Shown: piece by piece, positions 1 through 64,000 of the stretch
Numbering within the stretch: position 1 is the stretch's first letter
How the letters are laid out: each line of letters begins with the position of its first letter
DNA from: Sulfitobacter sp. S190
GTDB lineage: Bacteria; Pseudomonadota; Alphaproteobacteria; Rhodobacterales; Rhodobacteraceae
Reading direction: 5' to 3'
DNA: 64,000 bases
Assembly: GCF_025141935.1 (NCBI RefSeq)
Contig: NZ_CP081125.1
Coordinates: forward strand, 1-64,000
Position numbers and translations under genes: made by a program
The notes under the pieces: model-generated
What the model was told of the DNA's origin: nothing
Seen by the model: only the letters and a program-made list of their open reading frames with translations
The model's database searches: none

Positions 1-892
1 TAGTCTACAACGTCCTGTGCCGCGAAGGCCCCTTTAGGAAAGTCACAACCGATGTTTGCCGATGTGTTGCGTGCGATCGGTCATCCTGAAAACGGTTTGA
101 TCGAACAGTCCGGTAGCGGGTTGTTACTATTGGGCCCGACAGGCGAAAAGCTGGTCGAGCACTACAGCTTCTACGCGGTTTTTCAAACTCCTGAGGAATT
201 CCGTTTGGTTGCCGACGGGCGGGATCTCGGAACTCTGCCGATCGACAATGTCCTTGCCCCGGGGATGCTACTTATCTTCTCTGGGCGGCGTTGGGTTGTT
301 CAAGAAATCCATGACCGCGAAAAGGTGATTGTAGTCAAACCAGCGAAAGCCGGTGTGCCACCTGTCTTTGGCGGTGATCCGGGTGACATTCATGACAAAG
401 TAATTGATCGAATGCTCGCGATACTCGAGGGGAGCGCTCTTCCGGCTTATATGGATGCGGCGTCTCTGAATATGTTGGAGGAAGCGCGTGCACATTATGA
501 CCAACTCGGATTTCGGACCGAGAACAATCCACGTTCTCGGCGAGCATACATCGATAGTCGCAACGCGGGTTGGGACAGTGAAGACGTCAACTCTCATGCT
601 CGCGCTCAGGAGCGTAGGGTTCTCGGTTGAGCAGCATGACGGGTTTCTGATGGTGGAGGCCGGTGACGAAACATCCGATCTTCGAGCGATGCTAGCAGAA
701 ATGGCATCTGGCGAACCTCTTGACCTGTTCGGCGATGCCGGAAACCTAGCGACGGAAAAGTTTCACCCCTACCTTTCGGAGTCACTTCTACAGTTAGATG
801 CCGTCTCTTCAAGGCTAGCACCTGATCATCTGCCTACCATGGTTGATCGGATTTTGAGCAATAAGGGGCGGGAAGCGGAGTTCACTGGGTAA
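1..892 (+). pseudogene. Lhr-like DEAD/DEAH helicase, C-terminal remnant with frameshifts
   Basis: The C-terminal part of a large helicase is readable only by changing frame twice. Frame 3 from base 3 gives VYNVLCREGPFRKVTTDV. Frame 1 continues from about 52 (FADVLRAIGHPENG, then LLIFSGRRWVVQEI), and frame 2 from about 500-550 (GTVKTSTLMLALRSVGF) runs to a TAA at 890-892. The FSGRRW segment and the later GT..TSTLMLAL segment resemble the post-helicase domains of Lhr/BrxHII-type helicases, which act in DNA repair or BREX-like defence. A TAG lies at bases 1-3 in frame 1. The 5' part is outside the window. Either the gene is decayed or the assembly has indel errors. The family call is from memory of the motif pattern and is moderate. 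Confidence 0.55.
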
Positions 893-1178
893 GCAGTCCC
901 ACAATGGCCAGAACACCAAAGCAGACCTTCAGTCGACGCGAGGATACAAACGCGACTTTAAGGGCGTCATCGCACAAAGCTGTGGATGACCTACACCGGG
1001 TTTGGGGTGTGGTAGACTGCGTGTACTCAATATATAGTAAAGAAGATAGGCTGCTCCCGCTAACTAGGGCCGACGATGGCGCAAATCGTCATTTAACAGA
1101 GCTCACGTCGCTCAAAACTTGCGTAACCGGCTTCGCTGGGAATACCGCTGCCGTAGCAGCGAGATAGGAAGAATTAAA

Positions 1179-1661
1179 ATGGCTGAAGCATCGGAAAATA
1201 GCGAAAGTATGCGCATCGCGCATTTGACGCTGTTGCAGGGCGTCGTTACCCGAATGGGAGCAAATTCCTTCACGCTGAAGGCGCTCGCTGCGACTTTTGG
1301 GAGCGCTGGCATAGCGATCATGGCAACAATGCAAGACCCATCGCCTTACTATCCCGTCGCAGCAGTCATACCGATTGTCATCTTCTGGCTCATGGATGCG
1401 CAATACTTGCGGCTCGAGCGCGGCTACCGCCATATGTTTGACCAAGTCCGGCGCGGTGAGGAGATCGAGCCTTATAGCCTTGATGCCGAACCATTCATGG
1501 GAGAGATCGCGCCAGTGTTACGAATGGCAGTCACTTGGTCTGTTGCCTGGTTTTACCTTGCAATTTTTCTTTCGTTTGCTGCGGTAGCTTTACTAATTTT
1601 ATGCGGAGATTTGAATGGTTGGTGTCTGGGGAACAATTCCGAAACCGGTTGCGAAGCGTAG
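1179..1661 (+). CDS. Small integral membrane protein of a TIR gene cluster
   Basis: A 160-residue protein. The start is taken at ATG 1179, behind AGGAAGA; an internal ATG at 1209 (MRIAHL) is an alternative and matches where I remember related proteins starting. Hydrophobic segments lie at about residues 33-52 and 57-76, and a third near the C-terminus at about 122-148. The short charged stretch between the second and third contains YLRLERGYRHMFDQVR. Proteins of this look (MRIxHL, RMxxNSF, xxERxxRxxYDxVR) occur next to ThsB-like TIR genes, as here. The next gene overlaps it by 47 bases in another frame. A membrane effector role is inference only. Confidence 0.7.
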   Translation: MAEASENSESMRIAHLTLLQGVVTRMGANSFTLKALAATFGSAGIAIMATMQDPSPYYPVAAVIPIVIFWLMDAQYLRLERGYRHMFDQVRRGEEIEPYSLDAEPFMGEIAPVLRMAVTWSVAWFYLAIFLSFAAVALLILCGDLNGWCLGNNSETGCEA

Positions 1662-2253
1662 AGTTTTTTTCTCGTTTCACTACCAGAACGACGTTTGGAA
1701 AGTGAATCAAGTTCGTCAATCGTGGCGGCGCGACAAAGAGCAGTCGCGAGAGGCAGAGGGCTTCTATGATGCGAGCATCTGGGAGCGCTCAAAACTGACG
1801 GGCCCAGACGCCTTGAAGCGCCTCATTAGAGACGGGATGCAAAACACCTCTGTTACATGCGTTTTGGTCGGAGAGGAAACATACGCACGACGGTGGGTAC
1901 GCTACGAGTTGGCAAGGTCGGTGGTTAAGGGTAACGGTCTTTTGGGAGTGAGAATCCACTTAATGGGTGATCGCAATGGACTTGCTTCACCACAAGGACC
2001 GAACCCTCTCGACTACATGGGCGTCTACTTTACCAACGGCGCCGTCCGTCTCGCTGAACAAAGGAACGGGAAGTGGGGGAAATACTCCGACTACACCCAA
2101 TCCGTCGAGTTGCCACCGACGTGGCGTAAGCCCCACGACAACAACGTAATCAAACTCTCTAGCTATGCCGGGTTGTATTGCTATCGGTCTCAGAGAGGCA
2201 GTGAGAACTTTGCGTCATGGGTTCGACAAGCGGCCGCCGACGTGGGGAGGTAA
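1615..2253 (+). CDS. ThsB-like TIR domain protein (DUF1863/MTH538 family)
   Basis: A 212-residue protein with an N-terminal TIR-like fold. RRVFFSFHYQND forms the first strand and loop at residues 15-26, WERSKLTGPDALKRLIRDGM lies in the middle, and SVTCVLVGEETYARRWVRYEL carries the conserved strand and the Glu expected in the NAD-processing site (about residues 79-99). This is the family of Thoeris ThsB, which turns NAD into a cyclic ADP-ribose signal during phage infection. The C-terminal half (about 130-212) is not recognised. It overlaps the membrane protein upstream and is followed two bases after its TAA by another TIR gene, so the three are probably one transcript. Confidence 0.85.
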   Translation: MVGVWGTIPKPVAKRRVFFSFHYQNDVWKVNQVRQSWRRDKEQSREAEGFYDASIWERSKLTGPDALKRLIRDGMQNTSVTCVLVGEETYARRWVRYELARSVVKGNGLLGVRIHLMGDRNGLASPQGPNPLDYMGVYFTNGAVRLAEQRNGKWGKYSDYTQSVELPPTWRKPHDNNVIKLSSYAGLYCYRSQRGSENFASWVRQAAADVGR

Positions 2254-2255
2254 TT

Positions 2256-2768
2256 ATGATCGAGCAATCATCAATAAGAGCTTATGCAGGACGATCTGAA
2301 GTACGAAAATCAGAACGGATTGTCGAGGAGGCCCGGCAAGCTGGCAAGCAGACAGCGTTCCTATCCCACAGCCATAAAGATGCCGACCTTGCCAAAGGAC
2401 TTCAGGGCTACCTTCAGGCACAGGGTTGGAAAGTCTACATTGATTGGGAAGATACCTCGATGCCAGCCAAACCGAGCCGCGAAACTGCAGACAAGATTAA
2501 ACAACGAATAAAGAGGCTTGACTGGTTCCTATACCTAGCAACGGCAAACTCTGCATCTAGCCGGTGGTGCCCTTGGGAAATCGGTTACGCAGATGGTGTC
2601 AAAGGGATCAACCGGATTGTCGTCATACCGACGCGTGACAGCGCTGGCCGAAGTTATGGAAACGAGTATCTCGATCTGTACAAGCGTGTTTCCACGGCCG
2701 ATGTCGGGGGTTTAGGCATTTTTGGCCCGAACAATCGCGGTACGCTCTTCGAGAATGTAGCTCCCTAA
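2256..2768 (+). CDS. TIR domain protein
   Basis: A 170-residue protein starting at ATG 2256 behind GGGGAGG, which overlaps the previous gene's end. The TIR domain covers most of the chain: TAFLSHSHKDADLAKGLQGYL, then GWKVYIDWEDTSMP (the BB-loop region), then LDWFLYLATANSASSRWCPWEIGYADG. The last segment carries the Trp-x-x-Trp-Glu pattern where the catalytic glutamate of TIR NADases lies. There is no extra sensor or effector domain, so partners should be the two genes upstream. Known bacterial TIRs either hydrolyse NAD or make a cyclic ADP-ribose signal; which applies here cannot be read from sequence. Confidence 0.85.
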   Translation: MIEQSSIRAYAGRSEVRKSERIVEEARQAGKQTAFLSHSHKDADLAKGLQGYLQAQGWKVYIDWEDTSMPAKPSRETADKIKQRIKRLDWFLYLATANSASSRWCPWEIGYADGVKGINRIVVIPTRDSAGRSYGNEYLDLYKRVSTADVGGLGIFGPNNRGTLFENVAP

Positions 2769-3024
2769 CTTAGGGCCAACGTTTCTAGTCCTGACACAGA
2801 AAACAATTCTCAGATGCGAACATCCGATGCATGCAGGATGCGCTTTCCTTTGCCCAGCAGGTTTGACTGTTCGCTCCGAATAAGGTGCCGATTGTGGCTT
2901 ACTCCACCCGACCGCATCAGGTACACAACAAGAGTTCTCTATGCTTGAAGCCCTATTGGAGAAAGCCAGGATCAATGGCCCAGCAACACGGGAATCGACA
3001 CACGCCAAAGTAACGAACGGTGGG

Positions 3025-3702
3025 TTATGTGGTCGGTCGGGAGAACAAGTCTGGCTGAACGTCAGGCGGCAACGCGTAGGCCTGTTCGATTTGGCGGATG
3101 AAAACATTCTGTCCACCATAGCTCGGATGGCGAACCTGAACGCTATCAATGCCCAAATTGGCAACGGCCTTGTGTGCGTCCCCGCCAATAGCCAGTACCT
3201 GCTTTGGTTTCAGTACATCAATGACTGCGTGGAGAAAGGTTGCGCAGGTGTCGCGTTCAAGCGCCGTGTGACAGCGATTTGTCATTGGGTCATCTGGCTC
3301 ATGCGGGTGCAAAGGGAAGACGTTCCAAAGAAAAACTGGCTGGGTAAGCCGAGAGAGCATGCGCCAGATCGTGTTGGCGGTGCGCTCCCCCATATTGGGG
3401 CCTTTAGTGGCCTTTTGGACGGGCAGGCCATGGAATAGAGCACTATAGGCGTCGAGATGGGCTTCATCGGTCAATGCCAAACCGGTGCGACGGCCGCCTC
3501 GGTACCCGAGATCACGCGCGATCCAGACAGTGCTGACTTCCAGTTCAACTGCAGCAGCAAGGCTTAGTTCGAGATTGCGGCGCCGGCGAGCCGCCGCGTC
3601 GGGCTCATCGTGAAGTTCACAAAGATCAGAGTAGGGGTTGAAGACATTGTCGAGACGAACATCGGATAAAGCGTTCACAAAGCTACCAGCTGAATAGCTC
3701 AT
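3025..3702 (-). CDS. Uracil-DNA glycosylase superfamily protein
   Basis: A 225-residue protein. The start is ATG at 3702, overlapping the TGA of the upstream MazG-type gene as ATGA, so translation is probably coupled. Family signs in order: NVFNPYSD near residue 18, VSTVWIARDLGYRGGRRTGLALTDE (the UDG-superfamily GYRGGRRTG loop), FLWNVFPLHPHEP (active-site loop), VLAIGGDAHKAV, and VRHPSYGG near the C-terminus (the HPS motif that touches DNA). The family removes uracil or other altered bases. Its pairing with a nucleotide pyrophosphohydrolase suggests a joint role in dealing with abnormal nucleotides, for example in phage defence; that is inference. Confidence 0.8.
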   Translation of the reverse strand: MSYSAGSFVNALSDVRLDNVFNPYSDLCELHDEPDAAARRRRNLELSLAAAVELEVSTVWIARDLGYRGGRRTGLALTDEAHLDAYSALFHGLPVQKATKGPNMGERTANTIWRMLSRLTQPVFLWNVFPLHPHEPDDPMTNRCHTALERDTCATFLHAVIDVLKPKQVLAIGGDAHKAVANLGIDSVQVRHPSYGGQNVFIRQIEQAYALPPDVQPDLFSRPTT

Positions 3703-4856
3703 GGCTCGATGAACCAGATTTTGCGCTCTACCAAATCTATTCCGACTTGCCCGCCACGGTGCAGGCATACCGACCGGAAAACTTCATATCCTTGCAAGAT
3801 AGCCTCTTCCCAAAGCCATAATGGGCAATGTTCTGCCTCATAGCCTTGAACAAATTGCCTTACGGACTTTAGCAGTCCATAGTCGAGTGACGTTAGGCCG
3901 TCAAACAGCGCAAGGCGCTGCGCATGGTTGAAGATCCAGGTGGCAATACCTTCTTCTATCAAGATGGCGCGCGCGCCGTCCTCAACCTCATCCACTATCG
4001 GATCACTCTTGCGCTTCGCTCTTAGCAGTCCGCGCAGGGTCGGCGACCAGCCCAAGTGTGCTGCATGCGCCAAGTGAAAGACATCGTGAAAACGATAATG
4101 GTCATCTTCGGCACGGTTGTCCGTCAGCGGATCACCGATCGGCACATCGTTCCGCGTCATTCGTGAGACGGTTTTCCCATGATGTTCAAACTCCTCGAAA
4201 GTGACGATCAGATTACGAGGCAGCTGTTCTGTCTCGGGAAAGGCTTCATCGAATAGGGCGGGATAGACTCGTTCGCGGGGCCAGCGATCAGCGATCTTGA
4301 GCATATTAGCTCGCGCGGCGCTTTCCAAAGATAGTCCCGCTTCATGGGCCGCGTCTCGAAGCGACCGCAACACGGCGATCAGACGGCCCTTTAATGCAGA
4401 TCGGTTTTGATCGAAACGTCCTGCACGGTAATCGGTCATTAACAGCCCAACTTCGGAAGCCAGCCGCAGTGATGATTGCTCAAAAGCGGAGGAAGGACCT
4501 CCCGAAGGAGCATCCGGTGCAAGCTCAGCGGTCGCAAATGTGAGTTCTTCGGACCTGGCGGAATTCCAGTCCACCAAATTGCAATCGAGATTGATGGCTA
4601 AATCGGACAACGTGAGACTAGCGCGATCAGCAAGAGCGTTTAGATACCAAAGAGCGTCGCCCAGTTCTTCGAGGACGCTTTCCTCATAGCCGATATACGC
4701 CACGGGATCGCGTTGCTTTTTCTTTACCTCGCTCAGCAGGCTACCGGTCTCGCCGAAGAGACCGAGAAGAGGAAAGCTGAGGCTTGGTTCGGTGTCGCGT
4801 TTCAAATCGGTACGTCGAGCCGCCCGGCCGTATTCTGCGAATGTAAGGGCGTTCAT
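3699..4856 (-). CDS. MazG-type nucleotide pyrophosphohydrolase with C-terminal domain
   Basis: A 385-residue protein. The N-terminal MazG-like helical domain is clear: FPLLGLFGETGSLLSEVKKK followed by ESVLEELGDALWYLNALA, giving the ExxE and EExxD metal-binding acidic residues (about 30-80). A second, weaker copy (LRLASEVGLLMTDYRAG, residues about 128-190) has lost most acidic residues. The C-terminal third (YRFHDVFHLAHAAHLGWSPTLRGLL, then DEVEDGARAILIEEG) matches a domain I associate with MazG proteins in defence-like loci. MazG enzymes cut NTPs to NMP and pyrophosphate. Its start overlaps the preceding small ORF (ATGA) and its stop overlaps the UDG-like gene, so the three form one operon. 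Confidence 0.8.
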   Translation of the reverse strand: MNALTFAEYGRAARRTDLKRDTEPSLSFPLLGLFGETGSLLSEVKKKQRDPVAYIGYEESVLEELGDALWYLNALADRASLTLSDLAINLDCNLVDWNSARSEELTFATAELAPDAPSGGPSSAFEQSSLRLASEVGLLMTDYRAGRFDQNRSALKGRLIAVLRSLRDAAHEAGLSLESAARANMLKIADRWPRERVYPALFDEAFPETEQLPRNLIVTFEEFEHHGKTVSRMTRNDVPIGDPLTDNRAEDDHYRFHDVFHLAHAAHLGWSPTLRGLLRAKRKSDPIVDEVEDGARAILIEEGIATWIFNHAQRLALFDGLTSLDYGLLKSVRQFVQGYEAEHCPLWLWEEAILQGYEVFRSVCLHRGGQVGIDLVERKIWFIEP

Positions 4857-5053
4857 GGTTGCTGTTTCTTTCGATCGGCCACCACTTCGCTGGGCGCCGA
4901 CGTCCCGGCTACCTTCACTGCAGTGAGCACCAAAAGGCCCATCGATGCTCCGGTGTCGGCAGAGTTCGACGCCAATCCCCGCTTTGTGTCAGCAAGGATC
5001 TGTTGTGGTAGTGCGACTTCATTCGCAACAACGATATCGTAGCTTGGTTTCAT
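4853..5053 (-). CDS. Small hypothetical protein, first gene of the MazG/UDG operon
   Basis: A 66-residue ORF starting MKPSYDIVVANEVALPQQ and ending in a Lys/Gln-rich tail. Its stop overlaps the ATG of the MazG-type gene in an ATGA arrangement, the same spacing that links the next two genes; that is the main reason to regard it as real. No motif, signal peptide or membrane segment is visible. It could be a small regulator or partner of the enzyme, or simply a translated leader that couples translation. Function unknown. Confidence 0.45.
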   Translation of the reverse strand: MKPSYDIVVANEVALPQQILADTKRGLASNSADTGASMGLLVLTAVKVAGTSAPSEVVADRKKQQP

Positions 5054-5377
5054 GCAACTAAATAAGCATGGTTTGGTGACTGGCGTAAGCCTTGTATGTG
5101 CTGACCCTGTAAAGGGTTTGTCGTGTTTGAGCGTCGGGGCTTAGTCTGGATGCGCCTCCCGTCAATCAAGCCGATTGTTACCGATGTCGCCTCAAACCAG
5201 AATATCGACTGGCGGCTCTGCGTGAAAGCTGTGCGGCATTAGGCTATTTGAGCCTCGCGATAAGATTGGCCAAAATTGGCAACGAGCCCGTATGAAACAA
5301 AAACAGAACACATGATCTTGATGTAACAAGCGGGCATACCCATACTACTAGTGGATAGTGAGTCGCCAGAGGATGCC
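5054..5377. promoter_or_regulatory. Divergent intergenic region between two operons
   Basis: About 320 bases separate the leftward small-ORF/MazG/UDG operon from the rightward TIR-like/Nmad2 operon. No ORF with support is present. It must hold both promoters, but I could not fix convincing -35/-10 pairs or an operator by eye. Confidence 0.4.
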
Positions 5378-5866
5378 ATGTCTAAGCAGAAAAACGTTTT
5401 CATTAGCCATCATCATGGCGACGACAGTCATGTCGACAGTTTCCAAAGTATGCTTGGTCGGGGCGAATATCATGTCCGGAATTCGTCTGTGCGTATGAAA
5501 CCAGCCAACGAACGCCGCGTGAAGGAAGGTCGTGTCAGCGACAACACGATCAAGCGATTGCTGCGGATGAAGATGCGGTGGGCATCGACGGTGGTCGTCT
5601 TGATCGGTCCCAAAACGCATTCCCGCCCGTGGGTGAATTGGGAGATTGAACAAGCGCATAAGCTCGGCAAGCGGATCGTTGGTGTGTTCCTGCGTGGTGG
5701 GACTCAGGCTGATGTCCCGAAGGCGCTCGATGATTATGGCCAAGCGGTCGTCAACTGGAGTACCAAAGGCGTTGTTGATGCCATTGAGGGCAGGAATAAC
5801 CGGTTCGAGAGCCCTTCGGGTGAACTTCGAGAACCTGTCCATGCGATGGCGACGTCGCGCTGCTAA
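5378..5866 (+). CDS. ThsB-like TIR domain protein (DUF1863 family)
   Basis: A 162-residue protein starting at ATG 5378 behind an AGAGGA box; a longer reading from 5351 adds nine residues without a better ribosome site. The N-terminus KNVFISHHHGDDSHVDSFQSML is the first strand and loop of the TIR-like fold. RMKMRWASTVVVLIGPKTHSRPWVNWEIEQAHKLGKRIVGVFL gives the conserved VVVLIG strand and the W-x-x-WE helix with the putative catalytic Glu. The family includes Thoeris ThsB, the NAD-dependent signal maker. The stop codon TAA overlaps the ATG of the next gene (TAATG), so the Nmad2-like protein is its likely partner. Confidence 0.85.
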   Translation: MSKQKNVFISHHHGDDSHVDSFQSMLGRGEYHVRNSSVRMKPANERRVKEGRVSDNTIKRLLRMKMRWASTVVVLIGPKTHSRPWVNWEIEQAHKLGKRIVGVFLRGGTQADVPKALDDYGQAVVNWSTKGVVDAIEGRNNRFESPSGELREPVHAMATSRC

Positions 5867-6555
5867 TGGCAAAGGTCCGCGAAGAATCCGTTTTTGTTTA
5901 TGTCGTTGCGCGTGACTTCGGTTTCGCGCCAAACCCATTTTTTGGATACTGCACGTTGGCATGCTGTAAACCCAAAATCCGGTCGAAGGCTGTCAATGGG
6001 GATTGGGTTTTCGGTATTGCCGGGAGCAAACTCGAAAAGCCAGGGCACTGTGTTTTTGGGATGCGGGTCACGGACGGGCTCAGTTTTGACGAATATTGGA
6101 CGGATGAGCGATTTACGGCAAAGAAGCCGGTTCGGAATGGCAGCCGCGCGATGATGCTTGGCGATAACATCTACCATCGGGATTCAGAAGCGGACGCGTG
6201 GCAGCAAGAGGACTCCCACCACAGCCGCCCGGATGGGCTGCCTGACCAATCAAATGTGGAGCGGGATACGGGGACCAATCGAGTTCTCGTATCGGAAGAC
6301 TTTACTTATTTCGGGCGCTCTGCGCCAGAAGTGCCGCAGTCTGTGTTTGATGCAATGGGTTACGAGAACCGCATCGGTCATAGGAATTTCAAACGGACCG
6401 AGGCTCAGCCTCTGCTTGACTGGTTCAGTGTTGAATCACAGAAGTCCGACGGTCCGATTGTCGATGATCCGTTTCAGTTTCGCCAAAGCGCAGCTCGCTT
6501 TTCCAGTGGAACAAACAAGATCATTGACGAAGTGCTCGAACCGATGATGATATAG
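5866..6555 (+). CDS. Nmad2-like (nucleotide modification associated domain 2) protein
   Basis: A 229-residue protein translated from an ATG overlapping the preceding TAA. The opening VFVYVVARDFGFAPNPFFGYCTLACCKPKIR, followed by GDWVFGIAGS and the later DGLSFDEYW and RNGSRAMMLGDNIYH, matches what I remember of Nmad2, a family predicted from gene neighbourhoods to bind or process modified nucleotides. The C-terminal part (SEDFTYFGRSAPEVPQSV) continues the same domain. No enzyme activity is established to my knowledge. Coupling to a TIR-like gene suggests it recognises altered DNA or nucleotides, or is acted on through the TIR signal; inference. Confidence 0.7.
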   Translation: MAKVREESVFVYVVARDFGFAPNPFFGYCTLACCKPKIRSKAVNGDWVFGIAGSKLEKPGHCVFGMRVTDGLSFDEYWTDERFTAKKPVRNGSRAMMLGDNIYHRDSEADAWQQEDSHHSRPDGLPDQSNVERDTGTNRVLVSEDFTYFGRSAPEVPQSVFDAMGYENRIGHRNFKRTEAQPLLDWFSVESQKSDGPIVDDPFQFRQSAARFSSGTNKIIDEVLEPMMI

Positions 6556-6585
6556 CGGTTTGGTGGGCCGCTTGCCGCGCCTGCT

Positions 6586-6603
6586 TCGTGATTTTCATCA
6601 CGA
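6586..6603. terminator. Hairpin between convergent operons
   Basis: TCGTGAT-TTTC-ATCACGA gives a perfect 7-bp stem in the 105-base gap between the rightward Nmad2-like gene and the leftward DUF4062-like gene. There is no clean U-run on either side, so it is at best a weak bidirectional terminator. Confidence 0.35.
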
Positions 6604-6660
6604 TCGTTGGGTTCGTCGGAATTGGCCGCGTCCGCTTCACTCCGATGGGCTGAATACGAA

Positions 6661-8115
6661 TTACGCAGAATCTTCTCGTTTCAGTTTCAGCACGATTCTG
6701 TCGATCTGATCGTGCAACTGATTTTCTGATGCAATCTGATAAGCTTTGGTTGCTGAGAGTCTTGCCTGTGCCAAGTCGAAACAAGCCAACGATGCGACCA
6801 CATGTTTGCGAAGCGCCCTCACCCTGAAACCTGGGCTGGAGTTTTCAGGCGTCATCATTGTCAAACCTTCAGCGATCCGTTGTCTCGCCAATCTTGGTTT
6901 CAACAAGAACAGCTCTGCAAATCCAAGTTCGGTGAGCAAAAAGCCAATTTGCCCGGAGCTTTCGCTGTTCTTTACCGCCAGGTCATATGCTTCGCCAAAA
7001 TCTCTCGCCGAGGCTCGAAACCTACGCCGGCGATGATTGATACTTCCTCGAATTGGCAACAGCGATCCACGATCTTCTTGAGGTCGGGTCTCAAGACCTT
7101 CCTCAGTGTAAGCTGCTGACCGCGCCAACATCGCGGGTCCGATACGTCGTGGGCATCTTTTTGAAAGACTGTAGTAAACGCTGGCTAGACCATCATAGAG
7201 ATCACCTTGACCGGGAGAGGCGGGGTCGTAGAGGGGTGTTTCCAATGTCCCCTTTATTCGTGCAAGAGACCCGAGAGCAGATACATTGCCGAGCCAGATA
7301 TGCCCGTGCAGACCGCGCCAAGCGGCCGCCTTGGACCAGCTTCGCAACGCCCGATCCCAGAGAGCAAGAGGTCGGGGATCGCGTGTATCTGAGTAATGTG
7401 CCGCCATCAGTGTTCTTATGGCAATCCAAGTGCGGCTCAGAATACGGTTTGTTTCGCTGTGTTCCGCCGCCAGATCTAAATAGTGCGCCGCAACGTCCAA
7501 ATCAGTCTGTGCATTGGTTGGACCGCAGATGGTTCCGTGAAGAAACTGCGGTTCATGAAACAGGCTCGCATTCGACCAGTCCTGATGGCGTCCTTGGATC
7601 AGGGTGCCAGTCAAGCGTTCTGGATTCTTTGTTTCAGGTAGTCTTGCGCCCCCATCCAGATAGGTCGAAATGGTCTTTTCGGCCTCTTTCAGCGAGTCTA
7701 CTTTGACGGCCGAGACTTGAGGAGCCAACGAGCGCACGAGCGCATGAAGGTTAGACTGCTCTGCAGTGCTGCCCACATAGATGTATTTTATCGGTTTCCG
7801 CAGCAATGTGGCTTGAAACAGTTCAAGCTCTAAGAACGAGGACTCTGACGGCGTGCCTCTGAAATGAAGGTATGAACCGTATTCACCAGTGTCCAAAAGA
7901 AGGAATTCATGCGACGCTTCGATAGCATCAAGACAGGCATCGATGATTTCAAGCTGATCTGCGCCACTAGCAGGATCAAGGTCAGGTCTGATCCCTTCAG
8001 CAACCCATACCTGTCCACGTTGGTCTGTCTCGTAGCGCTCCCAAATCGTCATTCGAAGTGCACGCAGTTCGGGTGTGTTCCAACTAGACGCAAAGAAGGT
8101 TCTATGAGTGCTCAT
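6661..8115 (-). CDS. DUF4062-like N-terminal domain plus helical-repeat protein
   Basis: A 484-residue protein; start chosen at ATG 8115 (MSTHRTFFASSWNTPELRALR). Residues 1 to about 115 look like an alpha/beta effector-associated domain of DUF4062 type: FASSWNTPELRALR, a middle IDACLDAIEASHEFLLLDTGEYGSY, then SFLELELFQATLLRKPIKYIYVG. The rest (about 190-484) is helix-rich with repeated Ala/Leu pairs (AARTL-type helices, LTELGFAELFLLKPRLARQRIAEGL), consistent with TPR-like repeats. It is the last gene of the TIR/SLOG operon. A role as effector or adaptor is inferred from position only. Confidence 0.65.
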   Translation of the reverse strand: MSTHRTFFASSWNTPELRALRMTIWERYETDQRGQVWVAEGIRPDLDPASGADQLEIIDACLDAIEASHEFLLLDTGEYGSYLHFRGTPSESSFLELELFQATLLRKPIKYIYVGSTAEQSNLHALVRSLAPQVSAVKVDSLKEAEKTISTYLDGGARLPETKNPERLTGTLIQGRHQDWSNASLFHEPQFLHGTICGPTNAQTDLDVAAHYLDLAAEHSETNRILSRTWIAIRTLMAAHYSDTRDPRPLALWDRALRSWSKAAAWRGLHGHIWLGNVSALGSLARIKGTLETPLYDPASPGQGDLYDGLASVYYSLSKRCPRRIGPAMLARSAAYTEEGLETRPQEDRGSLLPIRGSINHRRRRFRASARDFGEAYDLAVKNSESSGQIGFLLTELGFAELFLLKPRLARQRIAEGLTMMTPENSSPGFRVRALRKHVVASLACFDLAQARLSATKAYQIASENQLHDQIDRIVLKLKREDSA

Positions 8116-8168
8116 GCCGACAAATCGTATGCAATTTCGCACAAACCGAATGCCAATCGCTCGACCAT

Positions 8169-8774
8169 CTACAAGAGTGAAGCGCGGCGCTTTGTTGCGA
8201 GATCGACGTCGAGCAACTTGTACAGCCAGTATGTGTAATCGACGGCCCCATTCAGTTCCGGCGGAAGGCCCTCTGTCTGTTCGAATAGCGTTCGGGCATA
8301 TCCACCAGGAGACGGGATCGGCAGGAGGATGGCGTTGGGGTTGAGCCTGGCAAAAAGGTTGTATTCGTCGCGAATGCCTTCCATGCCGCCGATGAAAACG
8401 GCTGCCTTATAGTTGTGCTCCGACAGCATAGACTTTCGCATGCGTTCCAAACTGGCATCCTGATTGCCAGGTGTTGCCGGTGTTTCGACGAAATTTCCAA
8501 ACTTCGTGTTTTCCTCAGGATAGCGATCCTTGAAGAAAGCACTTTGATAGAGAGTCACAACATCGGGGTAGGAGACGTCATACCGTCTCGCGGCTTCCCA
8601 TATCATCGGCGTGATGGCCGGTTGGCCATCCCACACCAGCAGGTATCTTCCGAGCACAACCTCGATCAGGGCTGATACGGCTTCTTTGATCAAGAATGGA
8701 TCAAAGTCCTCTGATCCGAGGCGACCTTCCTGAGGAACGCTGGCAGAAAGAAAAACTGCGGGTTCATCTGTCAT
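8169..8774 (-). CDS. Stand-alone SLOG-like nucleotide-sensor protein
   Basis: A 201-residue protein; the start ATG 8774 overlaps the TGA of the TIR gene (ATGA). It begins PAVFLSASVPQEGRLGSEDFDP and continues IKEAVSALIEVVLGRYLLVWDGQPAITPMIWEAARR, the Rossmann-like pattern with a glycine-rich loop and PAITPM that I associate with SLOG cluster 3 proteins. A later KAAVFIGGMEGIRDEYNLF and AILLPIPSPGGYARTLFE complete the fold. SLOG domains bind nucleotide ligands; in Thoeris the SLOG of ThsA binds the cyclic ADP-ribose made by the TIR protein. Here the sensor is a separate polypeptide coupled to a TIR gene. Confidence 0.72.
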   Translation of the reverse strand: MTDEPAVFLSASVPQEGRLGSEDFDPFLIKEAVSALIEVVLGRYLLVWDGQPAITPMIWEAARRYDVSYPDVVTLYQSAFFKDRYPEENTKFGNFVETPATPGNQDASLERMRKSMLSEHNYKAAVFIGGMEGIRDEYNLFARLNPNAILLPIPSPGGYARTLFEQTEGLPPELNGAVDYTYWLYKLLDVDLATKRRASLL

Positions 8775-9910
8775 GACAACACATCCTGCAGATTCTGAAA
8801 GGAAGACCCAGCTTTTATCCAATGAAAGCGATCAATGCGTTGGCCAAGCCACTCTAAATGCTCTTGCCAGCTCTCCAGAACACCGACGTGATCATACAAC
8901 AAGGCACATTCCTCTTTGCCTGCATCCAGTACAATCTTATTGATGACCTCAGATGTCGGCACCCCGACGATCGGGTAAACCTGCAACTTTTCACCGGTCG
9001 GGAATGACGCCATGACACGGCGCATCTGACCAGCGTCTCCGAGGTCACCATGCATTTGTTCAACCGCAGTTCTAAGTGAGCCAACAAGACATGATTGCCG
9101 GACGGCCACACTCTTACTGCGTAGACGTTCGAGGCTATCGGCCACCTCATCAAGCACAGTGTCGTTTAGCGTGCCGTTCGCCAAGAAATCTGATTTTTTG
9201 AGCTCGATCGTGTCTGTTACAGACAAGTTTTTGTCGAGCGTGACTCCTGGGAAACCAATACGCAAAATTGAAGCCCTCTTCAAATTTGCTTGTCCAAATT
9301 CCTCTGAGGTCCACCTGCTTTCAAAGTAGGATTTGGTGTCGAGCATGAGCATGACATCGCAGTCACTCATTTGATGCCAAAGAACGTCCTGAAACAACGC
9401 TCCCGGTCTGATTTCGTGGGTATCAAGAAAGACATCGAACTGACGTTGGCTCAACTCGTCAAACAGCTGAAGCGCAACCTCTCGCGACTCTATTCGACGA
9501 TAGCTTAAGAACACTCGGCGCCGACTTGGCACAAGTCCGAGGCACTCTGCGGTCGCGGAGGCTATCCTAGCTGACGCGTTTGGTTCAGTTGATGCCATAG
9601 CATTGAACGGAGATGCTTCTGGCGGCAACTCAACACTGCATCGGTCCAGTGAAGAGACGATAGGGATGATGGGGTCGTAGTCTGTGAGAGCTTCGGGCCG
9701 ATCATATGCCGGCGCTGGATCGTCACCGAAAAACAGACCTACAGAGGCACATTTGGGATTCTTGGTTTTGATTGTCCCACTTCGATCCAGAGCGACTTCG
9801 TCGCCGATCTTCAGATCAAATTCTGACAAATGATCCGTTAGCGCGGTCTCCAGTTCCTTAGAGGCGTTCTCTGTTCGACCGAACATGCAGATTTCATAGA
9901 ATGGCTTCAT
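8771..9910 (-). CDS. TIR domain protein with flanking alpha/beta regions
   Basis: A 379-residue protein in three parts. Residues 1 to about 125 form an uncharacterised alpha/beta region (SVGLFFGDDPAPAY, DYDPIIPIVSSLDR). The TIR domain runs from about 130: RRRVFLSYRRIESREVALQLF, QFDVFLDTHEIRPGALFQ, CDVMLMLDTKSYFESRWTSEEFGQA. SRWTSEEF supplies the likely catalytic glutamate. The C-terminal part (EKLQVYPIVGVPTSEVINKIV, then ECALLYDHVGVLESWQEHLEWL) is a second possible Rossmann-like region. It lies 25 bases downstream of a ThsB-like gene and overlaps the SLOG gene. An NAD hydrolase or cyclase role is expected from the family. Confidence 0.82.
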   Translation of the reverse strand: MKPFYEICMFGRTENASKELETALTDHLSEFDLKIGDEVALDRSGTIKTKNPKCASVGLFFGDDPAPAYDRPEALTDYDPIIPIVSSLDRCSVELPPEASPFNAMASTEPNASARIASATAECLGLVPSRRRVFLSYRRIESREVALQLFDELSQRQFDVFLDTHEIRPGALFQDVLWHQMSDCDVMLMLDTKSYFESRWTSEEFGQANLKRASILRIGFPGVTLDKNLSVTDTIELKKSDFLANGTLNDTVLDEVADSLERLRSKSVAVRQSCLVGSLRTAVEQMHGDLGDAGQMRRVMASFPTGEKLQVYPIVGVPTSEVINKIVLDAGKEECALLYDHVGVLESWQEHLEWLGQRIDRFHWIKAGSSFQNLQDVLS

Positions 9911-9935
9911 TTTGGCTTGCGATCTTTCGGTGCTG

Positions 9936-10307
9936 TTAAGCGAGGATCCGTCTTAGGTTATCCCAGTTCCATCGATAGAGCTGTCCCGCCCCTTTGACTG
10001 GAGTGTATTGTCCATCCTTGTAGCCGATGATCTGAACAATTTTCTTGCCGTGCTGACGCGCCATCGCGATTTCTTTGAGTACTCCGGGCGCACGATATGT
10101 ATCACGACCAACCATCACTAGAACCACGCGTGAGCGTGCTATCGCTCGCGAGGCCTTAGTCTCCCAGCTTCGTTCGGGTGCCGCCTCTTTCAGAGAACGA
10201 TCAATGACTTGAAACGGCGAGTCAGCGCGGCGCGCCTGCATAATGATGAAGTCCTTGAGGCGCCGGTCGTTGTCGAAATCAAAGCTTACAAAAATTGGTG
10301 TTTTCAT
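9936..10307 (-). CDS. ThsB-like TIR domain protein, first gene of TIR/SLOG operon
   Basis: A compact 123-residue protein, about one DUF1863 domain. The strand KTPIFVSFDFDNDRRLKDF opens the fold. DRSLKEAAPERSWETKASRAIARSRVVLVMVGRDTYRAPGVLKEIAMARQHGKKIVQIIGY gives the central helix, the VLVMVG strand and the KEI helix carrying the putative catalytic Glu. It heads the minus-strand operon TIR-like, TIR, SLOG, DUF4062-like. No strong ribosome binding site is visible before ATG 10307. As the smallest TIR-fold unit it is the most likely dedicated signal producer, by analogy with Thoeris ThsB. Confidence 0.82.
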   Translation of the reverse strand: MKTPIFVSFDFDNDRRLKDFIIMQARRADSPFQVIDRSLKEAAPERSWETKASRAIARSRVVLVMVGRDTYRAPGVLKEIAMARQHGKKIVQIIGYKDGQYTPVKGAGQLYRWNWDNLRRILA

Positions 10308-10502
10308 CGCTGGATACTCGAAACTTGAGGGTGTGCTTATGGTATCTCGGATCCCGAATTGAGGCTAGGGTACTTGGCTCAGATGGCTTGTGCGATCCCT
10401 GCATCTGAACTGACGGCGCACAATCTCCAACCAATTCAACTTCCGCTTTCAGGATGCTGCAATGCGGCATCGGTCATTATGACGGATGTGCGCTATGGGC
10501 CG

Positions 10503-11411
10503 TCACTGCCGAAGTTCACTCAGCACATCGACGCGCTCAAGCGCCCGCCTAAGTGCATGGTTCGAAACCCGCACATAGATCTCAGTGGTCCTGAGATTGG
10601 CATGCCCGAGAAGCGCTTGGATCATGCGGATGTCGATGCCCTCTTCGAACAGCAACGTCGCGGCCGAGTGCCGGAACCTGTGCGGGGTCAGATGCGGTGT
10701 AATGTCCAATCGATGCGACAGCACCCGGAGCCGTTTCCGGAAGGTTTGTGACCGGAGGCGACGACCAACCGCGTTCAGGAAGAGCGGCGATTGCAGAGAG
10801 CCGTGCCTTGCGCGATCTGCGCAGTACCGTCGAAACGCCTCCTGCAGCTCCGTGTTCGGCACAAAGACGATCCGCTCCCTGTTGCCTTTGCCGCGCACAA
10901 TCATTTGGGAGGCGTCTGCAGAAATATCACGAATCTTCAGGGTGGTGAGTTCGCTGATCCGCAATCCGGTTACAATCAGCAGCTTAATTATCAGGATCGT
11001 GATTTCCTGATCTGCGGGCCGTGCATTGGTCGGCCCGGTTTCCGACTGCAAGACCGCTTTTAGTGTCTCCCTGTCGATCGGGCGGGGCAGGCGTCGTGGG
11101 ATCCGGACCGAGATGCGAACGTCGGCAAAGGGCGAGGGCAGGGCGCTGTTCCGATCTGCGCGCCAGGCAAAGTACGACTTGAGGGTGACCAGACGCCGCT
11201 CGATGGTCGCTGGCTTGGCGTCCAACTCATCGCGCAGATGGCGGTGGTAGGCGAGGATGTCGTCTTTCGACAACGGATCGGTGAGATGACGATCCTTGGT
11301 GAAGCGCGCGAAGGTGCGCAGATCCTGGGCATAGGCCCGCAGTGTGTGATGTCCGACGCCGCGTTCATCGCGGCAGGCAGTGACGAAGGCGGTGTGATCG
11401 AGATGGGGCAT
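10503..11411 (-). CDS. Tyrosine recombinase/integrase (XerC/D type)
   Basis: A 302-residue site-specific recombinase. The N-terminal SAM-like core-binding domain covers residues 5-95 (HHTLRAYAQDLRTFARF). The catalytic domain carries all expected residues: R151 in VTGLRISEL, K175 in RGKGNRER, H244 and R247 in TPHRFRHSA, H270 in LLGHANLRTTEIY and the nucleophile Y279. There is no arm-binding domain, so it resembles simple Xer-like integrases of genomic islands and transposon-like units. A perfect dyad 78 bases upstream of its start is a candidate target. It sits between the TIR island and the selD locus and may mark a junction. Confidence 0.92.
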   Translation of the reverse strand: MPHLDHTAFVTACRDERGVGHHTLRAYAQDLRTFARFTKDRHLTDPLSKDDILAYHRHLRDELDAKPATIERRLVTLKSYFAWRADRNSALPSPFADVRISVRIPRRLPRPIDRETLKAVLQSETGPTNARPADQEITILIIKLLIVTGLRISELTTLKIRDISADASQMIVRGKGNRERIVFVPNTELQEAFRRYCADRARHGSLQSPLFLNAVGRRLRSQTFRKRLRVLSHRLDITPHLTPHRFRHSAATLLFEEGIDIRMIQALLGHANLRTTEIYVRVSNHALRRALERVDVLSELRQ

Positions 11412-11488
11412 GCTGAACTCCTGGTAAGGTGTTCAGCCAGTTCAACATAGAGGCCGCATCGCATTGAAATCGCCCGAGGAGCGGTAAC

Positions 11489-11507
11489 GATAATGGCCCA
11501 CATTATC
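11489..11507. repeat. Perfect dyad GATAATG-N5-CATTATC, candidate recombination site
   Basis: GATAATG, five bases (GCCCA), CATTATC lies 78 bases upstream of the integrase start. Two 7-bp arms around a short spacer are the shape expected for a Xer-type core site or an operator controlling the integrase. No second copy was seen in the window. Confidence 0.45.
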
Positions 11508-11550
11508 AACCTCTGAGGAGAGAAAGGCGCGGTACCTATGTCTCGCTCGC

Positions 11551-14500
11551 CTACGGTTTCACCACTTTGCCACCGCCGTCACCCAAGATGAAGTCGATCT
11601 CCTCATTAATACCGTCAACGGTGCGCAACCGTTCGATGACGTCCTGCGAGCCAGAGATATAATAGCCGAAGAGAGGGTCCACCTCCAAAACTCCTTCGCG
11701 GCCAAGCTTCTCTTTGGTGACGTGTTGTTCCTCTTCGTCCTTGATCAGCTGAATGATCTCATTCCACTCTTCCTCAGTCATGCGCTCGTGTGTGGTTCTC
11801 ACCAACTCAACAACAACCTTGGAATGGCGCGTCGCGAGTTCCACAAACCGATTAAAACCGCGGCTCTTACTGCGGACAAGAAGAGGCCGCAAATAGCTGG
11901 CATAGGCCCTGATGTGCTTGTTCATTGCGCAGAGCGTTCGGCCAGCCTCGTAAAGCATGTCTAGGTAGGTACGCTCTGAGCACCCGTAGAGCAGGACATC
12001 CCTTTGAATGTCGTCGAGGAGCTGCTCAGCGACGGACAGCTCACCTCTCTGCCTGAAGAGGCGCGCCAGCAGCACCCGATACCCCAAAGCCTCATGTTGA
12101 AATCCGTCGGCGCTTGCTCTGAAGACGGCCGCCATAGTCTCCGACATGGCTTGCGAACTGGTTTTTTCGATATTGGCCAAGGCGCGGATCCGGTTATGGA
12201 TCAAGTCGGGATCCCACCGTCTGGGGTCTCGCTCCGACTCAAGGATCTCCGAGCTTAGCTCGATCGCCTCAGCAAATTTGCCCTCAAGGCACATAATACG
12301 AAGGTTCCGTGTATGAACCCTCTTTTGCAACGCGCTCACCCCCTCCATCGTTGGTTTATTGAGGTGCTTTTGAACAGTCCGCTCGACCGACCGGATTGTC
12401 TTTTTAGCGATCTTGAGATCATTGAGTTCCGTCAGCACTAGTGTCCTGTTGAGCTTTTCCTCAAGCGCAGGTTTTGAGTCCTTCGCATGTTCCTTTTCCA
12501 ACGACTTGAAAAGCTTGTTAGCTCGTTCTAACTCACCGAGATCAAGCAAGGCAAAAGCGCACTCGCGAAGATAGGAGACCCGATACTTCGGATTGAGATT
12601 GGGGTGTGGTTTGCCAAGTATTCGGTTTTCGCCCATCAGCTGCAGAAGCTCGGCCGCGTATTCGAACGCGCCGTGGCGCTTTGCGAGGGACCGGCCTTGT
12701 TGCGGCAAGTCAGCCACATTGCCAAAGGCTTTGTTTCCGTTGATCTCTCGCTGAAAAATCCTCGAGTAGCAGAAGTTAATCACCTCGGACGGGTCACATC
12801 CCAACAAGGAGGGATCGGGTGGTTCCGGGAAAACGTCGTCGGATCCGCGTACAGTCAGGTCTGACACCCCGCTCACGCCATCGACGCAACACACGAGGTG
12901 CCGGATACACTCGCCAAGCAGGAAAATCCGCGATCTACCCCAATGCGGCAAATAGGGGAATTCCTGCGCGAGCAGCTCTTTGCTGTCCTGATTTTTCCAG
13001 AGATTTCTGGCCACGCGCCAATGCGCGACAGCGCGCTCGAATGGATCGACCCGGCGCCACTCATCCTGCACGATGGATCGTATTCCTAGGCTAAGAGTAA
13101 AAATCTTCTTTGCGTTTTCGTCGTCTTGCGGATGCGTGGGGTCCTGCACTTGGTCTGTTATGGGGCAAAGCCGATCTTTGACCTTGTTTTCGAAGGCCTC
13201 CCTTGTAAGTTCCGATACCTTATAGCCATCGGTGCCCTTTGGAGCGAAGAACTGACGCAAACTGTCCAATGCGGGCTCTGTAAGCCAATGCTTAGCTGTG
13301 CTGCAAAAGCGCAGCGCCCGCAACTCGGGGCTTTGCTTCCCGGCCGCCGCACGAATGATGTATGCGACCAGATCATCATGGAAGAGCTCGATGCTTTTTG
13401 GAAGCGGTGCATCTCTACCGCAGAGTGCGTCGAATCCCATGGTTGGGTCGAAATACGCGTAGTTTCCAAAGTTTGAGGCGAAGTAGGCGCGCAGCCGGAT
13501 CATGCCCGGCCAGACGCTCCGCTCATCACTACGTTTTACCGCCTCGTAGTGCCATCTGCCCCGTTTCAGACGAGAACCGCCCTCCTCCGCACGGGTTTCA
13601 TCTCGGTGCGCTTTGTAGTGTTCAAAAAGCTCCCGATAGAACTCAAAACCCGTTTGGGACTTGAGCACTTTGTCCAATTGATAAGATCTGTTGTAGGGCG
13701 CAACTAGAGCAGTGACTGCCGAAGACCGGCCGACCGTGATCACCGAGGCGCAGGCCTCTTTAGAGTGCATGTCTACCGCGCACTTTAAAACCTGATAGAT
13801 CAGCAGTTCTTTCTCGTAAGATTCCTTTTGAAAGGGGATGAAGCAGACGTCAGACACTACCAAAAGGATGCGCTCTCTCCGGATCGCGTCTACCAGCGCT
13901 TTGGGCGTGCTGGCTCTGTCCCCCCTGACGCCCAGCTCAGCGGCAAGCCGTTTCAGTTGGGCGTCGAATGGCATTCCCAAGTCGGACGGTCGGATTGTGC
14001 ATATTTTGCTGAACGTTTTCAGAATTTCGTCGTGCTCTCGTAATAGGTGAGCGATGTAGCTTGCACCCGACCACGGCTCGGCGTCCCAGTGGACCACGCC
14101 GACATCCGACCGTATCGTCAGCCGCGCGAGCCTTCGCCACGCTCCGCGCTCTCCGCCGGAAAGTACCGGTTCGTGCTCGCTGGCCGAGCCTAGGCTGTGC
14201 ATTTCGTAGTTTTGCTTGTGGCTAGATTTGAAGAGGCTGTTTCGCTTGTTTAGCAACAGTCCTGGGTCTGTTCCCGCCTCATCCCTAAGCATCTTGCTGT
14301 CAATAAGCGTGTCGATTCCGCTTGTGGAGTTGCATGCAAAGAGGTCGGGAAGATCGAAGCTGTTCTGGATGCGCTCCCGTGTCTTGGGGTCTTCAAGAGC
14401 GCTTTGGACCCTTCCAGGTTTCGCCTTGCCGTTCAATATCTTTGAGGCGTAGCTACGGGAAATATAATGTGGCTCGTCCTTGTCCTTGTCGGAAAGCGAA

Positions 14501-14604
14501 AACCCCATATCGCCAAAAAGATCGTCGTGTTGATAGGTGCGAACCTGTTTTTGGAAACGTTTGTGGTTACGCCAAACGTAGGAAAGTATCTCTAGATGGT
14601 CCAT
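11551..14604 (-). CDS. Large HTH / STAND-like NTPase / helical-repeat protein
   Basis: A 1,017-residue protein not recognised as a named family. Residues about 1-90 resemble a helix-turn-helix segment (YISRSYASKILNGKAKP looks like an XRE recognition helix). Residues about 150-330 look like a degenerate P-loop NTPase: GVVHWDAEPWSGASYIAHLLREH where a Walker A would be, lacking the usual GKS/T, and RILLVVSDVCFIPF as a Walker-B-like strand. The C-terminal half, from about 640, is helix-rich with repeated Leu/Ala/Arg helices (ECAFALLDLGELERANKLFKSL), typical of TPRs. It is transcribed away from the selD operon and shares its repeat-rich promoter region. A sensor or regulator role is plausible but unproven. 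Confidence 0.6.
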   Translation of the reverse strand: MDHLEILSYVWRNHKRFQKQVRTYQHDDLFGDMGFSLSDKDKDEPHYISRSYASKILNGKAKPGRVQSALEDPKTRERIQNSFDLPDLFACNSTSGIDTLIDSKMLRDEAGTDPGLLLNKRNSLFKSSHKQNYEMHSLGSASEHEPVLSGGERGAWRRLARLTIRSDVGVVHWDAEPWSGASYIAHLLREHDEILKTFSKICTIRPSDLGMPFDAQLKRLAAELGVRGDRASTPKALVDAIRRERILLVVSDVCFIPFQKESYEKELLIYQVLKCAVDMHSKEACASVITVGRSSAVTALVAPYNRSYQLDKVLKSQTGFEFYRELFEHYKAHRDETRAEEGGSRLKRGRWHYEAVKRSDERSVWPGMIRLRAYFASNFGNYAYFDPTMGFDALCGRDAPLPKSIELFHDDLVAYIIRAAAGKQSPELRALRFCSTAKHWLTEPALDSLRQFFAPKGTDGYKVSELTREAFENKVKDRLCPITDQVQDPTHPQDDENAKKIFTLSLGIRSIVQDEWRRVDPFERAVAHWRVARNLWKNQDSKELLAQEFPYLPHWGRSRIFLLGECIRHLVCCVDGVSGVSDLTVRGSDDVFPEPPDPSLLGCDPSEVINFCYSRIFQREINGNKAFGNVADLPQQGRSLAKRHGAFEYAAELLQLMGENRILGKPHPNLNPKYRVSYLRECAFALLDLGELERANKLFKSLEKEHAKDSKPALEEKLNRTLVLTELNDLKIAKKTIRSVERTVQKHLNKPTMEGVSALQKRVHTRNLRIMCLEGKFAEAIELSSEILESERDPRRWDPDLIHNRIRALANIEKTSSQAMSETMAAVFRASADGFQHEALGYRVLLARLFRQRGELSVAEQLLDDIQRDVLLYGCSERTYLDMLYEAGRTLCAMNKHIRAYASYLRPLLVRSKSRGFNRFVELATRHSKVVVELVRTTHERMTEEEWNEIIQLIKDEEEQHVTKEKLGREGVLEVDPLFGYYISGSQDVIERLRTVDGINEEIDFILGDGGGKVVKP

Positions 14605-14667
14605 TCTGCGAACTCGCCTTCCAAACGACTTAAACTGGTCGTTCCTTCAGTCGATGAACGGCAGAGA

Positions 14668-14823
14668 GGAAACTTTCCCGTGTAAGGTAATAATGTTCGA
14701 GGAAAGTCAAAAGTTTCCACAAGAATGTCAAGAAGTTTCCAGTGGGTTTGCGTGGAAACTCGAGTAATTTTGCGTGACTATCGGGGAAATTGAAAGGAAT
14801 TCTACGACAAAGGTCTGGAAACT
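14668..14823. promoter_or_regulatory. Five phased GGAAACT boxes in divergent promoter region
   Basis: The 7-mer GGAAACT or its complement AGTTTCC occurs at 14668-14674 (+), 14712-14718 (-), 14734-14740 (-), 14754-14760 (+) and 14817-14823 (+). Centre-to-centre distances are about 44, 22, 20 and 63 bases, close to multiples of 21, i.e. two DNA turns. They lie between the divergent 1,017-residue protein gene and selD, so they are likely binding sites for a regulator of one or both. Confidence 0.55.
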
Positions 14824-14863
14824 AACGCACATTCCAGAATCTTACGTGCGTCTGCGCGGATCT

Positions 14864-14924
14864 CTAGATGCTGGTAGTAGAGCGGCGGATTTACCAAGCC
14901 GCTGCCCAATAAAACCAGCTCTAG
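14864..14924 (+). promoter_or_regulatory. Long leader hairpin immediately upstream of selD
   Basis: An outer stem pairs CTAGA-(T)-GCTGGT (14864-14875, one bulged base) with ACCAGCTCTAG (14914-14924), 11 pairs. An inner stem pairs AGCGGC (14881-14886) with GCCGCT (14898-14903). Internal loops of 5 and 10 bases and an 11-base apical loop complete it. The structure ends where the GGGAGA ribosome binding site of selD begins, so it could control translation. It does not fold as a canonical tRNA. Confidence 0.5.
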
Positions 14925-14934
14925 GGAGAAGCAA

Positions 14935-15975
14935 GTGCAAGACTTAACAAAATTTTCCGCTGCGGGAGGATGCTCCTGCAAGCTACCAGCTGACCAGCTT
15001 GACGATCTGCTCAACGGGACGAACGCCTTGGCGTTGCTAGCTGACAATGAGTCTGCTGACGACGCGGCGTTCTCCGAACTCGCGAATGGTGACGTGCTTG
15101 TCAGCTCGGTCGACTTCCAGAACCCAATCTTGGATGACCCCTACCTTGCGGGAATGATTGGTGGTCTGAACGCGGTGAGCGATATCTTTGCGTGTGGGGT
15201 TCAGCCGCAATGGGCGGAAGTAATCCTTGCGTTGCCGCAGATCGACAGGGAGACCAAAGTCGCAATCGGCCGTGAGATGATGCGTGGCCTGATGGAGGCC
15301 TGTTCGGGCGTCGGCTGCCAGATAGTTGGTGGGCACACGATAGAGCAGTCCGCACCACTTATTGGTCTTACGGTCCGCGGTACAGCGTGCCCTGAGCAAA
15401 TCAAGCGCAAGTCTGGTGCGCGACCGGGCGATGTGGTCCTGTTGACAAAACCGGTCGGGAATGGGATCGCGGTTGCCGCGCGCCAGGTTGGTTTCCTAAT
15501 CGATACTGATTGGAAAGTGGCTCAGGATATGCTCCTGACAGCGAATTCCGTTGGCAAGGACTTCGGCGCGATTGCGGCTGTTTCAAGCCTGACGGACATC
15601 ACCGGCTTTGGCCTTATCGGCCATAGCTTAGAGGTGGCAATCTCAAGCAATGTGATGATCGAGCTCGACGTCGACGACGTTCCCGCTTTGCCTGGTACGA
15701 GGCGCGCGGCGGAAATGGGTTTTGTTCCGCAGCTCGCCGCGTCGACCTGGGAATTCTCGGAGGCGCAAGTCAGCGGCAAAGAGAATCTGAGCGATGGCGA
15801 GAAGATGCTTCTTACTGATCCGCAAACTAATGGCGGGTTGCTCGCAACAGTCGCCAAGGATGCGGTCCAGCAAGTCATCGAGGTTGCCTCCCGCAACGGC
15901 GTCGAGGCTGTGGCGATCGGCGAGGTTCGCGAACGCGGCGCATATTACTGTAATGTAAGAAAGGGCACGTCATGA
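14935..15975 (+). CDS. selD: Selenide, water dikinase (selenophosphate synthetase)
   Basis: A 346-residue protein starting at GTG 14935 behind AGGGAGA. SelD makes selenophosphate from selenide and ATP, the selenium donor for selenocysteine, selenouridine in tRNA and related products. The N-terminal catalytic loop GGCSCK holds C13 and K16, matching Cys17 and Lys20 of E. coli SelD; the Cys is encoded by TGC, not UGA. DVLVSSVDFQNPILDDPYLAGMI, QIVGGHTIE and the late LLTDPQTNGGLLA are family motifs of the AIRS/PurM-like ATP-binding fold. It is the first of three genes joined by ATGA overlaps. No selA, selB, selU or selenoprotein was seen in the window. Confidence 0.93.
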   Translation: MQDLTKFSAAGGCSCKLPADQLDDLLNGTNALALLADNESADDAAFSELANGDVLVSSVDFQNPILDDPYLAGMIGGLNAVSDIFACGVQPQWAEVILALPQIDRETKVAIGREMMRGLMEACSGVGCQIVGGHTIEQSAPLIGLTVRGTACPEQIKRKSGARPGDVVLLTKPVGNGIAVAARQVGFLIDTDWKVAQDMLLTANSVGKDFGAIAAVSSLTDITGFGLIGHSLEVAISSNVMIELDVDDVPALPGTRRAAEMGFVPQLAASTWEFSEAQVSGKENLSDGEKMLLTDPQTNGGLLATVAKDAVQQVIEVASRNGVEAVAIGEVRERGAYYCNVRKGTS

Positions 15976-17117
15976 CACGGACTTCGATCTATTTGGACGC
16001 TCAAGCGACTGAAAAGCCCCGCCCTCAGGCTCTGGCCGCGATCACACACCACCTGACGCATGGGTTCGGAAACCCCAGCGCCACAGCCCATGATCGCGGC
16101 CGTTCCGCGCTGGCGCGCCTCGAAAACGCCCGCAGCATCGTCGCGAGCCATCTTGGTGCGTGTACCGACGGGGTAATCTTCTGCAGTGGCGCGAGCGAGG
16201 CCAACAATCTGTTCCTGAAGTCACTGGTTCAGCCCGGTGGGTCCTTTGTGGCGAGCGCAATCGAGCACAAATCCGTTCTTCAACCCGGAGAGGCCTTCAG
16301 TCAAATCGGAACGCGTTTTCTGACCTGTGATGTCGATACTGACGGCCGCGTGGATCTAGATGATCTGCGCAGAAAGCTCATTGGTGCAGATACGGTAGTA
16401 TCGATTATGCACGCAAATAACGAAACCGGTGTCATTCAACCGATTCGAGACATTGCCGAGGTCTGTCGCGACCACGGTGCCATTCTGCATGTCGATGCGG
16501 CGCAGACTGTTGGCAAGATTCCTGTGAGCCTTGAGAAATTAGGAGCGGACGCGTTGACGGTGTCTGGCCACAAATTCGGTGGCCCTGTCGGGTCTGGTGC
16601 CCTCATCGTCAAGCCCGACCTGATCCGAAGCCTTGTGCCTCTAATCATCGGCGGTGGGCAGGAAGCCGGCATTCGTGCTGGTACGACCCCAATTGCCCTT
16701 ATTGCGGGAATGTCCTCCGCGTTGGACGCGGCGATTGCGGAAATGAAAAGTTCGGCCAATCGCATGCTAAGCTACCGCGATACCCTGATGGCGGGAGTAC
16801 AAGATTTACCTGGCTTCTTCGTAAATGGGACGATGGACGAAAGACTTGCCTGCAATTTCAGTGGTGGATTCGAAGGCGTGGATGCAAACCTGCTAATGCG
16901 TCAGGTCCCCACTCTACAGATGTCCGCCGGCTCCGCCTGCACGACCGGTCGGGCATCTTCCCACGTACTGGAGGCAATGGGCGTTTCCGAGGCGCGGCGG
17001 CGTGCCAGCCTGCGCTTGAGTATAAGTTGGTCGACATCCAAGGCCGACATCGCAGAAGCGATCCACGTCCTCAGGACGGTTGTGCCACGCCTGAGTGATC
17101 GGGCGTCGTCCGCATGA
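15972..17117 (+). CDS. Cysteine desulfurase / selenocysteine lyase-like aminotransferase
   Basis: A 381-residue class V, PLP-dependent enzyme starting in an ATGA overlap with selD. Family residues are present: ASAIEHKSVL with H99, IMHANNETGVIQP, HVDAAQTVGK, the Schiff-base lysine K201 in SGHKFGGPVGSG, IIGGGQEAGIRAGT, and the catalytic C323 in SAGSACTTGRASSHVL. Cysteine desulfurases move sulfur from cysteine to a persulfide, and many also release selenium from selenocysteine. Coupling to selD suggests it delivers selenide, or selenium as persulfide, to SelD. It is NifS/IscS-like rather than SufS-like. The substrate choice is inference. Confidence 0.88.
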   Translation: MTRTSIYLDAQATEKPRPQALAAITHHLTHGFGNPSATAHDRGRSALARLENARSIVASHLGACTDGVIFCSGASEANNLFLKSLVQPGGSFVASAIEHKSVLQPGEAFSQIGTRFLTCDVDTDGRVDLDDLRRKLIGADTVVSIMHANNETGVIQPIRDIAEVCRDHGAILHVDAAQTVGKIPVSLEKLGADALTVSGHKFGGPVGSGALIVKPDLIRSLVPLIIGGGQEAGIRAGTTPIALIAGMSSALDAAIAEMKSSANRMLSYRDTLMAGVQDLPGFFVNGTMDERLACNFSGGFEGVDANLLMRQVPTLQMSAGSACTTGRASSHVLEAMGVSEARRRASLRLSISWSTSKADIAEAIHVLRTVVPRLSDRASSA

Positions 17118-18031
17118 CGGTCTTGATCACCAGCGGGTCGGCATACAGCGACATCGATGCTTTCGCCTGCGCGACTGCGCTGGCGGAGGCTCTCCAGCAT
17201 AAAGGGCAAACTGCTGTTGCGTGGTTGCCGGGCCCGCCAAACCTCACGATCCCGGCTGAATTCCATCACCATCCAGCGTTTGGACTGTCATGCCCTGCAG
17301 GTAAATACGATGTAATCTTGGTTGATCTATCAGATCCTGCGCATATCCCCGATGAGCTAGCCGTAGAACAGGTCGTCGCTGTCTTTGACCACCACTTTGG
17401 TCATGAAGAGTTTTGGGCCTCATCTGATGCAAAGACCTTCATCGAACCTGTGGGTGCGGCGGCGACGCTCATTTGGGAGGAGATTCTGTCCTTGAAAATT
17501 GCCCAATACCTTTCCGCAGTTGTGCTGAAGGCACTTTGTTGTGCCATCGTATCCAACACCGCTTGCTTTAGACTTCCTTTGACGACTCAACGCGACAGGG
17601 ACGCCCTCGAGACGATTGAGGGGATGCTCGCGATCGAGACTGATTGGCGGGAGCGATTTCTTCGCGAGATGGACGATGGGATCTTCAAAAATCTGAAGCG
17701 AGCACTCACCACCGATACGAAGATAATCCAATTGACGGCAACACAGAGTTTTTGCGTAGGTCAAATCGAGGTTCATGATCGGGCTCGGGCTATTGAGAGC
17801 CTTGGTTCGCTTGTCGCAGCTGGAGAGGATCTGCCTGATATTGTGGTTGTCGCAGCACGGAGTGTCGAGCGAACATCGCTGGTATCGACGCGGATCAAAG
17901 TTGCCGAAAAACTCGCAGACTTCTATGGTGTTAAAGTGGCTAAGAAAGACGCGCTGTTCGAGTGTCGACTGCCCAGCTTCCAGCTAAGGAAAATGATGCT
18001 GCAAGATTTCTCACGCGTAATGCTAGATTAA
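17114..18031 (+). CDS. DHH family phosphoesterase
   Basis: A 305-residue protein whose ATG overlaps the stop of the desulfurase gene (ATGA). The DHH superfamily is shown by the N-terminal TSGSAYSDIDAFACATAL (metal-binding DxD), DVILVDLSDP (motif II Asp) and VVAVFDHHFGHEEFW (the DHH motif, about residue 92), followed by ALCCAIVSNTACFR. It resembles exopolyphosphatase PPX1 and class II pyrophosphatases more than RecJ. Members hydrolyse phosphoanhydrides or short nucleotides with manganese. In this operon it might remove a phosphate by-product or act on a selenium- or sulfur-bearing nucleotide; there is no direct evidence for either. Confidence 0.78.
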   Translation: MTVLITSGSAYSDIDAFACATALAEALQHKGQTAVAWLPGPPNLTIPAEFHHHPAFGLSCPAGKYDVILVDLSDPAHIPDELAVEQVVAVFDHHFGHEEFWASSDAKTFIEPVGAAATLIWEEILSLKIAQYLSAVVLKALCCAIVSNTACFRLPLTTQRDRDALETIEGMLAIETDWRERFLREMDDGIFKNLKRALTTDTKIIQLTATQSFCVGQIEVHDRARAIESLGSLVAAGEDLPDIVVVAARSVERTSLVSTRIKVAEKLADFYGVKVAKKDALFECRLPSFQLRKMMLQDFSRVMLD

Positions 18032-18401
18032 CTCACCGTCACGATGTTCTCCATCAGGCAGCAAGGAGCGACTTCTAGTCTGCGGCAGGTCACAGGGTCG
18101 GAATTGTCTATGAGTTTTATCATTATCTTCAGGACCTCTAAAACGGCTCCCTGTGCCAGTAATGATACTTTCCAGTTATCGTAACCATATGAGGACGAAG
18201 TATTCGTCCACCCCTAGGTGTCACCCCCTCTCGTTGGATTTTTCTGCTTGGTTTCTTTGGCCGTTCCGGATGCCGCAGACTCGTCCCATAAAGTAAAAGT
18301 GTCCTTCCTGTTTTGGGACTGACGGAGGGGATGCCTGTGGGGTGTTCCTGACGGGTCCGGGCCGGTTTCCGGTCTGATCTTTCCCGGACGGAGACAATCC
18401 C
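18032..18401. other. Non-coding boundary between selD operon and element backbone
   Basis: About 370 bases without a supported gene. They include GC-rich dyads (CCGGTTTCCGG near 18359) and the leader of the next gene. This may be a junction between cargo and backbone; no attachment site could be identified. Confidence 0.4.
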
Positions 18402-18872
18402 ATGAACACAGGAGTTCTGCGCGTATTGCGCGCAGAGGCGGCCTCTTACTGGCGTCATCGCGCGTTGCGGCGCGATGGCCAGGTCGACCAAGCAAGACGG
18501 CTGGAGCGCGAAGTCATTCGCCGCAACCTTCGCCACCTCAGAACCGCACGCACCAATCCAAATGCCTATGTCAGTTGCACCAAAGACGGGACGATCCTGC
18601 ATCTCGGCCTGACAACCGTCTCCAATTATGCACCGATTGAGCGATTTCCATTGGCAACTCTGGCGGTCGCGCTCGGCATGCCCTTCGTCGATCTGCGTCC
18701 AGTGAACGAAATGGCCGCTCTCGCGAAGCTTCCTCGGGTGACCATGGACGGAGCTGTTGAGGCTGCGCTCCCAGGCCAGCAGTCCAAAGTTGATCTGCTG
18801 ACCTATCTCGACCTCGTCGAGCAGCTTGGCGCCACCATCGCCACCGATCCGCGCGGCAAGCGCGACACCTAA
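18402..18872 (+). CDS. Conserved-looking hypothetical protein
   Basis: A 156-residue basic protein starting MNTGVLRVLRAEAASYWRHRAL, with an Arg-rich N-terminal half (about residues 1-60) and a second part, NAYVSCTKDGTILHLGLTTVSNY, leading to KVDLLTYLDLVEQLGATIAT. No known motif, signal peptide or membrane segment is visible. It is the first gene of a rightward block of ArdC-like, DUF3768 and ParB-like proteins that recurs on alphaproteobacterial plasmids and conjugative elements. Codon use agrees with its neighbours. Function unknown. Confidence 0.6.
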   Translation: MNTGVLRVLRAEAASYWRHRALRRDGQVDQARRLEREVIRRNLRHLRTARTNPNAYVSCTKDGTILHLGLTTVSNYAPIERFPLATLAVALGMPFVDLRPVNEMAALAKLPRVTMDGAVEAALPGQQSKVDLLTYLDLVEQLGATIATDPRGKRDT

Positions 18873-18906
18873 TCTCCCCAATAATTCTGACGAAAGGAGG
18901 CCAGTT

Positions 18907-19830
18907 ATGGTCCGATCTCGCACGCCCAGGTTTGACGCATTAGAGGCGATCACGAACGAACTCATCCGCATTCTAGAGCGCGGGGTTTTGCCCTGGCGCA
19001 AACCCTGGACCGCCGGCGACAGCGCGCGGCCGTTGCGCCACACAGGGGAGCCCTATCAGGGCGTGAACAACTTCCTCCTGACCATGCGGACCATGATGGC
19101 TGGCTATGCGTCGCCCTATTGGATGACCTTTGCGCAAGCCAAGATTCTCGATGCCCACGTTCGAAAGGGTGAGAAGTCGTCCGTCGTGGTCTACTATGGC
19201 CAATCGAAGACAGGCGGTGACGAAACCGAAGCAGATGATGACGATGCCCCCCGCATCATTCGCTTTCAGAAATCCTACCGGGTCTTCAATGCAGATCAAA
19301 TCGAAGGTTTGCCGGAGCGGTTTCACCCAAAGCCGCGTGTGCCGCAGCAGCACCAGGAGAGCGAGCCGATCCCGCATATGCAGGCGTTCTTCGATGCGAT
19401 TGATGCGCAGGTGAGCTTCACGGGTCGCGAGGCTTACTACATGCCCGCGGTCGATAAGATCTACATGCCGGAGATCGCCCGCTTTGAGGACCCGCTGCAT
19501 TTCTACGGCGTCTGGGCGCATGAGTTTGGTCACTGGACGAAACCCCGACACCGGCTCAATCGCGACTACGGCGATGCGCGCTTTGGCAATACGTCCTATG
19601 CGCGAGAAGAGATCGTGGCTGAGCTGTGTGCGGTCTTTCTTGGTCAGCATCTCGGGTTCACGGCACATACGTTGGAAATGAATGCGGCCTATCTCGACAA
19701 CTGGCTGCGGGTGCTCAAGTCGGACAAGCACGCGATCTTCAAACATGCGGCGGACGCGCAGCGTGCCTGTGACTATCTGATTGCCGCCTCGGAGGCAGGG
19801 CATGTTGCATCGTCAGCAGATGTCGCCTGA
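18907..19830 (+). CDS. ardC: ArdC-like antirestriction protein
   Basis: A 307-residue protein; start at ATG 18907 behind AAAGGAGG. Residues 1 to about 125 are the ArdC N-terminal ssDNA-binding domain (LERGVLPWRKPW, YQGVNNFLL, YWMTFAQAKILDAHVRKGEKSSVVVYYG). From about 165 there is a zincin-like metallopeptidase domain: EAYYMPAVDKIYMPE, then the HExxH-like AHEFGHWTKP followed by YAREEIVAELCAVFLG. ArdC protects incoming DNA from restriction during conjugation and binds single strands. It is early in the element backbone, as expected for genes expressed upon entry. Confidence 0.88.
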   Translation: MVRSRTPRFDALEAITNELIRILERGVLPWRKPWTAGDSARPLRHTGEPYQGVNNFLLTMRTMMAGYASPYWMTFAQAKILDAHVRKGEKSSVVVYYGQSKTGGDETEADDDDAPRIIRFQKSYRVFNADQIEGLPERFHPKPRVPQQHQESEPIPHMQAFFDAIDAQVSFTGREAYYMPAVDKIYMPEIARFEDPLHFYGVWAHEFGHWTKPRHRLNRDYGDARFGNTSYAREEIVAELCAVFLGQHLGFTAHTLEMNAAYLDNWLRVLKSDKHAIFKHAADAQRACDYLIAASEAGHVASSADVA

Positions 19831-19875
19831 GCGTCGGGACAAGACTTGGCCTAGGCGGCTCAGACCTCCTCAAAA

Positions 19876-19893
19876 AAGGGAAAGCGGGCTTTC
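19876..19893 (+). repeat. Leader motif copy 1
   Basis: AAGGGAAAGCGGGCTTTC lies in the untranslated gap between ardC and the DUF3768 gene. It is one of four near-identical leader motifs in this block; see the copies at 20366, 24649 and 29594. Confidence 0.5.
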
Positions 19894-19930
19894 GGTGGGG
19901 TGTTTCAAACCCTCTTGAAAGGAGTGACCG

Positions 19931-20320
19931 ATGGATAATCTCGACACCAATGCACCCGCCCACCCTGATATCTCTGCCATCGCCGCCCAGAATGACGCGT
20001 TTCGCAAGTTTTTCTGTCTGGGCACGATCCCGGATCGCGCGATCCCCGGACGCCTGCATGTCACCCGCTCCATCATGGAGGCGGGCGATGGGATCCTGAA
20101 TGCAGCCGTTCAGGCCGTCGGCGAGTTTGACATGTTCGATCCGGAAAACGATCCCGACGGCTGCCATGACTTCGGTGCCGTTGACATCGCAGGCGAGAAG
20201 GTCTTCTGGAAAATCAATCTCTATGAGGCCGGTTCGGATTTCCGGTATGGCGCGGAGACACCGGACAACCCGGAGACGACGATCCGCGTGCTCACGATCA
20301 TGTTTGCGCGCGATTGGTAG
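19931..20320 (+). CDS. DUF3768 domain protein
   Basis: A 129-residue soluble protein starting at ATG 19931 behind GAAAGGAG. IAAQNDAFRKFF, then GRLHVTRSIMEAGDGILNAAVQAVGEFDMFDPENDPDGCHDFGAVDI, and VFWKINLYEAGSDFRYGAETPDNPETTIRVLTIMFARDW, fit the DUF3768 family, which is common on Rhodobacterales and rhizobial plasmids and has no known activity. It lies between ardC and the ParB-like gene and is followed by a rho-independent terminator. A role in element maintenance is inferred from that company. Confidence 0.8.
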   Translation: MDNLDTNAPAHPDISAIAAQNDAFRKFFCLGTIPDRAIPGRLHVTRSIMEAGDGILNAAVQAVGEFDMFDPENDPDGCHDFGAVDIAGEKVFWKINLYEAGSDFRYGAETPDNPETTIRVLTIMFARDW

Positions 20321-20349
20321 GGCAGGGAGCCCCGCCATCACAACTGAAA

Positions 20350-20392
20350 GGCCCGCTGACCCGAAAAGGGAAAGTGGGCCTTTTGTCTTTTT
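20350..20392 (+). terminator. Rho-independent terminator after DUF3768 gene
   Basis: GGCCCGCT (20350-20357) pairs with AGTGGGCC (20373-20380, one G-T pair) around a 15-base loop, followed by TTTTGTCTTTTT. The loop and distal arm contain leader motif copy 2, so it may also act as an attenuator for the ParB-like gene. Confidence 0.7.
20366..20383 (+). repeat. Leader motif copy 2
   Basis: AAGGGAAAGTGGGCCTTT, inside the terminator hairpin upstream of the ParB-like gene. It differs from copy 1 at two positions. Confidence 0.5.
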
Positions 20393-20463
20393 GATCTTCG
20401 GAACTGGAGATCGGTTGCGGCGCTTCATGGCCCGTGGCCCAAACAGATCAAAAAGGACATTCC

Positions 20464-22443
20464 ATGACACACGCACTCAAACCCCTCTCCGTTGCCATCG
20501 GCGATCTGGTGGCCCATCCCGCAAATGTGCGGACGAATTCGCCTGAAGCCTACGAGGCAGAGAACATCGCCCATCTGAAAGCCAGCATTGCTGTGCTCGG
20601 TCTCATCCAGCCACTTCTCGTCCAGAAGATCGATGGCAAGTTCGCAGTCCTCGCCGGTGGGCGCCGGCATGCCGCGCTCAAGGAGCTTGTCGCCGACAAG
20701 TCCGTCAAAGGCTTCACAACAAAGACCAAGGTCGATTGCCGCCTCGTTTCAGAAGACTGCGACGTCACAACGGCGCTCTCGCTCGCCGAAAACATCACGC
20801 AAGCGCCGATGAACGCGATCGATGAGTTCGAAGCTTTCGCGCGCATGATGGAGGTGGATGGTCAGACGCCGGACACCATCGCCAGAACGTTCGGCACCAC
20901 TGTCGCGGCCGTCAAAGGCCGGTTGCGCTACGGCTTGATCCATCCCGACATTCGCGCCGCGGCGCGCGCTAAGGTGATCACGCTCGATACGATGAAGGCC
21001 TTCGCCGACCACCCGAGCCAGGAGGTGCAGAAGGAGGTTTTTGAGGCGCTCATGAAAGAAGACACCTACTTGCAGGCATATACCGTTCGCCAAGCCCTGA
21101 AAGCGCGCGGTGTGCAGGTGAGCGACGACATCGGCGCATTCGTACGGGAAGATTATGAGGCGCGGGGAGGGGCAGTCGCAGCCGATCTCCTTGAGGAGCA
21201 CTCAGTTCTCGAAGACGCAGAATTGGTGGAGAGCATTCTGCTCGAGAAACTCAACGCTGCCGCCGAGGAGGCACGGGCGTCCATGGGTTTTGCCTGGGCG
21301 GATGCCGTGGTGCGCTACGACTATGCCGCGATGTCAGACTATGGCCGGGTGTATCCGAGCCCGATTGAGCCCGACGAAACCGGGGCCAGGCGCGTCGACG
21401 AGATCACCGCCGAGCTCGAAAAACTCCAGCTCGAAATGGAAGACGAAAGCCTCGAAGATGAGGCGTACAACGATCTTTACGACAAGGTCGATGTACTGGA
21501 AGCCGAAGCGCGCGATCTTCAAGAGGCTTACAGTGCTGATGATCTCGCGCGTTCCGGCGTGATAGCGTCCTGGTCAAACGGCCAGATCACATTGCACGTT
21601 GGGATGGTGCGCCCGGAGGATAAACCGGAGACGAAGACCAGCGCGTCCGGAACGTCGGGCGGCAAATCCGACGCGGACACCGACGACATCATCTATCCGG
21701 CCTCTCTGACCGACGATCTGAAGACCGAGCGCGCCATGGCATTGGGCGCCGCCATGGTCCAGCATTCCGCAGCGACGCTTGATCTTACACTCTTCAAGCT
21801 GGTCACCGATGTGCTCGCCTCGATGAGCGTCACCCATGCCGTCGCGGTGGATGCGCGCAAAGCCTATCGCAGTCACGCGAAGATGGATGAGATCGATGGC
21901 ACTTCGCTGGAGCAGGTCGCCGCCGCCCACGATGGCTTGGATCTGTCCTGGGCGGATGATGCGAGGTCGCCCGCAGATCAGTTCGCGCTCTTCCGCAAGC
22001 TCAAGCCAACGGCCAAGGCCAAACTGGTCGCCTATGCGACGGCGAGCACCACACAGTCGTGCTTTGCGCGCAGTCGACAAAGCGACAGTCTGATGCATGA
22101 CTTCGAGATCGAAATCATGCCCGACATCCGGGCGCACTGGACACCGAACGCCGCACTCTTCAACCGCTTCAAGAAGGCGTGGCTGCTGAAAATCCTGAGC
22201 GAGGAGCTTGGTCTCAGCCAAGAGGCGGTCACGCTGGCCTCGTCCAGCAAGAAGGAGATCGTCGCCTTCTTCGAAAAGCTCTTCGCGGAACCCTTCGCAA
22301 CGCTTACCGATGCGCAGCGCGCCGCGGTGGCGACCTGGTGCCCGCCCATGATGCAGACGACACCGGCTTTTGAACCTGAGGCCACTGCGGAGATCGAAGA
22401 CGACGCCTCCGAGATCGAACCGGCGCAGGCGAAAGCCGCTTGA
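20464..22443 (+). CDS. Large ParB/RepB/Spo0J family protein
   Basis: A 659-residue protein; start at ATG 20464. The N-terminal ParB/sulfiredoxin-like nuclease/CTPase domain is clear: HPANVRTNS, LKASIAVLGLIQPLLVQ, FAVLAGGRRHAALKEL and SLAENITQAPMNAIDEFEAF. It is followed by an HTH region (DTIARTFGTTVAAVKGRLRYGLI) to about residue 180. The remaining 450 residues are an acidic, coiled-coil-prone region (about 310-370) and an uncharacterised C-terminal part. This long form is typical of element-borne ParB-like proteins without a ParA partner, and none is seen here. It may act in stability or regulation rather than true partition. Confidence 0.85.
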   Translation: MTHALKPLSVAIGDLVAHPANVRTNSPEAYEAENIAHLKASIAVLGLIQPLLVQKIDGKFAVLAGGRRHAALKELVADKSVKGFTTKTKVDCRLVSEDCDVTTALSLAENITQAPMNAIDEFEAFARMMEVDGQTPDTIARTFGTTVAAVKGRLRYGLIHPDIRAAARAKVITLDTMKAFADHPSQEVQKEVFEALMKEDTYLQAYTVRQALKARGVQVSDDIGAFVREDYEARGGAVAADLLEEHSVLEDAELVESILLEKLNAAAEEARASMGFAWADAVVRYDYAAMSDYGRVYPSPIEPDETGARRVDEITAELEKLQLEMEDESLEDEAYNDLYDKVDVLEAEARDLQEAYSADDLARSGVIASWSNGQITLHVGMVRPEDKPETKTSASGTSGGKSDADTDDIIYPASLTDDLKTERAMALGAAMVQHSAATLDLTLFKLVTDVLASMSVTHAVAVDARKAYRSHAKMDEIDGTSLEQVAAAHDGLDLSWADDARSPADQFALFRKLKPTAKAKLVAYATASTTQSCFARSRQSDSLMHDFEIEIMPDIRAHWTPNAALFNRFKKAWLLKILSEELGLSQEAVTLASSSKKEIVAFFEKLFAEPFATLTDAQRAAVATWCPPMMQTTPAFEPEATAEIEDDASEIEPAQAKAA

Positions 22444-22453
22444 TCAATCGCAT

Positions 22454-22484
22454 GCCCCGCGCCCGGTACGATCCGGCGCGGGGC
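22454..22484 (+). terminator. Perfect GC-rich hairpin after parB-like gene
   Basis: GCCCCGCGCC pairs with GGCGCGGGGC around an 11-base loop, ten perfect pairs, starting about ten bases after the stop of the ParB-like gene. No U-tract follows, so it may protect or attenuate the transcript rather than end it. Confidence 0.45.
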
Positions 22485-22547
22485 CACATTACGCCACATC
22501 AGCCGCTGTTCGCGGCTTCTCTAGCCCCTCAAAGAGGATCTCAAAAC

Positions 22548-23141
22548 ATGGCTATTCTTAAATTCTCCGCGACAGCTGTCGCGGCGCAAATCGCGCACGC
22601 GCGATCCTGCGCGACTTTCCTGCCCAACTGGAACGGGCCCGTCGACACACCCGCGCTCATCCTGATCGTTGGCAATGGTGTGCACCTGCGCTCCAACGGC
22701 ATTGATGGAAGCACCACGCGGATCGTTACGACCAGTCAGGCCGATCCGTCTTTTGCCTTTGCGGACGGCATCAACCCGTTACGCGATGTGGACTGGATTG
22801 CGCGGCGCCAGGCCGCGTTCCGCGATCTCACTGGTCAGTTTTACACTGACATCCTCGAAGACCTGCAGACGCTCATCGACCGCGGTCACGGCACACTCCG
22901 GCTCGCCACGGATGGCCATACGGTGCGGATTTTTGTGCGCCGCGCATCCGACTATCTGATCGGGGGCACCTATGATGTGCCATCGGGGCTCGGCGGCACG
23001 TTCCGGGTTGTGTTGATGGACGTTTGCGACACCTTCGCGACTGTCCGAAACGCCGGAAATTGCGAGGACTTCGATGCGATGCAGCCTTATCGCGTGCCGC
23101 TCGATACGCTTATCGACGTCGATGACCGGAGGGCGGCATAG
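22548..23141 (+). CDS. Hypothetical protein of the backbone block
   Basis: A 197-residue protein starting at ATG 22548 (MAILKFSATAVAAQIAHARSCATF) behind AGAGGATC. It is predicted soluble, with no signal peptide and no recognised motif. A central segment WIARRQAAFRDLTGQFYTDILEDLQTLIDRGHGTLRLATDGHTVRIFVRR looks like a compact alpha/beta unit. Its TAG overlaps the GTG of the next gene, so the two are coupled. Both occur beside ParB-like and strawberry-notch genes on related elements as I remember them; function unknown. Confidence 0.65.
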   Translation: MAILKFSATAVAAQIAHARSCATFLPNWNGPVDTPALILIVGNGVHLRSNGIDGSTTRIVTTSQADPSFAFADGINPLRDVDWIARRQAAFRDLTGQFYTDILEDLQTLIDRGHGTLRLATDGHTVRIFVRRASDYLIGGTYDVPSGLGGTFRVVLMDVCDTFATVRNAGNCEDFDAMQPYRVPLDTLIDVDDRRAA

Positions 23142-23797
23142 TGGGTTGGCTCTTCTACACCGACCGCAGGGTCAAAACATACGCCGACGAGAAGGCTGAG
23201 ATCGCACGGCTCTGCACGTTTGATACGGACACGCGCCGTACCGAACTGGTCAAGACCAGCAAGGTTGGGTCAACCTGGTACGCGGCGGCGCGGGTGACGC
23301 ATCTCGACGGATCGCCCGTCGATGACAGCACTTATGCGACGGACATGGATGGCAGCATCACCTTGGGCGCGGTGTTTCTCACGCGCTACGATGACGGCTG
23401 CTGGGGATACAAGGACATGGAGGAAAGCGCTGGTCCTGTGGAGTCGCGCGCACCGCTCGGCATTCTCAATCTTCTCTCCGAGCTCAAGGACCCGGACAGC
23501 TATGCCCATGCCTGGCGGCAACGTTGCAGGGACTGGGCGGCCATCCCAAACTATGAGGAGGGCGACAAGATAAGGCTCGCAAAGCCGGTTTCGTTGACCG
23601 ACGGCAGTACCTGCCAGATTGTGACCGCGACCACTTATCGTCGCGGCCGTCAGAAGCGGCGCTGCTACCGCATCGAGGAAACCGGCGGCCTGGTGCGCCT
23701 GTCCAAAGCCTCGCTTGCTGGTTCAGAGTTGGTCAGCTCTGCAATGAGCGCGGCAAGTCCGGTCCTTGCGGAGTTTCTAGCCGGGCAGAAACCTTAG
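23141..23797 (+). CDS. Hypothetical protein, possibly DUF6927 family
   Basis: A 218-residue protein read from GTG 23141, overlapping the stop of the preceding gene. It opens MGWLFYTDRRVKTYADEKAEIARLC, which I associate with the DUF6927 family of plasmid-borne proteins. The middle part (VGSTWYAAARV, LGAVFLTRYDDGCWGYKDMEESAGP) is Trp/Tyr-rich and may bind a ligand or nucleic acid. The C-terminus (YRRGRQKRRCYRIEE) is strongly basic. No catalytic motif is visible. Family name from memory, moderate. Confidence 0.65.
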   Translation: MGWLFYTDRRVKTYADEKAEIARLCTFDTDTRRTELVKTSKVGSTWYAAARVTHLDGSPVDDSTYATDMDGSITLGAVFLTRYDDGCWGYKDMEESAGPVESRAPLGILNLLSELKDPDSYAHAWRQRCRDWAAIPNYEEGDKIRLAKPVSLTDGSTCQIVTATTYRRGRQKRRCYRIEETGGLVRLSKASLAGSELVSSAMSAASPVLAEFLAGQKP

Positions 23798-23843
23798 AGA
23801 CGCAGGCGTATTAGCCGGTCTTGCCGCCTCTTGCAGGAAATTA

Positions 23844-23861
23844 AGAATATACGTATATTCT
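23844..23861. promoter_or_regulatory. 18-bp palindromic operator of the toxin-antitoxin pair
   Basis: AGAATATACGTATATTCT is a perfect 18-base palindrome 31 bases before the antitoxin ATG. Phd-family antitoxins bind such palindromes over their own promoter, so this is the probable autoregulatory site. Confidence 0.65.
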
Positions 23862-23892
23862 GTCTAACGCAGAAAACGTATGGAGATCGACG

Positions 23893-24135
23893 ATGAAGCA
23901 ATTCGCAGCAGGCGAGCTGACCCGCAACACCGGCGATCTCTTTGAGGCCGCGACGGTTGCACCGGTTGCGATCACAAAGCATCGCAAACCGCGTTTCGTG
24001 ATCATGTCCATGGAACAGTTTGAAGCTCTAACAGACGGGCAACAGTCCCAGGTTGCGCTGGAGACTGGCGACATGCCGGAAGAGTTGGGCAAGCTTCTGG
24101 ATAAGGGGCTTGAGGATCACTTCCGTGACCACTGA
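23893..24135 (+). CDS. Phd/YefM-family antitoxin
   Basis: An 80-residue protein with the Phd/YefM DNA-binding N-terminal domain: FAAGELTRNTGDLFEAATVAPVAITKHRKPRFVIMSMEQFEAL. The C-terminal acidic tail (residues about 55-80, ETGDMPEELGKLLDKGLEDHF) is the expected toxin-neutralising part. The start follows a GGAGA site, and the perfect palindrome upstream fits repression by the antitoxin. The stop overlaps the toxin's GTG start. It stabilises the mobile element by post-segregational killing in the usual model. Confidence 0.85.
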   Translation: MKQFAAGELTRNTGDLFEAATVAPVAITKHRKPRFVIMSMEQFEALTDGQQSQVALETGDMPEELGKLLDKGLEDHFRDH

Positions 24136-24544
24136 CTTCCCTGCGGCGGGTCAGGTCTTCGACTATCACTACCTTTGGAAATGGCAGGCGGACCGCGGTG
24201 AGACGGAAGGCCGAAAGACGCGGCCAAGTTGCGTTGTGATCGTCGTCGCGAACGCCGCTGGACACCACGTCATGTTCATCGCACCGATAACCAGCAAGGC
24301 TCCGGCTCCGGGCCGCGTGGCCATGGAAATTCCGGAGACCGAGGCACGGCGTGCCAAACTTGATACCCATGTGCCACTTTGGGTCGTTCTTGACGAACTG
24401 AACGCCGATATCCTTGAGACGTCCTACACCATCGAGGATCGCACCGCCCGGGGAGCGTTCAGCCCGGCTTTCACCGATGCAATCCTGCGGGGTGTTCAGC
24501 GTCTTCGCGCCGCCGGCAGGCTGGGTTTGTCGAACCGTTCCTAG
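24125..24544 (+). CDS. PemK/MazF-like toxin of the TA pair
   Basis: A 139-residue protein taken from GTG 24125, which overlaps the antitoxin end by 11 bases. The opening FPAAGQVFDYHYLWKWQADRGETEGRKTRPSCVVIVVANAAGHHVMFIAPITSKAP has the KxRPxxVV strand and the xxPITS segment of the PemK/MazF fold. WVVLDELNADILETSYTIEDR continues it. MazF-type toxins are sequence-specific mRNA interferases. It is longer than classical MazF (about 110), and the assignment is moderate. No neighbour other than the antitoxin is needed to explain it. Confidence 0.7.
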   Translation: MTTDFPAAGQVFDYHYLWKWQADRGETEGRKTRPSCVVIVVANAAGHHVMFIAPITSKAPAPGRVAMEIPETEARRAKLDTHVPLWVVLDELNADILETSYTIEDRTARGAFSPAFTDAILRGVQRLRAAGRLGLSNRS

Positions 24545-24648
24545 CTTTTTGCTCGCGCAAGTGGCGCCGGAGCATTTTGCCAGACACCTTTGTGTATCAT
24601 CTGCTCTGACCTTCACCCGATTGAATGACGTGCAGGGCTCGTCCCCGA

Positions 24649-24666
24649 AAGGGGAAAGCGGGCTTC
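24649..24666 (+). repeat. Leader motif copy 3
   Basis: AAGGGGAAAGCGGGCTTC, 43 bases before the ATG of the strawberry-notch helicase gene. The inner CCCC-GAAA-GGGG (24643-24654) forms a small tetraloop hairpin overlapping it. Confidence 0.5.
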
Positions 24667-24708
24667 TTGTCCTTTGGAATTCAAATCTTGAACCAAAGGA
24701 TAGACGTT

Positions 24709-27700
24709 ATGGCCAAGCCAACCCCCAACACTTGTCGCCCCAGAATCTCACGAGGCGACTTTACCAGTGTACTTGACGAGGTCGCTGCCGAGATTGAGCG
24801 AGGGCCACTGCGCAGCTCCGCCCTGGCCCGCATTATGCGAGAGGTCTTCGATGGCAGCGATGCCAGTGGTGCCTGGGATTGGCGTAAGGCCTATGACGTG
24901 ATGCAAGCCGCAGCAGTCCAGCGACTTCTGAACTCGGAAACCACTGCGGACAGTTTCACAGCGGCAAAGCTTGTCGCTTCCCGGCTCCTGACCGAGACAC
25001 GTCGTTCGGAACAGCAAATCCGGTTGCAGCAGTTCTCGACGCCACTGCACTATGCGGCACTGGTCATTCGGGCGGCAAGTATTCGCAAGGGTGAGACCGT
25101 TCTGGAGCCGTCTGCCGGGACCGGTGCGCTTGCAGCTTTCGCCGCCCGCGCAGGTGGCAAACTGATGCTCAACGAGATTGATCCGTTCCGTCGGGCACTT
25201 CTCGAGGTGGTGTTCGAGACCGAGGTGACGGACCATGACGGGGAACACATTGACGACCTTCTGCAAGCTGATACGCGTCCCGACGTCATCGCTATGAACC
25301 CACCTTTCGCGTCATCGGTCGATCGTTCCCGCGACAAACATATCGCCGCGAAGCATCTCATTGCGGCCGCCAAGCGCCTCGCACCGGGCGGGCGGCTCGT
25401 GGCCATTATGCCGACGGGCTTCTCCCCGCAGCGTGATGCGTCATATTGGGATCGGGCATGTAACCTCCTGACGCCGCGCCTCGCGCTAACTGTACCAGGA
25501 CAGGTGTATCGCAAGCTCGGCACAAGCGTGGACACGCAATTATTGGTATTCGACAAAGTCCAGGATGACGGCGAGATGCTGTCCGCCGCAGTCGCGAGTC
25601 TGGATGATGCATTGCAGATCGTCGATCAGGTTTCAGTGACGCGCAGCGAGACAACCAATCCGCAAGCTTATGGAAGCGTGCCTTCCAGAAATCCGCGTGC
25701 TCAAGTCACCAGACCACCTGCTCGACTAACACCAAAATCGCCGCAGCCATCTGCGGGTCCAGCAAAGCGCGCCGTTCTACCGCTAGCGTTCTCTGCTCTG
25801 GACACGGCCCGCGAGAACGCCCCCATCTCCGACATCTACGCGAAGTATCGCCCGCAGCGGATCGATATTGTGGGCGCACAGGAACACCCAACGCCGCTCG
25901 TTGAAAGCATTGCTATGGCCTCGGTCGCACCACCAGTGCCGTCTCTCGAGGCCGCGAGCGAGTTGCTCTTGCCGGGTCGCCTCATCACGGAAGGCCATCT
26001 CTCTGAGGCGCAGCTTGAAACCATCATCATGGCAAACGACGGGCATGGTCGCGACCTGCACGGGTCGTTTACGATCAACGATGATCAGACGAGGATGCAG
26101 CGCGACGACGACGATCCCGACGCGCGCGCCTATCGCCTTGGATACTTTCTGGGCGACGGAACGGGGTGCGGCAAGGGCCGGGAGTGTGCCGGGCTCATCC
26201 TCGTCAATTGGCTGGCGGGTCGTAGGAAAGCGCTATGGATTTCCAAGTCAGCGACCTTGATCGAGGATGCGATCCGCGACTGGACCGATCTCGGCGGTTC
26301 GCCCGCTGATATCCAAGCAATTTCGAAGTGGAAACCAGACCAGCCCATCGCGATGGGGGACGGCATCCTATTTATCACCTACGCGACGCTGCGCTCTCAG
26401 GGCAAGTGCGGCACCACGCGGCTCAGCCAGATCCTCGCGTGGCTGGGAGAAGATTTCGACGGTGTCATGGCGTTCGACGAAGCCCACGCCATGCAGAACG
26501 CCGCCGGATCGGCAGAGGGCAGGGGGGTCATGCCCTCTCAACAGGGTCTGGCCGGTCTGCGCCTGCAGCTCGCGGCACCGCGCGCGCGGGTGCTTTATGT
26601 CTCAGCAACCGGTGCAACATCGGTGCACAACCTGGCCTACGCGTCTCGTCTCGGACTTTGGGGCCAAGGCCCTGAATATCCTTTCCCAAGCCGAGAAAGC
26701 TTTGTCTCAGCCATGGAAGCAGGTGGTGTCGCCGCGATGGAGGTTGTGGCACGCGATCTGAAAACCCTCGGTCTCTACACGGCGCGGGCGCTCAGTTTCG
26801 ATGGCGTGGAATACGATGTGCTCGAACACGCGCTCACCTCGGCGCAGACAGAGATTTATGATGCCTATGCCGGTGCCTTCCGCAAGATTCATCAGAACCT
26901 CGAAGCGGCCCTCACCGCGACGGGCGTCAATGACGCCTCTGGCGAAACCAATGTGTCGGCCGCCAAGGCCTCCGCCAAGTCCCGCTTCGAGAGCACGAAG
27001 CAGCGCTTCTTCAATCATCTCCTGATGGGGATGAAAGCTACCACGATCATTCGTGCCGTCGAGAACGACGTATCAGCAGGATATGCCTGTGTCGTGCAGG
27101 TGGTCTCCACGGGAGAGAGCCTCTTGAAACGACGTTTGGAGGCGATGGACCCCGAAGATGAGTTGGTCGAAGGGGCCCTGACGCCGCGGGACTATGTGCT
27201 CAGCTATCTCGAACAGGCGTTTCCAATCCACACGCAAAAGCTGGTCGAGATCGACGGCAATATGGTGGCCGAGCCGCTCCGCGATGACACTGGCGCGCTG
27301 GTCGTCTCACGCGAGGCGCTTGGCTTACGCGATGCGGCCATGACGGAGTTGATGACGCTGGCGCCGATCCCCTCTGCGCTCGACCAGATCCTCTGGGCTT
27401 TTGGCGACGAGGCCGTCGCAGAGGTCACGGGGCGGTCTATCCGCCCTTTGAAGGCCGAGGATGGTCATCTTTTCATCGAGAAGCGCTCCGCCAGCAGCAA
27501 TTCATCCGAGACCCAAGCCTTCATGGACGGCGAAAAGGATATCCTGATCTTCTCCGATGCAGGCGGCACGGGACGCTCCTATCATGCAGCGCAAACGGCC
27601 AAGAACCAGAAACGCCGCCGACATTATCTGCTTGAGCCTGGCTGGCGCGCCGATGCGGCCATCCAAGGGTTGGGCCGGACGCACCGATCCGCGCAGGTCA

Positions 27701-28974
27701 GCGCGCCCTTCTTCCGGGTCTGCACCTCTGATGTCCACGGCGAAAAACGCTTCACCTCGACAATCAGCAAGCGGCTCGACCAGTTGGGCGCACTCACCAA
27801 AGGGCAGCGCGAGACCGGATCGCAGGGCATGTTCCGCGACGAAGACAATCTCGAAAGTCCGATCGCGCGGGCCGCACTCCGCGGCTATTATGCTGATCTG
27901 GCAGCCGGGCGGGCCGAGGCCATGAGCTATGACGATTTCACCGATTGGACCGCCTTGCGTTTGATCGACAAGGACGGTGTGCTGCTCGAAGAGCTGCCGC
28001 CAATCCAGCGGTTTCTGAACCGGGTACTGGCCCTGCCGATCCACATGCAGAACGCGCTCTTTGCGGAGTTCATGAGGCGGATCGCCGATCAGACTGAACG
28101 GGCGCGTGCTGCGGGCACATTGGACCTCGGCGTTGAAACCCTGCGCGGTGAGGCAATCCAACAGACCTCCGTCGAAGACCTGTGGACCTGTCCTCAATCT
28201 GGTGCCGTCACTCGGATCGTTGGGCTTGAAGTCACAGACCCTGTGTACATCCAATCAGCAGCAGACGCTCTCGCACGCAACTCAAACAGACTGCCCATGG
28301 TGAACCGCGCATCGGGCCGCGCCGGACTGATCTCGTCCAGACCAATGCAAATGTATGACGAGGACATCGTGACCCTCATGCGCAAGGTGACGCGGCCAAC
28401 CGGCAAGACCTATCTGGACGAAAGTGCGTTCGAGAAATCCGCTTGGGAGAATATCGACAGAGAAGAATTTGCCCGCCTATGGACGGCCGAAGCGGACAGA
28501 CTTCCGAGAACCACGACGACGAAGCTGTACCTGCTCACCGGTCTCTTGCTCCCGATCTGGAAAGACATTCCTTCGGGCAATGAGCGTATCTATCGGGTCA
28601 CACCGGACGGATGCGCCAGCATGATCGGCCGCACAGTCAGCGAAGAAGGGGCGGCCGCATTGCGCGCAAGGTTCCTCATTGGCACGCCACAAACGCCTTC
28701 AGAAATGGTCGCGGCAGCACTTGGGACCACGGCGACGGTGGACCTTGGCCGTGGTTTGACGCTCACGCGGCGGCGGGTCGCGGGCGAGGTCCGTCTTGAA
28801 ATCAATGGTGCGGACAAGAGCGCTATCGAAGCTCTTAAAGCCGAGGGCTGCTTCACAGAAATCATCGCCTTCCAGTTGCGGGTGTTCGTCCCACATGGCG
28901 ATGGAGTTGATACCGAGGCCATTCTGGCGCGCATCACAGGCGCGCGTGACGGCGACGCCCGCACCGCCGCCTGA
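24709..28974 (+). CDS. Methyltransferase-fused strawberry-notch-like helicase
   Basis: A 1,421-residue protein starting at ATG 24709 behind AAAGGA. Residues about 100-300 are an N6-adenine-type methyltransferase region: VLEPSAGTGALAAFAAR (SAM motif I) and DVIAMNPPFASS (motif IV). A strawberry-notch SF2 helicase core follows: Walker A in GDGTGCGKGRECAG (about 483), the DEAH box in GVMAFDEAHAMQNA (about 590), and the helicase-C signature FSDAGGTGRSYHAA through GWRADAAIQGLGRTHRSAQ (about 950-1000). Such fusions are conserved on plasmids and ICEs of Rhodobacterales. They may protect or remodel element DNA. The methyl-transfer and helicase activities are inferred from motifs. Confidence 0.88.
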   Translation: MAKPTPNTCRPRISRGDFTSVLDEVAAEIERGPLRSSALARIMREVFDGSDASGAWDWRKAYDVMQAAAVQRLLNSETTADSFTAAKLVASRLLTETRRSEQQIRLQQFSTPLHYAALVIRAASIRKGETVLEPSAGTGALAAFAARAGGKLMLNEIDPFRRALLEVVFETEVTDHDGEHIDDLLQADTRPDVIAMNPPFASSVDRSRDKHIAAKHLIAAAKRLAPGGRLVAIMPTGFSPQRDASYWDRACNLLTPRLALTVPGQVYRKLGTSVDTQLLVFDKVQDDGEMLSAAVASLDDALQIVDQVSVTRSETTNPQAYGSVPSRNPRAQVTRPPARLTPKSPQPSAGPAKRAVLPLAFSALDTARENAPISDIYAKYRPQRIDIVGAQEHPTPLVESIAMASVAPPVPSLEAASELLLPGRLITEGHLSEAQLETIIMANDGHGRDLHGSFTINDDQTRMQRDDDDPDARAYRLGYFLGDGTGCGKGRECAGLILVNWLAGRRKALWISKSATLIEDAIRDWTDLGGSPADIQAISKWKPDQPIAMGDGILFITYATLRSQGKCGTTRLSQILAWLGEDFDGVMAFDEAHAMQNAAGSAEGRGVMPSQQGLAGLRLQLAAPRARVLYVSATGATSVHNLAYASRLGLWGQGPEYPFPSRESFVSAMEAGGVAAMEVVARDLKTLGLYTARALSFDGVEYDVLEHALTSAQTEIYDAYAGAFRKIHQNLEAALTATGVNDASGETNVSAAKASAKSRFESTKQRFFNHLLMGMKATTIIRAVENDVSAGYACVVQVVSTGESLLKRRLEAMDPEDELVEGALTPRDYVLSYLEQAFPIHTQKLVEIDGNMVAEPLRDDTGALVVSREALGLRDAAMTELMTLAPIPSALDQILWAFGDEAVAEVTGRSIRPLKAEDGHLFIEKRSASSNSSETQAFMDGEKDILIFSDAGGTGRSYHAAQTAKNQKRRRHYLLEPGWRADAAIQGLGRTHRSAQVSAPFFRVCTSDVHGEKRFTSTISKRLDQLGALTKGQRETGSQGMFRDEDNLESPIARAALRGYYADLAAGRAEAMSYDDFTDWTALRLIDKDGVLLEELPPIQRFLNRVLALPIHMQNALFAEFMRRIADQTERARAAGTLDLGVETLRGEAIQQTSVEDLWTCPQSGAVTRIVGLEVTDPVYIQSAADALARNSNRLPMVNRASGRAGLISSRPMQMYDEDIVTLMRKVTRPTGKTYLDESAFEKSAWENIDREEFARLWTAEADRLPRTTTTKLYLLTGLLLPIWKDIPSGNERIYRVTPDGCASMIGRTVSEEGAAALRARFLIGTPQTPSEMVAAALGTTATVDLGRGLTLTRRRVAGEVRLEINGADKSAIEALKAEGCFTEIIAFQLRVFVPHGDGVDTEAILARITGARDGDARTAA

Positions 28975-29081
28975 CTGCACAGCTGCGTCGGCACGCCACC
29001 CACTGAAATCGCAAACGCAAGACACGGCCCTGGCGTCAAGGGGTCAGGCAGCGCTGTGCACATCTCTCAAAAGGAAACATC

Positions 29082-29525
29082 ATGAACATCGCAGACATCA
29101 AAGCCGCCGTGGACCACGGCAAGACCGTCCATTGGGCGAACGAAGGTTATGTGGTCCACAAGGACGCCCTTGGCCAATACCTGATCACCTTCACAGCAAA
29201 CGGCAGCACAATTGGCCTGACGTCCCGGGACGTCTCGCGGTTGAATGGAGACGAGGCAGAGTTTTTCGTCTCGCGCCCTGATCTGGGACTGACCATTCAC
29301 TGCGCAGAATGCGGCAGTGAAGATGTCATGCGGGACGCATGGGCGGTATGGGACTCGGAATTGCAGCTCTGGGAAGCTGCCGATCTGCAGGATCATGCCT
29401 ATTGCAACACCTGTGACGGGGAAACGCGGCTCGTTGACCGTCCCGTTCGGGAGTATGGGACAGCCCCTGAAGGGGAAGCGATGGACGACATTCAGAAAAG
29501 ACCTGTTCAAGCGTTTGAACAGTAA
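29082..29525 (+). CDS. Small zinc-ribbon-like protein
   Basis: A 147-residue protein starting at ATG 29082 behind AAAAGGAAA. The N-terminal 65 residues form a small beta-rich unit (KTVHWANEGYVVHKDALGQYLITF). Two Cys pairs, CAEC near residue 74 and CNTC near 108, flanking a Trp-rich stretch look like a zinc ribbon. This could bind DNA or a protein partner. It is adjacent to the helicase and before the DUF736 gene in the backbone block. Function unknown. Confidence 0.65.
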   Translation: MNIADIKAAVDHGKTVHWANEGYVVHKDALGQYLITFTANGSTIGLTSRDVSRLNGDEAEFFVSRPDLGLTIHCAECGSEDVMRDAWAVWDSELQLWEAADLQDHAYCNTCDGETRLVDRPVREYGTAPEGEAMDDIQKRPVQAFEQ

Positions 29526-29593
29526 GGCGGTAAGTCCCCGAACGTGCAACCTGCCAAACTGAGCGGCAGAGCAGGCTGATACGGCTGGAAAGA

Positions 29594-29610
29594 AAGGAAA
29601 GCAGGCTTTC
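29594..29610 (+). repeat. Leader motif copy 4
   Basis: AAGGAAAGCAGGCTTTC lies about 90 bases before the DUF736 gene. The flanking sequence (AAAGAAAGG... CTTTCTGGGG) can pair into a short hairpin. Confidence 0.45.
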
Positions 29611-29699
29611 TGGGGTTTGATCCCATGAGGGGTCGATAAAGCAATCCTGGATGTTCTGGCCGGAGGTCAGGCACCACCAACCCAAGAAGGATAAGACCC

Positions 29700-30428
29700 A
29701 TGTTCGCAGGAACCCTGACGAAGACCACTGAGACCGAAACCGTTGCATTCATCGGCATGATCCACAGCACCAAGTTCGACATCGCCATCCAGCTGGAGCC
29801 CCGGCCCAAGATGTCCGAGCGCAGCCCGGACTATGATGTGACCGCTGTGAACAAATCCGGCCGTAAGGTGCGGATCGGCACGGCGTGGAACGAGACCGGC
29901 AACACAACCGGTAACCCGTATATCTCAATGCAGATGGACGTCGGCATTGGTCCGTTCCGCGTCAACGCGGTGCAGAGCCAAGAGGCGCGCCAGTCGAACA
30001 GCGGCGAGTTCGAGATCATCCCGCTGGTCTCCAACGGCACTATGAAGTCCGGGTCCATTTCGGGCGAATTGACCGCGATGGATGCGGACAACGCCTTCGC
30101 CGGCTACATCGCCAACATGATGTTCGATCTGGACTTCATGCTGATCGAGAACGGCTACAAGACGGAAGAGACCCATGCTGATTACCGGATCGAGGTCAGC
30201 TCGCCGCGCGGAACGCCGATCCGCGTTGGGTCCGCCTGGATGGCCAAGAGCAATCGGACAGGCAACGACTATGTCTCGCTGCTGATCAACACGCCCGACG
30301 GCGATCTGCGCGTCAACGCGGTGCAGAACGATGAGCAACGCGGCGGGAATACGTTCTCGATCATCCCGTTCATTGATGGGGGAGAGCAGCAGCAAGAGGC
30401 AGGTGTCGGGCTGTCACTGGTGGCTTAA
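29700..30428 (+). CDS. Tandem DUF736 protein
   Basis: A 242-residue protein made of two DUF736-like halves. In the first, VRIGTAWNETGNTTGNPYISMQMD and FRVNAVQSQEA; in the second, IRVGSAWMAKSNRTGNDYVSLLIN and LRVNAVQNDEQ. Most DUF736 proteins are single-domain (about 100 residues), so this is a duplication. The family is common on alphaproteobacterial conjugative plasmids and has a small beta-barrel look; a role in single-strand binding has been supposed but is not established. A strong terminator follows, so it ends its transcript. Confidence 0.85.
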   Translation: MFAGTLTKTTETETVAFIGMIHSTKFDIAIQLEPRPKMSERSPDYDVTAVNKSGRKVRIGTAWNETGNTTGNPYISMQMDVGIGPFRVNAVQSQEARQSNSGEFEIIPLVSNGTMKSGSISGELTAMDADNAFAGYIANMMFDLDFMLIENGYKTEETHADYRIEVSSPRGTPIRVGSAWMAKSNRTGNDYVSLLINTPDGDLRVNAVQNDEQRGGNTFSIIPFIDGGEQQQEAGVGLSLVA

Positions 30429-30461
30429 GCCGTAGACAGTTCGTACAAGCAAGATTGAGAA

Positions 30462-30493
30462 GGGGAGCCGTGGTGACACGGTTCCCCTTTTTT
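30462..30493 (+). terminator. Strong rho-independent terminator after DUF736 gene
   Basis: GGGGAGCCGTG, loop GTGA, then CACGGTTCCCC followed by TTTTTT. It lies 34 bases past the stop codon and is the clearest terminator in the window. Confidence 0.85.
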
Positions 30494-30585
30494 CGTGCTG
30501 GTTTTTCAGAGAGCGATCTTCGATGGCATTTGTCGCCGACTTTTCGGACCTTCTACGAACGTCCGAAAAGCAGGTTGAACAAATG

Positions 30586-31299
30586 TTAAGCTGCCGTCGC
30601 GAGTTGGACTTCGCCGTCATGTAGGAAGCATCGCTTGTCAAAAAGCGACAGATCGACGGGGTTTGGCAGCCGTATGTCCTCAATGCTTGGCATGTTAGTA
30701 GAAGATAGCTCGAAAACGCGGTCGATTTGTGAGATCATAACAACAATCGCCCCGCGTTTTACGGCAAATTCTTTTAGTGCCCTGACTTGTTCTACAAGCG
30801 GAGGGTTGCTTCGCTTTTGATCCAAGAGCTGTAGGTAATCGACAACGGCAAGCGCAGGATCCGGCGCATTTCTGAGGCGTTCAATGATATGCGCTGCGCA
30901 GATATCGTCCGAGGTATCGACGAAGACTGGACGTTCATGTTCCTTGGGGTCAAAACCAAGTTTTTCAAACCGATCCCAGACATCCGCTTCATTGTAGTCC
31001 AATGAGAAAACATAGCCTGTCCGATTACTCTTCTCTGCCAATGCAGTCAGTTCCAATCCAAGAAGAGTCTTACCGTGGCCGGGGCGCGCACCGATCAGTA
31101 CCATATCGCCTGGATTGAGCTGGCTCATGACCTCCTTGGCTGGTGTCGTTTTGGAGTAGCTGAACGCCAAGTGGCTCCAGTCTTTGAAGCCTTCGTTTTT
31201 GGCCATCTGATTGAGTGCTTCGTGAAGCCTGATTTCATTGTCGCGTGCCAGCAATTTTGCCTGACGCTTAAGTTTGTAGATTGGTGATGAAAGTCTCAT
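30586..31299 (-). CDS. DnaB-type RecA-fold ATPase
   Basis: A 237-residue protein resembling only the C-terminal ATPase of replicative helicase DnaB. Walker A is GARPGHGKT (about residue 69), Walker B is LAVVDYLQLLDQ (about 150), and VVMISQIDR (about 187) matches DnaB motif H3/H4. The N-terminal 50 residues are basic and helical (YKLKRQAKLLARDNEIRLHEALNQMAK). It is half the length of DnaB and lacks its primase-binding N-domain. It faces left, opposite to the backbone operon. It may help element replication or transfer; the substrate is unknown. Confidence 0.75.
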   Translation of the reverse strand: MRLSSPIYKLKRQAKLLARDNEIRLHEALNQMAKNEGFKDWSHLAFSYSKTTPAKEVMSQLNPGDMVLIGARPGHGKTLLGLELTALAEKSNRTGYVFSLDYNEADVWDRFEKLGFDPKEHERPVFVDTSDDICAAHIIERLRNAPDPALAVVDYLQLLDQKRSNPPLVEQVRALKEFAVKRGAIVVMISQIDRVFELSSTNMPSIEDIRLPNPVDLSLFDKRCFLHDGEVQLATAA

Positions 31300-32099
31300 C
31301 TTGAACCTTCTCTTACGAGCGGTATCCGCAATCCCTCCTTATGCGCATGCTCGAACAGGTTAGGTTCGAAGTGGTATCGCCCCGCATGTCAAATGCTGCC
31401 CCGGTGGAGGGGGGAGGCCCGAGCAGGGCCGCCATGAAAAGTTACCCTCATCGCTAAGAAAACTCAATTGGGTTTTGGTCAATCGCCGCAGCCAGACGAA
31501 TGAACAGAACGGGCCCGAAGCCTTCCGTTCTCTCATCTCGGAGACGTTTGCTTCATTGGCTCGTCGACCTCCCCAGCTCGGCTACGCGTGTCGCAGGGGA
31601 GAACGGCCCTTCGGTCCGTCGCGCATTCGGCCATTCGGCCTCACCGCGGCGTTGCACCTGGCATCCCGGTTTGTCCGTCTCGCGAGCGCGTCGGCACGCG
31701 GCCACGGCTCCGGCCTGCGCTCTGGTCTGTTTTGCTATGTGCAAAACGATCCCGCCGCTTCGTCCTCCCCCCGTGTCCGGCACCGCCGTTTGCCTGCTCG
31801 TGACGGTCAAACCTACCGTCAAAACACACACACATGAGCGTGGAAGCATATCCTCCGGATGGCCCCCAAATCAGCCCGCGTCAAGGATCGCAAAACTTTT
31901 CGGCGAGGGCGGGGCCAGTGGCTTTGGGCGGTCCCGTGCTTGAGGGCGTGCATGTGTCATGTGTGGCACGCGGAAAACTTTTGCGCCCGGCAAGCCGGCG
32001 GCTGCGCCGTCCCTGACCCGGACAGATTCGGTGAACCAGTTTTCGGCCATGCCACCACACTCACGTGGTGGTCGAACAACCGAACTCTGGAGAACAGAC
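31300..32099. other. 800-base GC-rich intergenic region
   Basis: Several overlapping ORFs here are short, biased toward Arg/Pro/Ser and unsupported by ribosome sites, so I read the region as non-coding. It holds an AAAAC..GTTTT dyad around CAATTG at 31459-31476 and an 8-base tandem repeat ATTCGGCC at 31625-31640. No origin motif could be proven. Confidence 0.4.
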
Positions 32100-33029
32100 A
32101 TGGCATACGACCAAGCGAACACTTACGAGACAATCGAACTCTTTGGCCTGACGGAGAAAGACGCACAACTTCCCATCCCCGGCGACGACATTCTGAAGGA
32201 CAGCATCATCCGGGAGACTTTCGAGACCCTCCTCGGGCAATTGCGCAATACCGGTCTGGAGGCCGAGATCGAGCCACTCGCCCATGGGCTCGCCACGATC
32301 CTGCAGCGCCGCAAGGTCGTCCTTGGCAAAGAAGTCGATCGGACAGCCGACAAGATCGGGGCGCTGGCAAAATGCCACGATGGATCCGAGATCGCAGAAA
32401 CCGCTCTCGAAGAGGCGCAGGCGCGCTTCCTGCACCTTCGGGAGATCGTCGATGCAATTGAGGTGATGTCCGAGGCGGCCGCAGAGTGCTACGAGTTGGA
32501 GACCGGCAAAGGCTTTATCCCGGCTGCAGGCTCGCGGGCGAGCGTCCGCGCGCAGGAGACTGGAGCCGTCTTCGAGGCCAAGCAACTCCTCGAGCAACAT
32601 GACCGAGAAACTGCCGCCAAGTCGAAAGTCGAGGGTGTGCCGCTCATTGTCTCAGGCGCCACCGACTGGACTGACATCGACGTCATCTTCCACACGCTCG
32701 ACAAGGTTCGGGACCGCATCAAACAGACCCGCAATCAGGACATCTTCCTCTGCCATAAGGGTGGCAAGCACGGGGCGGAAATAATCGCGGCTCGGTGGGC
32801 CCGGGCACGCGGAATTGCGCAAGCACGCTTCGATCCGCGCTGGTCCGCACATGGACGGGCGGCACCCTTCAAGTGCAACGACGAGATGCTCGACGACAAG
32901 TTCGCGGCAACGGGTGTTGTGCTCTTCGGCGGCAACGGGGTCGCGCTGAACCTCGGGCAGAAGGCGGAGGCGAAAGGCCTGACGGTGATGCGGGTCGCAG
33001 ACCCGGCCAAAGCACCGGCAGAGACGTGA
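32100..33029 (+). CDS. DUF2493 domain protein
   Basis: A 309-residue protein starting at ATG 32100 behind GGAGAACAG. Residues about 1-170 are helical (an extended four-helix-like region with EALEEAQARFLHLREIVDAIEVMSEA). The C-terminal 130 residues form a Rossmann-like DUF2493/YspA domain: VEGVPLIVSGATDWTDIDVIFHTLDKV, then IFLCHKGGKHGAEIIAARWARARGI, and ATGVVLFGGNGVALNLGQKAEAKGL. DUF2493 is related to the SLOG/DprA-type nucleotide-binding fold. It is a regular member of Rhodobacterales plasmid backbones. Ligand and role unknown. Confidence 0.82.
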   Translation: MAYDQANTYETIELFGLTEKDAQLPIPGDDILKDSIIRETFETLLGQLRNTGLEAEIEPLAHGLATILQRRKVVLGKEVDRTADKIGALAKCHDGSEIAETALEEAQARFLHLREIVDAIEVMSEAAAECYELETGKGFIPAAGSRASVRAQETGAVFEAKQLLEQHDRETAAKSKVEGVPLIVSGATDWTDIDVIFHTLDKVRDRIKQTRNQDIFLCHKGGKHGAEIIAARWARARGIAQARFDPRWSAHGRAAPFKCNDEMLDDKFAATGVVLFGGNGVALNLGQKAEAKGLTVMRVADPAKAPAET

Positions 33030-33035
33030 AATTAG

Positions 33036-33060
33036 AGGGTCGCCTTCGGGCGGCCCTTTC
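33036..33060 (+). terminator. Terminator after DUF2493 gene
   Basis: AGGGTCGCC, loop TTCG, GGCGGCCCT then TTC: a nine-pair stem with a short T run, seven bases past the stop codon. Confidence 0.65.
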
Positions 33061-33316
33061 GTCATTTCTCACGATGGGGGCTGAGACGTAACGGCTCGAG
33101 CGCGTCGCAAGGAACGAGGGGCTGCTGACAGTTCCAAACGCTCCAGTTTTGGTCTGCGCACTTTCGGTCACAAACGACGTCAACCAATCGAACGTCGGGC
33201 GGTCTTGCCAACACGAGCGCGTATTCGGTTGCGGCCAACCGAAGTCGTTTCGGTTCCACCAACAGACCTGCCCGTCAGCCTCAAGGGGGCCATCCACAAA
33301 AACAGTCAGGCTGTGC

Positions 33317-33437
33317 CTGCCGGTTTTTCCGGCAGAGATTTGGCAAGCCAAATCTGGCCGCCCTTGACCCTGCCGGTCAGGCCCGTTTCCGAGGTTGCGC
33401 CCTCCCCCTCGCTTGCCGCCGAAAACGGTGTTTTCGG
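33317..33437. other. Candidate origin of transfer (oriT): clustered inverted repeats
   Basis: Within 121 bases there are three perfect inverted repeats: CTGCCGG-TTTTT-CCGGCAG (33317-33335), AGATTTGGC-AA-GCCAAATCT directly adjacent (33336-33355), and CCGAAAAC-GGT-GTTTTCGG (33419-33437). Between them, TGCGCCCTCCCC (33396-33407) resembles the nick-site core of IncQ-type oriT as I remember it. The region lies in a 745-base gene-free stretch just ahead of the relaxosome genes, the usual place for oriT. Confidence 0.5.
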
Positions 33438-33673
33438 TCGGAAGCTCGGGCGGAGGACGTCCAGGTGGTGGCAGACGTGCGGGTTGTCTAAGACGGGTTG
33501 GAAAGACTTCTGCCGCTCTCCGACGGTGTGTCTTGCGCGCCGGAAGCCTTCAGGTGACCCGGCGCCATTTTGCGACGTGCAACGGACGCTTTCCTCAAGG
33601 TGAAGAGAATACCGAGAGCGGCTGCGAAACGGGCGGTTCGAGCGCACAGCAAGCGGTCCAGCAACGAAAAAAT

Positions 33674-33703
33674 ATCATAAGACCCGTAAGTATATGATTG
33701 ACA
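33674..33703 (+). promoter_or_regulatory. Probable promoter and operator of the mobilisation operon
   Basis: ATCATA (33674-33679) and TATGAT (33693-33698) form an inverted repeat whose right arm overlaps a consensus -35 box TTGACA (33698-33703); an AT-rich stretch TATTATACG follows. The position, about 70 bases upstream of the MobC-like gene, suits autoregulation by that HTH protein. Confidence 0.45.
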
Positions 33704-33774
33704 CATTATTATACGAATGGCGATAGTGAGGGTCAATGGCGGAAGTTGGCAGGAAATAGGGGGTCTTTCTTCGC

Positions 33775-34356
33775 ATGGCGCGCAGCAAACGACTGACAGA
33801 GGCGGAGCGCATGGAGATCGTGCGCGAGGCGGCGGAGGGTGTGTCCAGCGCCGAGCTGGCTGCACGCTTTGGCGTGACGCCTCGGGCCGTCCAGTACACG
33901 CTGAAGGCGGATGCGGAGCGTCAGAGTGATACTGCGGTCGCCACCGCTGCCGTGAGCCTGAAAGTCACCCCTAAGGAGCTTGCGGCTTTCGATGAGGTGC
34001 TGGCGTCGGCAGGTATTGAAACCCGCTCCGAAGGCCTGCGCCGGCTCATGCAAGCGGCGGGTGGTGCCTTCGTGCCGGACACGCAACTGGCCGCCGAGAT
34101 GGAGCGCTACAGGGCGTCCTTAAATGAGGTTGGCGGTAGCGTTGCGCAAATCGCCAAGCAGATGACGCGCGCCAATCGAAGCGGGCAGGGGGCGGGTCAA
34201 GAGTTCTCTGAGTTGCGCCTCGCACAGATGCGTGGGCTGGCGCGGTTCATCCTCGATGCGGCCGATGAGATTGACCTGCTTGTGCGGCGTCGCCGGGACG
34301 CGATGCAGCTGATGGCCGTCGAGGCCTTGCGGGAGTTTGCCCATGCCGCGGAGTGA
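33775..34356 (+). CDS. MobC-like relaxosome accessory protein with HTH
   Basis: A 193-residue protein. Residues 5-45 are a helix-turn-helix of transposase type (LTEAERMEIVREAAEGVSSAELAARFGVTPRAVQYTLKA). The rest is helical with RSEGLRRLMQAAGGAFVPD and SLNEVGGSVAQIAKQMTRANRSG, which resembles the MobC/VirC-like segment that helps the relaxase open oriT (NxxGxNxNQIAR-type pattern). Its end overlaps the relaxase start by 14 bases, so both are made together. DNA binding at the inverted repeats upstream is a reasonable expectation. Confidence 0.75.
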   Translation: MARSKRLTEAERMEIVREAAEGVSSAELAARFGVTPRAVQYTLKADAERQSDTAVATAAVSLKVTPKELAAFDEVLASAGIETRSEGLRRLMQAAGGAFVPDTQLAAEMERYRASLNEVGGSVAQIAKQMTRANRSGQGAGQEFSELRLAQMRGLARFILDAADEIDLLVRRRRDAMQLMAVEALREFAHAAE

Positions 34357-36577
34357 TGCCGTTGACGCTGTCACCGGCGAGATCTTCCGGGAGGGCTGGA
34401 GCCGTATCCGCGGATCGATGCAGGGGCTGAATACAGCGAAGTACCGGCAGTTCATCCGGGCATCGAGTGGGCATCGCGCGGCGGTCTTCAAGGCAATCCG
34501 CGGTGGCGGTACACACACCAAGTCGCAGCTCTCGAACCAGCTGCATTACCTCACCACCAAGTCTACCCATATCGTGGACTCGAGCGGGTTCCTGGATGGG
34601 AAGTCCAAGCTCGAGAGTGCAGAGATCAAGGACCTCACGGAGCGGTTTGCGAAGCGCTGGAGCGCGGGGTTCAAACCCAAGCTCGGTCAGACGACGCATC
34701 TGCTGATGTCCTTCCCCATTGGGACACGCGGGACGGATGTAAGAGACATCGCGACGGATGTGGCGGAGCGGTTTTTGCAGACCGACGATGGGCACTTTGA
34801 CTACATCATCGCAGTCCATGAGGACCGGGATCATCCGCACGCCCATCTGGTGCTGAACCGCCGCTCCCAGGAGGGAGAGTTCTTCTATCTCGCGCGGGAT
34901 CATAGGTTCAACTATGACGACTTCCGCCTCGCGATGGTGGAGGAGGCGGAGAAATACGGCGTCCGTCTCGAAGCCACGCGCCGCGTGGATCGCGGGGTCG
35001 TGCATTACCCGCCACGGACGGGCGAGGTCTATGCCGCGAAAGAGGAAGAGCGGGAGGTCATCGAACGGGACCGCGTCGGTGCCGACCTGATCCGAACCCT
35101 CGCCGAGATTGGCAACACGAAATCTATCTATCAGGCGCTGGCCGCCGAAGCCTCATCTGAGAAGCGCGCAGACGTGGCGGACGCGCTTTTCCGCGCGGGT
35201 GAGATGCTGGCGCGCGGCGGGCAGGTGGCCCAGGAAGGAGACATCTACATGGCCGAGGAGAACACATTCGACGAGCTCAGAAGCCGCTATGCCGAGAAGA
35301 TTGAGCGCGTCCAGACCATGATCGCCGCGCGGCCCGATGCGGAGCGCCCCGCGCTCGAGAAAAGCCTGAACGAAATCCAGGCGCGGGTACAGCATATGCA
35401 ACCCCTTGGGATCCGATCCCAGACGCTTACCGAGCGACCGTCAGAGGGCGGGGTTTACTCGGAAGCGAACATTGAAACCGCGCGTCTGGATCGCCTCGAG
35501 AGACCGGAGTTGCGGGCACAGGTGGATGCAGCACTGCGCGGAACCGGCATCAATGCGAAGACGGTCATGGCGCGCTTGGAGACCGGGGCGCAGAACGCCG
35601 CCCTCGAGCGCCAGTGGATTGCCGATGATTTGAGCAAGGTGGCCGAAGAGAACGGTCTGAACCTGGAGCGCCGCCGTGATATGGAACAGGCACGGGAGGT
35701 GCTGAACCGCGTCCACGTGGACCTCGGCACCACGCTCGAGCGGGCCGGGGTCCTGCGCGAGGATGGGGTGATCGAGGAAGACCGTGAACTCGATATCCAT
35801 TTCGACCAGCGTCACGTCGAGGAAACGACGCGGGCGATCCGGGCGGAGATGCGAGCGGAGGGCATGAGCGAGGCGGAGCTCTCGCGCCAGAGTCTGAATA
35901 TCGAAGATCGCGTCTTTGATCGGATCGAGGAAGGGCAGCAGGCGTATCTGAGAGATCGTCCCGAACTCCTGGCGCGGCCTACAGATGTGATCCGCCAGGA
36001 TCAGGAGGGCGCACCGCGGATCAGAGATCGGGTCTTGGCCGGTCGCATGACTCGAGAGATCGAGGCGGCCCGTCAGGGCGCGCCAGCGGACCAGCCTTTG
36101 GCGGAGTCCGTTGCAAAAGACTTGAAAGCCCGCTACCCGGATATGCCCGATCATGTGGCGCGCGGTCTCGGAGATACCTACGCGCAGGTCGATGAGGCGC
36201 TGCGGGCAGAACGAGAGCCGGCCCCCGTCGAGACCGAAGAATTGCGCCGCGTCATTGCCCATGAGCGCGACGGCAATCTGTCTTCACCTTTTGCCGATGC
36301 GGATCAGCGAGTGAGTTATCGTGCAGAAGTTGAACAGCTTCTGGACGACGATCAGACAAAACGGCTACGCGCAGGGGACAGCGACGCGCTGAAGGACGTG
36401 GTCGAGGATCGGCTCGACCGGCTCTACGCGGCAAAGGCCTATCTGCAGTCCGACGCAGCCACAGCGAACAGCGACGCAGCCCGGGCCGTGGTCGAAGAGA
36501 TCGCCGAGCGCGAATACGAGGCGCAGTGGTTGAGCGAGACCCACGTGGAGCGCGAGAAGGGCCAGACCCATGGGTAG
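34343..36577 (+). CDS. VirD2/MobP-type relaxase
   Basis: A 744-residue relaxase; start chosen at ATG 34343 rather than the TTG six bases upstream. The catalytic tyrosine is probably Y69 in NQLHYLTTKS (motif I). Motif III, the metal-binding histidine triad, is AVHEDRDHPHAHLVLNR with H159, H164, H166 and H168. After residue 250 comes a long, charged, coiled-coil-prone C-terminal region that likely carries the secretion signal and protein contacts. Relaxases nick oriT and stay bound to the 5' end while VirD4 passes the complex to the secretion channel. The stop overlaps the virD4 start. Confidence 0.9.
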   Translation: MPRSDAVDAVTGEIFREGWSRIRGSMQGLNTAKYRQFIRASSGHRAAVFKAIRGGGTHTKSQLSNQLHYLTTKSTHIVDSSGFLDGKSKLESAEIKDLTERFAKRWSAGFKPKLGQTTHLLMSFPIGTRGTDVRDIATDVAERFLQTDDGHFDYIIAVHEDRDHPHAHLVLNRRSQEGEFFYLARDHRFNYDDFRLAMVEEAEKYGVRLEATRRVDRGVVHYPPRTGEVYAAKEEEREVIERDRVGADLIRTLAEIGNTKSIYQALAAEASSEKRADVADALFRAGEMLARGGQVAQEGDIYMAEENTFDELRSRYAEKIERVQTMIAARPDAERPALEKSLNEIQARVQHMQPLGIRSQTLTERPSEGGVYSEANIETARLDRLERPELRAQVDAALRGTGINAKTVMARLETGAQNAALERQWIADDLSKVAEENGLNLERRRDMEQAREVLNRVHVDLGTTLERAGVLREDGVIEEDRELDIHFDQRHVEETTRAIRAEMRAEGMSEAELSRQSLNIEDRVFDRIEEGQQAYLRDRPELLARPTDVIRQDQEGAPRIRDRVLAGRMTREIEAARQGAPADQPLAESVAKDLKARYPDMPDHVARGLGDTYAQVDEALRAEREPAPVETEELRRVIAHERDGNLSSPFADADQRVSYRAEVEQLLDDDQTKRLRAGDSDALKDVVEDRLDRLYAAKAYLQSDAATANSDAARAVVEEIAEREYEAQWLSETHVEREKGQTHG

Positions 36578-38591
36578 AGGGCGCATCGCGGTTGGCGTGG
36601 TTTTGGTCACGCTGGTGGCGATCGCGATGGGCTATGTCATCGCTTCTGCCGTGCTCACCTTCCGCGACCTTGGCTTCCAGGCCGATATCGATTTTGCCTA
36701 TATCGCGCAGAACTACATTGCGATCCGTGAGGTGCGGCCGGAGGATTTCCGGTTGGTGAACTTCATCACGGGCGGGGCAGGGGTGGCGGGTCTCATGATC
36801 GCCATCGCGCTCTCGGGCTCGGCGCTCACGCGCTTCGGCCAAACCCATTGGCAGACCCGCCGTGAGATGAAGCGCAACGGATTCTTCGGGGCCCCCGGGA
36901 CCGGGTTTATCATCGGCAAGCTCGGCAAACCCAAAGGCCGGGGACCGTTCCTCTGCTCCAAGGTTCTGCCCCACGCGCTGATCGTCGCCCCGACCGGTCG
37001 CGGCAAGACCACGGGTTTCGTGATCCCGAACCTGCTCACCTGGCAAGGATCGTCGGTGACGCTGGATGTGAAGGGCGAATGCTATGAGGCGACGGCGCGT
37101 CATCGCGCATCTCAGGGCGACGCGGTGTTCCGCTTCGCGCCAACGGATTGGGAGACCAAGCGCACCCATCGTTACAATCCGCTTCAGCGGATCTATGAGT
37201 TGGAAGACCCCGCGCGTCAGCAGATGGAGTTGCAGCTTTTGGCGACGCTGTTCCTGCAGAACGATAATGACCGCGTGCAGGGGCTCCTGAAGGGCGGGAT
37301 CGATCTCTTTGTCGCGGCGGGGCTTCTGGCGTTCCAGCGCAGAAAACCCACCTTGGGAGAAATCTACCGGATCGCCGCTTCTGGCGGTAACAAGCAAAAA
37401 GAGTATCTTGCGCGCTCCCACGAGGTGGAGAACAAGGCCGCCAAACTGGTCTTCACGCGTCTGGCCTCTACGAACAACGACACGCTGACCTCCTATGTCT
37501 CGCTCCTGATGACCTCTGGTCTCGACCAATGGCAGAACCCCGCCATCGATGAGGCGACGGCAGTCTCGGACTTTGATTTCCGAGAAATCCGTAAGAAACC
37601 GATGAGCGTCTATCTGGTGGTCCAGCCGCTTATGGTGAAACCCCTCGCACCGCTCATCCGCTTGTTCTTCTCGGACCTCCTCTCAGCCATGCAGGAGAAG
37701 GAACCCGGTACCGATGAGCCCTGGCGCGTGATGATCATGCTCGACGAGTTCAACCGGCTCGGAAAGATGCCTATCGTGGTTGAAAGCATCGAGACGCTCA
37801 GATCCTACCGTGGGCATCTGGCGGTGGTCACCCAGACCATCCCTGCCATCGATGAGATCTACGGCGAAAACACGCGGCGCGCCCTGCAAGGCAATGCCGG
37901 CGTGAAGCTGTACCTGACACCCTCTGACGAAAAGACCATTGAGGAGCTCAGCAAGGCGGTTGGAAAGACAACAAAGACCGTGGTGACGCGCTCGCGCTCG
38001 ATTGGCAAGAACCCCTTCGAAGGGCGCAGCCAGTCGATGCGGACAGAAGAGACGTCGCTTCTGCCAGAGGATGAGGCGCGGCGGTTGCCCCTCGACGAGA
38101 TCATCATGGTCATCGATGCGCAGATGCCGATCCGCGCGAAGCGTATCCAGTATTTTGACGATCCGTACTTCATGAAAATCCATAACGAGCAGGTGGGTGA
38201 ATTACCATTCCCACCGAAAGGTGGTGACGAAACAAGGGCACGTTCGGACAACGGTGGCGATGCTTCTCAACGAGGGAGTGGCGATACGGGCCAGAGGATC
38301 AATCAGGCAGAGGAACCGCCCAAGAGAGTGCCTCCAAAACGTGAAGAGCGACGCGCGGGACCGAGATCCAAGCGGAAGGTTGCCCGGGCCGTTCAGCAAG
38401 TTCAGGATGCGGATCAAGACCGCCAAATCGAAATGGACTTTACAGTCGCTGCGCAAAGTGAAGATGTCAGTCTGAAATCTGAGGATCGCGAAGACGTAGA
38501 AATTGTATTGTCTGACCTCGAAGCATTGGAAGCGGAACTTGGTTTTGAAGAGTTGTCCGAGGCGCAAGGTGATCGAGAGGTCATAGGCTAG
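36570..38591 (+). CDS. virD4: VirD4/TraG-type coupling protein
   Basis: A 673-residue inner-membrane ATPase. Two N-terminal transmembrane segments (about residues 5-28 and 66-88) are followed by the soluble motor. Walker A is IVAPTGRGKTTGFVIPNLL, Walker B is VMIMLDEFNRLGKMP, with LDVKGECYEATA and VVTQTIPAIDEIYG also typical. The last 120 residues are charged and low-complexity (KRVPPKREERRAGPRSKRK), perhaps for substrate binding. It links the relaxosome to the VirB channel encoded 12 kb away at 50.9-62.1 kb. The start overlaps the relaxase stop by eight bases. Confidence 0.93.
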   Translation: MGRGRIAVGVVLVTLVAIAMGYVIASAVLTFRDLGFQADIDFAYIAQNYIAIREVRPEDFRLVNFITGGAGVAGLMIAIALSGSALTRFGQTHWQTRREMKRNGFFGAPGTGFIIGKLGKPKGRGPFLCSKVLPHALIVAPTGRGKTTGFVIPNLLTWQGSSVTLDVKGECYEATARHRASQGDAVFRFAPTDWETKRTHRYNPLQRIYELEDPARQQMELQLLATLFLQNDNDRVQGLLKGGIDLFVAAGLLAFQRRKPTLGEIYRIAASGGNKQKEYLARSHEVENKAAKLVFTRLASTNNDTLTSYVSLLMTSGLDQWQNPAIDEATAVSDFDFREIRKKPMSVYLVVQPLMVKPLAPLIRLFFSDLLSAMQEKEPGTDEPWRVMIMLDEFNRLGKMPIVVESIETLRSYRGHLAVVTQTIPAIDEIYGENTRRALQGNAGVKLYLTPSDEKTIEELSKAVGKTTKTVVTRSRSIGKNPFEGRSQSMRTEETSLLPEDEARRLPLDEIIMVIDAQMPIRAKRIQYFDDPYFMKIHNEQVGELPFPPKGGDETRARSDNGGDASQRGSGDTGQRINQAEEPPKRVPPKREERRAGPRSKRKVARAVQQVQDADQDRQIEMDFTVAAQSEDVSLKSEDREDVEIVLSDLEALEAELGFEELSEAQGDREVIG

Positions 38592-39013
38592 CTTTGGTCG
38601 AAAGCCGAACAGTTCCGAAGCGACGATCCAGTGTGCAGACATTGGTGACGCGCGCGGCGAAGGTGTCTGAAGAGCCCCAGACTCACCGATGCTGCGGGTG
38701 ACACGAACGGCAGCTACAGTTGCCTAAGCCGACAATCGAGATCGTGAAGGAATGCGCTATCCCCTCTCTGTCCGGTCGGTAGTAGACCCAGTTCTTGATC
38801 TACTTCTAGGTCTCAAACCCGGCCTGCGCGAGCTTTTGCATGAGCGCAGGCCATTGTCGTTGCCGGATTAAGGCGGCAGAAACCTCGCAAAACCCGGGTT
38901 AGTTTCGCCTTGGGTTTTCGTCCCAACTAACTGACTGATCTCCCATGAGGCGGTGCGGATTGGCGGGATCGACCGTCTATGGCGCGTCTGTTCTGTCAGG
39001 GGGATATTATACA
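38592..39013. other. Gene-free junction between tra genes and mercury cargo
   Basis: About 420 bases with no intact gene. A perfect 9-bp hairpin GGCCTGCGC / GCGCAGGCC lies at 38821-38852. On the minus strand a decayed reading (LAQAGFET, two stops, then NWVYYRPD) hints at a broken ArsR-like regulator. This is where the metal cargo joins the transfer backbone. Confidence 0.4.
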
Positions 39014-39238
39014 CTAACCGCAGCAGGAGTTTCCTTCCTGGATCGGCGGGCAGGCGATGGTGCCATAGGAGCAGTACACGCAACAGTCTCCGGGTTCCGG
39101 TTTCAGCACCGCTTTGCAAGACGCGCATTCATAGAACCACTGGCAGGCGTCGGTCGGCATGATTTCGTCGGCGGTATGACCGCATTTGGGACAGGTAATC
39201 GTGGATTGGAGGGTCACTTCGTTCGTCTGCGTCGCCAT
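39014..39238 (-). CDS. GDCCVxC-type (seleno)protein family member, cysteine form
   Basis: A 74-residue protein with CPKCGH near residue 16, a CASC pair and the signature GDCCVYCSYGTIACPPIQ, ending NSCCG. Ten cysteines suggest one or two metal sites. In some organisms the first Cys of GDCC is selenocysteine; here both are TGT/TGC codons. The family accompanies mercury resistance genes. Its start lies inside the merF gene end (25-base overlap), so it is the third gene of the merT-merF unit. It may bind or hand over mercury in the cytoplasm; inference. Confidence 0.8.
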   Translation of the reverse strand: MATQTNEVTLQSTITCPKCGHTADEIMPTDACQWFYECASCKAVLKPEPGDCCVYCSYGTIACPPIQEGNSCCG

Positions 39239-39423
39239 AGTGCATATCCTGTCAGTATGAGAAATCCTGCCAAAATCGGAAGCAGCACATCATCCCGATA
39301 GACGTAGCCGAGCGCGCCGCTGATCCCGAGAAGCGAAAACAGCCACGGCAAAAAAGGTGTAAGGCAGCACACTGCTGCCAACCCGGCTCCGCCGAGGCCC
39401 ACGGGCAGAAGCCGGCCCTTCAT
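39214..39423 (-). CDS. merF: MerF-like mercury uptake protein
   Basis: A 69-residue membrane protein; start at ATG 39423 overlapping the merT stop (ATGA). Two transmembrane helices: LPVGLGGAGLAAVCCLTPFLPWLF with the vicinal Cys pair that binds Hg(II), and DDVLLPILAGFLILTGYALW, ending in RRRRTK. MerF moves mercuric ion inward to the cytoplasm. A longer reading upstream to 39570 overlaps merT and has no support. Confidence 0.85.
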   Translation of the reverse strand: MKGRLLPVGLGGAGLAAVCCLTPFLPWLFSLLGISGALGYVYRDDVLLPILAGFLILTGYALWRRRRTK

Positions 39424-39803
39424 CGTGTTTGTCTCCACAGGGCAAACATCGTGCGTACCGCGTCTTCTTCCCAAAGGGGCGAACTGGCTGTGAGGGCGAA
39501 GGCAACCGTTGTGAAGCCCAATATGACGACCGTTGAGCGTTCGCGGCTGGCGCAGCTCCAACGCGTCCACAGCCGGAAACAGCCCCAGGCCAGAACCAAC
39601 CCGACAATCACCAAAATCTCAATGCGATAGGCAACAAACGGACCGAGCATGGTGAGCCAGGTGCCGCCCAGGCCAATTATCGACAACCCAATGGGCAAGA
39701 CACAGCAGGACGCACTGAGCAAAGCAAGAAATCCAGCACCGCCAATCAAAAGGCTGTTCGGTCCCTTGGCGCTGTCATGAAGTGTTTCGGTATTCGACAT
39801 CAT
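39420..39803 (-). CDS. merT: MerT mercuric ion transporter
   Basis: A 127-residue inner-membrane protein with three hydrophobic segments. The first, SLLIGGAGFLALLSASCCVLPIGLSI, carries the vicinal Cys pair CCVLP diagnostic of MerT. The second is about residues 55-77. Between the second and third helices lies SCASRER with one further Cys (a second conserved pair is not obvious). It is the first gene after the merR-type operator and is transcribed away from merR. No periplasmic MerP follows. MerT brings Hg(II) to the cytoplasm, normally for reduction by MerA. Confidence 0.88.
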   Translation of the reverse strand: MMSNTETLHDSAKGPNSLLIGGAGFLALLSASCCVLPIGLSIIGLGGTWLTMLGPFVAYRIEILVIVGLVLAWGCFRLWTRWSCASRERSTVVILGFTTVAFALTASSPLWEEDAVRTMFALWRQTR

Positions 39804-39818
39804 GGTCGGTTATATGCA

Positions 39819-39837
39819 TCCTGTAGTTACTACAGGA
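39819..39837. promoter_or_regulatory. MerR operator in the merR/merT divergent promoter
   Basis: TCCTGTAGTTACTACAGGA is a perfect dyad (TCCTGTAG-TTA-CTACAGGA). On the merT strand it lies in a long spacer between a -35-like TTGCTC and an AT-rich -10-like CATATA, the layout MerR proteins untwist to activate transcription. Confidence 0.75.
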
Positions 39838-39856
39838 GCAAGCGGAGAAAGATCAC

Positions 39857-40252
39857 ATGGTTGCGATTGGTGAAGCATCCCGTTTGAGTGGCGTCTCGAT
39901 AGAAGCGATCCGTTACTACGAGCGCGAGGGGATCATCTCGAAAGCGGGACGGACGGCAGCTGGACGTCGAACATACTCAGACACCGAGATATCGGAGCTT
40001 CGCTTCATCAAACGCTGCCGCGACCTCGGGTTCTCGATCCACGATGCTGTTGCGCTGCGAAGCCTGGCTCATGAGCCAGCAGGCGCGTGTGAAACGGTAG
40101 AGCAGCTTGGACGCAAACATCTCTCGGAAGTTCAAGCCAAGCTGGCAGAGCTTCTGCAGCTAGAGAGTGCCTTAGTCGAGTTGGTCGCAAACTGCGAAAA
40201 AGGCCGCCGCGACTGCCCGATGCTCGACGCGCTCATGGGTCAAAATCCATAG
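39857..40252 (+). CDS. merR: MerR mercury-responsive regulator
   Basis: A 131-residue MerR-family protein. The winged HTH is IGEASRLSGVSIEAIRYYEREGIISKAGRTAAGRRTYSD (residues 4-42). Hg-sensing cysteines appear at C78, C113 and C120; the 35-residue gap between the first two equals that of Tn501 MerR (C82 and C117), though the last gap is shorter. The dimerisation helix lies between about 82 and 110. It is divergent from merT with the palindrome between them, so it should repress in the absence and activate in the presence of Hg(II). Confidence 0.88.
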   Translation: MVAIGEASRLSGVSIEAIRYYEREGIISKAGRTAAGRRTYSDTEISELRFIKRCRDLGFSIHDAVALRSLAHEPAGACETVEQLGRKHLSEVQAKLAELLQLESALVELVANCEKGRRDCPMLDALMGQNP

Positions 40253-40276
40253 GTTCTTGTGAGAGAGTTTTGTCCG

Positions 40277-41131
40277 CTATCCTTGATTCTCTGCCAAGTC
40301 ACTCCGCGCGTCGCGGATGATCATCCACGACGAATGCAGGAACAGCCCTGCAATTGCGAAGGCCACAATTAGGTCGGGCCAGGCGCTTCCAAGCCATGCG
40401 ACCAGTCCGGCGGCGATCACCACGGCGAGGTTGCCGATGGCGTCGTTGCGGGAGAACAGCCAGACCGCCCGCATGTTTGCGTCCCCCTTACGGTGTTTCA
40501 GGAGCGGCAGGACCGCAAGGATGTTCACGATCAACGCGCCCACTGCGAAGGCTCCCATCAACCCGGCTTCGGGCGTCGTCTGATTGAGAACGCGCCAAAG
40601 CGTGCTGCCCACAACGCCAAGGCCCAGAAACCCCAGAAACACGCCCTGGATCATCGCCGACCGCGCCCGCCATATCAGGCTCCAGCCGATGGCGAGCAGA
40701 CCCAGAAAGGTGATCGCGCCATCACCCAGAAAATCGAGCGCGTCCGCCTTCAAAGCCTGCGACCCGGACAGGAACCCGCCGAACATCTCGACCGCGCCGT
40801 AGCCGAGATTGAGCAGGACCACGATCCAGAGGGCGCGGCGATAACTCGGGTCCTTGTAGGCCGGATCGGAGGATGTGTCGCCGTCCTCGATCTTCTCAAA
40901 GCCGTAGCCGGTCGCATCGAGCGCGGGCCGCACCTTCGACAAGTCACCCTCCGCGATCCGCAATGTCATGACGTGGGTCGCGGCAGACACCTTCACATCG
41001 CTGGTCGCCACGCCCGCAGACCGGGCCGCGCGCTCGATCTCGGCGGCGTCCTTGGCGCAGTCCATGCCCTGCACCCGCATCCGGATCGGTGAGGATGCCG
41101 TAGGCAACGTGCTGTTCTCGGCCTGGCTCAT
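40277..41131 (-). CDS. HMA-domain fused cation diffusion facilitator
   Basis: A 284-residue transporter in two parts. Residues about 15-75 are a heavy-metal-associated domain with the single-Cys variant GMDCAKD in place of GMxCxxC. The rest is a CDF (cation efflux) membrane domain of six helices: LLNLGYGAVEMFGGFLSGSQALKADALDFLGDG, with the metal-site ADALDFLGD, and LFSRNDAIGNLAVVIAAGLVAWLG as the fifth helix. CDF proteins export divalent metals by proton exchange. It is divergent from a CmtR-like ArsR gene, suggesting Cd or Pb as inducer; inference. Confidence 0.83.
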   Translation of the reverse strand: MSQAENSTLPTASSPIRMRVQGMDCAKDAAEIERAARSAGVATSDVKVSAATHVMTLRIAEGDLSKVRPALDATGYGFEKIEDGDTSSDPAYKDPSYRRALWIVVLLNLGYGAVEMFGGFLSGSQALKADALDFLGDGAITFLGLLAIGWSLIWRARSAMIQGVFLGFLGLGVVGSTLWRVLNQTTPEAGLMGAFAVGALIVNILAVLPLLKHRKGDANMRAVWLFSRNDAIGNLAVVIAAGLVAWLGSAWPDLIVAFAIAGLFLHSSWMIIRDARSDLAENQG

Positions 41132-41194
41132 GTGCGATCCTCTTCGAGGTGGTAAGCGAAAGGGTTAGCCGCTGACGTATCAGTGGATAATGAT

Positions 41195-41545
41195 ATGATG
41201 ACGAACGACGCGCAAGGCGATCTTTTGGCAGCCGACGCTTTGGAACTGCGGGCAAAGCTCTTCCGGGGTCTCGGCGATCCCAGCCGTCTGGCGATCCTTG
41301 ATGCGCTGGTATCAGGCGAACGCAACGTGCAGGAAATTGTCGGACATACTGGGTTGGGTCAGCCGAACGTCTCGAACCATCTGCGCTGCCTTCTCGACTG
41401 CGGGCTGGTTAGCCGCCGCAGCGAAGGTCGGTTCGTTCGGTATCGGCTTGCTGACGGACGGATTGCCGGTCTCGTCAAAGATGCGGATCGGCTTCTTGCC
41501 GCGACAGCCACCGGACTCGACAACTGCAAGCGCTACACAGAGTAG
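41195..41545 (+). CDS. ArsR/SmtB regulator, CmtR-like
   Basis: A 116-residue repressor; start at ATG 41195 (a second ATG at 41198, and a GTG at 41183, are alternatives). The winged HTH is GLGDPSRLAILDALVSGERNVQEIVGHTGLGQPNVSNHLRCLLDCGLVSRRSEGRFVRYRL. The RCLLDCGL pair plus a C-terminal Cys (DNCKRYTE) matches the metal site of CmtR, the Cd(II)/Pb(II) sensor of mycobacteria. It is divergent from the HMA-CDF gene and likely represses it until metal binds. It converges with the next CDF gene four bases away. Confidence 0.85.
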   Translation: MMTNDAQGDLLAADALELRAKLFRGLGDPSRLAILDALVSGERNVQEIVGHTGLGQPNVSNHLRCLLDCGLVSRRSEGRFVRYRLADGRIAGLVKDADRLLAATATGLDNCKRYTE

Positions 41546-41549
41546 GTGT

Positions 41550-42485
41550 TCATCCGTGCCGCTCCTCGCCATGCCCGCGCCCGCCGAACTCGGACGGCTC
41601 GTCGCAAGCGTGGCGCGCACATTCCAGCTCAAGCGTCGTGTGCTCGATGTCGAACCGGTCGGCGAGTGTCGTCTTGATCCTATCTTTCACTGAGTCGGCG
41701 TCGTTCCAGCGGCCCTCTGCGATGACGACATGCGCGTCTAGTGCCGCACGGTGTTCGTCCATCTGCCAGAAATGCGCGTGGTGTATGCCCGTCACGCCGT
41801 CGACACCGCGCACGGTCTCCAAAACCGCCTCCGTCTCGATCTCGGGCGGCGAGCCGAGCATCAGTATACGGATCACGGGTCCGATCTCCCGGAACGATTG
41901 CCACAGGATGTAGCCCGCGATCAGCACCGTCACGAGCGGGTCGATCAGCCGCCAGTCGTAGAGCAAGATCAGCGTCCCCGCGACAATCACCGCGACGGAG
42001 CCGAGCGCGTCGGCGACGTTGTGCAGGAACGCCGCGCGGATGTTCACGCTGGATTTGGACATGGCGTAGGTCAGCGCCGCCGTCACCGCGTCCACAATCA
42101 GCGCGATCCCGGCGATGATGACGATCAGCCACCCCTCGACCGGCTGCGGATCGGCGAAGCGCATTGCAGCCTCGTAGAGCAGGTAAAGGCCGATCACGAT
42201 CAGCGTGGTGTAGTTGATGAGCGCTGCAACGACCTCGACCCGACCGTAACCGAACGTCATGTCGGCATCGCGGGGTCGCCGCGCGATCTTCCGAGCCGCG
42301 AAGGCGATGATAAGCGAGATCGCATCGGAGAAGTTGTGCAGCGCGTCGGCGATCAGGGCGAGTGAGCCGGAAACGATGCCGCCGACGATCTGAGCAACCG
42401 TCAGGCCCATATTGACTGCGATGGCGGCGAAGACCCGGCGATCGCCCGCTTCCGGATCGACGTGATGATGATGGCCGTGGCCCAT
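41550..42485 (-). CDS. CzcD/ZitB-like cation diffusion facilitator
   Basis: A 311-residue transporter starting MGHGHHHHVD, a His-rich metal-binding tail. Six helices follow, with IADALHNFSDAISL giving the HxxxD half-site in helix II and AAFLHNVADALGSVAVI the HxxxD half-site in helix V. The cytoplasmic domain from about residue 215 contains GVTGIHHAHFWQMDEHRAALDAHVVI. This is the Zn/Cd/Co exporter family. The C-terminus is again His/Cys-bearing (ECARHACDE). It is divergent from a MerR-family gene whose operator lies between them. Confidence 0.92.
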   Translation of the reverse strand: MGHGHHHHVDPEAGDRRVFAAIAVNMGLTVAQIVGGIVSGSLALIADALHNFSDAISLIIAFAARKIARRPRDADMTFGYGRVEVVAALINYTTLIVIGLYLLYEAAMRFADPQPVEGWLIVIIAGIALIVDAVTAALTYAMSKSSVNIRAAFLHNVADALGSVAVIVAGTLILLYDWRLIDPLVTVLIAGYILWQSFREIGPVIRILMLGSPPEIETEAVLETVRGVDGVTGIHHAHFWQMDEHRAALDAHVVIAEGRWNDADSVKDRIKTTLADRFDIEHTTLELECARHACDEPSEFGGRGHGEERHG

Positions 42486-42530
42486 GACGGCGGCTCCTTT
42501 CGATTCGTATCGTTACAGGGTAGATACGAT

Positions 42531-42545
42531 CTACAGCGACTGTAG
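42531..42545. promoter_or_regulatory. MerR-family operator in CDF/merR-like divergent promoter
   Basis: CTACAG-CGA-CTGTAG is a perfect dyad 14 bases ahead of the MerR-family ATG and about 45 bases from the CDF start. It is the likely binding site for that regulator. Confidence 0.6.
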
Positions 42546-42559
42546 GTTCAAGGGGCGAC

Positions 42560-43009
42560 ATGAAAGAATATTCCATCGGGCAGATGTCGCGCCGGACGGG
42601 CGTGAAGGTCACCACGATCCGCTACTACGAAAGCCGGGGTCTGATCCCGTCGCCCGCGCGCACAACAGGCGGGCAGCGGCGATACGACGAAGCGGCGCTC
42701 GAACGGCTTGCCTTCCTGCGTCACGCGCGGGAACTGGGCTTTGGTCTCGATGACATCTCCGATTTGATGGCATTGGCAGAAGCACCGTCAGAGGCCTGCG
42801 CCCCCGCCCATGAGATCGCGCGCAAGCAGCTCGCGGCGGTGGACCGGCGGCTGTCCATCCTCGCGCAGCTTCGCGAAGAGCTGGTGCGGATGGCTGACGC
42901 GGATGATCCGGGCCATGCCGGGAAGTGCCGCGTCATCGAGGTTCTGGGGGATCACCGGCTCTGTATCGGTGCGCACGACCTGCCTGGCGAAACTTCTCAA
43001 ATGTCATGA
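42560..43009 (+). CDS. MerR-family heavy-metal regulator (ZntR/CadR/PbrR-like)
   Basis: A 149-residue protein. HTH: IGQMSRRTGVKVTTIRYYESRGLIPSPARTTGGQRRYDE. Potential metal ligands are C80 (PSEACAPAHE), H119 and C123 (DPGHAGKCRV) and C135, a layout close to ZntR, CadR and PbrR rather than MerR of mercury. It should activate the divergent CDF exporter when Zn, Cd or Pb binds. The stop at 43009 is one base from the convergent Crp-like gene's stop. Confidence 0.85.
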   Translation: MKEYSIGQMSRRTGVKVTTIRYYESRGLIPSPARTTGGQRRYDEAALERLAFLRHARELGFGLDDISDLMALAEAPSEACAPAHEIARKQLAAVDRRLSILAQLREELVRMADADDPGHAGKCRVIEVLGDHRLCIGAHDLPGETSQMS

Positions 43010-43010
43010 G

Positions 43011-43538
43011 TTACCGTCGCCGCGCCAACTCGCGATAAAGCGCCGGTGGTGACACGCCGATCTGTTCCGCGACCTTGATCCACTCGCCTTTCTCCGGCTC
43101 TCCGTGAAGGTCAAGCCAAGCGTCCAGCCTGTCGGAGACGCGCCGCAAACGCAGTATCTCGACGCGCGCGCGCTGTGTCTGGACTTCTCGGGCGTGGGTT
43201 TCGACGAGGCTCAGGGCCGCATTCGGTTGATCGCACAAAGCCGACAGAAAGTCGGCACGGAGTATGGTTGCCACCTCGGCACGCGTTCGCGCAACCGCAT
43301 CGCAATGGTAGGTTTCAGCTAACAGGGACGCCTCGGCCAGCGCAGCGCCCGCCGTCGCGATATGTAAGGTAAGTGAGGTTCCGTCTTTCATCGGACGTTC
43401 CAGCGCGACCGCGCCTTTGCGGACCAGATACATGCGGCTGACCCGATCCTCCCGTCGGAACAGGGTCTCTCCTTGCTCAAGGGCACGCTGAGGCGCGTTG
43501 TCGAATATATGCTGCCAGCCGGACATGATAGAAATCAT
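43011..43538 (-). CDS. Crp/Fnr-family transcription regulator
   Basis: A 175-residue protein. An effector-binding cyclic-nucleotide-like barrel comes first (LEQGETLFRREDRVSRMYLVRKGAVALERPMKDGTSLTLHIATAGAALAEASLLAE), then a long helix and a short C-terminal HTH (WIKVAEQIGVSPPALYRELARRR). There is no obvious Fe-S Cys cluster. It is shorter than typical Crp (about 210) because the HTH wing is reduced. The start is uncertain among 43556, 43538 and 43526; none has a strong ribosome site. It is divergent from the copper block and could control it alongside CsoR. Confidence 0.72.
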   Translation of the reverse strand: MISIMSGWQHIFDNAPQRALEQGETLFRREDRVSRMYLVRKGAVALERPMKDGTSLTLHIATAGAALAEASLLAETYHCDAVARTRAEVATILRADFLSALCDQPNAALSLVETHAREVQTQRARVEILRLRRVSDRLDAWLDLHGEPEKGEWIKVAEQIGVSPPALYRELARRR

Positions 43539-43594
43539 ACGCGCTTTCAAGCGCATTCGGTAGGGTTTGATGGAGGCTCCAGCGAGGAATGAGA

Positions 43595-44182
43595 ATGCGA
43601 AGAAAGGTGATCTTAGCCGCAACGGCCATTTTGGGCGGCGCAGCCATTGCATTGGCACAGACAGCAAACTCGGATCACGGTGAGCCGATGGATCATGCGG
43701 CGCATGGCCGGGAAGGCCACGCTGGCAGCTTGACATTAACCGAACCGAGTCAGGGCGCATTCGCGGCGCTCTCCGAAGTCGTGCGGGTGCTGGAAGCCGA
43801 TCCGGACACGGATTGGTCTCGGGTCGATCTTGCGGGGCTACGGGCACATCTGGTCGATATGGATCGGCTCGTGTCGGATGCTGTTGTGACGGAAACGGAC
43901 CTGCCGGACGGGTTGTTGATGATGGCGACTGGCGATGCGGAAACGATTGCCACGCTGCGCCGCATGGTTCCGGCCCATGCCGCGCAACTTGCACGGGATG
44001 ATCGCTGGACAGTGGACACGGCCGAAGTCGAAAACGGCGTCGAGCTGCGCGTTACCAGCGTTGATCCCGGCGTCGTTCCCCGGATCAAGGGATTGGGCTT
44101 CTTCGGCCTGATGGCGAGCCAGGATCATCATCGCGAACATCATCTGATGATGGCGCTTGGGGACGATGAGCACGCGCATTGA
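43595..44182 (+). CDS. Periplasmic His-rich protein of the copper block
   Basis: A 195-residue protein. The ATG at 43595 is chosen because GAGGA sits six bases before it; an ATG at 43589 touches that site. A signal peptide (RRKVILAATAILGGAAIALAQT) leads into a His/Asp-rich stretch (SDHGEPMDHAAHGREGHAG). The middle part is Ala/Leu-rich and acidic, and the end is HHREHHLMMALGDDEHAH. Both ends could bind copper. It is the first gene of the rightward copper operon. No named family recognised. Confidence 0.65.
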   Translation: MRRKVILAATAILGGAAIALAQTANSDHGEPMDHAAHGREGHAGSLTLTEPSQGAFAALSEVVRVLEADPDTDWSRVDLAGLRAHLVDMDRLVSDAVVTETDLPDGLLMMATGDAETIATLRRMVPAHAAQLARDDRWTVDTAEVENGVELRVTSVDPGVVPRIKGLGFFGLMASQDHHREHHLMMALGDDEHAH

Positions 44183-44227
44183 CGCCCGCGACAGGATATA
44201 TCGCGGCTTACGGCTTGCAAACATCCA

Positions 44228-44246
44228 CATACCCCATGTAGGTATG
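44228..44246. promoter_or_regulatory. CsoR-type operator upstream of copper genes
   Basis: CATACC-CCATGTA-GGTATG, a 6-bp-arm inverted repeat directly before the ATG at 44251, resembles the better palindrome at 49006. It probably places the downstream copper operon under the CsoR encoded at 48687. Confidence 0.55.
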
Positions 44247-44250
44247 CGGT

Positions 44251-44568
44251 ATGGGTTTGATCCGGCTACTTCTTGTTGTCTTGGTTGCGCTGTCCGCGTC
44301 GATCTCCGGGGCGATGGATGCGGGCCATGCGGCTGTCGTGGAGCATAGTCACGTTGCGATGGATGAAGTGGCCGACGATCAGCCGGTCTGCTGTTCGGAA
44401 AGCTCTGAGCGCTCCCAGACCTGCCATGCGCTTCCCGCGCTGCTTCCCGGTGCAGCAGGCCACCATAATGACGCCCCCGCGACCTGTGAGGATGTCTTCA
44501 CCGCCGCAAGCCTGCTGCTGACGGGATTTGAGCCGTCCGGCCCTCTCGACCCGCCCCGCGCGGCGTGA
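44251..44568 (+). CDS. Small exported His/Cys protein
   Basis: A 105-residue protein with a signal-peptide-like start (MGLIRLLLVVLVALSASISGAMDAGHAA). The mature part has HSHVAMDE, VCCSESSE, SQTCHALP and GHHNDAPATCED, i.e. scattered His and four Cys that could bind copper. It resembles small CopL-like leader or metal-binding proteins in spirit, but no firm homology was recognised. It follows the CsoR-type operator and precedes the DUF411 gene. Confidence 0.55.
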   Translation: MGLIRLLLVVLVALSASISGAMDAGHAAVVEHSHVAMDEVADDQPVCCSESSERSQTCHALPALLPGAAGHHNDAPATCEDVFTAASLLLTGFEPSGPLDPPRAA

Positions 44569-44658
44569 TGCCTGCCGCGTCCCCCGTGTCGCGGTCCCTT
44601 CGTTGCAATCACATCAGAACGGGCAGAGCCCGTGCGTATTCTGTCGAGAGGAAAAGAC

Positions 44659-45153
44659 ATGAAACCTATCAAGACACTACTCGCCTTCGCCCCAGCTGCA
44701 GCGCTTTCGTTTGGCATCGCCTCCTTTGGTGCAGTGGGCATGGCCCACGCGGATGACCATTCCAGCATGGCCGATCATGGCACAATGCACGTGACCAAAA
44801 GCCCGACCTGCGGCTGTTGTGGTGCCTGGGTCGCCCTGGCCCGCGAGGAAGGCTACGACATCGAGGTCACGGACACCCGTGATGTCACCAGTGTGAAGCT
44901 GGACAACGATGTGCCCGGCACGATGTGGTCCTGCCATACCGCGATGATCGACGGCTATGTGGTCGAAGGTCATGTGCCTTTCGCCGCCCTTACGAAACTG
45001 CTGGAAGAACGCCCCGAGATTGACGGGATCGCGGTTCCCGGAATGCCCGGCGGATCGCCCGGCATGGGCGATGATCCGACCGCGCGCTATGACGTTCTGG
45101 CCTTCGGTGGCGACGCCGGTGAAGGCGAGGTCTTCTACGAGGCCGGTCTGTGA
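44659..45153 (+). CDS. DUF411 (CopG-like) periplasmic metal-binding protein
   Basis: A 164-residue protein starting at ATG 44659 behind GAGAGGAAA. A signal peptide (about residues 1-31, ending MAHADD) precedes a DUF411 domain: HVTKSPTCGCCGAWVALAREEGYDIEV with the CGCC metal site, VPGTMWSCHTAMIDGYVVEGHVPF and IAVPGMPGGSPGM. DUF411/CopG proteins of copper clusters bind copper in the periplasm. The GTG of the cytochrome c gene overlaps its TGA, so the two are translationally coupled. Confidence 0.88.
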   Translation: MKPIKTLLAFAPAAALSFGIASFGAVGMAHADDHSSMADHGTMHVTKSPTCGCCGAWVALAREEGYDIEVTDTRDVTSVKLDNDVPGTMWSCHTAMIDGYVVEGHVPFAALTKLLEERPEIDGIAVPGMPGGSPGMGDDPTARYDVLAFGGDAGEGEVFYEAGL

Positions 45154-45614
45154 ACCGGACAATCGGGCTCGGTTTGGGGGCAGTGGTTCTTGCAGGAGCC
45201 GCTGCCCTCGCCTTCGGGTGGGGCGCCTCGGCACCGGCCCAGACCGTGCTGATGCCGTCCGACCCGGACGTGGTGGCCCTTGGACAGACGATCTACGCCG
45301 AGAACTGCGCGTCTTGCCACGGTGCGAACCTCGAAGGTCAGCCGAACTGGCGGTCGCCCGGCCCGGATGGGCGGCTTCCCGCGCCGCCCCACGATGAGAC
45401 CGGACATACGTGGCACCATAACGGCGACACGCTGTTCCGGCTGACCAAATACGGCACCGGCGCTCTGATCGGCGATCCCGACTACGAATCCAACATGCCC
45501 ATCTATGAGGGCGTTCTGACGGACGACGAGATCATCGCCGTCCTCAGCTACATTAAATCGACATGGCCGCAGGCAATTCGCGAACGCCATGACGAAATGG
45601 AGAACAGACAATGA
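45150..45614 (+). CDS. Monohaem c-type cytochrome
   Basis: A 154-residue exported protein starting at GTG 45150 (GTGA overlap with the DUF411 stop). A signal or anchor segment covers residues 1-30 (IGLGLGAVVLAGAAALAFGWG). The haem motif CASCH lies in IYAENCASCHGANLEGQPNW, and the axial Met is likely in ESNMPIYEGVLTDDEIIAVLSYIKSTWP, typical of class I cytochrome c. In copper clusters such cytochromes accept electrons from the multicopper oxidase pathway or assist copper redox; here that is inference. Confidence 0.88.
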   Translation: MNRTIGLGLGAVVLAGAAALAFGWGASAPAQTVLMPSDPDVVALGQTIYAENCASCHGANLEGQPNWRSPGPDGRLPAPPHDETGHTWHHNGDTLFRLTKYGTGALIGDPDYESNMPIYEGVLTDDEIIAVLSYIKSTWPQAIRERHDEMENRQ

Positions 45615-45955
45615 AGCAAATTATTCTGGCCCTTGCGGCCGCACTGGGGACCGCGACAGCCGCACTGGCCCATTCGAAAGCCGAAGACACGACCCCGGCG
45701 AACGGGGCAACCGTCGAAACGGTCGAGGCTATCGAACTGCGCTTCGATGATCCAATGCGTGTCACCGCCATTAGCCTAAGCGGTCCTGACGGAGAACTGG
45801 ACGTCACCCGCGAAACCGGCCTCGATCCAGTGACGGAGTTTCGGGCCATGCCGCCCGAAGATGTGCCCGCCGGGGCCTACACCGTAGATTGGCGTGGGCT
45901 GTCTTCTGACGGCCATCCGATGCAGGGCAGCTTCGACTTCACAGTTGCGGACTGA
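45611..45955 (+). CDS. copC: CopC copper-binding protein
   Basis: A 114-residue periplasmic protein with signal peptide (ILALAAALGTATAALA) cut before HSKAEDTTPANGATV, which presents the N-terminal His copper ligand. The cupredoxin-like fold ends with GLSSDGHPMQGSFDFTV, holding the second conserved His. Its ATG overlaps the stop of the cytochrome c gene. It passes copper between partners such as CopD, which follows. Confidence 0.92.
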   Translation: MKQIILALAAALGTATAALAHSKAEDTTPANGATVETVEAIELRFDDPMRVTAISLSGPDGELDVTRETGLDPVTEFRAMPPEDVPAGAYTVDWRGLSSDGHPMQGSFDFTVAD

Positions 45956-45958
45956 CCG

Positions 45959-46837
45959 TTGGACGGGCTGGCCCCTATAGACGGTTGGGCGCTTTTGGCA
46001 ATCCTCGCGAAAGCTGCTGGATATGCAGCGGCGCTGGTTGCCATGGGCGGGCCGCTCTTCGTCGCGGTCTTTAGATTTGCGCCGGATGACGTGCTGCGCC
46101 TCGCGCGAAAGCTCGCTGTGATCGCGGCGCTGCTCGGTCTCGCCGTGCTGGCACTGCGCTTCGGTATCCGGTCTGCCCGCATTTCGGGCATGGGCTTTGA
46201 GGGCGCGGTCGATCCCATAATGCTCGGTCTCGTCTGGGACAGCCCGCTCGGCACGGCGGCGCTCTGGCGTGGGGCGGGTGAACTGCTGATCCTCGCTGTG
46301 CTGATCGAGGGGACCTTCGGCCTGACGGCAAGCCTTCTAGGCGCTTTGCTGGTGGCTGTATCCTACACGCTGGTGGGCCATTCGCTTGGTGATCCGCGCT
46401 GGCTTCTCGCGGCCCTCGTGGGTGTGCATCTGCTGGCTGCGGCCTTCTGGATCGGCGCTCTGGCACCTTTGCATCGCGCGGCGGGCCTGACCGGCGGTGC
46501 GGCCCTGCTGCACCGCTTCGGCACGATTGCCAGCGGGACAGTGGCGATCCTCGTCCTCGTTGGCCTGACCTTTGCCTGGCTCATGATCGGCTCGTTCGGC
46601 GGCTTGTTCGGGACCGCCTATGGCTGGACGCTGATTGCCAAGATCATCGTCGTCACCGGGCTTTTGGGGCTGGCCGCAAAGAACAAGCTCCGGCTCGTGC
46701 CCGCTCTTGCTTCCGGCGATCCTTCGGCCTTCGCCAGGCTGCGCCGCTCGATCCGTTTGGAAATCATCATCGTTGCCCTGATCCTGCTGGCGACGGCCAC
46801 TTTGACCTCGATCACCACGCCCCCGGTGAACCTATGA
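45959..46837 (+). CDS. copD: CopD copper resistance membrane protein
   Basis: A 292-residue polytopic membrane protein with about eight helices, read from TTG 45959 just after copC. Conserved stretches include DSPLGTAALWRGAGELL, VGHSLGDPRWLLAALVGVHLLAAAFWIGALAPLHRA (the GHS and H...FWIGAL motifs of CopD) and LTFAWLMIGSFGGLFGTAYGWTLIAKIIVV. CopD works with CopC in copper uptake or tolerance across the inner membrane. Its TGA overlaps the ATG of the multicopper oxidase. Confidence 0.88.
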   Translation: MDGLAPIDGWALLAILAKAAGYAAALVAMGGPLFVAVFRFAPDDVLRLARKLAVIAALLGLAVLALRFGIRSARISGMGFEGAVDPIMLGLVWDSPLGTAALWRGAGELLILAVLIEGTFGLTASLLGALLVAVSYTLVGHSLGDPRWLLAALVGVHLLAAAFWIGALAPLHRAAGLTGGAALLHRFGTIASGTVAILVLVGLTFAWLMIGSFGGLFGTAYGWTLIAKIIVVTGLLGLAAKNKLRLVPALASGDPSAFARLRRSIRLEIIIVALILLATATLTSITTPPVNL

Positions 46838-48279
46838 CTGGAAAACCGAAAATGACACATATCTCACGACGCCCGTTTCTGACTGGCGCTGCCGCTCTTG
46901 GCGGAACGGCCTTTCTCCCTCGAATGATATTGGCCGATGCTGTTTTGCCGGTCCTGCGGGCCGCACCGTCGACGGCGCAGCTTGCGCCTGCCGGATACCC
47001 AACCACGCCGGTCTGGGCCTACGCGACAAAGGGCGCGGGCATCATCCCCGGCCCGGAAATCCGCGTCGCCGCCGGTGATCGCGTCCGGCACCAGCTGATC
47101 AACGATCTGCCACAGCCGACTGCCGTTCACTGGCACGGTATCCGCATAGAAAATGCGATGGATGGGGCTGCACCTTTGACGCAGGCTCCGGTGCCGCCGG
47201 GCGAGACGTTCGACTATGACTTCGTGGCCCCCGATCCCGGCACCTACTGGTATCACTCCCACGACCGGGGTTTTGAACAGGTGGCGCGCGGGCTAGCCGG
47301 TCCCCTGATCGTGGAAGACCGGGAACCGTGGCTCGGCGAGCCGGGGGCCGCGACACGCGAATTGACACTGGTTCTGGATGACTGGCTGCTCGATGCGGAC
47401 GCTGCGATTGTCGAAGACAGGTGGGATGATCTTCATGCCGCTGCCCATGGCGGGCGGATGGGCAACACGGTCACAGTAAACGGCAACGCCTATCCCGATC
47501 TGGACATGCGACCGGGCGAGCGCGTGCGGTTGCGGATCATCAACACCGCGACAGCGCGGGTCATGCCGCTGGCCCTTCCGGGCCTTGCACCTCGTGTTAT
47601 TGCGCTGGATGGCCATCCCGTTCGGCCTCGCGAGGTTGAAACGATCCTGCTCGGACCGGCGCAGCGCATGGATGTGATCATCGACATGCCTCTGGACCCG
47701 GATGTCCAGACTGCACTGCTTCTCGATCCCGGCAGTGGGGAATGGGTCGATGTCGCGGCCTTCGTTGCGGCAGGTGAACCACTTGCACCTATTGGGGGTG
47801 AGGTGCGGCCGCTCCCCGCATGGAGCACCCTTCCGGCACCGGATTTGTCCGACCCGCAGCGCGAGGTGCTGCTGATGGAAGGCGGGGCGATGCGCGCGAT
47901 GCTCGAAACCCGATACCGGGGCGAGGTCATGGATTTTCGTAAGCTGGCCTCGAACGGCATGGTTTGGGCCTTCAACGGCGTGGCGCACGGGATGGACGCG
48001 CCGATGTTCCGCACTGCGTTGGGCCGGACGGTGCATTTGGAAATGACCAACCGCTCCGTGTTCCCGCACGCCATCCACCTGCACGGCCATCACTTCGAGG
48101 TTCTGACCCGCAGCGGTGCCCTGAACACGCCGGGCGACGTGCGCGATACCGTTCTGATCGGGGCGGACGAAACGCTGGAAATCGCGTTCGTCGCGGACAA
48201 TCCGGGACAGTGGATGCTGCATTGTCACATGCTCTCGCATCAGGAAGCGGGCATGATGGGCTGGTTCGAGGTTGCGTGA
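46834..48279 (+). CDS. Tat-exported multicopper oxidase (CueO/CopA family)
   Basis: A 481-residue protein with a twin-arginine leader (ISRRPFLTGAAALGGTAFL). The four copper-ligand motifs are all present: HWHGIRIENAMDG (about 96), WYHSHDRGFEQ (about 137), PHAIHLHGHHFEVL (about 410) and MLHCHMLSHQEAGMMGWF (about 463), the last with the type 1 Cys and the axial Met. Such enzymes oxidise Cu(I) to the less toxic Cu(II) in the periplasm. It is coupled to copD by ATGA and to the next gene by GTGA. Confidence 0.93.
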   Translation: MTGKPKMTHISRRPFLTGAAALGGTAFLPRMILADAVLPVLRAAPSTAQLAPAGYPTTPVWAYATKGAGIIPGPEIRVAAGDRVRHQLINDLPQPTAVHWHGIRIENAMDGAAPLTQAPVPPGETFDYDFVAPDPGTYWYHSHDRGFEQVARGLAGPLIVEDREPWLGEPGAATRELTLVLDDWLLDADAAIVEDRWDDLHAAAHGGRMGNTVTVNGNAYPDLDMRPGERVRLRIINTATARVMPLALPGLAPRVIALDGHPVRPREVETILLGPAQRMDVIIDMPLDPDVQTALLLDPGSGEWVDVAAFVAAGEPLAPIGGEVRPLPAWSTLPAPDLSDPQREVLLMEGGAMRAMLETRYRGEVMDFRKLASNGMVWAFNGVAHGMDAPMFRTALGRTVHLEMTNRSVFPHAIHLHGHHFEVLTRSGALNTPGDVRDTVLIGADETLEIAFVADNPGQWMLHCHMLSHQEAGMMGWFEVA

Positions 48280-48680
48280 CGTTCTGGTTTCCCCTTCTGG
48301 CCGGGGTCGGTCTCGGCGGTGCAACGGTTGCGCTCATGGCAATCGGCGGCGTGATGCATCAGCGCGGCACCTGGGCCACTATCATGGTGGCCATCGCGTC
48401 CTTCTACGTGGTTTTCGCGATCCAGACCGGGGACACACTGGAAATCGTCGTTCATACCGGCCTTGCGGCGGGCTTTACGGCTCTGGCAATCATCGGCGCG
48501 CGCACCTCGTCCTGGATCCTGGCCGCTGCCCTGCTCGGACACGGGATATTCGATGTGTTCGCCGGATCGGTCATTGCCAACCACGCGCCGGGGTGGTGGG
48601 GACCATTCTGCCTCGGGATCGACGTGGTGCTGGCACTGACGCTCGCCGCTATGCTTTTGCGGGGGCGAACGCTCGATTGA
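48276..48680 (+). CDS. Small membrane protein after multicopper oxidase
   Basis: A 134-residue protein read from GTG 48276, overlapping the oxidase stop. It has about four hydrophobic helices (FPLLAGVGLGGATVALMAIGGVM, TIMVAIASFYVVFAI, IVVHTGLAAGFTALAIIG, WILAAALLGHGIFDVFAGSVIA). His and Asp in LLGHGIFDVF and the late WWGPFCLGIDVVLA are the only polar features in the membrane. No named family recognised. Position suggests a copper-tolerance accessory role. Confidence 0.65.
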   Translation: MTFWFPLLAGVGLGGATVALMAIGGVMHQRGTWATIMVAIASFYVVFAIQTGDTLEIVVHTGLAAGFTALAIIGARTSSWILAAALLGHGIFDVFAGSVIANHAPGWWGPFCLGIDVVLALTLAAMLLRGRTLD

Positions 48681-48686
48681 GAACAG

Positions 48687-48959
48687 CTACCGCGAGGCTT
48701 TCTGTAAAAGCCCGATCAACTCGTCGAACTTGGCGCGCTGTTCTTCGGGATCGGCGCTCTCGATAGCCGCCTCGACACAGTGCTTGGCGTGGTTCTCCAG
48801 CACCAGCTTTTCGACCCCAAGCACCGCTGACCGGATTGCAGCCGTCTGTGCCAGGATGTCCATACAATAGCGGTCGCTCTCGATCATCTTGGCGACACCG
48901 CGCACCTGTCCTTCAAGCCGCGATAGGCGGTCCAGCGTCTTTTCCTTGTTGGCCTTCAT
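48687..48959 (-). CDS. csoR: CsoR-family copper-sensing repressor
   Basis: A 90-residue all-helical repressor; start at ATG 48959. The DUF156/CsoR fold begins KEKTLDRLSRLEGQVRGVAKMIESDRYCMDILAQTAAI. The Cu(I) ligands C32, H57 and C61 match the Cys-x25-His-x4-Cys-type spacing of Mycobacterium CsoR (36, 61, 65). It faces left; the promoter gap to the DUF305 gene contains a near-ideal CsoR palindrome, and a second lies at 44228. It should derepress the copper genes when Cu(I) binds. Confidence 0.9.
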   Translation of the reverse strand: MKANKEKTLDRLSRLEGQVRGVAKMIESDRYCMDILAQTAAIRSAVLGVEKLVLENHAKHCVEAAIESADPEEQRAKFDELIGLLQKASR

Positions 48960-49005
48960 CCGGTGGCGCTCCCTTTTTTGGAACCTTTGGCTGACATTCT
49001 GGTTA

Positions 49006-49024
49006 TATACCCCATATGGGTATA
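49006..49024. promoter_or_regulatory. CsoR operator between csoR and DUF305 gene
   Basis: TATACCC-CATAT-GGGTATA, seven-base perfect arms, in the divergent promoter 16 bases before the DUF305 ATG. It matches the ATACCC...GGGTAT type of CsoR sites. Confidence 0.75.
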
Positions 49025-49039
49025 TTAAGGAGGCAGACA

Positions 49040-49591
49040 ATGGCTCATCGAGACGACCTTACAATGGTTCCGGAAGACACGCATCAGGATAGCGAAGGCA
49101 GTAAAGGTAGCGGCTATGGCCGGTTCTTCGCGATGATCGGCACCTCGACAGTAGTCATGTATGGCCTGATGTACCTCAACACCTATGTCCTGGATCACGT
49201 CTTTTTTTCGCAGACGCGCATGTGGATGGCGCTCTACATGGGCGGAATGATGGCGATCATCATGCTCGCTTTCATGCTCGGCATGTATTCCAACCGGAAA
49301 ACCAACATTGCGATCTTCGCTGGCGCAGCCATCGCCTTTGCCGCCGGTCTCTACCTCGTCAGGTCGCAGGATACGGTGGGCGATGTCGCGTGGATGAAAG
49401 CGATGATCCCGCACCACTCCATCGCGATCCTGACGAGCGAGCGGGCGAACATTTCCGACCCGCGCGTGCGCGAACTGGCCGATGCGATCATCGAGGCGCA
49501 GCGCGGCGAGATCGCCGAAATGCAGCACTACATCGCGGAGATCGAGGCCAACGGGGATGCGCCCGCTGGCACGCCCCGCACCGAACCCTGA
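49040..49591 (+). CDS. DUF305 membrane-anchored protein
   Basis: A 183-residue protein starting at ATG 49040 behind AAGGAGG. Three N-terminal helices (about residues 28-52, 58-80, 84-104) precede a DUF305 domain: DVAWMKAMIPHHSIAILTSERANISDPRVRELADAIIEAQRGEIAEM. The MIPHH motif and the EIxxM end are typical of the ferritin-like DUF305/CopM fold, which binds copper in some members. It is controlled by the CsoR palindrome before it. Confidence 0.85.
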   Translation: MAHRDDLTMVPEDTHQDSEGSKGSGYGRFFAMIGTSTVVMYGLMYLNTYVLDHVFFSQTRMWMALYMGGMMAIIMLAFMLGMYSNRKTNIAIFAGAAIAFAAGLYLVRSQDTVGDVAWMKAMIPHHSIAILTSERANISDPRVRELADAIIEAQRGEIAEMQHYIAEIEANGDAPAGTPRTEP

Positions 49592-49608
49592 GACGAAGGA
49601 GGCACATC

Positions 49609-50397
49609 ATGCCAAAGGACACCCGCGACGTTGCTGACGTAACGACCGACCCCGCGACCGCCGCAACCGGAAAGACGGCCGTTCTTTACCGTATGGCGCT
49701 GCCGGACCATCTGTGTCCGGCGGGTCAAAAGGCGCGATGGCTGCTGAAGTCAAAGGGCTACGATGTCGATGATCGCCTGTTCCGCGAACGGCCCGAAGTT
49801 GATGCATTCAGGGAGAAATACGACGTTCCCACCACGCCGCAGGTGTGGATCGAAGGTGAACGTGTGGGCGGTTACGATGCCCTGCGCCAGACGCTTACCG
49901 ATTACGACCCGGATGCGACAACCTATACTCCGGTGATCTATCTTTTCGCAGTCGCCGCCGCGACGGCGCTCGCGCTCTCCTTCGGATTTCTCGGCGCAAT
50001 CTCGTGGCAGACGCTGGGTTGGTTCATCTCTGTGTCGATGATCCTGCTGGGGATGCAGAAGCTGCGCGACATCGAGAGCTTTACGACGATGTTCCTGAAC
50101 TACGACCTGCTCGCGCGGCAGTGGGTGCCCTACGCCTATATCTATCCGTGGGTCGAGACCGGGGCAGGTATCCTGATGACGGGTATGCTGCTGACCCCGC
50201 TTGCCGCCCCTGCGGCGCTCTTTATCGCCACGGTCGGTGCGGTCAGCGTGTTCAAGGCGGTCTACATCGACAAGCGGGAGCTGAAATGCGCCTGCGTAGG
50301 CGGCAACTCGAACGTGCCGCTCGGTTTTGTCAGCCTGACCGAAAACCTGATGATGATGGGGATGGCCATTGTCATGTTGGTGTTGACGGTTGCTTAA
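49609..50397 (+). CDS. Glutaredoxin-like domain fused to MauE-like membrane domain
   Basis: A 262-residue protein starting at ATG 49609 behind GAAGGAGG. Residues about 22-95 form a glutaredoxin fold with a single-Cys site (MALPDHLCPAGQKARWLLKSKGYDVDD, then VPTTPQVWIEGERVGGYDAL). From about 105 there are four helices (VIYLFAVAAATALALSFGFL, WFISVSMILLGMQKLRD, VETGAGILMTGMLL, LFIATVGAVSVFKAVYI) resembling MauE/DoxX proteins, with CACVGG before the last helix. The fusion suggests thiol-redox work at the membrane in the copper response; inference. Confidence 0.82.
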   Translation: MPKDTRDVADVTTDPATAATGKTAVLYRMALPDHLCPAGQKARWLLKSKGYDVDDRLFRERPEVDAFREKYDVPTTPQVWIEGERVGGYDALRQTLTDYDPDATTYTPVIYLFAVAAATALALSFGFLGAISWQTLGWFISVSMILLGMQKLRDIESFTTMFLNYDLLARQWVPYAYIYPWVETGAGILMTGMLLTPLAAPAALFIATVGAVSVFKAVYIDKRELKCACVGGNSNVPLGFVSLTENLMMMGMAIVMLVLTVA

Positions 50398-50602
50398 TTT
50401 TGGTTGGCTGTAAAATATGTTGTCTCAAGAGGATGTCGCAACAAGCTGCGAATGTTTGTTTGCAGTATAAGCGGACTTTCAAATCGTGGTGACGTAGGTC
50501 GGCTCTGTCCCGCATCTTACCCATCGAGTTACACTGCATCGAATGCTCGAATCCGTACGGAAACCAGTCATTGCCATTGCACCAAGCTGGTCGTCGAAAT
50601 AG

Positions 50603-50908
50603 CTAACTCTCCGGGATCCCATCTATATCCGGATGGTTTGGCAGGGGTGGAACCATACACCAATGACTTGGCTCAACGGGTTCGTGTTCGAACCGGCCGG
50701 GTGCGGTCAGTCGCAGGGCATTGCTGAATATTTCAATGGACCAAGTCTCTTCATGGTCATCCCAAATGAGCTTCCCAAAGTGGTCTGTTGTGACCTTTCC
50801 AGAGAGGTCCCGAATCCGAAAGTACCCAACGATCCTGTCGGTGTGCAGTTCCGCTTCGGTTGGTGGACGATCTTCGAACTTGATCCATGAGGTTGCGGGG
50901 TCCGTCAT
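50603..50908 (-). CDS. Small hypothetical protein at end of the virB operon
   Basis: A 101-residue soluble protein; start at ATG 50908 behind GGAGA, three bases after the virB6 stop. It is acidic, with DRIVGYFRIRDLSGKVTTDHFGKLIWDDHEETWSIEIF in the middle and SHWCMVPPLPNHPDID near the end. No known motif. A much longer reading in the same frame runs through virB6 in the wrong frame and is discarded. It is the last gene of the secretion operon. Confidence 0.65.
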   Translation of the reverse strand: MTDPATSWIKFEDRPPTEAELHTDRIVGYFRIRDLSGKVTTDHFGKLIWDDHEETWSIEIFSNALRLTAPGRFEHEPVEPSHWCMVPPLPNHPDIDGIPES

Positions 50909-50910
50909 AC

Positions 50911-51987
50911 TTATCTCCGTCCCAATCTTCCCAATCGCGCCAGCTGCGCCAACATCTGCGCTCCCGTGCCAGACCCCGCGGTTCCTCCCGGCGGCGAGAC
51001 CTGGCTCATTCCGGGCCTGACCGGCATCTGCTGGACCCCGAACATCTGCCGCGCCCGCAAAGCGGCATATTCCGCGCCGCTCGCACCGCCGACCAAGTAT
51101 CGATTGTAGGCTTGCTGACTGCCACCAAGGGCGCGGCTGAAGCTGTAGGCCCCACCGAGACCGCCGGACAGCGCCGGCATCATGATGTTGCCGGAGATCG
51201 CACGCACGATGAAGGGCGTGGCAATGATGAAGCCCTTGGCCATGAGGACCATCATGAAGAACGGAATGAGGGCCCCGATGTTGGAGGCCCCTTCCGGGTC
51301 GCCCAACTCTCCGATCAACGCGGTGGAGACGCCTGTGATTGTGGCAAAGACACCCGCAACCACGATGGGATAGAGCGCAAAAGAAACCAGCGCCGAGAGC
51401 CAACGCGCGAAATAGTCCTTGGTCACATCGAACAGCGTCAGGAAGATCATCACTGGTGCGATCCCGATCAAAAGGGCAATCATTAATCGGGAAGCCACAA
51501 GAATGAAGGCAGCCAGCCCACCAAGGATCGATAGAAGCAAAACGCCGAGAACATCCAGCAGCGCGCCCGCCATCCATTGAAGTTCCGACCCGGCCGCGTT
51601 CAGGTAGTCGCCAAGTTCTGCGATCAGCCGGTCGAACTCTTCAGCAAATGTTCCTGAGGGTCCGGGCGTGCCGCCACCAACAGACGCAACCAATGATCCT
51701 GCAATACTATCGATCCCATTGAGGATGGCAGCGGAAAGCGCGTTGAACTGAACCCAGTTGGTCGCGAATATACCAATAAGACCGACCTTCGCCGCAAGCC
51801 AGAACGCCGTTCGGCCATCCATGGCCCGGTACTGGTAGATCATGTTGATGAAGACGAGGATCACGACCAGGGTCGTCCCAAGCACCAGCATAGTTCCCAC
51901 CGTCGCCGCCACCGCGCCAAACTGCGTTTCCGCGGCGGAGTCCAGATAGCTTTGGGAAGTTTCGACGAAGTAGGTGACAACACTCAT
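50911..51987 (-). CDS. virB6: VirB6 type IV secretion channel protein
   Basis: A 358-residue polytopic inner-membrane protein with about six helices. Characteristic stretches are VGTMLVLGTTLVVILVFINMIYQYRAMDGRT near the start and, in the central conserved region, LGGLAAFILVASRLMIALLIGIAPVMIFLTLFDVTKDYFARWLSALVSFALYPIVVAGVF. VirB6/TrbL contacts the DNA during passage across the inner membrane. The C-terminal tail is Gly/Ala-rich (SPPGGTAGSGTG) and probably disordered. It follows virB11 and two small genes. Confidence 0.88.
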   Translation of the reverse strand: MSVVTYFVETSQSYLDSAAETQFGAVAATVGTMLVLGTTLVVILVFINMIYQYRAMDGRTAFWLAAKVGLIGIFATNWVQFNALSAAILNGIDSIAGSLVASVGGGTPGPSGTFAEEFDRLIAELGDYLNAAGSELQWMAGALLDVLGVLLLSILGGLAAFILVASRLMIALLIGIAPVMIFLTLFDVTKDYFARWLSALVSFALYPIVVAGVFATITGVSTALIGELGDPEGASNIGALIPFFMMVLMAKGFIIATPFIVRAISGNIMMPALSGGLGGAYSFSRALGGSQQAYNRYLVGGASGAEYAALRARQMFGVQQMPVRPGMSQVSPPGGTAGSGTGAQMLAQLARLGRLGRR

Positions 51988-51999
51988 CTTATGGTCTCT

Positions 52000-52404
52000 C
52001 TACCAATTGCCCTCAGCTTCACAGATCGCCATGGCCTGCGGGCGCAATGCGTTCGCCTCGCGTCCGTAGGCGTCGGAGGCTTCCAGCATTTCCCACCGTT
52101 CGGAATTGGCAAAGCGCTCGAAGAACTCGGTCTCGGCATTGTCCCAAGGCGGGAACCGTATGGCGCAATTGCACTCCCCCGCCTCGACGATGCGGGCGAG
52201 GCTTTGTGCTCGGTAGATGTCCTGGACCAGCACGCGCTGATAAGCGTCGCGCACGCCGATGTCCTGCATCCATTGCGGCTCTACCGGGCGGTCAGGGCAA
52301 ATATCGGAGACGCTGTCCATTGAGGGCACGAGATTGCGTTCCGCTTGTGCAGGGTAGGCGGTAACAGCAATGAGCAGCGCGGAGAGGCCAAAGATCGACT
52401 TCAT
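52000..52404 (-). CDS. Exported accessory protein of the T4SS operon
   Basis: A 134-residue protein starting at ATG 52404 with a signal peptide (IFGLSALLIAVTAYPAQA). The mature part has four Cys (SDICPDRP, GECNCAIR, AICEAEG) that may form disulfides, and a helical middle (RDAYQRVLVQDIYRAQSLARIVEAG). Its start overlaps the stop of the small DUF4177 gene (ATGA). I do not recognise a VirB name; it is a periplasmic accessory between virB11 and virB6. Confidence 0.7.
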   Translation of the reverse strand: MKSIFGLSALLIAVTAYPAQAERNLVPSMDSVSDICPDRPVEPQWMQDIGVRDAYQRVLVQDIYRAQSLARIVEAGECNCAIRFPPWDNAETEFFERFANSERWEMLEASDAYGREANALRPQAMAICEAEGNW

Positions 52405-52604
52405 AGCGTTGAGCTTCCGTCGACTGGGCCCGCGACTGCACGTTTCAGGAACGCTGTGTGACCGATATTGGCGAATTCCGATGTACTGACCGAGACGACC
52501 TCCCATCCCTGACTGCCGCGCAGGTTCAGGTCTTCCTGCATGTCGATGAGGCCGGTTTTGCGGGTCATTGGATAGGTTACGATCTGGTACTCGAAACGCA
52601 TCAT
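52401..52604 (-). CDS. Small DUF4177-like protein
   Basis: A 67-residue protein: MMRFEYQIVTYPMTRKTGLIDMQEDLNLRGSQGWEVVSVSTSE matches the DUF4177 pattern (start of a strand, EDLNxxGxxGWE, then a second strand). It overlaps virB11 at one end and the exported accessory gene at the other by four bases each (ATGA), so it is cotranslated. No function is known for this family. Confidence 0.7.
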   Translation of the reverse strand: MMRFEYQIVTYPMTRKTGLIDMQEDLNLRGSQGWEVVSVSTSEFANIGHTAFLKRAVAGPVDGSSTL

Positions 52605-53590
52605 GCGGCAACTCCGTCATCTACTTCAGTCCCCGGCAGATAGAACTCGGTGATCCCGCGCGCGCCGTCCTCGCGACCGGCCTGGATGATCACGTCGATC
52701 GAGCTTTCGATGTATTGGATCATGTCCTGATAGGTCATTGGGATCTCCGTCTTAAGCGCGGCGATAGCGAGGCGCTGGACTGCGAGTTGGGGGGTTTCGG
52801 CATGCAATGTGGTCATCGACCCGCCGTGGCCGGTGTTGATCGCCTCGAGGAAAGTCATGGCTTCTTTGCCACGGACCTCGCCTAGGATGATCCGGTCAGG
52901 CCGCATGCGCAGGGTCGCGGTCAGGAGGACATCGGCGGTCTGGAATTTGGCATCCCGATTGGCGATTAGAGTGACCACATTGGGCTGCGCGGGCAGTATT
53001 TCAGCCGCCTCTTCGATGGTCACGATCCGCTCATCGTCGCCGACGTAAGAAATGATTTTGCGCGCCGCGACGGTTTTGCCAGTGGAGGTGCCGCCAGAGA
53101 CGATCATGTTGAGCTTGTTCTCGACGCAAAAGCGGACTGCAGCGTAGATGTCGCCCGATGCAACAACCTCCCGAAGGGCGCGGTTTTTCTCCTGACGGCG
53201 CTCCTCCAGCTTGCGCTCCTCACCGTAGAGGTAGCGCAACTCTATGGCGTCAAGCGGCAGGCTTGAGAAGAACCGCAGCGAGATCGACATGCCGTCGAGC
53301 ACGGCGGGCGGTGTGATGACCTGTGCGCGGATCGGTCGATCCCGATAGGTTATAGAGACAGAAACGATAGGTTTGTCCTTGCTCATCGTCGTGTCGGCGC
53401 TGGATGCGATTTGGTTTCCGAGGTCTTTGACTTCGGTGATGCTGAGACGCTGCTCCAATGCTTGCATGTAATGATCACCCTGGAATTCTCCCCAGCAGGA
53501 GCCATCGGGATTGATGCAAATCTCGATCACATCATCGCGGGACGCATCGGCCAGCTTGTCGAGGGAGGCTTGGAGATAGCTCAGGGTCAT
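52601..53590 (-). CDS. virB11: VirB11 secretion ATPase
   Basis: A 329-residue hexameric AAA-type ATPase. Walker A is MIVSGGTSTGKTVAARKII, the Asp box is ERIVTIEEAAEIL, Walker B is RMRPDRIILGEVRGKEAMTFLEAINTGHGG with the following His box GGSMTTLHAETPQLAVQRLA. VirB11 powers pilus assembly and switches the channel to DNA export with VirB4 and VirD4. It stands three bases from virB10. Confidence 0.94.
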   Translation of the reverse strand: MTLSYLQASLDKLADASRDDVIEICINPDGSCWGEFQGDHYMQALEQRLSITEVKDLGNQIASSADTTMSKDKPIVSVSITYRDRPIRAQVITPPAVLDGMSISLRFFSSLPLDAIELRYLYGEERKLEERRQEKNRALREVVASGDIYAAVRFCVENKLNMIVSGGTSTGKTVAARKIISYVGDDERIVTIEEAAEILPAQPNVVTLIANRDAKFQTADVLLTATLRMRPDRIILGEVRGKEAMTFLEAINTGHGGSMTTLHAETPQLAVQRLAIAALKTEIPMTYQDMIQYIESSIDVIIQAGREDGARGITEFYLPGTEVDDGVAA

Positions 53591-53593
53591 GGC

Positions 53594-54985
53594 TCAGAAG
53601 ATCTCCAGATCGCGATCGACCATGACAGTGACGCGGACACCCTGGTCGACGTAGATGACCGGGCCGATGGAGAGGTATTCGCCGATGACGCTGTCCGTCG
53701 CGTCGGCAAGATCATCGCCGACGTCTTCGAGAATATCGGCGGCAGTTTCATCTTCGACCTCGCCGGCGGCCGCACTTGGGGCCGCGGAGATGATCGAGAT
53801 GAGGGCAGCCGAGCCGAAGCGCTCATCGAACCGCGTATCGACGAACCCTGTGACGCCGGACCGGCCAAGCTGATCACCACCGAAGGAACTGATCTGGATG
53901 GTCTGGTCGGTTGGAAGGATAATCCGATCCCAGGCGATGGTGACCCGGCGCTGCGCGATCTCCAGCCCGGAGCGATAGCGCCCTATCAGGCGTGAGCCGC
54001 GTGGGATCAGCAGTCGCGTGCCATCGTAGCTGTAGACGTCCTCAGAGATGATCGCGCGAACTTGGCCGGGCAATGAAGAGTCGAGGGCCGTTTCCATGAC
54101 GGCCTGGATCATCGTGCCTTGAATCACGGTGTTCGAGGGGTTGGCGATGACCTGCGCTTGAGTGACTTGCGCAGGCAGCGCGCCATTCAGCACAAAATCC
54201 GTCACGTCCCCGAAGGTCCGCTCCGTGAGTTCGGTCGCGCCCGGATTGGCGCCGCCCGCGCCTCCGAAGGCGATCACGGGTGAGGCGATGCGGCGCTCCT
54301 GGAAGGCGCGTTCCTCCTCCGCCCGTCGTTGCAGGTCGGCAAGTCGCCGTGCCTCTTCTTCCTGGCGCAGCCGTTCCTGTTCTCGGCGGAGCAACTCGTC
54401 TTCGGTTGGACCAAGGGGGGTCGGGGCAGGGGCAGTGGCCTCAAGACGGGCGAGGTCGAGGTCGATGCGCAATTGCTGTAATTCGCGGTCCCGGGCCGCG
54501 AGCTCGTCCTGGAATTGCTGTTGCGCGTTCTCCGAGGCGGCCTGTAGGGCGGCGATCTGTTCGGTGAGCGCGTCGATGGCCTCTGCTGCGGCGGTATCTT
54601 CTGCAACGACGGGCTCAGGCGCATTCCGCAGCTCTTCGATCTGCGCCTGGAGGGCTTCGAGCTGCGCTAGCAGTTCGGCGTTCGGCTCCGCAGGCTCCGG
54701 CGTGACGAGAACAATCTCAGGGTCTGGGGCAGGGGGCGGCACGAAGGGTTCAATTTCGCCGAAGCCGTCACCCTCCGTCTGGAACACGTCGGGCGTGGCC
54801 GTCGGCAGTGCAACCTCTTCTTCGGGCTGAGACAGGACGTAGAGCATCACGCCACCAGCCGCGATCAGGCCAACAACGAGCAGCGCGAGAAGCGGAGAGC
54901 GCCGCTTCGGGGTGGAACCACGTCTGGACCCGCTCTGTTCAAGGGCGGCGAGGCGTTTCTCAAGATCGGCGTTGCTATCGCTCAT
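53594..54985 (-). CDS. virB10: VirB10 core complex protein
   Basis: A 463-residue protein. A basic cytoplasmic N-terminus (SRRGSTPKRR) and a single transmembrane helix (about residues 33-52) are followed by a Pro- and Glu-rich periplasmic linker with a long coiled coil (about 105-240, NAQQQFQDELAARDRELQQL). The C-terminal TrbI/VirB10 domain begins near 275 (LPAQVTQAQVIANPSNTVIQGTMIQAVMETALDSSLPGQVRAII) with LLIPRGSRLIGRYRSG and the late IYVDQGVRVTVMVDRDL. It spans both membranes in the core complex with VirB7 and VirB9. Confidence 0.93.
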   Translation of the reverse strand: MSDSNADLEKRLAALEQSGSRRGSTPKRRSPLLALLVVGLIAAGGVMLYVLSQPEEEVALPTATPDVFQTEGDGFGEIEPFVPPPAPDPEIVLVTPEPAEPNAELLAQLEALQAQIEELRNAPEPVVAEDTAAAEAIDALTEQIAALQAASENAQQQFQDELAARDRELQQLRIDLDLARLEATAPAPTPLGPTEDELLRREQERLRQEEEARRLADLQRRAEEERAFQERRIASPVIAFGGAGGANPGATELTERTFGDVTDFVLNGALPAQVTQAQVIANPSNTVIQGTMIQAVMETALDSSLPGQVRAIISEDVYSYDGTRLLIPRGSRLIGRYRSGLEIAQRRVTIAWDRIILPTDQTIQISSFGGDQLGRSGVTGFVDTRFDERFGSAALISIISAAPSAAAGEVEDETAADILEDVGDDLADATDSVIGEYLSIGPVIYVDQGVRVTVMVDRDLEIF

Positions 54986-55677
54986 GAGGACACACCTGTG
55001 GGCGGTGCGGCCTGGATGCAGACCACATCCTCACCAAGCCGCAGCACCCATTGGCCATGCACACCAGAGACCCGGATGACCCCATTTTCAACAGCCTGCG
55101 TATTCACTGTCCGTTCGCGCCCATTGGCGTATCGGAATATCGCCGGCACCGGCGCGTTCCGCGCGAACTCGAAATACGTGAACGTGCCGTCATCCCAAAC
55201 CCGAGTTGGGGTAAATTCGAGCCGTTCACTGGCGCCGTAATTGTAGTTCGGCGCGGCCTGGGCGATGACGTTTGTGGGCTGTTGCTCATCCTCAGGATAG
55301 CGGAACTGGACCACATAGAAGGTCGGGGTCGAGGCCTCTGTGACGTTGAAATAATAGCTCCGCCGATTTGTGTAGACGGTCACGTTGGTGTGCACGCCGC
55401 GGGCGAGCGGTTTGATTGCAAAGGCCTGTCCTCCAGGCACACCATCGATCTCGAAGCCCGCGGTATCGCCAGCGATGATCGAGCGAATGCTTTCACCTTC
55501 GCCAAACTCGATGGTCGTCACATGGGTGAGCGAGACGTTCAGCCGGTAGACCTGACCCTCCTGATACGTGGCGATCCGGACACGGCTGTCATTGGGTCCG
55601 CCACGCGGGATGTATTCGGCGAGGGCCAATGACGGTATAATCGCAAGACAGACAATCGCAGCACTCAACAAATTCAC
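54982..55677 (-). CDS. virB9: VirB9 core complex protein
   Basis: A 231-residue exported protein; signal peptide MNLLSAAIVCLAIIPSLALA. N-terminal CagX/VirB9 domain: DSRVRIATYQEGQVYRLNVSLTHVTTIEFGEGESI. C-terminal domain: NYGASERLEFTPTRVWDDGTFTYFEFARNAPVPAIF, with GQWVLRLGEDVVCIQ at the end, which forms the outer-membrane part bound to VirB7. The stop overlaps the virB10 start (ATGA). Confidence 0.93.
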   Translation of the reverse strand: MNLLSAAIVCLAIIPSLALAEYIPRGGPNDSRVRIATYQEGQVYRLNVSLTHVTTIEFGEGESIRSIIAGDTAGFEIDGVPGGQAFAIKPLARGVHTNVTVYTNRRSYYFNVTEASTPTFYVVQFRYPEDEQQPTNVIAQAAPNYNYGASERLEFTPTRVWDDGTFTYFEFARNAPVPAIFRYANGRERTVNTQAVENGVIRVSGVHGQWVLRLGEDVVCIQAAPPTGVSS

Positions 55678-56331
55678 TTAATTCTCCAATCTGTCTGAGC
55701 GGATGGCGTATTCGACGACGGTGAAGCCGAAGGGATTGGTCCAGACCTGATCGATGGAACGGCTTTCCTCGGGGCGGAACTCGAAGAGTAAGGTCGCAGT
55801 GAAGAGGCCTGTCTGGACGCCGTTGATAGAGGTCAAACGCTTGCGCAGCCGGACTGTCGCGCGGTTGGTGCCGATCCGGTTGATGCTTAGAATTTCGACC
55901 TCGAGCCGGGCATTGGGTCCGTAAAGCGTCGGGGGGTACTCGGGATTGGCCGAAGTCCAAATCTGGCGCACAGAGGCTGCGGCCGCACCATCGGAGCGCT
56001 GTAAGACGCTCCGGATACGCACATCATTGTCGAGTTGGTTGTAAACCTCTCGGTCGATCACATAGCGGAAAACCTCCGCTTCAATGATTGCCTGGTTTTC
56101 GGTGACGGTGGTGGCCCCAATGGAAGCTTCGGGTAGAGCAAAACCGGTCTCTGGATCGTATGGCACGACAACGGGGGGTGGATCGACATCGAGGATCGCG
56201 ACAGCGGCTGCGGCCAGACATCCGATGATGCCGAAGATGAGACCCATAAGCCCGAGACGCTGCCAGAGCCGTTCCCGTCTGAGTGCGCCGTAGACGAGCT
56301 CCTCTTCGATGATGACGGTTTCTTCGTCCAA
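55678..56331 (-). CDS. virB8: VirB8 inner-membrane scaffold protein
   Basis: A 217-residue protein starting at TTG 56331. One transmembrane helix at about residues 26-48 (RLGLMGLIFGIIGCLAAAAVAI) is followed by the NTF2-like periplasmic domain, with IIEAEVFRYVIDREVYNQLDNDVRIRSVLQRS, LEVEILSINRIGTNRATVRLRK and VWTNPFGFTVVEYAIR. VirB8 joins core complex and inner-membrane ATPases and nucleates assembly. The start is inferred from the TTG after an AAGGGC site; no ATG is available near it. Confidence 0.9.
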   Translation of the reverse strand: MDEETVIIEEELVYGALRRERLWQRLGLMGLIFGIIGCLAAAAVAILDVDPPPVVVPYDPETGFALPEASIGATTVTENQAIIEAEVFRYVIDREVYNQLDNDVRIRSVLQRSDGAAAASVRQIWTSANPEYPPTLYGPNARLEVEILSINRIGTNRATVRLRKRLTSINGVQTGLFTATLLFEFRPEESRSIDQVWTNPFGFTVVEYAIRSDRLEN

Positions 56332-56342
56332 CTGTGCAGCCC

Positions 56343-57170
56343 TTAGTCCGCTCGCAGATCAGGGAGGGTGAACTCCATGAAGCGCTGTTCCTCGGCGATA
56401 GCGGCCGCATCAATCACACCGCCGGTGCCATCCCCCACGGTCTGCACAGCTTCGAGCTGCCACATGGCGACGAGCGCGATAGCGAGTTCGGCCGTGACGC
56501 GGGTGTTGAGATCGACGCTTTCCTTGAGCTCATCCATATCGTCGATGAGCCCAACGAGCCGTTCGACGCGTTCCAGCGACTGCCCGGCATCGTCATAACT
56601 GTTCTGGGCGGCAGCAGAGACGAGCGCGCCGGTCGTGGCCTGCGTGGCAATCCGTTCCGCCCCGGGATTGCCGCTGCGCGCCATCTCCGCGAGCGTGTCG
56701 TCGTCGAACCCCAGATCGGCCAGAACCTGGTCCATCTGTGTTTCAATCTCGCTGGCACCGGAGCCGCTCAGGCCCGAAAAATCCCCGGTTCGGATGGCGC
56801 GGATTGTGGCCAAAATATCCCCGAACTCCTGGTCCAGTAGCCCGTTCAATTCCTCTTCCATTTCGGTCTGGATGATCTCCGGGAGCTCGGCGAGACGTGT
56901 GAGCGCCTCATAGGTCCGCTGCAACTCCGCGAGCTGTTCCGTGAGGGTGGCCAATTGTTCGCGGAGCTGCAGCAACTGCTCGTTTTGTAAAAGTTCGTCT
57001 TCGATCATCTGTCGAAGCTGCTGGATGTTCTGGGTGATGTTCTGTGTGTCGACGACCGGCACGCCCTGAGCATGGGCCGGAGCTGGCGAAAGGGCGGGAC
57101 TCAGAAAGGTGAGTGCTCCGATGAGTATGGGTGTGGGCAGCGCCGACGTGCGGAAGGGGTTCAATCTCAT
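56343..57170 (-). CDS. virB5: VirB5-like pilus-tip protein
   Basis: A 275-residue exported protein with a signal peptide ending PAPAHAQG. The mature N-terminal half is a long helix pair (NITQNIQQLRQMIEDELLQNEQLLQLREQLATLTEQLAELQRTYEALTRLAEL). VirB5/TrbJ proteins sit at the tip of the conjugative pilus. Its C-terminal 75 residues (ERVERLVGLIDDMDELKESVDLNTRVTAELAIALVAMWQLEAVQT to FMEFTLPDL) are mirrored in the neighbouring lytic transglycosylase; see findings. Its start abuts the transglycosylase stop at 57170. Confidence 0.85.
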   Translation of the reverse strand: MRLNPFRTSALPTPILIGALTFLSPALSPAPAHAQGVPVVDTQNITQNIQQLRQMIEDELLQNEQLLQLREQLATLTEQLAELQRTYEALTRLAELPEIIQTEMEEELNGLLDQEFGDILATIRAIRTGDFSGLSGSGASEIETQMDQVLADLGFDDDTLAEMARSGNPGAERIATQATTGALVSAAAQNSYDDAGQSLERVERLVGLIDDMDELKESVDLNTRVTAELAIALVAMWQLEAVQTVGDGTGGVIDAAAIAEEQRFMEFTLPDLRAD

Positions 57171-58324
57171 CAGTCCAGGTCCTCCAGTGTAAAGTCCATG
57201 AATTCCGCTTCGGCCATGCGAGCGGAGGCTTGGGCGAGTTGGGATGCCGTTAGCGGCTGTGTCCGTGCGGCTTGCAATCGGATCCGTGCGGCCATCAATC
57301 GGACCAGTTCGGCGCGGGCATAGGTGTTGAGCACCATGCTCTCCTGAATGTCCTCGGTCTCGCGAATGCGTCGCACGATGTCCTGGATGCGTAGGGCTGC
57401 TTGCCGGATCGCGGCGGGGGAATTGCTGCCGTAGAAAGCCGCGCCGTGACCTGTCAGGGAGAGATTGGCGTTGGCCAATAGCGCCGGGTCGATGGTGCCG
57501 AGGGCCTCGATACCGCCAATGCGGGCGAGGTAGAGATTGTAGCGTTCCGGGATGACCTGAACGTAGTGCTGGGTTTCCGCGAAGGGCGGCACGCCGCCAT
57601 ATTCGATGACGCGACCCGGTCCGGCGTTATAGGCCGCCAGCGCGTTGATGATGTTGCCGTCGAAGCTGTTGAGCTGTGCCGCAAGATAGCGCGCGCCACC
57701 TTCGACCTGCAGATACGGGCTATCATAGTATTCGGGGTTGATCCCGAGATCGGAGGCCGTGCCCGGCATGATTTGGGTGAGGCCGAATGCGCCGACGGGC
57801 GAGCGCGCGCCGATAGAAAAGCGGCTTTCCTGCCAAATGAGTGCTTGCAGAAGCGCGCGCCATTGCACGACGGACAGGCCCGCACGGCTGATCCCGGGCC
57901 GGCCATGAGTTTCCTGGGCCACCCGGATGATCAACTGCTCGATGTTCTCTCCCGCATCCCCGAACATTAACGCGCCGCCGGGGTTGGGATCGAGATTACC
58001 GGTGCCATAAACTGCTTCTGCGCTTCGCGCATCATCGCCGCTGCCGGACTCGAGCGTCGACACCATTGCGGGCAAGCCCTGTCCGCCGAAACTCGTCTGT
58101 GCATCGAGTATGCGCTGCAGGACTGCGAGCTGCTCTTGCTCGATTTCAGTGAGAAGTTCTTCGATGGCCAGCGTCTCGCGTTGGATGCCAAGATCAGTCT
58201 CGCGGTGGCGGGTTTCGACAAGATCGCGGGCTGTCAGACCAGAGTCGTTGGTAGGAACGCCCTGAGCGGCCGCCATACCGGGCAGCAGGCACAGCAAGAG
58301 GATATGAGGAATCCTAAACCTCAA
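57170..58324 (-). CDS. VirB1-like lytic transglycosylase with VirB5-like tail
   Basis: A 384-residue protein, long for VirB1. The start is TTG 58324, giving signal peptide RFRIPHILLLCLLPGMAAAQG behind CGGAGG; an upstream GTG start has no signal. A coiled-coil stretch (about residues 25-70) precedes the SLT domain: LLQALIWQESRFSIGARSPVGAFGLTQIMPGTASDLGI (catalytic Glu in QESRF), YLQVEGGARYLAAQL, NALAAYNAGPGRV. The last 75 residues resemble the tail of the VirB5-like protein. It opens peptidoglycan for the channel and may also be anchored to it through that tail. Confidence 0.88.
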   Translation of the reverse strand: MRFRIPHILLLCLLPGMAAAQGVPTNDSGLTARDLVETRHRETDLGIQRETLAIEELLTEIEQEQLAVLQRILDAQTSFGGQGLPAMVSTLESGSGDDARSAEAVYGTGNLDPNPGGALMFGDAGENIEQLIIRVAQETHGRPGISRAGLSVVQWRALLQALIWQESRFSIGARSPVGAFGLTQIMPGTASDLGINPEYYDSPYLQVEGGARYLAAQLNSFDGNIINALAAYNAGPGRVIEYGGVPPFAETQHYVQVIPERYNLYLARIGGIEALGTIDPALLANANLSLTGHGAAFYGSNSPAAIRQAALRIQDIVRRIRETEDIQESMVLNTYARAELVRLMAARIRLQAARTQPLTASQLAQASARMAEAEFMDFTLEDLD

Positions 58325-58481
58325 CGTCGGCCTCCGGTGTCTCAAGTGGTTCAAAGATGCAGTTTGGTTCGATGGGCGCGACGGCTGCTCGAAAGGCGAA
58401 GCAGTTGACCGTGGGCTCACGATATTGCGCACAGGCGGTTAACAACCCCACTAGAGCAAACAAGACGAAAGTTCGGATCAT
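58314..58481 (-). CDS. virB7: VirB7-like outer-membrane lipoprotein
   Basis: A 55-residue protein, easily missed because of its size. MIRTFVLFALVGLLTACAQYREP has a signal peptide with a lipobox LLTAC, the Cys at position 17 being the lipidated residue. The mature part has two more Cys (TVNCFAF, EPNCIFE). Its ATG overlaps the virB4 stop (ATGA) and its TAG lies 11 bases inside the transglycosylase gene. VirB7 lipoproteins stabilise VirB9 at the outer membrane, often by a disulfide. No other virB7 candidate was found. Confidence 0.75.
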   Translation of the reverse strand: MIRTFVLFALVGLLTACAQYREPTVNCFAFRAAVAPIEPNCIFEPLETPEADVEV

Positions 58482-60841
58482 GAAAGCCTCCAGAATTCGG
58501 GACGGTCACGGTAGTCGGTGCCGACAAGCGCCTCGCCTTTTTCCATCCCGCCGAGCATTGTGAGAAAGGGACCGAGGGCTGAGAGATCGGCGTCGACGAC
58601 AACCGAGCCGGTGTCGTCGCGGATCAGGGCCAGACGGCTGTCGCTGCCGGTGTTCAGCAGAACATCAAGCTCTTTCTCGAAGAGGTTCAGCATCGCGTAA
58701 TCCGAGGCATGGGCGCGGATGTTTGGCAGCAGGATCTGGGTGGGAACGGCTTCGACGATGGTCTTGCCCGTTCGCGTCCGTTCAAGCTGGCTTGCGTATT
58801 GGGTCATCATGACAGCGACGGTGTTCTGCTTTCGCGCCGTCACCAGCCAGTTGGAGAGGCGTTCGGCAAAATACGCGTTGTCGAGTGCCTTCCAGGCCTC
58901 GTCGATGACGATGATCGTCGGGCGGCGATCCTCGATTTCGCGCTCTACCCGGCGGAAGAGGTAGCTCAGAACCGCCATGCGTTCTTTTTCGGATTCTGAG
59001 TCCAGGATGCCCGTGAGATCGAAGCCCACCACATCGCCCTCGAGTGAAAAGGTGTCTTCGAGGCTTTGCCCGAAGATCCAGCCGTAGCGACCGTCTTCGG
59101 TCCATTCGAGCAGTCGCTGGTGCAGATCGCCATCGTCGTCGGTGGAGACGAAGAGGGAGGCGAAGTCCTTCCAGTTGCGCAGCTGCGGATTGGCCGCGCC
59201 CGCATTCTGGCGCACCACCTCCTGGATGCGGTTGTTCTGGGCGGGTGTCAGGGGTTTGTCAGAGCGATAGAGCAGGGATGCCAGCCAGTCCGAGAGCCAC
59301 GCCATGCCGCGATCATCAGTCTCGGTCCAGAGCGGGTTGAGACCGGTTGCTTGTCCGGCTTTCACAGACGCATAGCGCCCGCCATTGGCGCGCACGGCCA
59401 TCTCCATGCCGAGCCGGTAGTCGAAGACAAAGATGCGCGCTCCGACCCGACGGGCTTGGGTCATCAGAAAAGCCGAGAGGACGGATTTGCCGGACCCAGG
59501 GCGGCCGAGGATCAGCGTATGGCCCCCGGTCGGCTCTTTGTCTGGGGAACCTTGCTCGTGATAGGAGAACCGGTATGCACTTTGCTCGGGCGTCGGGAAG
59601 AGTGTTATCTCCTCGCCCCAAGGAAGCTGGTGTTTGTCTTTGCCGAGCTGCGTGCGATGCAGGGGCGCGAAATCCGCGAAGTTGCGGTTGGTCACAGCAC
59701 TGGCCCGCACGCGTTTGGGCTGGTTGCCCGGATGCTGACTGAAGTAGTGGGTCTTGGCGGCCATGCGCTCGCCGATCATCTTCACGCCCTCGGCTGCGGC
59801 GGCATTGACGATCTCGGCCCCGAGGGTCTGCAATTCGTCGAGCGTGTCGCAAAACACGGTCACGACCATGTGGTGCTCGCCAAAGCTCTGGCGTTTTGCT
59901 TCAAGATCGTCGTGCGCGATGTCGAGGGCTTCGAGGAGCGACAGCGCGGCATCTTGGGAGGCCTGCATCTGGCGCTTCTGCCGCTTGATCCGGCCCGCCA
60001 TCAGGTTGGAATTGATCGGCGTGAAGGAGTGCGTGACGATCATGTCCACCGGCAGGTTCAACATGTCGAACATCGTGCAGGTGGTGGCCTCGGAATATTC
60101 GCCGATGGTGAAGCTTTTGCCGTAGCGGTGTCCCACCACGCCTTCGGTCAGCTCGAAATGCTCATCGAAGAAAGTGACGCGGGTATTGGCGACGTTGGTG
60201 GCGAGGAAGCCGTATCGGTTCGCCGGGTAGAGAGGCCGTTCCTGACCGGTGTTCAGAGCACCGAGAAACCCGACCAACTCGCCCGATTGTGCGGATAACA
60301 GCCGTGGTTTTAGGTCCGCCAGTCCAGAGGCGAATACGCCGACAGCTTCCTTCAGCCGACGGACCCGCTTCCGCGTCTCGGCCTTGAACCGCTCTGGATC
60401 GCTCCGATTGATAAAGCCCAGAAAGCTTTTCGGCGGCGGTCGATGGATGATTGTGAGTGTGAGCGTCTTGTCGCGCAGGCCGGACTGCCCAAGCTTCTCG
60501 CGCCATCTCTTATCAACCGCCGCCGCGAAGTGATCACCTGGGACGGGGAGGAGGTCCGGAGTGATCGCTTTCGAGACTTTGTGAACGTAGTAGCTGAACT
60601 CGGGCCCAAGCTGCGCTATGATCCGGGCGAAAAGCGCGGTCACCTTGTCGAGATAGGCATCATCAGTCGTGTAGCTGTTCACGCCGCTGAGACGAACACA
60701 CTGGAAGAGCTCGTTGACCCGCGTGCGTACCGTGTGCTCATCGACCAGGCTGACATAGGGCAGCATATGCGCGAGGTGTTTCTCGCGGACATACCAGTCC
60801 GGCATGAGCGTGCGTTCATCCAACGTATCGTCACGGGGCAT
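58478..60841 (-). CDS. virB4: VirB4 secretion ATPase
   Basis: A 787-residue protein, normal for VirB4. The N-terminal CagE/VirB4 domain (to about residue 415) contains TRVTFFDEHFELTEGVVGHRYGKSFTIGEY. The ATPase domain has Walker A HTLILGRPGSGKSVLSAFLM (about 435) and Walker B RPTIIVIDEAWKALD (about 650), followed by NTVAVMMTQYASQLERTRTG. It drives pilin extraction and substrate transfer. It overlaps virB3 by 11 bases. Confidence 0.94.
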   Translation of the reverse strand: MPRDDTLDERTLMPDWYVREKHLAHMLPYVSLVDEHTVRTRVNELFQCVRLSGVNSYTTDDAYLDKVTALFARIIAQLGPEFSYYVHKVSKAITPDLLPVPGDHFAAAVDKRWREKLGQSGLRDKTLTLTIIHRPPPKSFLGFINRSDPERFKAETRKRVRRLKEAVGVFASGLADLKPRLLSAQSGELVGFLGALNTGQERPLYPANRYGFLATNVANTRVTFFDEHFELTEGVVGHRYGKSFTIGEYSEATTCTMFDMLNLPVDMIVTHSFTPINSNLMAGRIKRQKRQMQASQDAALSLLEALDIAHDDLEAKRQSFGEHHMVVTVFCDTLDELQTLGAEIVNAAAAEGVKMIGERMAAKTHYFSQHPGNQPKRVRASAVTNRNFADFAPLHRTQLGKDKHQLPWGEEITLFPTPEQSAYRFSYHEQGSPDKEPTGGHTLILGRPGSGKSVLSAFLMTQARRVGARIFVFDYRLGMEMAVRANGGRYASVKAGQATGLNPLWTETDDRGMAWLSDWLASLLYRSDKPLTPAQNNRIQEVVRQNAGAANPQLRNWKDFASLFVSTDDDGDLHQRLLEWTEDGRYGWIFGQSLEDTFSLEGDVVGFDLTGILDSESEKERMAVLSYLFRRVEREIEDRRPTIIVIDEAWKALDNAYFAERLSNWLVTARKQNTVAVMMTQYASQLERTRTGKTIVEAVPTQILLPNIRAHASDYAMLNLFEKELDVLLNTGSDSRLALIRDDTGSVVVDADLSALGPFLTMLGGMEKGEALVGTDYRDRPEFWRLS

Positions 60842-61109
60842 AGCTGTCGCCTCGGTGAATGCTGCGATTCCGCGTCGGGGGCGTTTCCTGCAGCGCTGTC
60901 ATCATCACGTCGATGAAGCGCGGGTCCCAATCGGCGGCTTTCCAAAGCACCGGATAGAGGATGGCTGCGACGCCGAGCACGGCGATGTGCTGGATCCACA
61001 CGAAGAGCAGCACCGACCCGAAGAGCCAGACCATGGCATACATAATCGGCAGCCCGAGGAGCTTCGGCGGGCGGACGAGGCCGAGAAACAGTGGGGATCG
61101 TTCAGCCAT
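60831..61109 (-). CDS. virB3: VirB3 inner-membrane protein
   Basis: A 92-residue protein: SPLFLGLVRPPKLLGLPIMYAMVWLFGSVLLFVWIQHIAVLGVAAILYPVLWKAADWDPRFIDVM matches VirB3 with its two helices and the conserved basic-Pro N-terminus and the DPRFIDVM end. It works with VirB4, whose gene begins before its stop. It lies 12 bases after virB2. Confidence 0.88.
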   Translation of the reverse strand: MAERSPLFLGLVRPPKLLGLPIMYAMVWLFGSVLLFVWIQHIAVLGVAAILYPVLWKAADWDPRFIDVMMTALQETPPTRNRSIHRGDSYAP

Positions 61110-61121
61110 GCCGGGTCTCCC

Positions 61122-61409
61122 TCAGGCGCCAAAGACAGCGGCGACGATTGTGGGTGCGGCGGCAACGCCTGCGATACCCACCAGCACCCACAGGGCTTGC
61201 CGCAGATCGATGATGTTGAAGAACCAGCTCAGGAAGACGCCAAGCACGGCGAGGGTCGCGATCACGACGCCAAGCGGGCCGGTGAGGGCATCCACGATAC
61301 CCTGCAACAGACTTTGGATCGGGGAGAGATCGATACTTTGGGCAAGCGCGGGCTCAGCCGCGAGTGCGAAGAGAGAGACAAATAAGATAAGGAAATGCGT
61401 CGGCTTCAT
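61122..61409 (-). CDS. virB2: VirB2 pilin
   Basis: A 95-residue protein; ATG 61409 overlaps the stop of the upstream transglycosylase (ATGA). The long signal peptide ends ALAQ, and the mature part has two hydrophobic helices (GPLGVVIATLAVLGVFLSWFFNIID and ALWVLVGIAGVAAAPTIVAAVFG), as in TrbC/VirB2 pilins. It is the major subunit of the conjugative pilus. Confidence 0.87.
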   Translation of the reverse strand: MKPTHFLILFVSLFALAAEPALAQSIDLSPIQSLLQGIVDALTGPLGVVIATLAVLGVFLSWFFNIIDLRQALWVLVGIAGVAAAPTIVAAVFGA

Positions 61410-62143
61410 GGGGTCGCTCCTTCCAGCCGGTTGAAGACGGCCAGCACACGCCGGACGTGGTTTTGGGTTTCGGGAAAAGGAGGGAGGCCGTCGTATCGCC
61501 GTACGGCGTCGGGGCCAGCATTGTAGGCGGCTAAGGCGAGGCGCACGTCGCCGAACTCCATGAGCAACAGTGCGAGGTAGCGCGCGGAACCATCGAGGTT
61601 TTGTGGCCAATCGTTGGGGTCTACGCCAAGCTCGGTTGCCGTTGCGGGCATGAGTTGTCCCAAGCCAATCGCCCCGGCAGAGGAGACTGCGCTTGGATCA
61701 TAAGCACTCTCTATCTCGATATTGGCCCGATAGAGGTTCAGCCAATCGGTAACCGAGATATCCGCAGCGCGCAGCCCCGGATGACCAGCATAGCGCAGTC
61801 CTGTGTCTTCAATGGCGGCGAGGATTTCGGGGCGGGGAGCGATCGCTCTCGGTGCCACGGCAGCAACGCGAACCTCTTCGCCGTCCGCCACGTCTTCTCC
61901 GAAGATGATCAGACCGGTCTCGGCAGAACCTTGACCAATTCCGTCATTGTAGTTGCGTGCAAAACGCTCTTGCGCCTGTGACGGACGAAGGGATCCGTCC
62001 TCCTCCATCACCAGCACCATCTGTGCCGCTGCAGGAGAAACCAGACATGAGAAGAGAAGGGCGTTAAGTCCGGCTTGCAGCCAATTCTTCGCTCGAGAGC
62101 TTGAGCTCCGTCCGCTTACCTTCCTCGAGCGGGATGTCGACAT
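61406..62143 (-). CDS. Second lytic transglycosylase (VirB1-like)
   Basis: A 245-residue exported protein. ATG 62143 is the only ATG giving a plausible leader (hydrophobic NALLFSCLVSPAAAQ at residues about 26-40), though it overlaps the upstream gene by 80 bases and the start is uncertain. The SLT fold carries NIEIESAYDPSAVSSAGAIGLGQLMPATATELGV (catalytic Glu in IESAY), QNLDGSARYLALLL and LALAAYNAGPDAVRRYDGLPPFPET. It is the first clear wall hydrolase of the operon, just before virB2. A second one lies downstream of virB7. Confidence 0.83.
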   Translation of the reverse strand: MSTSRSRKVSGRSSSSRAKNWLQAGLNALLFSCLVSPAAAQMVLVMEEDGSLRPSQAQERFARNYNDGIGQGSAETGLIIFGEDVADGEEVRVAAVAPRAIAPRPEILAAIEDTGLRYAGHPGLRAADISVTDWLNLYRANIEIESAYDPSAVSSAGAIGLGQLMPATATELGVDPNDWPQNLDGSARYLALLLMEFGDVRLALAAYNAGPDAVRRYDGLPPFPETQNHVRRVLAVFNRLEGATP

Positions 62144-62432
62144 GGGAGAAGCCGATCCCTTGCAGGAAGGAGATAACGCCTGTGACCGTTTTGATCTCGC
62201 GGATCTTGATGTCGTTCCGAGATGTGCGTGTGCGCGCGGTGACCAAGAGCTTCTCGAGCCCTTCATCGCTAACTGCGCGCATAATCCAGACCCCGTGCCA
62301 GTTGGGGCCCTTCTTGTAGGCTGCTTCCTTGCAGACAACTTCCACGCGATAGCCTTCGGCGACCAGATCGCGGAATCTGGGTTCAGTGACCACATTCGGT
62401 GCTTCTTGTTCTAGGTCCATCACCCGGATCAT
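62064..62432 (-). CDS. Hypothetical protein, first gene of the virB operon
   Basis: A 122-residue soluble protein starting at ATG 62432 behind AGGGAGA. The segment EGYRVEVVCKEAAYKKGPNWHGVWIMRAVSDEGLEKLLVTARTRTSRNDIKIREIKTVTGVISFLQGIGFSHVDIPLEEG looks like a single alpha/beta domain. No named family recognised. As the first gene it may be regulatory or an accessory of the transfer system. The divergent gap of 130 bases to 62563 should hold the operon promoter. Confidence 0.65.
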   Translation of the reverse strand: MIRVMDLEQEAPNVVTEPRFRDLVAEGYRVEVVCKEAAYKKGPNWHGVWIMRAVSDEGLEKLLVTARTRTSRNDIKIREIKTVTGVISFLQGIGFSHVDIPLEEGKRTELKLSSEELAASRT

Positions 62433-62562
62433 ATTCTCCCTAAAGGCGAAGACCAGGGTATCAGGAGTTGATGCCCAAGCCTACGATGCTATATAAATGA
62501 CCGCAAGATATTATTTTGTCGTTGCGGCTGTACTCTGGTCGCGCACCCATTAGGCACGCGCC

Positions 62563-62883
62563 ATGGATTCTATCAAGGTTTTATGGGGGCCAAAGAACCT
62601 CCGGTTGTGCTGCCTGCCAGGGTGCCAGGCTATAGCTTTGTCGTTGTTTTTTGGCAGCCATGCTGCAGCTGAAACCTGCCTTGCCCCTCAGCGTCCATTC
62701 GTTCCGAGCGACCCCCAAGCGGCACGGGAATACGCGGACATCATTCGGTTGGACTTCGAGAGCTACATTGGCGATATCCAGAATTACTTTCGTTGCCTGG
62801 ACGACGAGCGTGCGCGCGCTTTTGAGGAGGCGCGCGAAGTCAGCCAAGAGTATGGTAGGTTCTTGGCAGCTACTGCGGAGTAG
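62563..62883 (+). CDS. Small exported protein divergent from virB operon
   Basis: A 106-residue protein. A hydrophobic stretch (CQAIALSLFFGSHAAAE, about residues 21-37) looks like a signal peptide with a somewhat long front; the true start may be internal. The mature part, CLAPQRPFVPSDPQAAREYADIIRLDFESYIGDIQNYFRCLDDERARAFEEAREVSQEYGRF, is helical with two Cys that may form a disulfide. I remember similar short proteins beside alphaproteobacterial virB operons. Function unknown. Confidence 0.65.
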   Translation: MDSIKVLWGPKNLRLCCLPGCQAIALSLFFGSHAAAETCLAPQRPFVPSDPQAAREYADIIRLDFESYIGDIQNYFRCLDDERARAFEEAREVSQEYGRFLAATAE

Positions 62884-63040
62884 AGTCCTGCTCATAATGT
62901 CCTATCTTCTCTTTGAAGCACACCATCACTGGTCGGGTTAAGCACCAACGCCATCGCGCTCTGATTCCGACGATACTCCCATTTTGGGGTTAATCCTATA
63001 TCGGGAGTAGCTGGTCCTGTCGAGAGGGCGGACAGGGCAG

Positions 63041-63292
63041 TTGGCAGGAACACTTCATACAGAGGCTTATAGGGACGTTGTGCGATTTCTGATCGAGCTT
63101 CGGGCTCGAGCAGGACTGTCTCAAGCAGATCTCGCAAAGCGGTTGGCGAAGCCGCCTTCGTTCGTCGGGAAATACGAGACCTGTGAGCGGCGGCTCGACG
63201 TCATCGAGTTCTTGGTTTTACTGCGCATACTGAACTCAAGTTTCGAGGAGTTCCAGCGAGAGACCAAGGTTCGGGTTCCAAATTCGCTGTGA
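63041..63292 (+). CDS. XRE-family HTH regulator
   Basis: An 83-residue protein read from TTG 63041. The HTH is VVRFLIELRARAGLSQADLAKRLAKPPSFVGKYETCERRLDVIEFLVLLRIL, covering nearly the entire chain, with the SQADLA turn and SFVGKYE recognition helix. No effector domain is present. It could control the transfer operon or neighbouring cargo. Confidence 0.78.
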   Translation: MAGTLHTEAYRDVVRFLIELRARAGLSQADLAKRLAKPPSFVGKYETCERRLDVIEFLVLLRILNSSFEEFQRETKVRVPNSL

Positions 63293-63312
63293 GGTTGCGC
63301 ATCGTGCGTGGC

Positions 63313-63759
63313 CTACCCCGAATTCGTCGTTTTATCATAATTTTCTCGAGCTTGAAGAATGACCAAGCGATTCTCATCCGCCCATGTCGCGAGTGGCACC
63401 AACTGCTCAACCAGAGATCGCCCAAGATCGGTCAACTCATAATCAACCCGAGGCGGAATTATAGGCGTGACATCGCGGGTTGCGAATCCGTCGCGCTCTA
63501 ATTTCCGAAGCGTTTGTGTGAGCATTCGTTGCGACACATCTGGGACAAGACGCTTAATTTCAGAAAACCGTTTTCGACCCGATTTTAGGCCCGCCAGAAT
63601 GAGGATCGTCCATTTGTCACCGATGTCTTTCAAAACATGGCGTACCGGGCAGATTTCGGGATCGTAATCACCCTTGTACGAGCCATCGAGAAAATCTTCT
63701 GGCCACCTTCTAAAGGTTACTTTTTGGGAACTTGGTTCTGAATTAGTGCCGTCTTCCAT
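63313..63759 (-). CDS. HxlR-family transcription regulator
   Basis: A 148-residue winged-HTH protein; start ATG 63759 (MEDGTNSEPSS). CPVRHVLKDIGDKWTILILAGLKSGRKRFSEIKRLVPDVSQRMLTQTLRKLERDGFATRDVTPIIPPRVDYELTDLGRSLVEQL is a textbook HxlR domain, including the CPV at the start that holds the redox or electrophile-sensing Cys found in many members. It is divergent from the quinone-oxidoreductase-like gene, a frequent pairing in which the regulator controls the enzyme. Confidence 0.9.
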   Translation of the reverse strand: MEDGTNSEPSSQKVTFRRWPEDFLDGSYKGDYDPEICPVRHVLKDIGDKWTILILAGLKSGRKRFSEIKRLVPDVSQRMLTQTLRKLERDGFATRDVTPIIPPRVDYELTDLGRSLVEQLVPLATWADENRLVILQARENYDKTTNSG

Positions 63760-63832
63760 CGTTTCCCTCTCGTTTGTAGACCAGATCTCAAAGAGTAACT
63801 CGATCTCATTCTGAGAGCAAAGGAAAGTCGAT

Positions 63833-64000
63833 ATGAAAGCTGCAGTCATAACAGGGTTTGGAACACCATCAGTGTTTCAAACAACCAATGTCTCGCGCCC
63901 AGTTCCAAAAGCCCACGAACTTCTGGTCCGTATAGAAGCGGCAGGGATCAACCGGCTTGATCATTACATCAGAGAGGGCGGCGTCAACCCCGATCTCACG
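63833..64000 (+). CDS. MDR-family NAD(P)-dependent oxidoreductase (partial)
   Basis: Start of a zinc-independent alcohol dehydrogenase/quinone oxidoreductase, cut by the window end after 56 residues. ATG 63833 follows AAAGGA. MKAAVITGFGTPSVFQ, PVPKAHELLVRIEAAGINRLDHYIREGG is the N-terminal GroES-like fold of the family. Divergent from the HxlR regulator. Confidence 0.85.
   Translation, partial: MKAAVITGFGTPSVFQTTNVSRPVPKAHELLVRIEAAGINRLDHYIREGGVNPDLT

Follow-up and report, generated by a model that had tools for sequence, protein, structure and literature searches.

A Thoeris type III locus in Sulfitobacter with an unusually large TIR gene set and an accessory DUF4062-TPR gene

Results

The window, the 64,000-nucleotide stretch of Sulfitobacter sp. 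S190 DNA analysed here, carries from approximately position 1119 to 10307 a locus of five TIR genes, a small membrane protein gene and an embedded TIR–Nmad2/MazG–UDG module. An earlier note on this DNA had described four minus-strand open reading frames, and all four are found (9936-10307, 8771-9910 and the two ending at 8169 and 6661). The first gene of the operon, TIRa (9936..10307, minus strand, 123 aa), encodes a small stand-alone TIR protein whose proposed ThsB-like character is borne out by the ThsB_TIR profile PF08937 (36.7 bits, cut-off 21.2), and profile scanning of the operon proteins also gave a TIR_2 match of 51.1 bits against a cut-off of 28. It is followed by ThcB4 (8771..9910, minus strand, 379 aa), in which a TIR domain at about residues 130-230 is flanked by extra alpha/beta regions on its N- and C-terminal sides, and by ThcA (8169..8774, minus strand), a protein of ~201 aa that is, as had been claimed, a stand-alone SLOG protein (SLOG cluster3, PF18180, 201 bits, cut-off 25). 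The ATGA overlap suggested for the SLOG and TIR genes holds once the SLOG start is set to the ATG at 8774. Next after thcA, ~53 nt further along and in the same orientation, comes the accessory fourth gene, DUF4062-TPR (6661..8115, minus strand), which joins a DUF4062 (TIR-like) domain to a TPR helical domain.

The two-TIR, four-gene unit that the earlier note had drawn proved too small: three more TIR genes and the small membrane protein lie within the next 5.5 kb. TIRc (1615..2253, plus strand; PF08937, 87 bits) is of ThsB type and TIRd (2217..2768, plus strand; PF13676, 53 bits) is a further small TIR, the two being 60% and 61% identical, respectively, to TIR proteins in locus L088. The start of TIRc is overlapped by the membrane protein gene (1119..1661, plus strand), whose product has a few transmembrane helices by eye and appears SLATT-like, and for which the profile scan gave no Pfam match. 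Relatives of this protein occur in 5/84 ThcA loci by clustering and 8/84 by HMM, and in seven of the eight HMM-positive loci the gene stands just upstream of a TIR of the TIRc cluster. All eleven genes listed are open and ten have a family match. In the entire 3.97-Mb genome PF08937 matches at four places, all inside positions 1666-10292 of contig C6, and the Thoeris type III locus probably sits on a plasmid. A promoter scan of 6500-10900 returned three promoter-like sites, a number within chance expectation and each of them on the plus strand, and PDB sequence searches with the four operon proteins found no near relative, the best being the bacterial TIR 8wcf for the small TIR (E 0.0056).

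The third of these additional TIR genes, TIRb (5351..5866, plus strand), encodes a ThsB-type protein (PF08937, 74.7 bits; PADLOC ThsB PDLC00418, 171 bits) that likely starts at the ATG at 5378. It is coupled to a gene for a nucleotide-modification associated domain 2 protein (Nmad2, 5866..6555, plus strand; PF18753, 237 bits), and next to the pair are a gene for a MazG-like protein with a MazG_C domain (3699..4856, minus strand; PF18722, 259 bits) and, overlapping it, a gene for a uracil-DNA-glycosylase-superfamily protein (3025..3768, minus strand; PF03167, 36 bits, cut-off 24.3). A TIRb-like gene adjoins Nmad2 in genomes without ThcA, and the TIR–Nmad2/MazG–UDG module as a whole also exists without ThcA; judged by this gene context, TIRb belongs to the Nmad2 module. 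Nmad2 is present in 30/84 ThcA loci versus 13/385 genomes of the class Alphaproteobacteria (window included), and MazG and UDG are each present in 26/84 ThcA loci. By tblastn, six of the 12 non-window Nmad2 genomes hold both a TIRb-like gene and MazG, and a seventh holds MazG alone. A literature search on the Nmad2 module found no relevant paper.

Both central proteins of the operon pass curated NCBIfam models, the SLOG protein that for ThcA (NF058525, 215.3 bits, cut-off 110) and the larger TIR protein that for ThcB4 (NF058526, 388.4 bits, cut-off 220). Because 'Thoeris type III' is the NCBIfam name for the system to which these ThcA and ThcB4 models belong, novelty does not extend to the split arrangement: the note was right to see a Thoeris-type TIR/SLOG system and mistaken in setting its separate sensor apart from known Thoeris, and on profile evidence the system is of an already known kind. 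The ThcA model is also passed in Yoonia and in a Sulfitobacter plasmid, and the ThcB4 model in Sulfitobacter and in loci L009, L012 and L046. Among the TIR proteins besides ThcB4, the sole NCBIfam Thoeris match is a partial ThcB4 match on 2217-2768 (27.5 bits versus 220); from the numbering, ThcB1-ThcB3 would be other named parts of type III.

To place the pair in context, we examined 84 ThcA loci (L005-L087 and the window), many of them near-identical, sphingomonads above all, from a genome scan that took in the best 80 of 253 ThcA relatives. Locus counts come from HMMs run on six frames, replacing neighbour clusters from a mechanical ORF caller that, in the window and four other loci, had called antisense ORFs in place of TIR genes (cluster 17). 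ThcB4 accompanies ThcA in 84/84 loci, with a lowest score of 348 bits, and is immediately upstream on the same strand in 79/84. Further TIR genes, one to four in each, occur in all 58 loci that are flanked on either side by 5 kb or more, and 30 of these 58 lack every one of six scanned accessory families. De-duplication at 90% ThcA identity leaves 55 loci, 36 with enough flank, of which 18 lack those families.

The catalytic-type Glu of ThcB4 is kept in 43/43 sequences, a de-duplicated, length-filtered set drawn from 72 (81 in the cluster), and the best fold matches of its TIR domain are RPPT-TIR and SARM1. The small TIRs keep the residue as well: 50/50 in the TIRc cluster (50 of 88, 97 in the cluster) and 18/18 in the TIRd cluster (18 of 31, 37 in the cluster), in sets treated likewise, and 5/5 by eye in the TIRa cluster, where it lies in 'KE(I/V)AMA' and where relatives come from L005, L021, L050 and L051. 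The window ThcA itself departs from its relatives in motif counts, with Asp49 (WDG) at a near-invariant Gly (WGG).

The fourth gene is full length in the window and most likely starts at the ATG at 8115 rather than the GTG at 8142, as indicated by the Yoonia DNA, the window DNA and homologue P0124. Its proposed DUF4062-like nature is upheld at the level of the family, where of 23 alignment rows 19 match PF13271 at E<=0.01 (the lowest E being 6.8e-6), and falls short for the window protein, at 20.2 bits under a gathering score of 24.7. The alignment comprises 22 of 33 relatives plus the window protein, one of the 22 (P0121) being the window's own protein again. Compared by hhalign with four true DUF4062 proteins, taken from 4 of 8 genomes' DUF4062 matches over cut-off, the family gives E 0.0043 at a probability of 8%, three controls giving 0.15-0.4. 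An 'ELE' Glu pair (E96/E98 counted from the ATG) is invariant in 23/23 rows and aligns in hhalign with the TEKE of DUF4062; any choice between the two as the match of KpSwz E97 would be putative. The structure model alternates strands and helices over residues 13-163, and because TPR-type matches filled both PDB comparison lists, no DUF4062-domain fold match was read.

This family is small (at least 33 clusters, recovered identically by a single-sequence search and a profile search that were each limited to 8000 scored candidates) and uncommon beside ThcA. The note had called for a co-occurrence check on the four genes, and its outcome is mixed: ThcB4 is there in every locus, and DUF4062-TPR in 2/84, the window and Yoonia, whose ThcA proteins are near-identical. 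Neighbour clusters and the HMM survey of ThcA loci rule out the four genes as a natural unit. The gene also adjoins ThcA in the Sulfitobacter plasmid, where a TIRd homologue adjoins it and a TIRc homologue adjoins that in turn. Across all sources, ThcA linkage appears at ~11 places, 8 of them by inference, since for 8/33 clusters linkage was taken from equal 'longest contig' sizes compared by eye; one of these eight, in a MAG, is confirmed by the consecutive tags of the two genes (AAF756_15575/15580). The count is likely an undercount because contig linkage was drawn from the best 120 of 1739 ThcA homologues. An order-wide scan of 390 genomes found two carriers, the window and a genome (G309) that shares an identical match with the Yoonia locus L005, both adjoining ThcA; weak profile matches in two other genomes, G593 and G224 (21-22 bits), covered the TPR region alone and were set aside as TPR cross-matches. 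Carriers of DUF4062-TPR beside ThcA so far are Rhodobacterales such as Sulfitobacter and Yoonia, together with metagenome contigs. A viral-contig scan found the family in 0 of 33 candidate stretches. Both other copies readable as DNA are damaged, the Yoonia DUF4062 being truncated after ~92 residues and the Sulfitobacter copy having an IS5-family transposase gene alongside and a stop within the profile match, and the ThcA of each still passes the NCBI model.

Discussion

Our survey describes a conserved ThcB4–ThcA pair, a variable set of small TIRs and, in a few loci, an accessory gene, DUF4062-TPR, that runs in the direction of thcA. From the loci that have TIRs, ThcB4 and ThcA with no scanned accessory family, it follows that an effector is to be expected within the core set and that, as judged by gene content, DUF4062-TPR is accessory and not the core effector; the role of new effector that had been suggested for it is therefore not sustained. 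The extra gene probably encodes an NAD-destroying protein.

We tentatively propose a division of labour that we consider plausible, if somewhat short of probable, in which the small TIRs would sense and signal, ThcA would read the signal, ThcB4 would drain NAD+ and DUF4062-TPR would form a second NADase arm. The small TIRs may detect phage and, from NAD+, make an ADP-ribose-type signal, perhaps with a separate trigger for each of them. For staphylococcal Thoeris, ThsB1 and ThsB2, both TIR proteins, are reported to form a complex with capsid protein, and ThsB1 is reported to recruit and activate ThsB2 (PMC12578639). Binding of the signal by the SLOG fold of ThcA would activate ThcB4, and the TIR domain of ThcB4 would then destroy NAD+ and abort infection, making ThcA and ThcB4 a putative two-piece counterpart of effectors in which a SLOG or CARF domain is fused to TIR. 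According to a preprint, DUF4062 proteins are TIR-like NADases and depend both on a Glu and on an auxiliary domain (PMC13174449), and DUF4062-TPR could accordingly be an optional second TIR-like NADase, its TPR domain sensing a trigger or docking to the complex in a Swarozyc-like manner. Loci with this gene would have two routes to drain NAD+. The narrower proposition that, in this subset of type III, one TIR-made signal or trigger drives both the SLOG-gated TIR (ThcA and ThcB4) and the DUF4062-TPR enzyme, each destroying NAD+, we hold to be doubtful.

The strongest competitor to this division of labour, possible though on balance unlikely, is that DUF4062-TPR works on its own as a Swarozyc-type defence gene and has no more than the operon in common with the Thoeris genes: its TPR domain would itself recognise a phage protein, and its NADase would need no ThcA signal. 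Swarozyc is described as a DUF4062 NADase that acts alone and that phage portal activates by way of an auxiliary domain (PMC13174449), DUF4062-TPR is missing from most ThcA loci, and it is damaged in two relatives that keep a passing ThcA. A free-living form would, however, be expected elsewhere, whereas both carriers in the order adjoin ThcA and, in so small a family, eight clusters apparently lie on a ThcA contig, with context read for a minority of clusters.

A reversal of roles, with the small TIRs as NADase effectors and ThcB4–ThcA as the signal-making or sensing unit, seems improbable. The Glu kept in all TIR groups tested would suit it, and the extra terminal regions of ThcB4 could be sensing domains, but a number varying from one to four appears better suited to sensors than to effectors, and in Thoeris type I the SLOG of ThsA is described as the signal reader (PMC9503650). 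We give similarly little credence to a system in decay in the window genome, its substituted ThcA and composite gene order being remnants: the Asp at the near-invariant Gly and the damaged Yoonia and Sulfitobacter copies point that way, against which stand the open, largely family-matched genes of the window and its full-length DUF4062 gene. Finally, the earlier note's reading of a SLOG protein gating the DUF4062 protein as effector of the entire system draws on a stand-alone SLOG without fused effector and on the adjacent co-directional gene, and is very improbable given that about half of the sufficiently flanked loci lack any scanned accessory family and that the constant partner of ThcA is ThcB4, not DUF4062.

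As read from gene content, the locus stands out by an unusually large TIR gene set and an extra DUF4062-TPR gene that recurs in a small subset of relatives. Our searches of the open literature found no paper on the mechanism of type III Thoeris, and in the literature searched no description of Thoeris with a DUF4062 arm or of a two-piece SLOG plus TIR receptor-effector. A constant ThcB4–ThcA pair, one to four variable TIRs and optional candidate effectors (such as SLOG-patatin and DUF4062-TPR) make the type III division of labour testable, and the locus shows the recently reported DUF4062 NADase family in the setting of a TIR/SLOG signalling operon.

Thoeris types II and IV are described as systems with a TIR-made ADP-ribose signal (PMC12847820), a property that the window may share. 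Among the locus proteins scanned with Pfam, neither a macro domain, which the TM-macro effector of type II would show, nor any peptidase family, which the caspase-like protease effector of type IV would show, was found. Like type I (ThsB TIR, ThsA SIR2-SLOG), the window has ThsB-type TIRs and a SLOG protein; unlike it, its SLOG is unfused to an effector and SIR2 is absent from the 10 + 6 proteins scanned, so that the noted absence of SIR2 and macro domains is confirmed for the locus proteins scanned. On these scans an assignment to type I, II or IV was rejected. With Swarozyc the window shares a protein with a DUF4062 domain, a conserved Glu and a C-terminal auxiliary domain beside defence genes, and differs in a weak DUF4062 score, a TPR auxiliary domain and a setting in a TIR/SLOG operon. 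It is Thoeris type III that the window most resembles, with ThcA and ThcB4 above curated cut-offs, ATGA-coupled and accompanied by several further TIR genes, and to this the window adds a fourth co-directional gene, DUF4062-TPR, and the embedded TIR–Nmad2/MazG–UDG module.

Results

The stand-alone SLOG protein and the longer TIR protein, which the earlier note had read as parts of a candidate split Thoeris system, match 'Thoeris type III ThcA' (215 bits vs a cut-off of 110) and 'ThcB4' (388 bits vs a cut-off of 220) in NCBIfam release 20.0. In PADLOC 2023, ThcB4 is classed as a ThsB variant (225 bits), and neither ThcA nor the DUF4062 protein has a match at E<=0.1. Thoeris type III is named in passing in the accessible text of a Pseudomonas phage paper (PMC12390725), and we found no paper in the open literature describing its composition or mechanism.

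On the minus strand, the small TIR gene TIRa (9936-10307) is followed after ~25 nt by ThcB4 (8771-9910), which shares an ATGA overlap with ThcA (8169-8774), and after a further ~53 nt by the gene we call DUF4062-TPR (6661-8115); this spacing and common direction suggest a single transcript. Upstream lie a tyrosine recombinase gene (10503-11411; PF00589) and, beyond it, a 1017-aa protein (11551-14604) with only weak TPR matches, judged by eye to be possibly a STAND-like defence protein. The first base of the window is also that of its 96,152-base contig, in which a search for circular overlap found none. For its 14800-39000 segment there are matches in 186 plasmid records, of which 161 are predicted to be conjugative, the best rows having 78-80% identity across as much as 47% of the query; on these matches the contig probably represents a conjugative plasmid. 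G+C is 52-55% over 1-10.5 kb vs 59-61% over 19.5-30 kb, as would fit an acquired island.

A genome scan with the ThcA alignment matched 253 relatives, of which the best 80, together with three loci from a viral scan and the window, gave 84 loci whose gene content was scored by HMMs on all six frames. ThcB4 is present in every one (lowest score 348 bits), accompanied by TIR cluster 2 in 76, TIR cluster 3 in 36, Nmad2 in 30, MazG and UDG in 26 each, SLOG-patatin in 11, a small membrane protein in eight and DUF4062-TPR in two. Among the 58 loci flanked by 5 kb or more on both sides, one, two, three or four extra TIRs occur in 12, 26, 15 and 5, the window locus having four, and 30 carry none of the six scanned accessory families. 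De-duplication at 90% ThcA identity leaves 55 loci. Of the 36 among these with enough flank, 12, 13, 8 and 3 carry one, two, three and four extra TIRs, respectively, and 18 contain the core alone. From these counts, the type III core is, by gene content, ThcB4-ThcA together with one or more small TIRs. Within the bacterial family, three genomes out of 295 carry ThcA, the window's among them.

The DUF4062-TPR family is small, with 33 clusters recovered alike in a sequence search and a profile search, each limited to 8000 scored candidates. Its N-terminal domain matches DUF4062 at E<=0.01 in 19 of 23 alignment rows, the window's own copy scoring under the DUF4062 cut-off. Compared profile to profile with four bona fide DUF4062 proteins, the family aligns collinearly and its invariant ELE falls on TEKE, at E 0.0043 and a probability of only 8%; control comparisons with ThcB4, a small TIR and ThcA give E 0.15-0.4. 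The predicted structure (mean pLDDT 82.9) alternates strands and helices over ~13-163 and is helical thereafter, this helical part matching TPR proteins, LGN and Rap/NprR among them.

DUF4062-TPR adjoins ThcA in the window. On the Sulfitobacter sp. plasmid NZ_CP136691 the order is ThcB4, ThcA, an IS5-family transposase, DUF4062-TPR with a stop inside the profile match, and two convergent TIR genes ~60% identical to the window's TIRd (2217-2768) and TIRc (1615-2253), an order that, apart from TIRa and the TIRb-Nmad2/MazG-UDG module present in the window, matches the window's. In Yoonia sp. F2084L only approximately the first 92 residues remain, directly after ThcA. Of the three loci that could be read as DNA, two carry a damaged copy. 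At least eight more DUF4062-TPR clusters have a longest contig equal in size to that of a listed ThcA cluster, one of them with locus tags consecutive with ThcA (AAF756_15575/15580). Taken together, this linkage in the window, Sulfitobacter, Yoonia and the eight further clusters indicates from gene neighbourhoods that DUF4062-TPR is a recurrent accessory of ThcA loci. Of 390 genomes sampled from the order, two carry it, that of the window and G309, whose match is identical to that of the Yoonia locus; in a second sample, of 394 genomes from the bacterial family, it appears only in the window, plus one weak TPR-only cross-match.

TIRb (5351-5866)-Nmad2 and MazG_C-UDG (3025-6555; also L104-L110 and L119-L123) look like a separate anti-phage-type module. 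Among the 12 other Nmad2 genomes of the class, six show both a TIRb-like gene and MazG_C in the stretch that was read, five of these six also UDG, and ThcA occurs in just one of the 12. In L119 and L036 the module is accompanied by a 5-hmdU DNA kinase helical-domain gene, hinting at a tie to modified nucleotides. The SLOG cluster2-patatin fusion (L046:5150-6769), whose domains were scanned in this copy, the other ten ThcA loci holding homologues, scores 210 bits with a CBASS phospholipase model (cut-off 200) and is a candidate lipase effector for type III Thoeris. The small membrane protein (1119-1661), without a match in a Pfam scan, lies beside a TIR in 8/8 loci, directly upstream of a cluster-2 TIR in seven, and carries a 'DAQYL..ER' motif in 5/5 aligned sequences; by eye it resembles SLATT-type effectors. 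A HET-domain protein gene (L088:7711-9114) adjoins ThcB4 in the Sulfitobacter plasmid, and a neighbour of similar size in another genome (G218; L102:10292-11752) is HET-like by eye only.

Discussion

Anatomy, conserved residues and precedents lead us to propose that the small TIRs would act as sensors, ThcA as the signal reader and ThcB4 as the executioner, with DUF4062-TPR as an optional second NADase. The window's ThcA has WDG in the motif WGGxPxITP, whose GG is kept in 82 of 84 loci and 118 of 120 proteins among the matches listed (L087, P0054 and P0081 fall outside the motif pattern and are scored neither way). We infer that the site is important for binding the ligand, in which case the window's ThcA may be weak.

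The main rival to the proposed model is that DUF4062-TPR is a gene like Swarozyc, the stand-alone DUF4062 NADase defence system, merely sharing the operon. A May 2026 preprint (PMC13174449) describes DUF4062 proteins as TIR-like NADases in anti-phage defence, and the accessible main text uses 'Thoeris' once, as an analogy. For the proposed division of labour between sensing TIRs, reader and executioner, the available portions of two papers offer precedents: staphylococcal ThsB1/ThsB2 and capsid for the sensing TIRs (PMC12578639), and Thoeris signals and effectors (PMC12847820).
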